Source: a virus
DNA length: 23,724 nt
IMG/VR virus record: IMGVR_UViG_3300022921_000110
Location: 1-23,724 of that record
Reading direction: 5' to 3' (one strand)
The notes under the pieces are model-generated. The model saw only the letters and a list, made by a program, of their open reading frames with translations. It was not told the DNA's origin and made no database searches. The position numbers were made by a program, and so were the translations under genes. Positions 1 to 23,724 of this stretch are shown here, piece after piece; the stretch's first letter is position 1; each line of letters opens with the position of its first letter.

Positions 1-1
1 C

Positions 2-292
2 GCACAATTATCAGGTGCTGCTCCTAATATTGTACATTCTTTAGATGCAGCTCATCTAACTAACATTGTTGCTAATAGTAATTTTGCTACAACGGTTATT
101 CATGATTCTTTTGGTTGTCATATAAGCAATATGCGTTATCTGTTTCAATTAACTAGAATAGAGTTTGTTAACTTATACAAAACAGATCCTTTAGAAAATT
201 TATTAATTCAATTTAAAGCGCAAAATAAGCAAGTAAAGTATGGAAATCTAGATATTACAATTGTAGAAAAATCTGACTTTGCTTTTTGTTAA
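2..292 (+). CDS. T7-type single-subunit RNA polymerase, C-terminal fragment
   Basis: The last 96 residues of a DNA-dependent RNA polymerase are read in frame 2; the 5' part lies outside the window. Visible landmarks are the APNIVHSLDAAHL stretch and VIHDSFGCHISNM, which correspond to the T7 polymerase segments around the catalytic HDSFGT motif and its invariant aspartate. The protein ends in SDFAFC, close to the T7 end SDFAFA, whose terminal foot is known to be needed for activity. The enzyme would transcribe phage genes from cognate promoters; candidates are the two shared motifs at 698-719 and 16154-16175. Only the fragment is seen, so it cannot be told whether this is a whole one-chain enzyme or the C-terminal half of a split N4-type polymerase. 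Confidence 0.93.
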   Translation, partial: AQLSGAAPNIVHSLDAAHLTNIVANSNFATTVIHDSFGCHISNMRYLFQLTRIEFVNLYKTDPLENLLIQFKAQNKQVKYGNLDITIVEKSDFAFC

Positions 293-296
293 ACTA

Positions 297-319
297 AAGC
301 TCCTTGCAATAAGGAGCTT
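297..319 (+). terminator. Perfect 9-bp hairpin after RNA polymerase
   Basis: AAGCTCCTT (297-305) and AAGGAGCTT (311-319) pair perfectly around a five-base loop, five bases after the RNA polymerase stop. No T-run follows, so it may be a weak terminator, an RNA-processing site or a 3'-end stabiliser rather than a classical intrinsic terminator. Confidence 0.6.
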
Positions 320-336
320 CCAGGCAATGGAAGTTT

Positions 337-525
337 ATGGAAATAACTAACAAATTATTAGAAATTGGTAAGTGGGGAATTGTATTAATTATTGTTTTAG
401 AAATTACCGCACTTGTTTCAGGAAGCATTTTTATGAAAGAAAAAGTTTTTGATCGCAAAGATCAACAGCTTTCTTCCCATGTTCTATATTTTGATGAATT
501 ACAAAAATTAAAAGGTAAACATTAA
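337..525 (+). CDS. Small membrane protein, unknown function
   Basis: A 62-residue protein with one clear membrane segment at about residues 13-33 (GIVLIIVLEITALVSGSIF) and a charged C-terminal half (FDRKDQQ...LQKLKGKH) that would lie on one side of the membrane. The start is the second ATG after the hairpin; the earlier ATG at 327 closes after a few codons. No strong Shine-Dalgarno is visible. It overlaps the next gene by one base (TAATG), so the two tiny genes are probably translated together. It is not a recognised family; position behind the polymerase and size are compatible with a holin-like or host-membrane-acting protein, but nothing proves that. Confidence 0.6.
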   Translation: MEITNKLLEIGKWGIVLIIVLEITALVSGSIFMKEKVFDRKDQQLSSHVLYFDELQKLKGKH

Positions 526-701
526 TGTTTGCTTTAATTTGGGTTGCTGCCTCTACAGTAGCAGCTTGGATAGGTATTGAAGTTTATGATAATCTTTCTC
601 GTCAAGAAAGAATAGATAAATGTGTAGTAGAAGTAAAATATTCAAGACCTAAAGCAGATATTAAAGAAATTATTAAAGCTTGTGAGATTATTGTACATTA
701 A
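525..701 (+). CDS. Tiny protein with N-terminal hydrophobic segment
   Basis: A 58-residue ORF starting in a TAATG overlap with the preceding gene. Residues 1-18 (MFALIWVAASTVAAWIGI) form a hydrophobic helix or uncleaved signal anchor. The rest is charged, with two cysteines (CVVEVK and ACEIIVH). Its stop codon lies inside the upstream edge of the promoter-like motif at 698. No family recognised. Confidence 0.5.
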   Translation: MFALIWVAASTVAAWIGIEVYDNLSRQERIDKCVVEVKYSRPKADIKEIIKACEIIVH

Positions 702-719
702 TTCAGCGCCATAAAGAGG
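698..719 (+). promoter_or_regulatory. Candidate phage RNA polymerase promoter, copy 1
   Basis: The 16-mer TTCAGCGCCATAAAGA occurs here at 702-717 and again exactly at 16158-16173, both between genes and upstream of operon heads (SSB here, nrdA there). With the preceding TTA the match is 19 of 20. The layout, an AT-rich 5' edge, a GC core and then CATAAAGAGG, resembles T3/T7 promoters (CACTAAAGGGAGA), and this phage encodes a T7-type polymerase. A weak hairpin follows: GAGGT 716-720 with ACCTC 736-740. Function is inferred; the repeat is seen. Confidence 0.6.
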
Positions 720-781
720 TGCTAAAAGTATATTAACCTCATTAAAAGAAAAACTAATTGTAAAACTATAGGTAAATAATT

Positions 782-1288
782 ATGACAGTATTAAAAGACG
801 TTTCATTGTATTGGGCTAAACTAGATCCTAAAAATCCTAATAAAGCTTTTGATCCACAAAAACCAGTATGGGAAGTTAAAGTTGTAACAGAAGATAAAAA
901 TGTTGCAAAAGAATGGAAAGATTTAAAGCTAAATGTTAAAACAGAAGAAAAGGACGATAAAGTTCAATACTATGCTTACTTGAAACGTCGTGCAACTTAT
1001 GAAAAAACAGGTGATCCTAATCAACCTGTTAAAGTTGTAGATGGACAATTAATGCCTCTTGATCCTAACACTATTGGTAATGGTTCTGTAGGTAATGTTC
1101 AAATTAAACAATGGCCATGGGAATTTAATAAGCGTACTGGCACATCTACTGAAATTGTAGCAATTCAAGTAACTAAGCTTGTAGAATTCAACGCAGGTAA
1201 TGGTCTTGCTTTTGAAGAAATTGGTGAAACTGAGGTTATTTCAGCAGAAGCAGTTGAGCAAGCAAGTAGTGATGACCTATGGGATTAA
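782..1288 (+). CDS. Phage single-stranded DNA-binding protein
   Basis: The 168-residue protein has the hallmarks of podophage ssDNA-binding proteins. A central stretch, NTIGNGSVGNVQIKQWPWEF (about residues 96-115), is followed by a conserved strand IVAIQVTKLVEF, typical of the OB-like family that coats ssDNA at the fork. The C-terminus ends SSDDLWD, an acidic tail with an aromatic residue near the end like T7 gp2.5, used to contact polymerase and helicase. It is the first gene after the promoter-like motif and has an 80-base leader. The start ATG follows a weak TAGGT. It overlaps the next gene by 10 bases. Assignment rests on motif memory, not alignment. Confidence 0.8.
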   Translation: MTVLKDVSLYWAKLDPKNPNKAFDPQKPVWEVKVVTEDKNVAKEWKDLKLNVKTEEKDDKVQYYAYLKRRATYEKTGDPNQPVKVVDGQLMPLDPNTIGNGSVGNVQIKQWPWEFNKRTGTSTEIVAIQVTKLVEFNAGNGLAFEEIGETEVISAEAVEQASSDDLWD

Positions 1289-1902
1289 ATCATAATCGTG
1301 AAGATTTTGCTTTAATTAAAGAAATATTGCAAAACGTTAGTGAAATTACTAACACTAATGCAATTTGTGCTGGTGGTGCTCCTCGTGACATAACAATGGA
1401 TTTAATTATTCGTGATTATGATATTTACGTAACTGTGCCTAATACGGTAGGTAATACTTTAGACAATTTTATTTTACCTGCTATACAACAAAAATTTATA
1501 GATATGTTTGGTAACGAAGTTTCTGATCCTAAATTAATAGGTGAAACTTGGTATGAAGATAACTATATCCATTCAATTTATGAATTTAATATTTTAGAAA
1601 TGATTGATATTCAAATTATTTTTACTAAAACTGAATGGGAATTAGAAACTATTGTTAAAGATTTTCCAATGTCTTTATCTCAAGCATGGATTACTAAAAA
1701 TAGTAACAAAGTTGAAACAACGCCAATGTTTGATCGTAGTATTGAATTAAGAACAGGTGTTTATAGTCATAAATGCAAAAGCAGTTATTTAGCTAAAATA
1801 ATTCAGAAGTTTAGAGGTTTTGCTATAATTCCTGTAAACCATATGTTTTGTCAAGCACAGTTTGCTAAAAGTATTAGACAATCTATGGAGATTCCTTATT
1901 AA
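1279..1902 (+). CDS. Nucleotidyltransferase-like protein
   Basis: A 207-residue protein with an N-terminal polymerase-beta-type nucleotidyltransferase signature: AGGAPRD (about residues 31-37), then RDYDIYV, giving the GG-x2-RD...DxD arrangement found in CCA-adding enzymes and poly(A) polymerases. A further aspartate in MIDIQIIF (about residues 111-118) could be the third carboxylate. The RNA-binding C-terminal domains of CCA enzymes are absent, so it is a minimal catalytic head plus a short helical end. Substrate unknown: tRNA ends, another nucleic acid or a protein are all possible. It is coupled to SSB (10-base overlap) and to DUF3310 (TAATG). Confidence 0.68.
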   Translation: MGLNHNREDFALIKEILQNVSEITNTNAICAGGAPRDITMDLIIRDYDIYVTVPNTVGNTLDNFILPAIQQKFIDMFGNEVSDPKLIGETWYEDNYIHSIYEFNILEMIDIQIIFTKTEWELETIVKDFPMSLSQAWITKNSNKVETTPMFDRSIELRTGVYSHKCKSSYLAKIIQKFRGFAIIPVNHMFCQAQFAKSIRQSMEIPY

Positions 1903-2216
1903 TGGATACTTTAAAGAAAATAAAAACTATGGTTAACTTAACAGAAGTTAATGATTCTGTAAAAACATCTGAAGACGTAGATCATATTAACCCTAAACAT
2001 TATAAAGATGTAGTTCCAGGTTATCAATATATGGAACTTATGCAACATATGCTTAAAGGCTTTAATGGTGTAGAAGCTCATTTGTTAGGACAAATTTACA
2101 AATATCAAATGCGTTTAGGTAAAAAAGATTCAAAATTACAAGACTTAAAAAAAGCACAATGGTATTTAAATGTATTAGTAAAGTATTATGAAACTGGTGA
2201 AATCATATTGGATTGA
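1902..2216 (+). CDS. DUF3310 family phage protein
   Basis: The 104-residue protein shows the DUF3310 pattern: INPKHYK (about residues 29-35), then LLGQIYKYQMRLGKKDSKLQ and DLKKAQWYLNVLVKYY. This small helical family is widespread in phages; some databases label it nucleotide kinase, but no P-loop is seen here. It begins in a TAATG overlap and its stop overlaps a TTG that could serve the DNA polymerase frame. Its role is unknown; it commonly sits among replication genes, as here. Confidence 0.85.
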   Translation: MDTLKKIKTMVNLTEVNDSVKTSEDVDHINPKHYKDVVPGYQYMELMQHMLKGFNGVEAHLLGQIYKYQMRLGKKDSKLQDLKKAQWYLNVLVKYYETGEIILD

Positions 2217-2239
2217 ACCCGAAGAAAAGCGGGATTAAA

Positions 2240-4138
2240 ATGGCAAAAATAATTTGCTTTGACTTAGAAGCTAATGGCTTTATACCAAAGGTAGATACTA
2301 TATGGATGGTATCTGCTAAAGAAATTGGTACTGATAAAGTATATGCTTTTTCTGATTATACAGATGAAGCAGATGGAAACTTAGAAGACTTTAAAGAATA
2401 TTTAAATTCAGCAGATGTTCTTGTAGGTCATAATATTTATGGTTATGATTTAGAAGTTTTAGAAGTTCTTACAGGCTGGACTCCTAACTGGGATAAACAA
2501 AAAGTAGTTGATACTTTAATTATGAGTTGGCTTGTAGATTATAAATACCCCGGAGGTCATTCTTTAAAAAATTTAGGTAAGCGAGTAGGTGTACTTAAAG
2601 ATGATTACACTGGCGATTTTGATGCATTTAACATGGATATGTTTTATTACGGTAAACAAGATGTAGTAGCTACTGAAGCAGTGTATACTTTTCTTGCAAA
2701 TGAATGCCGTAAAATTATGGAAAAGAAACCTTTATTTAAGTTAGGTTTAAAACATGAAATGCGTTGGGCTTATTATGAATTACAAATGCGTAAAAAGGGT
2801 TGGGTATTTAATATAAAAAGTGCATATACTGCTTTAAAAATATGGGAAAGCAGAATGTCTGAAATAGAAAATACTATTAATCCACATTTAGGCTATTTGA
2901 TTAAACCGGGTACTACTGTAGAAAAGTTAACTAAAGCTGCAGGTAAAAAATCTGAGATAGGAGAGTATACTTCAAATGTTGCAAAACATTTTGATATTTC
3001 TCCTAATAGAGCTTTGATTGATAATCCAATAGCAGGATTTTTCTGTAAAATTAAAACAGAAAAAATAGAGATTGGCTCTATGGATTTACTAAAAGAATTT
3101 CTGGAAACTATTGGATGGATACCAGATGATTTTAATGTAAAAAGAGAAAATGGTAAGTGGGTTCAAACTACCGCTAAGCTTACTGAAACTTCTCTATCAG
3201 AGTTAGATACAAAAAATGTTAGTACAGAATATGCAGGATTTGGCAGTCTTATCAATGAGTATTTTACTCTTCGGTCTCGCGCAAGTATTCTTAATGGCTG
3301 GATTGAAGAAGTCAACAAAAGAGGTGATGGGCGTCTTCGTGGTAGGACTTGGACTATTGGTACCCCAACTTTTCGTTGCCGCCATAATGTTATTTGTAAT
3401 ATCCCTTCAATAGATTCTCCAGGAGGTAAAGAACTTCGTGGCAGTCTTATTTGTGAACCCGGATATAAAATCGTAGGAGCTGATTCAAGTGGTAATCAAT
3501 TTAGAGCACTAGCTCATTATATGAAAGATAAAAACTTTACAGAATCAGTAATTCATGGTAATTCAGCTGATGGAACAGATGTCCATAGCCGTAATGCTAA
3601 ACTTATTGGTTGTAGTCGTAAATTAGCTAAACCTTTTATTTATGCTCTTTTGTTTGGTGCTGGTGATGAAAAACTTGGTTTAATTTTAACAGGACAACGT
3701 AAAAAAGAAGTTGGTCGTAAAGCTAGATTATCTCTTATGAAAGGTTTACCTGGATTAAAAGCTCTAACTGAAAAAGTAACCGCTATTTATTATAAATTTG
3801 AACATGAAAAAGGTAGAGGTTGTTTTCCAGCTTTAGATGGACGTATGGTATATCCAGCTTCAAGTCATCAAGCGCTTAATTATTTATTACAAGCTTGTGA
3901 AGCTATCACTTGCAAAGCAGCTTTAGTTTATGCATTTGATAAAATGACAAAAGAAGGAATTGACTATTATCCTACAATTTTTTATCATGACGAAATTGCT
4001 GCTGCTGTTAAAGAAGAACAAGCAGATCGTGCAAAAGAAATTATGATAGAAGCTTTTAAAGAAGCACCTAAACTATTTGGTGTTGATATTATGGACGGTG
4101 ACGGTGCAATAGGTAACTCTTACGCAGACGTTCATTAA
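2240..4138 (+). CDS. Family A DNA polymerase with 3'-5' exonuclease
   Basis: Replicative polymerase of T7 gp5 type, 632 residues from ATG 2240. Exonuclease motifs: FDLEANGF (D8, E10), VGHNIYGYDLEVL (D70) and YGKQDVV (D141), so proofreading looks intact. Polymerase motifs: A at GADSSGNQFRALAHYM (D415), B at KLAKPFIYALLFGAGDEKLG (K464, Y468), C at YHDEIAAAV (H583-D584-E585). Tyr in motif B matches T7 Y526, which in that family allows dideoxynucleotide use. The frame is open back to TTG 2213, but ATG 2240 places the exonuclease strand at the N-terminus as in T7. It is about 70 residues shorter than T7 gp5; a thioredoxin-binding insertion was not recognised. The segment 3240-3420 is more GC-rich than its flanks. 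A UACG-loop terminator follows. Confidence 0.96.
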   Translation: MAKIICFDLEANGFIPKVDTIWMVSAKEIGTDKVYAFSDYTDEADGNLEDFKEYLNSADVLVGHNIYGYDLEVLEVLTGWTPNWDKQKVVDTLIMSWLVDYKYPGGHSLKNLGKRVGVLKDDYTGDFDAFNMDMFYYGKQDVVATEAVYTFLANECRKIMEKKPLFKLGLKHEMRWAYYELQMRKKGWVFNIKSAYTALKIWESRMSEIENTINPHLGYLIKPGTTVEKLTKAAGKKSEIGEYTSNVAKHFDISPNRALIDNPIAGFFCKIKTEKIEIGSMDLLKEFLETIGWIPDDFNVKRENGKWVQTTAKLTETSLSELDTKNVSTEYAGFGSLINEYFTLRSRASILNGWIEEVNKRGDGRLRGRTWTIGTPTFRCRHNVICNIPSIDSPGGKELRGSLICEPGYKIVGADSSGNQFRALAHYMKDKNFTESVIHGNSADGTDVHSRNAKLIGCSRKLAKPFIYALLFGAGDEKLGLILTGQRKKEVGRKARLSLMKGLPGLKALTEKVTAIYYKFEHEKGRGCFPALDGRMVYPASSHQALNYLLQACEAITCKAALVYAFDKMTKEGIDYYPTIFYHDEIAAAVKEEQADRAKEIMIEAFKEAPKLFGVDIMDGDGAIGNSYADVH

Positions 4139-4142
4139 CTAT

Positions 4143-4171
4143 AAGCCTCTACCTACGGGTAGGGGCTTTTT
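4143..4171 (+). terminator. Intrinsic terminator with UACG tetraloop
   Basis: AGCCTCTACC (4144-4153) pairs with GGTAGGGGCT (4158-4167), with one G-U pair, around the stable tetraloop TACG, followed by a T-run to 4171. It closes the SSB-to-polymerase unit just before the tRNA. Confidence 0.92.
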
Positions 4172-4179
4172 AACGTAAT

Positions 4180-4253
4180 GTCGGTGAAGTGTTACGGAAG
4201 CACGACGGTTTCCAAAACCGTAAGCCGGGGTTCGACTCCCTGCACCGATGCCA
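4180..4253 (+). tRNA. tRNA-Trp (anticodon CCA)
   Basis: A complete 74-nt cloverleaf with encoded CCA. Acceptor 4180-4186 with 4243-4249 (G1-U72 wobble); D stem GTGT/GCAC (4189-4192 with 4200-4203) with G18G19; anticodon stem ACGGT/ACCGT around TTCCAAA, anticodon CCA at 4212-4214; T stem CGGGG/CCCTG with loop TTCGACT; discriminator G73 as in bacterial tRNA-Trp. Position 8 is A and position 14 is U, the reverse of the near-universal U8-A14 pair. Variable region is four bases. It reads UGG only and sits between a terminator and the next small gene. Confidence 0.93.
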
Positions 4254-4267
4254 CTTAAGGTTAATTT

Positions 4268-4462
4268 ATGATAGATGAAAGACATTATCAACAATTAGGA
4301 ACTAATGATTTAATATTAGAATATTTAGTTGGTGCTATTAATGAACTTAATTATATTAGATCTAATTTAATTCAACCTAATGAATTTATTGAAACTCGTT
4401 ATAACTGGTTAATTTCTATTTATGAAGATTCAACAGGTGAAGCTGCTGATTGGGCTAACTAA
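4268..4462 (+). CDS. Hypothetical small acidic protein
   Basis: A 64-residue, probably helical protein (MIDERHYQQLG...GEAADWAN). AAGG at 4257-4260 provides a Shine-Dalgarno just after the tRNA. The end overlaps the next start in TAATG. No family recognised. Confidence 0.62.
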   Translation: MIDERHYQQLGTNDLILEYLVGAINELNYIRSNLIQPNEFIETRYNWLISIYEDSTGEAADWAN

Positions 4463-4758
4463 TGATTACTCAAACTTTTAAAGTAGTTTTTAAAGAAAAT
4501 ATTTTATTAGATGAAAAACATATTAAGCAAATAGGTCAAGCTTATTGTATGAACATTGCTAATATTGCTTCTAGCAGAGTATTACTTATAGAGCCAGACC
4601 AACAAAAAATTAATAAAGATATTGAATTAAAAGATAAACAAGTTTTTAATATATTAATAGCTTTTCTTATAGAAATTACTTTAGGTGAAGTAGAGACTAT
4701 TGGATTAATACAACAAGTTATTGATTATGAATTAAATTGGGAGAATATTTATACATGA
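4462..4758 (+). CDS. Hypothetical protein, 98 residues
   Basis: The ORF starts in TAATG with the previous gene and ends in an ATGA overlap with the next. It alternates strand-like segments (TFKVVFKENILL) and a hydrophobic amphipathic helix (VFNILIAFLIEITL, about residues 61-74). No catalytic motif or recognised family. Coupling on both sides supports that it is real. Confidence 0.65.
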   Translation: MITQTFKVVFKENILLDEKHIKQIGQAYCMNIANIASSRVLLIEPDQQKINKDIELKDKQVFNILIAFLIEITLGEVETIGLIQQVIDYELNWENIYT

Positions 4759-4931
4759 ATATTGAAATCAAATTAGATTTAACCCCAGAAGAGGCTAAAG
4801 AATTATTTGTACCTTCTGAAAAACATTCTGAATTTACTATAATGCTTTATGATGCTTACACTCAAGCCGTACAAAATATGATTTATAAACATATTGATCC
4901 TTTTAATTTTACAGGAAAAACAAGTGGATAA
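4755..4931 (+). CDS. Hypothetical protein, 58 residues
   Basis: ATG 4755 overlaps the previous stop (ATGA). An in-frame TTG at 4737 would add six residues but lies within the upstream gene and is less likely. The sequence (MNIEIKLDLTPEEAKELF...) looks like a short strand followed by helices. No family recognised. It overlaps the next gene's GTG start by 8 bases. Confidence 0.6.
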   Translation: MNIEIKLDLTPEEAKELFVPSEKHSEFTIMLYDAYTQAVQNMIYKHIDPFNFTGKTSG

Positions 4932-5358
4932 TTACGTATATCTTGCAGGCCCTATGGAAGATGTTGCACATGAAGAAATGAAAGGTTGGCGTATTAATGC
5001 TACTCAATTTCTAGACATGTTTGGCATTCAAACTTTAGATCCTACTAGACGTATCTCTTTTCATGATGAGTTATTAGAAAATAAAACTAAAAGTAAAGAT
5101 ATTTGTAATAGAATTTTTAAACAAGATTTAAATGATATTAATGAAAGTTTAGTAATTCTTGCTGATATTAGGAGAGGTTCAGGACGGGGTATAGGTACTG
5201 CTATGGAATTAATGTATGCTTATACTAAAAAGAAAAACATTATTTTATGGGCAGACAATTCAGATTTAGAACACCCTTTTTTAGAATCTATAGCAACTGA
5301 AAAATGTTATGATTTATATGAGGCATTAGAAACAACAGTTTCTTATTACAACAAATGA
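4924..5358 (+). CDS. Nucleoside 2-deoxyribosyltransferase-like protein
   Basis: A 144-residue Rossmann-like protein with the signatures of the nucleoside 2-deoxyribosyltransferase superfamily: YLAGPM (residues 6-11), the segment QDLNDINESLVILADI (about 67-82) and GRGIGTAMELMYAY (about 88-100), where E95 sits at the position of the catalytic glutamate. Such enzymes exchange or hydrolyse bases on deoxynucleosides or deoxynucleotides. GTG 4924 is chosen because AGGAAAA lies just upstream and the protein then starts directly at the first strand; a TTG at 4894 is in frame but lies deep in the previous gene. Likely role: nucleotide salvage or pool editing beside the RNR and dCMP deaminase; a link to base modification cannot be excluded. 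Confidence 0.72.
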   Translation: MDNYVYLAGPMEDVAHEEMKGWRINATQFLDMFGIQTLDPTRRISFHDELLENKTKSKDICNRIFKQDLNDINESLVILADIRRGSGRGIGTAMELMYAYTKKKNIILWADNSDLEHPFLESIATEKCYDLYEALETTVSYYNK

Positions 5359-5801
5359 ATGTATTTTATTTAGACAAAGATCCAAAAGTAGCAGCAAGTA
5401 TGCATATCTGGCATAAGCATGTTGTTAAAATGATTCTTGAGTATGCTCAACTTTTATCTACTTGTCATCAAGTATATTCTGAGTCTGAAGAACCATTAGA
5501 AGGGTTTTATCGTAAAACGCACGTAAACCACCCTAGTGCTGTTTGGGTTAGAGAATCTCAAGATCATTATTTATGGGTTTATAATTGTATGTTAGCTTTA
5601 GGTGATATCTATAAAAAGAAAACAGGTAAAACTCATTTAACAATTACAAAAATGAAAAAAATTTTATCAAAACCACCTACTAACTTAATAAACACTGGTT
5701 TTAAACAACCACCTCAATGCATGCCCCCTGAATATCATGATAATGATTCAGTAAAAGCATATAATAAATACTATGAATTTAAAAGAGAATTATTAGTATG
5801 A
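5355..5801 (+). CDS. Conserved phage protein (MNxFYLDxDP type)
   Basis: The 148-residue protein has the conserved pattern of a family common in aquatic phages: MNVFYLDKDP at the start, HVVKMILEYAQLLSTCH (about residues 22-38), YRKTHVNHPSAVWVRES (about 52-68), then KPPTNLINTGFKQPPQCMP. Histidines, tryptophans and the HPSAVW box are the notable residues. Databases sometimes label such proteins pyrimidine-dimer DNA glycosylase-like; that function is not visible from the sequence here. ATGA overlaps bind it to both neighbours. Confidence 0.6.
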   Translation: MNVFYLDKDPKVAASMHIWHKHVVKMILEYAQLLSTCHQVYSESEEPLEGFYRKTHVNHPSAVWVRESQDHYLWVYNCMLALGDIYKKKTGKTHLTITKMKKILSKPPTNLINTGFKQPPQCMPPEYHDNDSVKAYNKYYEFKRELLV

Positions 5802-6037
5802 ATAATTGTGAAGATTGTGGAAAAAATTCATTAAAAACTCTTACTTTGCTAAAAACTTCAAATAGTAGCGGAGAACATAGTTATGATGAAAAAAGACTTT
5901 GCAATGAATGTTTAGAGTCTGCTACTGATGCAGATTTAATAATTAAAGATGAACAAGAATTAGAAGACTGGTTATTATCTCATGATTTAGATGAAATTTT
6001 AGATGATTCAGATTCTTTTTATTTAGTTGGATGTTAA
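5798..6037 (+). CDS. Small zinc-ribbon-like acidic protein
   Basis: A 79-residue protein with two CxxC pairs, CEDC (residues 4-7) and CNEC (about 35-38), consistent with a treble-clef or ribbon zinc site, and a strongly acidic C-terminal half (LEDWLLSHDLDEILDDSDS). Zinc binding is inferred from cysteine spacing. ATGA overlap with the preceding gene. Such proteins can mediate protein or nucleic-acid contacts; nothing more specific can be said. Confidence 0.65.
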   Translation: MNNCEDCGKNSLKTLTLLKTSNSSGEHSYDEKRLCNECLESATDADLIIKDEQELEDWLLSHDLDEILDDSDSFYLVGC

Positions 6038-6049
6038 AGGAAATTTATT

Positions 6050-6214
6050 ATGAAATCAACAATTGTAACTTCAGGTTCAAATAATTATACTAATCTTAGA
6101 TTTAAAACTAAAATGGAAGCTAAAATTACAAGGCTTCTTCTTCGTAATACTTTAAAAAAGGATAAAGTAGATCCTTATTACGAAGCTAGTCGTACAGTTC
6201 GTGTATACATTTAA
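6050..6214 (+). CDS. Small basic protein, 54 residues
   Basis: ATG 6050 is preceded by AAAGGAAA at a normal distance. The product (MKSTIVTSGSNNYTNLR...RTVRVYI) is lysine- and arginine-rich, so nucleic-acid contact is possible. A 32-base gap separates it from the MoxR-like gene. No family recognised. Confidence 0.55.
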   Translation: MKSTIVTSGSNNYTNLRFKTKMEAKITRLLLRNTLKKDKVDPYYEASRTVRVYI

Positions 6215-6246
6215 AATATTTTAATTTATATAAGGCAGAAGAATAT

Positions 6247-7266
6247 ATGAAACTTACTCAAGCAATTAAAGCAGTTGAAGCTATTATTAACGCAAACAAT
6301 GCACTTCCAGAAACAGCAGCAGATGCACAGTATCTTGTACCAATGCTTTGGTCTTTACCGGGCGAAGGTAAATCTGCTAGTATTGTAGCCTTAGGCGAAA
6401 AAATGAATAAAGAAGTAATTTCAGTGTTGTTTGGTCAATTTGATCCAGCTGAACTTGCAGGCTTTGCTAAGCTTTCAGAGGACCGTTCTACTTATGAACG
6501 TGCTCGTCCATTCTTCCTGCCGACTGAGGGTTCTGGTATTATCTTTCTTGATGAACTCCCTCAGTCATGTCTTGCAGCCCAAAATATCGCTGCACAGCTT
6601 GTTAATGAACGTCGCATTGGCGAACACAAACTACCTAAAGGGTGGCAAGTAGTTTGTGCAGGTAATCCTATGACCGCAAAGGCAGGAACTACTGCAATGC
6701 CATCGCATCTTAAAGATCGCTTAACACACCTTGATATTGAAACAGATCATGAAGGTTTCCGTGAATATGCTCTTGCAAAAGGTATCTCTGCTGAGATTAC
6801 TGGTTTTATTAAAGAGCGTCCTGAATGGCTTCAAAAGTTTGATCCGAAACAAAATGCTTCACCTTCTCCTCGTTCATGGGAACGTGCAGACTCTATTATT
6901 AAATTAGATTTAGATTTTCCAACTATGTGCGCATTACTTAAAGGTCAAATTGGTGAAGGTACTCTAGCAGATTTTACTGGTTATCTTAAGATTTATCGTG
7001 ATCTTAAAACTGATGAAATTATGCAAAATCCAGAGCATCATGATCTTCCAACAGATCCTTCAATTACTTATGCTTTATGTTCTGCTTTGGCACATCGTGC
7101 TAATAAGTCTAACATTAAAGATATTGTAACTATCATTAAACGTTTTGAAAATAAAGAATTTTCTGCTTTTTGTATGCGTGATTGTTTAGCTCGTAACTCT
7201 GAGTTAAAAAAAGAAAAAGTAGTAACACAATGGTTTTTAACTGAGGGTAAAGAACTTCTTTTGTAA
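6247..7266 (+). CDS. MoxR-type AAA+ ATPase
   Basis: The 339-residue ATPase has a Walker A SLPGEGKSA (K42, S43), Walker B GIIFLDEL (D102, E103), sensor-1 asparagine in VVCAGNP (N140) and an arginine-finger region SHLKDRL (R158). The dynein/MoxR-like layout, with an ATPase followed downstream by a VWA protein, matches known MoxR-VWA pairs that act as chaperone-like machines assembling or remodelling a target; N4-like phages carry a comparable pair. Here the VWA gene is at 7880. The segment from about 6480 to 6720, spanning Walker B and sensor 1, is near 47% GC, well above its surroundings. AAGGAG and a further operon gene follow directly. Confidence 0.88.
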   Translation: MKLTQAIKAVEAIINANNALPETAADAQYLVPMLWSLPGEGKSASIVALGEKMNKEVISVLFGQFDPAELAGFAKLSEDRSTYERARPFFLPTEGSGIIFLDELPQSCLAAQNIAAQLVNERRIGEHKLPKGWQVVCAGNPMTAKAGTTAMPSHLKDRLTHLDIETDHEGFREYALAKGISAEITGFIKERPEWLQKFDPKQNASPSPRSWERADSIIKLDLDFPTMCALLKGQIGEGTLADFTGYLKIYRDLKTDEIMQNPEHHDLPTDPSITYALCSALAHRANKSNIKDIVTIIKRFENKEFSAFCMRDCLARNSELKKEKVVTQWFLTEGKELLL

Positions 7267-7276
7267 GGAGTAAATA

Positions 7277-7678
7277 ATGCCAGGATTTAATCATAGAGCT
7301 TATGCAGAAGCTGCTCTCTCTTATGCAGTAACTCATAAACTTAATAAAAATTGGAAAGCAATGATTTCTAATATGGACATTGCTTTTGTTCATGGTGAAG
7401 ATGAACCGGAGCAAGTGTTTGAAAGGGTAGGAATTCCTATGAGTAAAAATAATGAATTTTATGAATGGGTTAAAAGTTTAAATTATCTTGACCGTAAAGA
7501 AAGAGCTGAGTTAGGAATATTACTAGGCCTTGCTTCTCAATTTCAATTAGCTAATGACGTAGTAATGGAAAACTATGCTACTAGGTGGTTACGTGGAAAT
7601 GATAAAAGTAAATTTTTAGAATTTATTCAGTTAGAACAAATGCTATTTAAAATGGGATTTTCAAATGACAGAATTTAA
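7277..7678 (+). CDS. Hypothetical protein of the MoxR-VWA module
   Basis: The ORF begins 10 bases after the ATPase with AAGGAG well placed before ATG 7277. The 133-residue product looks all-helical (YAEAALSYAVTHKL..., RKERAELGILLGLASQF...) with no catalytic motif. It overlaps the next gene by 14 bases. Its constant position between ATPase and VWA suggests an adaptor or accessory subunit; this is inference from context. Confidence 0.7.
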   Translation: MPGFNHRAYAEAALSYAVTHKLNKNWKAMISNMDIAFVHGEDEPEQVFERVGIPMSKNNEFYEWVKSLNYLDRKERAELGILLGLASQFQLANDVVMENYATRWLRGNDKSKFLEFIQLEQMLFKMGFSNDRI

Positions 7679-7880
7679 TAGTTGGTTAAGTGAGTTAGTT
7701 TATTTAACTTTAGAACAAAGAAGTATGTTAAGTAAATGTATGTATTTATTAACAAACCATAATGAATCTGTATCAGATGAGTGGTTATATGGCTCTCTTG
7801 AACCTCTTTCTTCTGAAGATAAAAATAAATTTATTGAGCTTTCAAATCTTATTTATATGCAAAATAAAATGGGTGTATAA
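7665..7880 (+). CDS. Small helical protein of the MoxR-VWA module
   Basis: A 71-residue acidic, helical product (MTEFNSWLSELVYLTLEQR...). It starts inside the end of the previous gene and ends in TAATG with the VWA gene, so translation of the VWA protein is probably coupled to it. It resembles its upstream neighbour in style (LSELVYLTLEQRSMLSK against VKSLNYLDRKERAELG), so the two may be diverged relatives; an alignment would be needed. Confidence 0.6.
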   Translation: MTEFNSWLSELVYLTLEQRSMLSKCMYLLTNHNESVSDEWLYGSLEPLSSEDKNKFIELSNLIYMQNKMGV

Positions 7881-9106
7881 TGGATGCAAAATTAAAGGTT
7901 TCCAGAGCCGTAACAAAACTGGCATTTGAAGTACCTTTCTTTGGCTCTTGTGCTTTATCTGTAGGTACTTTAGCAACTGACCAGATCCCTACAGCAGCTA
8001 CTGACGGTAAAACAATTTTATATAATCCTAAATTTGTAGAATCTCTTACAGAATTTCAAACAGTTGGTTTAATTTGTCATGAAGTAATGCATATTATTTT
8101 ACAGCATTGTCAACAATTTGAAATTAAAGATCCTAAGCTATGTAATATTGCTATGGATTATATAATTAATGATAGTCTTATTTATGAACAAAATATGAGC
8201 CTTCCTGAAGATGGTATTTGGGATACAGCTAGAAGTTTTAAAAATATGACTTGGCAACAAGTTTATCGTATTCTTGAAGATATTCAGAAAAAAGAAAAGG
8301 AAGAAGAATCTGGAGAAGGTGAGGGCTATAATGCAAAAAATGGTCCTGCAAATAAAGCTAAAATTTCAGAAGAAAATCAACGTGAAATTGGAAAAGTTTT
8401 AAAAGAAGCAAATCCAGAACATGTTAAAGCTTCAGATCTTTCAGATGCAGAATTAGAAGAACTTAAGCAAGATATTGAAAGAATTACTGTTAAAGCAGCA
8501 CAAGACGCTGAAAATATGGGAAAGCCAGGATCTATTCCAGGTTCTATTCGTGATCTTATTAATGAAATTAGAGATTCTAAAATACCATGGGAAGAATTTG
8601 TATTTACTACTATGCAAACTAGATTTCCTGATGATTATAGTTATCGTAGACCTAATAAAAAATATTTAGACCAAGGCTTGTATATGCCAACAGTAGAGTC
8701 TACTCGTATTAAACGATTAGCTTTTGCTTTTGATACTTCTGGTTCTGTATCTCGTGATGAGTTAATTACTTTTTTCTCAGAGTCTAATTTTCTTATTGAA
8801 CACTTTCGTCCTGAATCAGTACTTCTTATGTCAGCAGATTATGAAGTAGCAGAAGTTATAGAATTAGAAGAAGGAGAAACTATTGCAGATGGCTTTTGGT
8901 TTAAAGGTGGAGGCGGTACTTGTTTCCGTCCAGTTTTTAATTACATTGAAGAAAATGATTTAGAAATAGATCAATTAATTTATTTTTCAGATATGTATGT
9001 AAATAAACATAATTTCCCAGATAAGCATCCTGATTACGATGTTATATGGGTTAGTACAGGTGCAAATTATAATGTTCCTTTTGGTGAAATAGTAATGGTG
9101 AATTAA
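7880..9106 (+). CDS. HExxH metallopeptidase-like plus VWA domain protein
   Basis: A 408-residue protein in two parts. The N-terminal domain has LICHEVMHIILQH with an HEVMH zinc motif (residues 67-71) and MDYIINDSL (about 92-100), the pattern of the putative-metallopeptidase domain of the DUF2201 group. After an acidic, lysine-rich linker (about 134-210) comes a VWA-like domain with a MIDAS: DTSGS (285-289), GGGGTCF (343-349) and the aspartate in YFSDMY (D371). VWA domains bind metal-dependent partners and typically work with MoxR ATPases, here the gene at 6247. Target and any peptidase activity are unknown. It starts and ends in TAATG overlaps, tying it into the module. Confidence 0.85.
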   Translation: MDAKLKVSRAVTKLAFEVPFFGSCALSVGTLATDQIPTAATDGKTILYNPKFVESLTEFQTVGLICHEVMHIILQHCQQFEIKDPKLCNIAMDYIINDSLIYEQNMSLPEDGIWDTARSFKNMTWQQVYRILEDIQKKEKEEESGEGEGYNAKNGPANKAKISEENQREIGKVLKEANPEHVKASDLSDAELEELKQDIERITVKAAQDAENMGKPGSIPGSIRDLINEIRDSKIPWEEFVFTTMQTRFPDDYSYRRPNKKYLDQGLYMPTVESTRIKRLAFAFDTSGSVSRDELITFFSESNFLIEHFRPESVLLMSADYEVAEVIELEEGETIADGFWFKGGGGTCFRPVFNYIEENDLEIDQLIYFSDMYVNKHNFPDKHPDYDVIWVSTGANYNVPFGEIVMVN

Positions 9107-10101
9107 TGGGTTTTAGATATAACGAAGATTTATTTGAAAAAATTAAATTTGATGCTGATAACTTAAAAGAATTAAAAAGTTTATTAACTCTTGATTTAAA
9201 TTTAATAGCTAATCAATATAATGTTAATTTAAATACAATAATTAAAGAAACATTAAATTATAGTAAGAAAAAAATAAAAGACTCTAAAATATCAGTTTAT
9301 GATATTATTGTTATGCTAAAAGAAAGTGCAACTACTGAAGGATACTATTACCATAGTCGTAATAACTTTGTTAACATTAGCGAAGAAAATCGTCAAGTAA
9401 TTATTAATGCTGTTAATAAAAATTTTAAAATTATAAAAACTAAAACAATTTTAAATACTATTATAGAAGCTTTACAACAGCTTATTGCATGCGAATTACT
9501 TTTAGAATATGAAAATATAGATAGTACTGCTTTAAATTTTGAAGTTTCTTTAAAACAATTTCAAAACATTTTAAATAATGTTTCAAATAGTTCTACTGGT
9601 GATTTTAATTACCGAAGTAATTTAATTGCATCTTACGGAACTACTTCAGAAGTTGTTATTAATTTAACAGCAATTGAAAAAGCACAACTTCAAGATCCTA
9701 AAGTAAATAATTTTTATGGAAATAATACTAGAGATGTTTCCGTTATTATTAAAAAAGACTGGTATGAAACAGTAAAACAGAAAGAATTAACCTCTATTGA
9801 ATTAAATAATGGTAAAGTAGCTGCTGTATTAGAAGCAGAAGAAGTAAATCATAAAACTAAAGAAGATACTGTTGATCTGTTTAAACTTAAAGTTCTTTAT
9901 GTAAAAGTCCCTAATAATATTCAATTATGGAGAAATAATAGTAAAGAAAATTTTGAAAAATGTATTTTTGTAGAAGATCTTTATTTTGCTAAAGATACTA
10001 CAGATACAACTCGTTTTGCAACAGGTACAACACCAGGCCGTGCTATAGGTACTCTTAACCGACGTGCTAAAAAAGATATGTTTGATTTAATGGGTATTTA
10101 A
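9106..10101 (+). CDS. Unknown 331-residue protein of the MoxR-VWA module
   Basis: The ORF is joined to the VWA gene by TAATG. The N-terminal half is helical and Asn/Lys/Ile-rich (ADNLKELKSLLTLDLNLIA...), the middle has strand-rich segments (GKVAAVLEAEEVNH, LFKLKVLYVKVP), and the C-terminus has a distinctive FATGTTPGRAIGTLNRRAKK (about residues 304-323) that looks conserved and basic. No known motif. Tight coupling suggests it is a third component or the substrate of the ATPase-VWA machine; this is inference. It is more AT-rich than the ATPase gene. Confidence 0.75.
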   Translation: MGFRYNEDLFEKIKFDADNLKELKSLLTLDLNLIANQYNVNLNTIIKETLNYSKKKIKDSKISVYDIIVMLKESATTEGYYYHSRNNFVNISEENRQVIINAVNKNFKIIKTKTILNTIIEALQQLIACELLLEYENIDSTALNFEVSLKQFQNILNNVSNSSTGDFNYRSNLIASYGTTSEVVINLTAIEKAQLQDPKVNNFYGNNTRDVSVIIKKDWYETVKQKELTSIELNNGKVAAVLEAEEVNHKTKEDTVDLFKLKVLYVKVPNNIQLWRNNSKENFEKCIFVEDLYFAKDTTDTTRFATGTTPGRAIGTLNRRAKKDMFDLMGI

Positions 10102-10102
10102 T

Positions 10103-10273
10103 ATGAATTTAAATTGGAAAATTTACTTTGATGGTGAAAGATGGAATTATGATTTAGCGCAAGATAAAGATGAATCCAATTTCACAGGTTCTGTAGCAGA
10201 AGTTTATGAATACGTAACAGAATTGGACAAAAAAGATGCAAATCAATTTTATGCACAACAACGAAAATGTTGA
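10103..10273 (+). CDS. Hypothetical protein, 56 residues
   Basis: ATG follows the previous stop by one base. The product (MNLNWKIYFDGERWNYDLA...) is acidic with aromatic residues and ends in QQRKC. It overlaps the next ORF by 38 bases in another frame. No family recognised. Confidence 0.5.
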   Translation: MNLNWKIYFDGERWNYDLAQDKDESNFTGSVAEVYEYVTELDKKDANQFYAQQRKC

Positions 10274-10451
10274 AATTTGGTCTTCTCCTATAGAATTAAA
10301 TGTTTTCTTTATGGAAGGGATAGGACCTAAAATTTATAAAGGGGATTCTTTGTCTTGGTATGGGATTAAAAATGTCAGAGTTATTGCTGTTACTACCTTA
10401 TCAGAAAATTTGATTAGATTAGAAGTTCAGCACCATAAAGACAAACCTTAA
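10236..10451 (+). CDS. Hypothetical protein, 71 residues
   Basis: A short strand-rich product (VEIWSSPIELNVFFMEGIG..., VRVIAVTTLSENLIRLEVQHH). Two starts are possible: ATG 10236 (38-base overlap with the upstream gene) or ATG 10251 (23-base overlap); neither has a strong ribosome-binding site. No family recognised. Confidence 0.5.
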   Translation: MQINFMHNNENVEIWSSPIELNVFFMEGIGPKIYKGDSLSWYGIKNVRVIAVTTLSENLIRLEVQHHKDKP

Positions 10452-10461
10452 AAGGAATTTT

Positions 10462-11001
10462 ATGAGTAAAAAATATGATGCGTTTGTTTATAAATGGACG
10501 TGTAAAAGCACAGGTAAAGAATATGTAGGTTATCATGTAGGTAATCCTGAAGATGGCTATAAATTTTCATCTGACAAATTACAAACTTTATATGATAAAC
10601 AACCTGATAATTTTGAACGTAAAATTTTAGCTATTGGTACTGCAGAAGAAATGAAAGCTTTTGAAACAGGATATTTAAGAGCAGTAGACGCTAAAAATAA
10701 TGATGATTATTATAATAAGCATAATAATGATGAAGCTTATGTTTTAACAGCTAAATCTGTTTGTAATAATAATATTAAAACTATTGAAGCTACATTAGAT
10801 CAAATTGATACTCATAAAGTAGGAAAGAAAAACTTTTTTAGATTATGGATTGGTGGAGAGACTTTAAACTGTGCTAGTTATAAAGTTAGTGCTGAACAAG
10901 GCGCTAACCTTTATTTATTAATAGGAAAAAAGATTAGAGTAGATGCTACTTTAGTTGGTGACTATTGGTATTTTTATCCTGAGAATGTAAAGGAAGTATA
11001 A
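10462..11001 (+). CDS. GIY-YIG nuclease-like protein with extra C-terminal domain
   Basis: A 179-residue protein preceded by AAAGGAA. The first 90 residues follow the phage Seg-type GIY-YIG layout: FVYKWTCKSTGKEYVGYH, with FVY (8-10) and YVG (21-23) in the GIY and YIG places, DGYKFSS (31-37), FERKIL, and FETGYLRAVDA with E68 at the metal-binding glutamate position, then DDYYNKHN. The second half (about 113-179) is strand-rich (FFRLWIGGETLNC, KKIRVDATLVGDYWYFYP), resembling a small beta-barrel rather than the usual NUMOD repeats. It may be a mobile homing endonuclease, or a domesticated nuclease for host DNA or recombination. The conserved arginine of the family was not confidently placed, so activity is uncertain. 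Confidence 0.68.
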   Translation: MSKKYDAFVYKWTCKSTGKEYVGYHVGNPEDGYKFSSDKLQTLYDKQPDNFERKILAIGTAEEMKAFETGYLRAVDAKNNDDYYNKHNNDEAYVLTAKSVCNNNIKTIEATLDQIDTHKVGKKNFFRLWIGGETLNCASYKVSAEQGANLYLLIGKKIRVDATLVGDYWYFYPENVKEV

Positions 11002-11162
11002 TGTTTTATTATTATAATATTTTTTGTAATGGTGAATATTTAGGACAAGTAAAAGCATTAAATGAAAAAAGCGCTTGTGAACAGTATTATATGAAATATG
11101 GATCTGCAAGCAAATATACAGGGTTAGCTAGAAATTCTTTTACAGCAGAAAAAGTAAAGTAA
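11001..11162 (+). CDS. Small Tyr-rich protein, 53 residues
   Basis: The ORF starts in TAATG. The product (MFYYYNIFCNGEYLGQVKA...YGSASKYTGLARNSF) has a strand-like N-terminus and a short helix; it ends one base before the metallopeptidase ATG. Coupling supports a real gene; no family recognised. Confidence 0.55.
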   Translation: MFYYYNIFCNGEYLGQVKALNEKSACEQYYMKYGSASKYTGLARNSFTAEKVK

Positions 11163-11163
11163 A

Positions 11164-11568
11164 ATGAAAACAATTCAAAATTTATTTAATGATATGAATG
11201 AAAAGCTTCTTCCTTTTCTTTGTAAAGATTTAAAAACAGAAAATATTCCAAATGTATTAATTGATTTACAAATAGTAAATGATAGTGATCTAGATGGAAG
11301 TAGTGGTATGCAAGCGGCTACTATCCATTTAGGTTACGAAGAACTTTTTGGAATGGAAGTGTTTGAAATTGAATGTGTAAAATCTTTAACTCAAGATATT
11401 GAAGCTTTTAAAACAATGGTAGCTCACGAATTAGTGCATGTTATGCAACATCTTAGGGGAGACAAATTTAATTACGAACTCCCTTACAATGAACAAACGC
11501 ATGAGATTGAAGCTTATGCAAAAGAAAAAGAGTTAGTAAACTATTATGAAAGCAAATGTAGACGGTGA
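11164..11568 (+). CDS. Small HExxH zinc metallopeptidase-like protein
   Basis: A 134-residue protein with VAHELVHVMQH (HELVH at residues 88-92) followed by QTHEIEAYA (111-119), where a glutamate could be the third zinc ligand, a gluzincin-like or SprT-like spacing. The N-terminal part is strand-rich (NVLIDLQIVNDSDL...). No signal peptide is seen, so it would act in the cytoplasm. It overlaps the exonuclease start by 23 bases and carries two cysteine-containing C-terminal residues (ESKCRR). The substrate is unknown; one possibility is a host or defence protein. It is the second HExxH protein in this window. Confidence 0.7.
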   Translation: MKTIQNLFNDMNEKLLPFLCKDLKTENIPNVLIDLQIVNDSDLDGSSGMQAATIHLGYEELFGMEVFEIECVKSLTQDIEAFKTMVAHELVHVMQHLRGDKFNYELPYNEQTHEIEAYAKEKELVNYYESKCRR

Positions 11569-12235
11569 TCCTTATGTATATTGGGCGGCTTTATCTAAAG
11601 AAGTAGAAACTCCTCAAGAAGCTGCTGATTTTGCAATTGAACTTTTCAATACCACGTTAGATAGTGTTTTTGCTACAGATTATAGAATTGCAGTTAAAGG
11701 TAAAGGTAATTATCGTACTCAGATTAGTGCTGATTATAAAGCACATCGTAAAGGCCCAGATGAAGATAAAAAACCTTTATTAAAAGCTGCACATTCTGCT
11801 TTAATGGAAGAGTTTAATGCCGTTAGAGCAGATGGTATGGAAGCTGATGATTTGACTAGAATTTGGTGCGAAGAAGATAAAAATGCAGGAATACCTTTTG
11901 TTCTTGTTCATGAAGATAAAGATTTAAATATGGTTTCAGGTACTCATTACAATCCTAAAAAAGATGATCTTTATCAAATAAGTGAAGATGAAGCAGACTT
12001 ATGGTTTCATAAGCAATTGTTAATGGGTGACTCCTCAGATAATATTAAAGGCTTATATAGGATCGGTCCTAAAAAAGCTGATGCTTGGTTAAAAGAAGTA
12101 CTTCCAGAAAATAGATTAGCTTTTGTAATAAGCAAATGGAAAGAATTTCATCCAGATGATTGGTATGAAAGATTACTTATTTGTGGTCAACTTATTTATA
12201 TTAAACAAACATTTGAATCTGAGTTTACATTATGA
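11546..12235 (+). CDS. 5'-3' exonuclease (FEN/T7 gp6-like)
   Basis: A 229-residue nuclease with the flap-endonuclease/5'-exonuclease pattern: DGDPYVYWAA at the start (D6, D8), GNYRTQISADYKAHRK (arginine-lysine arch region), GMEADDLTR (acidic metal-binding cluster), HEDKDLNMVSG, and LLMGDSSDNIKGLYRIGPKKA, the helix-hairpin-helix segment with a final aspartate pair. It would remove RNA primers and degrade DNA from 5' ends as T7 gp6 does. ATG 11546 lies inside the metallopeptidase gene and places the first catalytic aspartate at residue 6, as expected. Ends in an ATGA overlap. Confidence 0.9.
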   Translation: MKANVDGDPYVYWAALSKEVETPQEAADFAIELFNTTLDSVFATDYRIAVKGKGNYRTQISADYKAHRKGPDEDKKPLLKAAHSALMEEFNAVRADGMEADDLTRIWCEEDKNAGIPFVLVHEDKDLNMVSGTHYNPKKDDLYQISEDEADLWFHKQLLMGDSSDNIKGLYRIGPKKADAWLKEVLPENRLAFVISKWKEFHPDDWYERLLICGQLIYIKQTFESEFTL

Positions 12236-12441
12236 AAATAGAAGTTAAAGGAATGCATGGTTTTATTATTGTAGATTATACAGTTGATAATGGTGAAATT
12301 GAAACTTTTGAACTTTCATTACCTGAAGGTATGCTGGAAGAAATTAAAGAAGATACTATCCGTTTTATTAAAGATCATGAATCCCAAGCTCGTACTAAAC
12401 GTATTGAACAACAAGCTAAAGCTAATGAGGTTTTTAAGTAA
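12232..12441 (+). CDS. Hypothetical protein, 69 residues
   Basis: The ORF has an ATGA overlap upstream and TAATG downstream. The N-terminal half is strand-rich (MKIEVKGMHGFIIVDYTV), and the C-terminal half a charged helix (LEEIKEDTIRFIKDHESQAR...). It is probably a small DNA- or protein-binding accessory; no family recognised. Confidence 0.6.
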   Translation: MKIEVKGMHGFIIVDYTVDNGEIETFELSLPEGMLEEIKEDTIRFIKDHESQARTKRIEQQAKANEVFK

Positions 12442-12587
12442 TGAGAGTAGAATTTACAAGATGGTATTCTAACAAAGAAGCAGCACTTATTGATGCTAAA
12501 ACATTATCAGTAGGCTTTGGAGAGTATGTTGATTTAGGTGCTCATTGTGTTAAAGAAGGTATCTGGATAGGTTGGGTTATTGTATGA
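12441..12587 (+). CDS. Tiny protein, 48 residues
   Basis: Starts in TAATG and ends in ATGA with the RusA gene. The product (MRVEFTRWYSNKEAALIDAK...GIWIGWVIV) has a short hydrophobic C-terminus. Double coupling is the main evidence that it is expressed. Confidence 0.5.
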   Translation: MRVEFTRWYSNKEAALIDAKTLSVGFGEYVDLGAHCVKEGIWIGWVIV

Positions 12588-12943
12588 AAGAAAAATGGCA
12601 ATATAGGTATGATATAAAGCCTATATCTGCTAATAAACTTTGGTATAAAGCTAAACAAATTACAAAAGAATATAGGCAATGGCGAGAAGATATTGCTTAT
12701 AATACTCCTGATAGCCATAAGATATGGCCTTTTAATGATACAGAACAATTAGAAGTAAATATTAATGCTGGTTTTTCTTCTCGATTAGCAGATGTAGATA
12801 ACGTTTGTAAGCCTGTCTTAGATACTTGGCAAAATCTTTATGGCTTTAATGATAGATATGTCTATAAAATTACTGCTGAAAAAGAAATTGTAAAAAAAGG
12901 AAAAGAGTATTTAGATATAACTTTTAAGAGGTATAGAAAATAA
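12584..12943 (+). CDS. RusA-type Holliday junction resolvase
   Basis: A 119-residue protein with the RusA pattern: KPISANKLWYKAKQITKEYR at the N-terminus, then LADVDNVCKPVLDTWQ and YGFNDRYVYKI, with D70, D72, K76 and D90 in the places of the RusA catalytic residues (D70, D72, K76, D91 in the E. coli enzyme), and a final strand KEYLDITFKRY. It cuts four-way junctions formed during replication and recombination, before packaging. ATG 12584 (ATGA overlap) is preferred to the in-frame TTG at 12572. Confidence 0.88.
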   Translation: MKEKWQYRYDIKPISANKLWYKAKQITKEYRQWREDIAYNTPDSHKIWPFNDTEQLEVNINAGFSSRLADVDNVCKPVLDTWQNLYGFNDRYVYKITAEKEIVKKGKEYLDITFKRYRK

Positions 12944-12944
12944 A

Positions 12945-13196
12945 ATGACTCAATTAATAACTTTTTTGTTAGTCTGTTTAAATATTTATTTACCATTAAA
13001 TGCATGGATAGGGCATGATAATGGAACAGCAACTCCCCTTTCGTATATTGGTTTAGGTTTTGCTTTATACTTTTGGTTTTTAGTTTTAACACATTATTTA
13101 ACTCCAAAAGAACATAGAAAAGTTTATTCTGAAATAGATATTGCAAATATCATTATTACAACTGAATTAATGAATAAAGAGGAAACAAAACACTAA
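12945..13196 (+). CDS. Small membrane protein with two hydrophobic segments
   Basis: An 83-residue protein with segments at about residues 3-20 (QLITFLLVCLNIYLPLNA) and 32-52 (LSYIGLGFALYFWFLVLTHY), then a charged tail ending KEETKH. It lies between RusA and the primase-helicase and overlaps the latter in TAATG. A two-segment topology could fit a holin or an inner-membrane host-modifying protein; neither is shown. Confidence 0.65.
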   Translation: MTQLITFLLVCLNIYLPLNAWIGHDNGTATPLSYIGLGFALYFWFLVLTHYLTPKEHRKVYSEIDIANIIITTELMNKEETKH

Positions 13197-14872
13197 TGGG
13201 AAGGATTGTCACTCGTAATCAACCTTGTCCTAATTGTACAAGTTCTGATGCGTTTCAAATATATGAAGACGATTCTGGTTACTGTTTTTCTTGTGAAAAA
13301 GCAGTTAAAAATATTAATGCTATTGATTTTGAAATTGAAGAGAGAAATACAGTGACAGAATTTGTACCTCAAATTACTATTAATGAGGTAATGCACTTAG
13401 GTATTAGATCTATGCCAGATCGTAAAATATCTAAGCCTATTATGGAACATTTTGGAGTTCGCTCTGAAACAGATAATGATGGTACAGTGACTGCTCAATA
13501 TTATCCTTACACAGTAGAAGGTGAAGTAGTTGCTTATAAAAAGAGATTATTACCTAAACAATTTAATATCGTAGGTAGTTTTTCTCAAAGCGATTGTGAG
13601 TTATTCGGTCAATCAACGTTTGCACCCGGCGGTAATAAAGTAATTGTTACTGAAGGTGAACTTGATGCTATGGCTGTAGCTCATGCTGCTTTTGTTAAAT
13701 ACAAAAAAATATATCCAGTAGTTTCTTTACCTTCTGCTTCCATGCTTGCTCCTTTAAAAACAAATCGTAAATGGTTAAGATCTTTTAAAGAAGTTATATT
13801 ATGGTTAGATAATGATGAAAAAGGTGATAATGCTTTAAGAGAAGCAGCTAAGATTATTGGTTTTGATAAAGTAAAAGTTGTTAAATCTTTAGAAAAAGAT
13901 GCTAATGATACTTTAATTAAACAAGGTGAAGAAGCAACTATGCAATGTGTATGGAATGCTAAACAATATTCACCAGCTGGTATTATTGCAGATCCTGAAA
14001 AGATCTGGGAAGAAATGGTAGAATACTCTAATAAAAAAAGTGTACCTTATCCACCTTGTCTTGCAGGTATTAATGAAAAATTAAAAGGAATGCGTACAGG
14101 AGAAATTACTTTATGGACTAGCGGTACTGGTTCCGGTAAATCTACTTTACTACGTGAAATAATGTTACATTTATTGGAAACTACAAATGAAAAAATTGGT
14201 CTTGTCTCTTTGGAAGAATCACCCTCGGAAGTCGCTAGGAAGTTATCGGGTATGGTACTCAACAAAAACCCAGCTAAAGATGAAATTCCTCTTGCTGATC
14301 TTCGCCCAGGCTTTGATTCCATCTTTGGTGATGGCAGGGTTATTGTTTTGGATCATCATGGTAGCATCAAAGACGGTTCTATTATTGATACTCTTGAGTC
14401 TATGTGTGTTATGGGTGCTAAGTATCTCTTCTTGGACCACATCACAATCTTGGTTTCGGAAGGATCTGAAGGATTAACAGGTAATGAAGCTGTTGATAAA
14501 GTAATGAATGATCTATTATCATTAGTTAAAAGACATGATGTATGGATTGGTTTAGTTTCTCATTTACGTAAAATGGATAAAGTAGGTAAATCATTTGAAG
14601 ATGGTCAAATGGCTAGCTTAGATGATATTAGAGGTTCAGGTTCTATTAAACAAATTAGTTTTGATATTTTAGCTTTTTCTCGTGACTTAAATGGACAAAC
14701 TGAAAAAGATAAAAATACTATTAAAATGAGTGTTTTAAAATCAAGATTTACAGGTTTAACTGGAAGTTGTGGAACTGCTGTTTATAATTATGAAACAGGC
14801 AGATTAGCTTATGGTGGTGAAGAAGAAACAACAGAATTAGATTCTTTTGATCCTTTAGATGTGGAAATTTAA
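13196..14872 (+). CDS. Fused DNA primase-helicase (T7 gp4-like)
   Basis: A 558-residue protein, close to T7 gp4 in length. Domains in order: zinc-binding domain with C11, C14, C30, C33 (CPNC and CFSC); TOPRIM primase with VTEGELDAM (E153) and LWLDNDEKGD (D205, D207); linker; RecA-fold hexameric helicase with Walker A GTGSGKST (310-317), the SLEES segment, Walker B LFLDH (D414) and VSHLRK. It unwinds the fork and makes primers for the family A polymerase at 2240. The stretch 14210-14470, from just after Walker A to Walker B, is 35-48% GC with C/G-ending codons, unlike its flanks near 25-30%. Starts in TAATG with the membrane gene. Confidence 0.96.
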   Translation: MGRIVTRNQPCPNCTSSDAFQIYEDDSGYCFSCEKAVKNINAIDFEIEERNTVTEFVPQITINEVMHLGIRSMPDRKISKPIMEHFGVRSETDNDGTVTAQYYPYTVEGEVVAYKKRLLPKQFNIVGSFSQSDCELFGQSTFAPGGNKVIVTEGELDAMAVAHAAFVKYKKIYPVVSLPSASMLAPLKTNRKWLRSFKEVILWLDNDEKGDNALREAAKIIGFDKVKVVKSLEKDANDTLIKQGEEATMQCVWNAKQYSPAGIIADPEKIWEEMVEYSNKKSVPYPPCLAGINEKLKGMRTGEITLWTSGTGSGKSTLLREIMLHLLETTNEKIGLVSLEESPSEVARKLSGMVLNKNPAKDEIPLADLRPGFDSIFGDGRVIVLDHHGSIKDGSIIDTLESMCVMGAKYLFLDHITILVSEGSEGLTGNEAVDKVMNDLLSLVKRHDVWIGLVSHLRKMDKVGKSFEDGQMASLDDIRGSGSIKQISFDILAFSRDLNGQTEKDKNTIKMSVLKSRFTGLTGSCGTAVYNYETGRLAYGGEEETTELDSFDPLDVEI

Positions 14873-14977
14873 ATGAAAAATATTAATCAATTTTTAGAAT
14901 TTACTGGACTATTTGTATATGTTTTAATTTTTTCAGGAATTAGTTATATGCTTATTATGAGGTATATGCATGGATAG
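14873..14977 (+). CDS. Mini membrane protein, 34 residues
   Basis: The ORF begins directly after the helicase stop. Its product is almost entirely one membrane helix (FLEFTGLFVYVLIFSGISYM, residues 7-26) with a short tail (RYMHG). It overlaps the next gene by 8 bases. Too short for a family assignment. Confidence 0.5.
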   Translation: MKNINQFLEFTGLFVYVLIFSGISYMLIMRYMHG

Positions 14978-15284
14978 GTTTGATTTAGAAACTAAAATTA
15001 TGAATGCTTCGTTTATAATTAATGATTTAGAAGCATTAGCAGAGGATATAGATGAAAATTCTAATGTTTCTGCAGAATTTGCAGATCGTTACTCTCTTGC
15101 TCTTTTAGGTTTAGCAAAATTATGTGAAGCTCGTTTTAATGCAATTGATCGTATTTTTGCATATTTAGTACCTGAGCTAGATATGGCAAGGCGTGAAAAA
15201 GAAAAAGCAGAAAATCTTAAACTAAATTTTAGTCAAGATGATGATGAGAAGCTTTGGAAAAACTTTGGAAAGCCTAATGAATAA
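14970..15284 (+). CDS. Hypothetical helical protein, 104 residues
   Basis: An acidic, helical product (MDRFDLETKIMNASFIINDL...) with a coiled-coil-like C-terminal part (ELDMARREKEKAENLKL). It overlaps the dCMP deaminase start by 8 bases. No recognised family. Confidence 0.62.
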   Translation: MDRFDLETKIMNASFIINDLEALAEDIDENSNVSAEFADRYSLALLGLAKLCEARFNAIDRIFAYLVPELDMARREKEKAENLKLNFSQDDDEKLWKNFGKPNE

Positions 15285-15750
15285 GTATGCAACGCAACAA
15301 ATGTATTTAGAAATGGCTTATGTAGCCGCAAGACAATCGCTAGATCCTCATAGGCAAGTAGGTGCTTTGTTAGTTAAAGGTAATCAAATTTTAGCTTATG
15401 GTTTTAACGGCACTCCTACAAACTACCCTAGCAATGATTGTAAAGACGAAAACGGTAAAACTTATTCTCATGTAGTACATGCTGAAATTAATGCAATTAC
15501 TAAAGCTGCAGAGCATGGTGTAAGTACTAAAAACTCTACACTTTATAGCACTACTGTGCCTTGCATTGAGTGTGCTAAAGCTATTATTCAGGCAGGTATT
15601 ACTAGTGTTATCTATTGTGAAGACTACAATAAATGCGAAGAAGGTAAAGCTTTACTTGAAATTATGCTTAATGAGTTTAAGCAAGTAGATGCTTTTTCTG
15701 AATTTAAAAGAAAAGTTTTCGGATTAGCAGATGATGTTCGATTTATGTAA
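15277..15750 (+). CDS. dCMP deaminase
   Basis: A 157-residue zinc deaminase with HAEINAI (H68, E70) and PCIECAKAI (C96, C99) as zinc ligands and catalytic glutamate, plus the N-terminal HRQVGALLVKGNQILAYGFN and a CKDENG insertion typical of deoxycytidylate deaminases. It converts dCMP to dUMP, feeding dTTP synthesis, next to the RNR genes. No thymidylate synthase is seen in this window. The start ATG 15277 overlaps the previous gene by 8 bases; the in-frame ATG at 15238 would prefix 13 residues and is less likely. Confidence 0.92.
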   Translation: MNKYATQQMYLEMAYVAARQSLDPHRQVGALLVKGNQILAYGFNGTPTNYPSNDCKDENGKTYSHVVHAEINAITKAAEHGVSTKNSTLYSTTVPCIECAKAIIQAGITSVIYCEDYNKCEEGKALLEIMLNEFKQVDAFSEFKRKVFGLADDVRFM

Positions 15751-15768
15751 AAGGAAATAATTAAACCA

Positions 15769-16047
15769 ATGCCTTATATTAAACCAGAAGATAGAGGTTA
15801 TCTTAGACCTTTAACTGCAGAATTTCACAAAGCAGATATTAAAACTCCAGGTGAGCTTAATTACTTAATTAGTAAATTGTGTAAACGTTTCTTAGACGCT
15901 AAAAAACATCAAGGTAATGGTAATGAAGCTAATTATCAAGCGTTTAATGATGTGTTAGGCGCTTTAGAGGGAGCTAAACTTGAATTGTATAGACGAAGAA
16001 TTGTTCCTTATGAGGATTCTAAAATTTTAGAAAATGGAGATATATAA
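15769..16047 (+). CDS. DUF6899-like conserved phage protein
   Basis: A 92-residue protein with a well-conserved phage pattern: MPYIKPEDRGYL at the start, GELNYLISKLCKRFLD (about residues 28-43), NYQAFNDVLGALEGAKLELY and RRRIVPYEDSKILENGD at the end. The family is common near nucleotide-metabolism genes of phages and has no established function. AAAGGAAATAA precedes the start at a somewhat long spacing. Confidence 0.82.
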   Translation: MPYIKPEDRGYLRPLTAEFHKADIKTPGELNYLISKLCKRFLDAKKHQGNGNEANYQAFNDVLGALEGAKLELYRRRIVPYEDSKILENGDI

Positions 16048-16157
16048 TGGAATGTATTAACCCTGAAATTTTAACTATGTTTGCGCATATGTGTTTAGGT
16101 GCAGCTATGTATTTAGTAGGCAACTTTGCTTGGCAAGTGCACAAAGATAACCGTTAG
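16047..16157 (+). CDS. Mini hydrophobic protein, 36 residues
   Basis: The ORF starts in TAATG. Most of it is a hydrophobic helix (LTMFAHMCLGAAMYLVGNFA, residues 9-28). Its stop codon lies within the upstream edge of the second promoter-like motif, exactly as for the tiny gene at 525-701 and copy 1. Confidence 0.5.
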   Translation: MECINPEILTMFAHMCLGAAMYLVGNFAWQVHKDNR

Positions 16158-16175
16158 TTCAGCGCCATAAAGATA
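16154..16175 (+). promoter_or_regulatory. Candidate phage RNA polymerase promoter, copy 2
   Basis: TTCAGCGCCATAAAGA at 16158-16173 is identical to copy 1 at 702-717; upstream TTAG against TTAA gives 19 of 20 matches. It lies at the end of one gene and 55 bases before nrdA, but an intrinsic terminator (16189-16212) stands between. If it is a promoter, transcription from it would have to pass that hairpin. Confidence 0.6.
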
Positions 16176-16188
16176 ACACAAATTTAAC

Positions 16189-16212
16189 GCCTCGTTCTTA
16201 ACGGGGCTTTTT
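16189..16212 (+). terminator. Intrinsic terminator upstream of nrdA
   Basis: GCCTCGTT (16189-16196) and AACGGGGC (16200-16207), with one G-U pair, close on a CTT loop and are followed by five T. It lies 16 bases after the promoter-like motif and 16 bases before the nrdA ATG. Confidence 0.85.
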
Positions 16213-16227
16213 ATACAGAGTAAATTT

Positions 16228-18222
16228 ATGGAATATTTTGGTATAACTATTGTACCCGAGCGCGATGAGTTACTAACCGATTATGCTCGTGGAATGCTAA
16301 TGGATTTTTATTCAATTGATGGAGAAAAATCCCCTCAAGAATTATTTGCTAGAGCAAGTATTGCTTGGTCTACTTTTAAGAGTAAAACAGATTATGACTT
16401 GGCGCAACGATTATATAACGCAGTCTCCCAAAAGTGGTTTATGTTCTCATCGCCTGTGCTTTCGAATGCCCCGCATCCTGAAACCGGTAAATCCTCCGGG
16501 ATGCCCATCTCGTGCTTCCTTGCCTATGTACCCGATACAGTGGAAGGACTCATTGAACATTCATCCGAATTACGGTGGCTCAGTGTTATGGGCGGTGGAG
16601 TTGGGGGTCATTGGAATAATGTACGTTCTGTGTCTGAAAAATCGCCAGGTCCGATCCCTTTCCTCGCTACAGTAGACGCAGATATGACTGCTTATAAACA
16701 AGGTAAAACTCGTAAAGGTTCTTATGCCGCATATCTTGATGTACATCATCCAGATATCTTAGAATTCATGCAAATTAGAGTACCTACTGGTGATGATAAT
16801 CGTAAATGTTTAAATCTACATAATGGTGTAAATTTAACTAATGATTTTATGGAAGCAGTTATTAATAATCTAGAATATGAATTAGTTGACCCTAATAAAG
16901 GACCAACTGGAGAATTTTTAAAAGCTAGAAAAATTTGGCAACAATTATTAGAAATTCGTTTTAGAACTGGAGAGCCTTATTTTAATTTTATTGATCATGC
17001 AAATGATGCTTTACCTGAGCCTTTACGAAGAAAAGGACTAAAAATTAATGGTTCAAATTTGTGTAATGAAATTCATTTACCTACCGATGAAACACGTACT
17101 GCCGTTTGTTGCTTATCATCTCTCAACTTGGAAGAGTATGAAGCTTGGCGAGATACAAATCTTGTCGCAGACCTTATCACAATGCTGGATAATGTACTTG
17201 AATACTTTATTGAAAATGCACCAGAGGTATTGCGTAGAGCAATCTATTCAGCTAAACAAGAGCGTTCTTTGGGGCTTGGTGCAATGGGGTTCCATAGCTT
17301 ATTACAAAAGAGTAGAATTGCCTTTGAAAGTAACGAAGCAATAGCTCTTAATAATGAAGTTTTTCAGGTAATTAAATATGATGCTGATAAACAATCTCGT
17401 AAACTTGCTAATTTACGTGGTGAATATCTTGATGGTTTTGGAACTGGCCGTCGTAATAGCCATCTTCTTGCTATTGCCCCTAATGCTAGCAGTGGCATTT
17501 TACTGTCTACCTCTCCTTCTATAGAGCCTTTAAAAGCTAATGCTTATACTCATCGTACTCGTGCGGGTTCCTTCTTAGTTAAAAATAAATATTTAGAAGA
17601 AGTATTAAGTAACTATGATAAAAATGATCAAGTCACTTGGTCTTCCATTATTACAACGAAAGGATCTGTCCAACACTTGGATTTCTTATCATCCGAAGAA
17701 AAAGAAATATTTAAAACAGCAACAGAACTTGATCAGTGCTGGATCATTGATCACGCCGCAGATCGTCAACAATACGTCTGTCAAGGTCAAAGCGTTAACT
17801 TATTCTTTCATCCCGGAGTCGAAAAGTCCTTGGTTAGTCGTGTCCACCTTCGAGCATGGCAAAGAGGCCTCAAAGGTCTTTACTATTTGCGCACAGAAGC
17901 CAAGTCTAGAGCAGAGAATGTTGCTGAAAAGGTTGAACGTAAAGCATTGGCAGATGATGCCTCAACAATTATTTATGGCAAAGAAACATGTCCATACTGT
18001 ATTGCAACAAAAGAAGAACTTACGATACGTAATATTCCATTCGAATACATTGATCTCGATCTTATCGGTAAAACAGCCTCACAGGTTACAGGTAGAGACG
18101 TTAACACTGTACCGCAAATTTATCTCCAAGGTAAATATATAGAAAATGGTTATACAGGTTTAATGGAATACTTTGGAAATGACCAAACAGAAAACGACGA
18201 ATGTAAAGCCTGCGAAGGCTAA
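16228..18222 (+). CDS. nrdA: Ribonucleotide reductase large subunit fused to glutaredoxin
   Basis: A 664-residue class I RNR alpha chain. Active-site residues: C96 in SGMPISCFL, SNLCNEI (N277, C279, E281), C294 or C295 in AVCCLSSLNLEEY, and the radical-transfer pair Y552-Y553 in GLKGLYYLRT. The usual N-terminal ATP-cone is missing, so overall activity control by dATP is probably lost. From about residue 578 a glutaredoxin follows: TIIYGKETCPYC (C588, C591), NTVPQIYLQGKYIENGYTGL. The chain then ends ECKACEG, a CxxC (C659, C662) like the redox tail normally found at the end of NrdA. Fusion of reductant and enzyme is inferred to supply electrons in cis. The segment 16430-16690 (residues 68-154) is about 50% GC and another GC-richer stretch covers 17700-17940. 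Partner is nrdB at 19010. Confidence 0.95.
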   Translation: MEYFGITIVPERDELLTDYARGMLMDFYSIDGEKSPQELFARASIAWSTFKSKTDYDLAQRLYNAVSQKWFMFSSPVLSNAPHPETGKSSGMPISCFLAYVPDTVEGLIEHSSELRWLSVMGGGVGGHWNNVRSVSEKSPGPIPFLATVDADMTAYKQGKTRKGSYAAYLDVHHPDILEFMQIRVPTGDDNRKCLNLHNGVNLTNDFMEAVINNLEYELVDPNKGPTGEFLKARKIWQQLLEIRFRTGEPYFNFIDHANDALPEPLRRKGLKINGSNLCNEIHLPTDETRTAVCCLSSLNLEEYEAWRDTNLVADLITMLDNVLEYFIENAPEVLRRAIYSAKQERSLGLGAMGFHSLLQKSRIAFESNEAIALNNEVFQVIKYDADKQSRKLANLRGEYLDGFGTGRRNSHLLAIAPNASSGILLSTSPSIEPLKANAYTHRTRAGSFLVKNKYLEEVLSNYDKNDQVTWSSIITTKGSVQHLDFLSSEEKEIFKTATELDQCWIIDHAADRQQYVCQGQSVNLFFHPGVEKSLVSRVHLRAWQRGLKGLYYLRTEAKSRAENVAEKVERKALADDASTIIYGKETCPYCIATKEELTIRNIPFEYIDLDLIGKTASQVTGRDVNTVPQIYLQGKYIENGYTGLMEYFGNDQTENDECKACEG

Positions 18223-18397
18223 AAATAAAAAAGTAGATAATAGAGATGCAATAGCTAAAGCAATAGACTCGCTTAAATACACTCCTTCACAACGTAATTG
18301 GGAAGAATTCTTAAAAAGAGCTAATTATGATGAAAAATTAGCTATGCGTATAGCAAAAGCAACATTATTTTGGATTATAGAGAGAAGGAAACTATGA
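18179..18397 (+). CDS. Small basic helical protein, 72 residues
   Basis: ATG 18179 overlaps the end of nrdA by 44 bases; an in-frame TTG lies two codons earlier. The product has a lysine-rich N-terminus (MTKQKTTNVKPAKAKNKK) and helices (RDAIAKAIDSLKY, EKLAMRIAKATLFWIIERRK). It ends in ATGA with the next ORF. No family recognised. Confidence 0.55.
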   Translation: MTKQKTTNVKPAKAKNKKVDNRDAIAKAIDSLKYTPSQRNWEEFLKRANYDEKLAMRIAKATLFWIIERRKL

Positions 18398-18615
18398 GTG
18401 GAATGGACGATAGCGACAATACTTCAACTTCTCCAGTTGATCTTATTCTTGGGATTGCTAATCACATCTTACCTGACGGTGCGAGTAATGTGGAAGCAGC
18501 AAAGCGAAGAGGTGAGGAACTTGAAGCTGAGGCGGAACAACTTAGAGCAAGAGGTGAACAACTTGCAGTTAGAATTGAAGCTCGCAAGAATGAAGATTCA
18601 GGAAATAAAAAATGA
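18394..18615 (+). CDS. Acidic helical protein, 73 residues
   Basis: AGAAGGAAACT precedes ATG 18394, and both ends are ATGA overlaps. The product has an Asp/Ser/Thr-rich N-terminus, a short hydrophobic segment (PVDLILGIANHIL) and a heptad-like helix (RGEELEAEAEQLRARGEQLA...). Third codon positions are mostly A/T, like neighbouring genes, so this frame is the likelier coding one. A long ORF overlaps it almost entirely in another frame (18398-18622). Confidence 0.6.
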   Translation: MSGMDDSDNTSTSPVDLILGIANHILPDGASNVEAAKRRGEELEAEAEQLRARGEQLAVRIEARKNEDSGNKK

Positions 18616-18622
18616 AATTTGA
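18398..18622 (+). CDS. Possible overlapping membrane/coiled-coil ORF
   Basis: An open frame from GTG 18398 overlaps the previous gene throughout. Conceptual product, 74 residues: a membrane segment at about 7-30 (TILQLLQLILFLGLLITSYL and on) followed by a leucine-rich coiled coil (NLKLRRNNLEQEVNNLQLEL). The layout resembles spanin-like or other anchored coiled-coil proteins. Against it: third positions are mostly G/C, unlike real genes here, and Glu/Ala-rich helices can yield Leu/Lys patterns by frame shift. Kept as an alternative, not a firm call. Confidence 0.25.
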   Translation: MEWTIATILQLLQLILFLGLLITSYLTVRVMWKQQSEEVRNLKLRRNNLEQEVNNLQLELKLARMKIQEIKNEI

Positions 18623-18734
18623 TCAAGAATATTTTAAGAACATTGTAAAAGAAAAAGAAGCACGACAAATGGCTAAACGTAAAGCTGAACAAGAAGCAGC
18701 AGAAAAAGCAGCTATTCTTAAAAAGAAAAGGTAA
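18612..18734 (+). CDS. Tiny charged helical protein, 40 residues
   Basis: The ORF starts in ATGA with the 18394 gene. The product is one charged helix (KEKEARQMAKRKAEQEAAEK, residues 14-33) with a basic end (LKKKR). Spacing and coupling suggest expression; it may bind nucleic acid. Confidence 0.5.
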   Translation: MKFDQEYFKNIVKEKEARQMAKRKAEQEAAEKAAILKKKR

Positions 18735-18743
18735 TAGGTAAAA

Positions 18744-19013
18744 ATGTCAAAAAAGAAGCGTATGGGTCAAAGCACAGGCCCCTCTAAAGGCGAGCGTAAG
18801 ACTGTTAGCTTAATTAATCGTGTACATAAAGATGAACGTTTAGGCTATCAATATGATTCAGCTATTCGTAAAATTAAAGCTTATTCTAAAGGTAAGCGAA
18901 CTGTAGTTAAAGTACCCTCTGCTACTAACCCTCACATCCTTGAAAAGCTTGATGCTAACCAAGTATGGGGTGATTGGCGAGGTCGAGATTTTGAGAAAAA
19001 GAGAAAACAATGA
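18744..19013 (+). CDS. Basic hypothetical protein, 89 residues
   Basis: A strongly basic protein (MSKKKRMGQSTGPSKGERKT...) with a middle KIKAYSKGKRTVVKVPSAT and a tail WGDWRGRDFEKKRKQ. AATAGGTAAAA precedes the start; the stop overlaps nrdB (ATGA). Charge suggests nucleic-acid binding; no family recognised. It sits between the two RNR subunit genes. Confidence 0.62.
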   Translation: MSKKKRMGQSTGPSKGERKTVSLINRVHKDERLGYQYDSAIRKIKAYSKGKRTVVKVPSATNPHILEKLDANQVWGDWRGRDFEKKRKQ

Positions 19014-19999
19014 GCTTACTAAAACAATCACTTGTCTATAAACCTTTTAATTATCCTGATTTTGTAGAAATTACTAAAACCCATGAAGAAATTCATTGGG
19101 TTGCTGATGAGGCGGATCTCAGTGAAGATATTACAGATTGGAAAAATAAACTTACAAAGCAAGAAAAAGAATTTGTTAAGAAGATTCTCCAATTATTTAC
19201 CCAGAGTGATGTCGTCGTGGGGGCTAACTATCATGACTACCTCATCCCAAAGATTAAAAATAATGAAGCGCGTAATATGCTTAGCTCTTTTGCTAATAGG
19301 GAGTCTGAGCATCAACGTGCTTATGCTTTGCTTAATGATACTCTAGGCTTTGATGATGAGATCTACTCGGAATTCCTTGAATATAAGGAGATGGCTGATA
19401 AAGTTGATCATATGTATGAAAACAGTAACAATTCTCATCATGATCTTGCTGTTACTATGGCCAAGTCAGTTTTTAACGAAGGCGTTTCTTTATTCGCTAG
19501 CTTCGTTATGCTTCTTAATCTTCAGCGTTATGGTAAGCTTAAAGGGATGAATACTATTGTTGAATGGTCTATCCGTGATGAGACTATGCATGTTGATGGT
19601 ATTTCTAAGATGTTTCGTATTTTTTGTGAAGAACACCCACGAATTGTTAATGATGAATTAAAGAAAAGTATTTATGACATTGCAAGACAAACAGTAAAAT
19701 TAGAAGATAAATTTATTCATTTAGCTTTTAAAAATAATGATATTCAAGGTATTGAAGAACAAGAAGTTAAAGATTATATTCGTTATATTGCTGATAGGCG
19801 TCTTATTCAACTTGGTTTAAAACCTAATTGGAAACAAAAAGAAAATCCTTTGCCTTGGCTAGAATATATCCTTAATGGTGCTTCTCATGATAACTTTTTT
19901 GAAAAACGAGTTACTGAATATTCTTTAAGCGGAATGACAGGTGATTGGGGCTGGGGAGATACTGAAGATGATTTAACAGAACTTGCAGGTGCTGCTTAA
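19010..19999 (+). CDS. nrdB: Ribonucleotide reductase small subunit
   Basis: A 329-residue class I beta chain of the ferritin-like fold. Metal ligands by pattern: D67 (LFTQSDVVV), E98 and H101 (NRESEHQRAY), E157 (VFNEGVSLF), E191 and H194 (RDETMH). Y105, four residues after H101, is in the place of the E. coli radical tyrosine Y122, so a tyrosyl-radical enzyme is expected. The C-terminal tail (GDTEDDLTELAGAA) would dock to NrdA. It carries no glutaredoxin; that is on NrdA. The portion up to about 19600 has more G/C-ending codons (a patch near 45% GC around 19200-19250) than the end of the gene (below 30%). Confidence 0.95.
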   Translation: MSLLKQSLVYKPFNYPDFVEITKTHEEIHWVADEADLSEDITDWKNKLTKQEKEFVKKILQLFTQSDVVVGANYHDYLIPKIKNNEARNMLSSFANRESEHQRAYALLNDTLGFDDEIYSEFLEYKEMADKVDHMYENSNNSHHDLAVTMAKSVFNEGVSLFASFVMLLNLQRYGKLKGMNTIVEWSIRDETMHVDGISKMFRIFCEEHPRIVNDELKKSIYDIARQTVKLEDKFIHLAFKNNDIQGIEEQEVKDYIRYIADRRLIQLGLKPNWKQKENPLPWLEYILNGASHDNFFEKRVTEYSLSGMTGDWGWGDTEDDLTELAGAA

Positions 20000-20001
20000 A
20001 A

Positions 20002-20175
20002 ATGTGGTTACTATTTATTATTAGTATCTTTGAAGGAACCTATGGTGTAAGTGCTAATGGCCCTTATCCTAGCATGGCAAAATGTTTTAAAGTTAGAGAA
20101 GCATTATTAAAAACTTATGAAAAACCTAAAATTAATTATGAAGCAGTATGTGTTAGGACTGATCAAGTAAAATGA
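20002..20175 (+). CDS. Tiny protein with hydrophobic N-terminus
   Basis: ATG lies two bases after the nrdB stop. The 57-residue product has a short hydrophobic start (MWLLFIISIFEGTYG), possibly a membrane anchor or signal, and two cysteines (C28, C50) that could form a disulfide if exported. Ends in ATGA. Confidence 0.5.
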   Translation: MWLLFIISIFEGTYGVSANGPYPSMAKCFKVREALLKTYEKPKINYEAVCVRTDQVK

Positions 20176-20306
20176 ATAATTTTAAAGGAACAAAAGAGGA
20201 CTTAATAGAATTAATTGCAAAACAAAAAAGAGAATTAAAAGTTAAACTTAAAACTAAAAAGAGAGACATTAATGAATCCAGTTTGGCGAGTAGTTCGAAT
20301 GACTAG
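20172..20306 (+). CDS. Tiny basic protein, 44 residues
   Basis: Starts in ATGA with the previous gene. The product is a Lys-rich helix (DLIELIAKQKRELKVKLKTK) with a Ser-rich end (SSLASSSND). It overlaps the next small ORF by 35 bases. No family recognised. Confidence 0.45.
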   Translation: MNNFKGTKEDLIELIAKQKRELKVKLKTKKRDINESSLASSSND

Positions 20307-20397
20307 TCCTCTAAGGACTGCAAATGAGCAAAATAAGAAACCTAGTAGCAAAGCACGCTTTGAAGTTCAACAAAAACAAAGTACAAAAAAATCTTAA
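20272..20397 (+). CDS. Tiny basic protein, 41 residues
   Basis: AAGAGAGACATTA precedes ATG 20272. The product (MNPVWRVVRMTSPLRTANEQ...) is basic. It overlaps ORFs on both sides in other frames, so one of the three may not be translated. Confidence 0.38.
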   Translation: MNPVWRVVRMTSPLRTANEQNKKPSSKARFEVQQKQSTKKS

Positions 20398-20464
20398 AAA
20401 AGATTTTAAAAAAGGTTACATTAAACATAAAAGCCCGGACTTTCGTTCGGGCAGTTTAATTTAA
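20324..20464 (+). CDS. Small basic phage protein (NLVAKHAFKFNK type)
   Basis: TAAGGACTGCAA before ATG 20324 is a good ribosome-binding site. The 46-residue product (MSKIRNLVAKHAFKFNKNKV...KGYIKHKS) resembles very short basic proteins with a VAKH...FNK...KK...KHK pattern often seen in phage replication regions, recalled from general familiarity rather than a search. Its last codons run through the terminator hairpin at 20433, an unusual arrangement. Confidence 0.5.
   Translation: MSKIRNLVAKHALKFNKNKVQKNLKKDFKKGYIKHKSPDFRSGSLI
20433..20457 (+). terminator. Intrinsic terminator after the RNR region
   Basis: GCCCGGAC (20433-20440) pairs with GTTCGGGC (20445-20452), with one G-U pair, around a TTTC loop, followed by AGTTT. 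The T-run is weak. It overlaps the 3' end of the small ORF ending at 20464. Confidence 0.75.
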
Positions 20465-20473
20465 GAGGTTACT

Positions 20474-20902
20474 ATGAAAAAGATACCTATAAAATTTGAT
20501 TGTCTTAGTATAGATGTACCAACAGGCTTATTAAAAACAGATTGTCCTGTTACATTAATTTATTTATTTACTAGAGAAGGTATTCTTTATTATGGTTTAA
20601 CAGGAATGCCTGAAAAATTAGAATCTTACGAAATAAAAAAAGAACCTTACCCTATATGTCTTTTTGAAGAAGTAATAATGCATTCACAAACTGATGATGA
20701 CATTATAGAATTTATGCAATTATCTGTTAGTAATACGAATTATATTTTTGATGATAATATTTACCAGTATTATGGAAGATTAGACTTTAAAACAAAAAGT
20801 TATGAAAGATATAAATTACCTACAATGGAAGGGGAACCTGCTTACTTAGATGGTGGTGGTATAATAACTAACATTAAATATGGATATGAAAGAAATGACT
20901 AA
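20474..20902 (+). CDS. Unknown 142-residue protein paired with AAA ATPase
   Basis: First gene after the terminator, with AGAGGTT upstream of ATG. The product is strand-rich (IKFDCLSIDVPTGLL, VTLIYLFTREGILYYGLTG) with an acidic middle (TDDDIIEFMQ) and a glycine-rich end (AYLDGGGIITNIKYGYERND). It overlaps the AAA ATPase start by 23 bases, so the two are probably made together. No family recognised; it may be an adaptor or substrate of the ATPase. Confidence 0.65.
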   Translation: MKKIPIKFDCLSIDVPTGLLKTDCPVTLIYLFTREGILYYGLTGMPEKLESYEIKKEPYPICLFEEVIMHSQTDDDIIEFMQLSVSNTNYIFDDNIYQYYGRLDFKTKSYERYKLPTMEGEPAYLDGGGIITNIKYGYERND

Positions 20903-21806
20903 AGATGAATTTGATAGTATCCTAGAGGCAGTAAGAGAATTAATTACAGAATCTTTAAATGGAAAATACCAAACTAAAGACGAAGATAATACTGTTACTC
21001 AAAAAGATTATTTAAATAATTTAATTAATAAAACTAAAATTTTACAATTAGATGATATTGAAGAAGATGTTATTGAAGTTAGATCTAATGTTGATTTGTC
21101 TTTAATTAATGTAAATCCTTCTGCATCTGAAATTATTAATAAAATAAAAGCAATTAAAAAGAAGCCATTGAACAAACAACCAAAAGTAATTACCTGTTTA
21201 TTTCATGGTGCTCCAGGCACAGGTAAAACAACTATGGCTACTGAGATTGTAAAATCTTTAGGTAAAAAAGCATTAATTAGATCTTATGCAGATATCCAAT
21301 CTAAATATGTAGGTGAAGGTGAGAAAAGATTACAAGCTTTGTTTGCAGAAGCCCGTGAAAAAGATAAAGTTTTAATTTTAGATGAATGTGACGCTCTTAT
21401 GGCTTCTAGAGAAGCTTCTACTAAAGAGTGGCAACAATCTATGACTAACCAATTTTTAACAGAATTAGATAAACATCACGGTATATTCATAGCTACTACT
21501 AATTTTGTTGAAAGATTAGATGCTGCTTGTTTAAGACGTCTATTTTTAAAATTAGAATTTAAATGGATGACTAATGAACAAAAAAATAAAGCATTTAAAA
21601 TCTTCTTTAATAGAAAAATTAATAATATTCCAGTAGATTTTTTAACAGCAGGTGATTTTAAAGCTGTAAAAGAAAGGTCTTTATACGAGCCTACTACTAA
21701 AATTACAAATAATAACTATATTAAATTATTAAAAGAAGAAGTAGAATATAAAAAGAAAACAATTAAAGAAGTAAATGAAGCTACTAAACGAAAAATAGGT
21801 TTTTAA
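20880..21806 (+). CDS. Classic AAA ATPase (Cdc48/FtsH-like core)
   Basis: A 308-residue protein with an Asp/Glu-rich N-terminal region (1-100) without known domain and one AAA module: Walker A GAPGTGKTT (K116, T117), pore-loop KYVGEGEKRLQALF (Y143 in the aromatic position), Walker B VLILDECDAL (D168, E169), sensor 1 ATTNF (N208) and arginine fingers in ACLRRLF (R219, R220). The KYVGE pore loop is characteristic of hexameric protein unfoldases of the classic AAA clade. No protease or membrane segment is attached, so it may remodel a phage or host complex. It overlaps the upstream unknown gene; the start may also be M3 or M6. Confidence 0.85.
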   Translation: MDMKEMTKDEFDSILEAVRELITESLNGKYQTKDEDNTVTQKDYLNNLINKTKILQLDDIEEDVIEVRSNVDLSLINVNPSASEIINKIKAIKKKPLNKQPKVITCLFHGAPGTGKTTMATEIVKSLGKKALIRSYADIQSKYVGEGEKRLQALFAEAREKDKVLILDECDALMASREASTKEWQQSMTNQFLTELDKHHGIFIATTNFVERLDAACLRRLFLKLEFKWMTNEQKNKAFKIFFNRKINNIPVDFLTAGDFKAVKERSLYEPTTKITNNNYIKLLKEEVEYKKKTIKEVNEATKRKIGF

Positions 21807-21956
21807 ATGAATAAAATGCCATTATTTTTTGTATTAATTTTGGCATTAATCTTAATATTTTATGAAGAAACTAAATTATCACATTCACAAAGATTAAAAA
21901 AACGTATTGCTTATGCAGTTCCTGCTAAAATTATTAAAATAACTCTAATAATTTAA
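21807..21956 (+). CDS. Small membrane protein, 49 residues
   Basis: The ORF directly follows the ATPase. N-terminal membrane segment at about residues 4-19 (MPLFFVLILALILIFY), then a basic cytoplasmic-type part (RLKKRIAYAVPAKIIK). No family recognised. Confidence 0.52.
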   Translation: MNKMPLFFVLILALILIFYEETKLSHSQRLKKRIAYAVPAKIIKITLII

Positions 21957-21967
21957 GGAGACTATTT

Positions 21968-22162
21968 ATGACTTGGAATAAAATTCGTAAAGATTATCAA
22001 GAAAGAATTACTCATTACGAAAATAATATCGCTTATCATTTAGAACAATGGACTGTAACCGGAAATCCTGAACATAAACTTTTTGCAGACCATGACATTA
22101 AACAACTAAATGAAATCAAAAATTATATTTTAAAGAAAGAAAAAGAGCAAGGATTATACTAA
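21968..22162 (+). CDS. Hypothetical helical protein, 64 residues
   Basis: TAAGGAG before ATG 21968 is one of the best ribosome-binding sites here. The product (MTWNKIRKDYQERITHYENN...) is helical and charged, with histidines. Ends in TAATG. Confidence 0.62.
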   Translation: MTWNKIRKDYQERITHYENNIAYHLEQWTVTGNPEHKLFADHDIKQLNEIKNYILKKEKEQGLY

Positions 22163-22332
22163 TGCACTTCGCAGATCTTTATTTAGCCGCTATCCTTGAT
22201 GATAATTTACCAGAGTCTGTCACTCTGTCACCAGAAGAGCTTTTTCATATAGAGGATATGACCATGTATATGCTTGAACAAAGAGCCTTAAAGAATGGCA
22301 CTCTTGTGGTTGATATTGAAATGGTACACTAA
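22162..22332 (+). CDS. Small acidic protein with atypical composition
   Basis: TAATG at both ends. The 56-residue product (MHFADLYLAAILDDNLPESV...) is acidic with two hydrophobic helices. It uses GCC, GTC, CTG and GTG codons and is clearly GC-richer than its neighbours, suggesting a different recent origin. No family recognised. Confidence 0.58.
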   Translation: MHFADLYLAAILDDNLPESVTLSPEELFHIEDMTMYMLEQRALKNGTLVVDIEMVH

Positions 22333-22736
22333 TGAATTTATATATAGAGATAAATGGCGATGCTGATAAAGAAGAAATTAAAGAATATATAGAAAAGAAT
22401 TATTTAACTAAAGAACAAATTAAACATATTATAACAGATTTTGACGACACATTATTATTAGAGTTTTCTCAATGGCCTTATGATTACTATGAAGAATTCA
22501 TGGATACAGAAAAATTTAATATGATATTTTATAATTTAGTTTATAATAATTTTTCTAAACAACAACAAGAATTTTTAAGAGGCTTTAATATAAGTTCTTT
22601 TTTAGCAGAGCATATAGATGAATGTATGCGAGACTCCATTGAAGAAATTTTAATAAGCTATGTTAATGAGCACCTTAAAGAAGATGAAGATCTCTCTTTA
22701 CGTCTTATGCAACTAAAAATGGGAGTTGCTAATTAA
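22332..22736 (+). CDS. Hypothetical acidic protein, 134 residues
   Basis: Starts in TAATG. The product is helical, aromatic and acidic (DADKEEIKEYIEKNYL, IITDFDDTLLLEFSQWPYDY...). FDDTLL resembles a HAD-type DxDxT motif only superficially. It directly precedes the transporter gene. No family recognised. Confidence 0.62.
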   Translation: MNLYIEINGDADKEEIKEYIEKNYLTKEQIKHIITDFDDTLLLEFSQWPYDYYEEFMDTEKFNMIFYNLVYNNFSKQQQEFLRGFNISSFLAEHIDECMRDSIEEILISYVNEHLKEDEDLSLRLMQLKMGVAN

Positions 22737-23210
22737 ATGAAAACAAAATTGTGGAAAAAGGTAAAGAGAATGGAACTTAATAATCCCATAATACAAGTTA
22801 TGATTGGACTTGTAATATTTTATATCGGCTTAAAAATGTTTTCTGGCGGTATGAAATCAATGGGAAATATAGAACACTTATCATGGTTTATTGGTAATCC
22901 TTTATACATGTTTGCTGGTGGTATTGTAATGACTTTACTATGGCAATCTTCTTCATTATCTACTACTGCCATTATTGCTTTAGTAGCTTCTGGAGCAGTT
23001 CCTTTACCTGCAGCTATAGCAGCTGTATTAGGCGCTAATTTAGGCACAACAGGTACTATATGGTTAGCAGGCTTATTAGTTTCAGATGGTATGCCTAAAG
23101 GTGATACTCTAAGAATTGCTATGGCTCATACAGGCGTTAATTTAATAATGGCTTTATCTTTATTACCTTTTGTACATCATATATCAAGATTTTTAACACG
23201 TTTTACTTAA
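22737..23210 (+). CDS. Half-size Na+/phosphate cotransporter-like membrane protein
   Basis: A 157-residue hydrophobic protein with one Na_Pi_cotrans repeat: WQSSSLSTTAIIALVASG (QSSS at 70-73), VPLPAAIAAVLGANLGTTGT (GANLGTT at 99-105), and membrane segments at about 17-38, 54-69, 74-97, 103-116 and 125-146. Cellular NptA/YjbB-type transporters contain two such QSSS repeats and sometimes a PhoU-like end; only one repeat is present, so a working transporter would have to dimerise or pair with a host protein. Its likely role, raising phosphate uptake for phage DNA synthesis, is inferred. ATG 22737 follows the previous stop; M12 (ATG 22770) after AAAGAGA is an alternative start. Confidence 0.83.
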   Translation: MKTKLWKKVKRMELNNPIIQVMIGLVIFYIGLKMFSGGMKSMGNIEHLSWFIGNPLYMFAGGIVMTLLWQSSSLSTTAIIALVASGAVPLPAAIAAVLGANLGTTGTIWLAGLLVSDGMPKGDTLRIAMAHTGVNLIMALSLLPFVHHISRFLTRFT

Positions 23211-23254
23211 ATAAATTATAAATATATTATTTAAATTAATGGATTATTATTTAA
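23211..23254 (+). promoter_or_regulatory. AT-only leader before the last gene
   Basis: Only two of 44 bases are G or C; the stretch contains TATAAAT, TATTAT and TTATTTAA. It could hold a host-type promoter or simply be an AU-rich leader. No -35 box or Shine-Dalgarno can be picked out. Confidence 0.3.
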
Positions 23255-23626
23255 ATGAAAGTAAAAATTATAGCTCATTGGAAACATGGATTTATTATGG
23301 AAGATGACTTAGAGTTATCAGAAGGTAATAATGCTACTTTCAATCCAGAAAAATTATGTACTTATTATAACAATGTAAAAAACATTAATAATTGGTGGAT
23401 TACTGATGAACGGGGAAACACTCTATACTCCAAAGAAAAACCCTTTAAACGAACAATACAGAAAACTAAGTTTGAAAGAGTTAAGAAAGAAAAGAATTAT
23501 TCTAAACTCTCTAAAGAAAAACTAATAGAAGAAATTAAACTATTAATGAAAGAACATAAAAATGCTACTAAAGTAGCTAATATAGTTGGTAAATCACCAA
23601 CATTTGTAAGAACACATATTAAGTAG
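23255..23626 (+). CDS. Possible HTH DNA-binding protein, 123 residues
   Basis: Three parts: a strand-rich N-terminal region (KVKIIAHWKHGFIMEDDLEL, INNWWITDERGNTLY), a very basic linker (KRTIQKTKFERVKKEKN), and a C-terminal helix-turn-helix-like end (KNATKVANIVGKSPTFVRTH, about residues 102-121) reading like an a-helix, GKS turn and recognition helix. It may regulate phage transcription. It stands alone, preceded by an AT-only leader and followed by a large terminator, which fits an independently expressed regulator. The HTH is by eye only. Confidence 0.6.
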   Translation: MKVKIIAHWKHGFIMEDDLELSEGNNATFNPEKLCTYYNNVKNINNWWITDERGNTLYSKEKPFKRTIQKTKFERVKKEKNYSKLSKEKLIEEIKLLMKEHKNATKVANIVGKSPTFVRTHIK

Positions 23627-23642
23627 TATACCCTAAACACTA

Positions 23643-23714
23643 ACTAATAAAGCCCCTTAGATCTACCTACTACAGGTATTTCTAAGGGGCTATTAGTATT
23701 ACATATTTTTTTTT
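23643..23714 (+). terminator. Very large terminator hairpin
   Basis: AGCCCCTTAGA (23651-23661) pairs perfectly with TCTAAGGGGCT (23681-23691); the stem extends outward (ACTAAT 23643-23648 with ATTAGT 23692-23697) past a two-base bulge and inward (TACCT 23664-23668 with AGGTA 23674-23678). A run of T follows from 23705. It probably marks the end of this transcription block. Confidence 0.9.
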
Positions 23715-23724
23715 TATCTTATTA

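Follow-up and report, generated by a model that had tools for sequence, protein, structure and literature searches.

Judged from sequence, the conserved unit at this locus is a trio of genes, encoding a MoxR-type ATPase, a zincin-VWA protein and a third protein, ORF5, and not all five genes of the cassette that holds them. The pair of MoxR and zincin-VWA proteins is already known in many phages; MoxR-DUF2201 pairs belong to the core gene set of an entire phage family and have matches in hundreds of sequenced phage records. The new part is ORF5, which belongs to its own undescribed family beside the pair in one large phage group and offers a handle on what the machine recognizes. The window (the whole 23,724-nt stretch analysed, from IMG/VR record IMGVR_UViG_3300022921_000110) comes from a marine phage, and the five ORFs, all on the + strand, lie where a sequence-only reading had placed them. 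Their junctions in the DNA agree with its description of short spacers and TAATG overlaps: a 10-nt spacer with AAGGAG precedes ORF2, ORF2 and ORF3 overlap by 14 nt, and TAATG overlaps join ORF3 to the VWA gene and the VWA gene to ORF5. Promoter-like sites were no commoner than in shuffled sequences, terminators numbered 9 against 7.1 in the shuffles, and no unusual RNA fold was found upstream. That reading described a five-gene module; conservation of all five as a unit does not hold, as ORF2 and ORF3 are lineage-specific and N4 and the tested jumbo phages have no detectable ORF5. Its suggestion that the third large protein is part of the machine is supported by the linkage of ORF5 to MoxR and VWA genes in the sampled loci.

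The first gene (6247..7266, +; 339 aa, phrog_1297) encodes an AAA+ ATPase of the MoxR type, in which the Walker A and Walker B motifs of the AAA+ core are intact. Walker A reads GEGKS (residues 39-43, 6361..6375, +) and the Walker B acids are D102-E103 (6550..6555, +); G39, K42, D102 and E103 are invariant across 40 diverse homologues. MoxR orthologues pass PF00004, the window's ATPase falls below Pfam cut-offs, and its match to the bpMoxR Pfam model is likewise only below cut-off. The partner encoded downstream (7880..9106, +; 408 aa, phrog_1314) fuses a DUF2201_N zincin-type domain to a DUF2201 VWA domain, an assignment made with Pfam (E 2.8e-42 and 3.6e-16; PF13203 at 145.7 bits against a cut-off of 23.2, PF09967 at 59.9 against 26.4) and with an AF2 model and fold search. 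It carries the zinc-binding motif HEVMH (residues 67-71, 8078..8092, +) and a complete MIDAS, made up of DTSGS (residues 285-289, 8732..8746, +), T347 and D371. Nine residues, H67, E68, H71, D93, D285, S287, S289, T347 and D371, are invariant in 53 VWA homologues, and because of such invariance in 40 and 53 homologues we do not regard the motif residues of the two proteins as chance. K42, the HEVMH motif and D285 are as the earlier reading named them, and its view that zincin motif and MIDAS are both intact is borne out. Conservation of HExxH is partly a product of selection, because our A2 scan pattern for VWA proteins contains that motif; every residue is also kept in loci reached via the third protein and in named phages, both of which are free of pattern bias. 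D93 (8156..8158, +) lies 22 residues past the motif, on the helix that follows it in the AF2 model, and is a candidate third zinc ligand. Fold matches to the VWA domain include NorD and the MDN1 MIDAS domain, and the metallopeptidase jannalysin is a weak match to the model. HExxH domains can bind metal without acting as proteases. The public label 'HNH endonuclease' carried by this gene family in PHROG and RefSeq is unsupported, as Pfam reports only DUF2201_N and DUF2201, and the same is true of N4 gp25.

Between the ATPase and VWA genes lie ORF2 (7277..7678, +; 133 aa) and ORF3 (7665..7880, +; 71 aa), which we take to be lineage-specific accessory helical proteins. ORF3 is a tandem paralogue of ORF2 and matches its C-terminal half (BLAST E 9e-8). 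Profiles of the two match only their closest relatives, and no distant relatives were found with them; small tandem genes in another clade, that of locus L018, were considered as counterparts and rejected as not significant (hhalign probability 6%).

ORF5 (9106..10101, +; 331 aa) ends in a conserved alpha/beta domain (residues 212-331, 9739..10098, +) that closes with GTTPGRAIGTLNRRAKKDMF and is mostly confident in the AF2 model. The family can be recognized by a C-terminal signature, W..V..L...G..A.vL / GTT..A..TL.RR.K, in a gene downstream of a DUF2201 VWA gene, and ORF5 has both features. Its clade is tied to the broader family via Roseobacter phage CRP-7 (E 4e-5) and L018 (E 2.7e-5). Searches of Pfam, PHROG, NCBIfam and PADLOC gave no convincing match to the family, Foldseek against the PDB reached E 0.3 at best, and a PDB sequence search returned only hits of E at least 0.04. 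Foldseek against BFVD found one match, a nameless protein of 321 aa that is probably CRP-7 gp16, judged from its length. No relative turned up when 84,980 bacterial and archaeal genomes were scanned with a degenerate pattern, which reaches fairly close relatives only, and tblastn with four different family members found none in named phages other than CRP-7. MM2_64 of phage MinM2 was rejected as a homologue: its position is suggestive and the hhalign probability is 3%. Three further downstream proteins, at loci L028, L031 and L036, have only the C-terminal motif in common with ORF5 (E 4e-4), and we place them in the family tentatively.

Every sampled locus links ORF5 to the MoxR-VWA pair. On viral contigs, which stand for related uncultivated phages, the third protein occurs with VWA in 41/41 cases and with MoxR in 37/37, and all 43 dereplicated third-protein loci hold both genes, with the ORF5 homologue downstream of the pair. 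Counted from the other side, a MoxR gene adjoins the VWA gene at all 70 VWA loci with room for one, as the pairing proposed earlier would predict, and the third protein follows at 50 of the 53 with room downstream, the misses being L028, L031 and L036. These loci were all collected by scanning for patterns centred on a single protein family, and they may descend from one ancestor. No copy of ORF5 unlinked from MoxR-VWA was found in the sampled viral contigs. The pair does occur where no ORF5 homologue was detected, in N4, phiFa, phage G, PA5oct and S-TIM5. Independent occurrence of the genes, which the earlier reading held would refute a joint module, is thus seen in one direction, the pair without ORF5, and not in the other. 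Because the pair works without it in many phages, ORF5 would be dispensable for the core chemistry. Median identity is 54% for MoxR, 49% for VWA and 17% for the third protein, and ORF5 thus evolves much faster than the other two, which could reflect weak constraint rather than target recognition. Distances of the module proteins are correlated, and this may mirror shared phage ancestry alone.

We found no experimentally established job for MoxR-DUF2201 pairs in phages, and the CRISPRi-ART paper mentions neither N4 nor the module genes. Our preferred reading, to which we give a little less than an even chance, is that the trio may form an ATP-driven, possibly proteolytic remodelling machine of three components, encoded among replication genes, with ORF5 as its dedicated adaptor or client. 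A hexamer of the ATPase would grip the VWA protein by a finger in the ATPase pore, as in NorQ/NorD, the MIDAS would hold an acidic side chain of the client, ATP hydrolysis would pull or twist the client, and the zincin domain may clip a segment so exposed. We favor ORF5 as a dedicated client-recognition adaptor, because its gene closes the cassette, its sequence changes far more quickly and it is not found without MoxR and VWA; our second choice is that it is the client itself. A stronger version, that ORF5 founds a new phage family of dedicated, fast-diverging, target-selecting subunits of a widespread ATP-driven AAA+/VWA/metallopeptidase protease system whose motor and protease stay constant, strikes us as doubtful. 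Replication or nucleotide genes form the setting of the module in the window, in CRP-7, at L018 and L031 and in a clade with a convergent primase. We infer from gene order that expression of the machine probably falls early or in mid-infection, along with that of such genes. Its target would be a protein, of the host or the phage, on which takeover or replication depends, and not the virion.

One might instead expect the pair to remodel and cut structural proteins during virion maturation, with ORF5 as a minor virion protein or scaffold substrate. This has been proposed for jumbo phages, with a precedent in the archaeal virus ATV (Iyer et al. 2021, PMC7824862), the database record of the PA5oct ATPase carries an ESI-MS/MS note, and the S-TIM5 pair sits beside annotated virion structural proteins. 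But the module keeps company with replication or early genes in the window, in CRP-7, in N4 and at most of the loci examined, and ORF5 matches no structural-protein family, so we consider this unlikely. Alternatively, the machine could disable a host defence or regulatory protein, with ORF5 as the rapidly changing part that recognizes the target. Its fast evolution would fit, as would a cassette-like presence, the VWA gene being absent from phages with similar primases. However, gp24 and gp25 are core genes in all Schitoviridae (PMC7650795), unlike typical, patchy counter-defence genes, and no PADLOC or anti-defence similarity was found; membership in a defence system was rejected, and we regard counter-defence or host shutoff as quite unlikely. 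It is very unlikely, in our view, that the pair inserts a metal cofactor into a metalloenzyme of the phage, for instance ribonucleotide reductase, in the manner of NorQD or CoxDE, with the HExxH domain carrying the metal. The nearest mechanistic precedents are metal-insertion machines (PMC13036017), the window's phage carries NrdA/NrdB, and at L031 and L036 NrdA/NrdB are directly upstream of MoxR; yet phage DSS3_VP1 has NrdA/NrdB without the VWA gene, the annotated reductase of CRP-7, which has the module, is of the adenosylcobalamin type, and many module loci have no Nrd gene in the stretch fetched. That ORF5 rides along as a passenger, kept beside the pair by synteny within one phage lineage and functionally unconnected to it, is suggested by the possible single ancestry of our loci and by its absence from named phages except CRP-7, but is likewise very unlikely, as the linkage holds at such low identity, with 0 to 2.8 kb of genes in between and in at least three different surroundings, and no unlinked copy was found.

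The likeness to the N4 pair noted earlier proves to be homology: N4 gp24/gp25 (phrog_1297/phrog_1314) are a MoxR protein and a DUF2201 metallopeptidase-VWA protein in the same order and strand, but with one small ORF in the interval and no detectable ORF5 homologue. Iyer et al. 2021 (PMC7824862) described a jumbo-phage pair of the same two-protein architecture, MoxR plus metallopeptidase-vWA, and named no third component; detectable ORF5 is absent from PA5oct and phage G. CRP-7 is closer, with MoxR (gp07), VWA (gp15) and an ORF5 homologue (gp16) immediately after VWA, although at least six unrelated small genes, one of them MazG-like, separate its MoxR and VWA genes. Among cellular systems, NorQ/NorD, RavA/ViaA, CbbQ/CbbO and CoxD/CoxE also join a MoxR ATPase to a MIDAS VWA partner, with a finger-in-pore mechanism for NorQD (PMC13036017), but as described they have no DUF2201_N zincin domain and their targets are respiratory or carbon-fixation enzymes. 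Kaur et al. 2020 (PMC7159879) described MoxR-vWA ternary conflict systems, with third proteins of types such as VMAP, beta-propeller or iSTAND, to which neither ORF5 nor 38 of its homologues has a Pfam match. Those systems are bacterial, whereas the present module belongs to a phage, but they share with it the arrangement of a MoxR ATPase, a vWA protein and a dedicated third protein.

The MoxR and VWA genes of the window belong to a module that is genuine and conserved, a version with three components of the known phage pair formed by a MoxR ATPase and a DUF2201 metallopeptidase-VWA protein. On the window DNA, all five open reading frames of the sequence-only reading are present exactly where and as it described them, on the plus strand: MoxR (6247-7266, 339 aa), two small genes, ORF2 (7277-7678, 133 aa) and ORF3 (7665-7880, 71 aa), the VWA gene (7880-9106, 408 aa) and ORF5 (9106-10101, 331 aa). 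The recognised genes of this 23.7 kb virus record are of replication or nucleotide-metabolism type (gp2.5-like SSB, family A DNA polymerase, exonuclease, primase-helicase, dCMP deaminase, NrdA with a glutaredoxin domain, NrdB and an AAA+ protein), and no structural genes were recognised among the 20 window proteins scanned. In NrdA, the ribonucleotide reductase large subunit (16228-18222), the glutaredoxin domain is fused C-terminally (residues 581-638). By its primase, the closest named relative is Roseobacter phage CRP-7 (52% identity). Directly after the module lies a 179 aa protein (10462-11001) with a weak N-terminal GIY-YIG/SegE-like match, followed by a second small HExxH protein (11164-11568, 134 aa, motif HELVHVMQH) without a Pfam match; both are conserved in the related locus L013, the latter at 11128-11523.

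The motifs and architecture of the pair are intact. The ATPase is assigned to phrog_1297 (E 2e-73) and is 39% identical to the CRP-7 MoxR ATPase over its whole length; it scores weakly, below cut-off, against Pfam AAA models, while orthologues pass PF00004. All 40 dereplicated homologues keep the Walker A lysine and the Walker B acids. The VWA protein combines DUF2201_N, a putative metallopeptidase domain (E 2.8e-42), with a DUF2201 VWA-like domain (E 3.6e-16). Its H67, E68, H71, N89, D93 and N97, together with all five MIDAS residues, do not vary among 53 dereplicated homologues, N4 gp25 and jumbo-phage proteins included, and one homologue (L066) also exceeds the cut-off for Peptidase_M48. 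In the AlphaFold2 model of the window's VWA protein (mean pLDDT 84), HExxH and D93 sit on successive helices, and Foldseek matches VWA domains, among them those of NorD and human MDN1-MIDAS, and the metallopeptidase jannalysin at E 0.05. The name "HNH endonuclease", given to this family by PHROG and RefSeq, is unsupported, as the only domains recognised are the DUF2201 metallopeptidase and VWA; on phrog_1314, N4 gp25 and other RefSeq phage records it is a propagated misannotation.

The new component is ORF5; the pair is not new. PHROGs, NCBIfam and PADLOC each gave no match for ORF5, and Pfam offered no convincing one; for 39 family members, too, PHROGs gave no match and Pfam no convincing one. 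CRP-7 has a distant homologue, gp16, immediately downstream of its VWA gene (BLAST E 4e-5, shared C-terminal motif), and an iterated family profile finds one in almost all related loci. Drift was guarded against by comparing subgroup alignments built without iteration: A4 matches A5 near full length (E 3.5e-30), the L018 clade matches A4 (E 8e-8) and the window clade matches the L018 clade (E 2.7e-5), with only E 0.004 for the window clade against A4. The window ORF5 is thus tied to the broad family through a chain of C-terminal-domain matches and through position. In its AlphaFold2 model (mean pLDDT 75) the N-terminal part is helical, confidence is low in the middle, and the C-terminus forms an alpha/beta domain that is for the most part confidently modelled and gave no match in a PDB fold search.

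Linkage is tight from either end, in loci sampled by pattern scans seeded with this family, so that the counts are not a prevalence across all phages. Starting from VWA, all 70 loci that leave room for it have MoxR upstream, and 50 of 53 have the ORF5 family downstream, the other three carrying a 369-389 aa gene with a similar C-terminal motif at the same position. Starting from the ORF5 family, VWA is upstream in 41/41 and MoxR in 37/37; with near-identical loci collapsed, 43/43 have both. The third gene lies 0 to about 2.8 kb from the VWA gene. Across 43 triples, median pairwise identity falls from 54% in MoxR and 49% in VWA to 17% in the third protein, and distances correlate (rho 0.85 MoxR-VWA, 0.73 VWA-third, 0.64 MoxR-third), which indicates joint inheritance rather than contact because shared ancestry adds to such correlations. 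The surroundings vary: the polymerase is upstream in the window and downstream in L018, Nrd genes are upstream in L031 and L036, and the largest clade has a convergent primase-helicase. DSS3_VP1 and Kolga have primases 44-50% identical to the window's yet lack the VWA gene, and the module is therefore cassette-like.

The MoxR-VWA interval is itself variable. ORF2 and its tandem paralogue ORF3 (E 9e-8) occur in the closest relatives only; other lineages carry different small genes, two to four in tandem in the L018 group and a thioredoxin-like gene in one uncultivated relative (L026, 7666-7983). Synechococcus phage MinM2 is another case of small-gene expansion, with three similar tandem genes (111-115 aa) and a gene annotated DUF3150, a label not reproduced in our Pfam scan (L098, 9248-11187). 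In N4, an unannotated 59-codon ORF, a putative gene, occupies the gp24-gp25 space (L004 2984-3163; N4 record 10983-11162).

The phage pair has already been described. By tblastn the VWA protein matches 578 phage records and the ATPase 780, and the VWA gene is found on plasmids too. N4 gp24/gp25 are this pair, both among 17 conserved proteins of Schitoviridae (PMC7650795); no ORF5 relative was detected in N4, phiFa, EcP1, S-TIM5, MinM2, phage G, PJN101, PA5oct or RHph_N38. A degenerate-pattern scan of 84,980 bacterial and archaeal genomes, sensitive to fairly close relatives, found none either. Iyer et al. 2021, who described the pair in jumbo phages, proposed that it serves virion assembly with proteolysis (PMC7824862). 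The module's position among replication genes in several phages suggests that it acts early or midway in infection rather than in virion maturation. Motif integrity, architecture and linkage are shown for the module; that its parts assemble, that it cuts proteins, that ORF5 serves as an adaptor and that there is a target to act on are inferred. In NorQ-NorD, a VWA finger enters the MoxR hexamer pore, and the proposal is that ATP hydrolysis subjects the partner to twisting and stretching (PMC13036017); by analogy, MoxR would drive the VWA-zincin protein, and a client engaged by MIDAS or by ORF5 would be remodelled and possibly cut.
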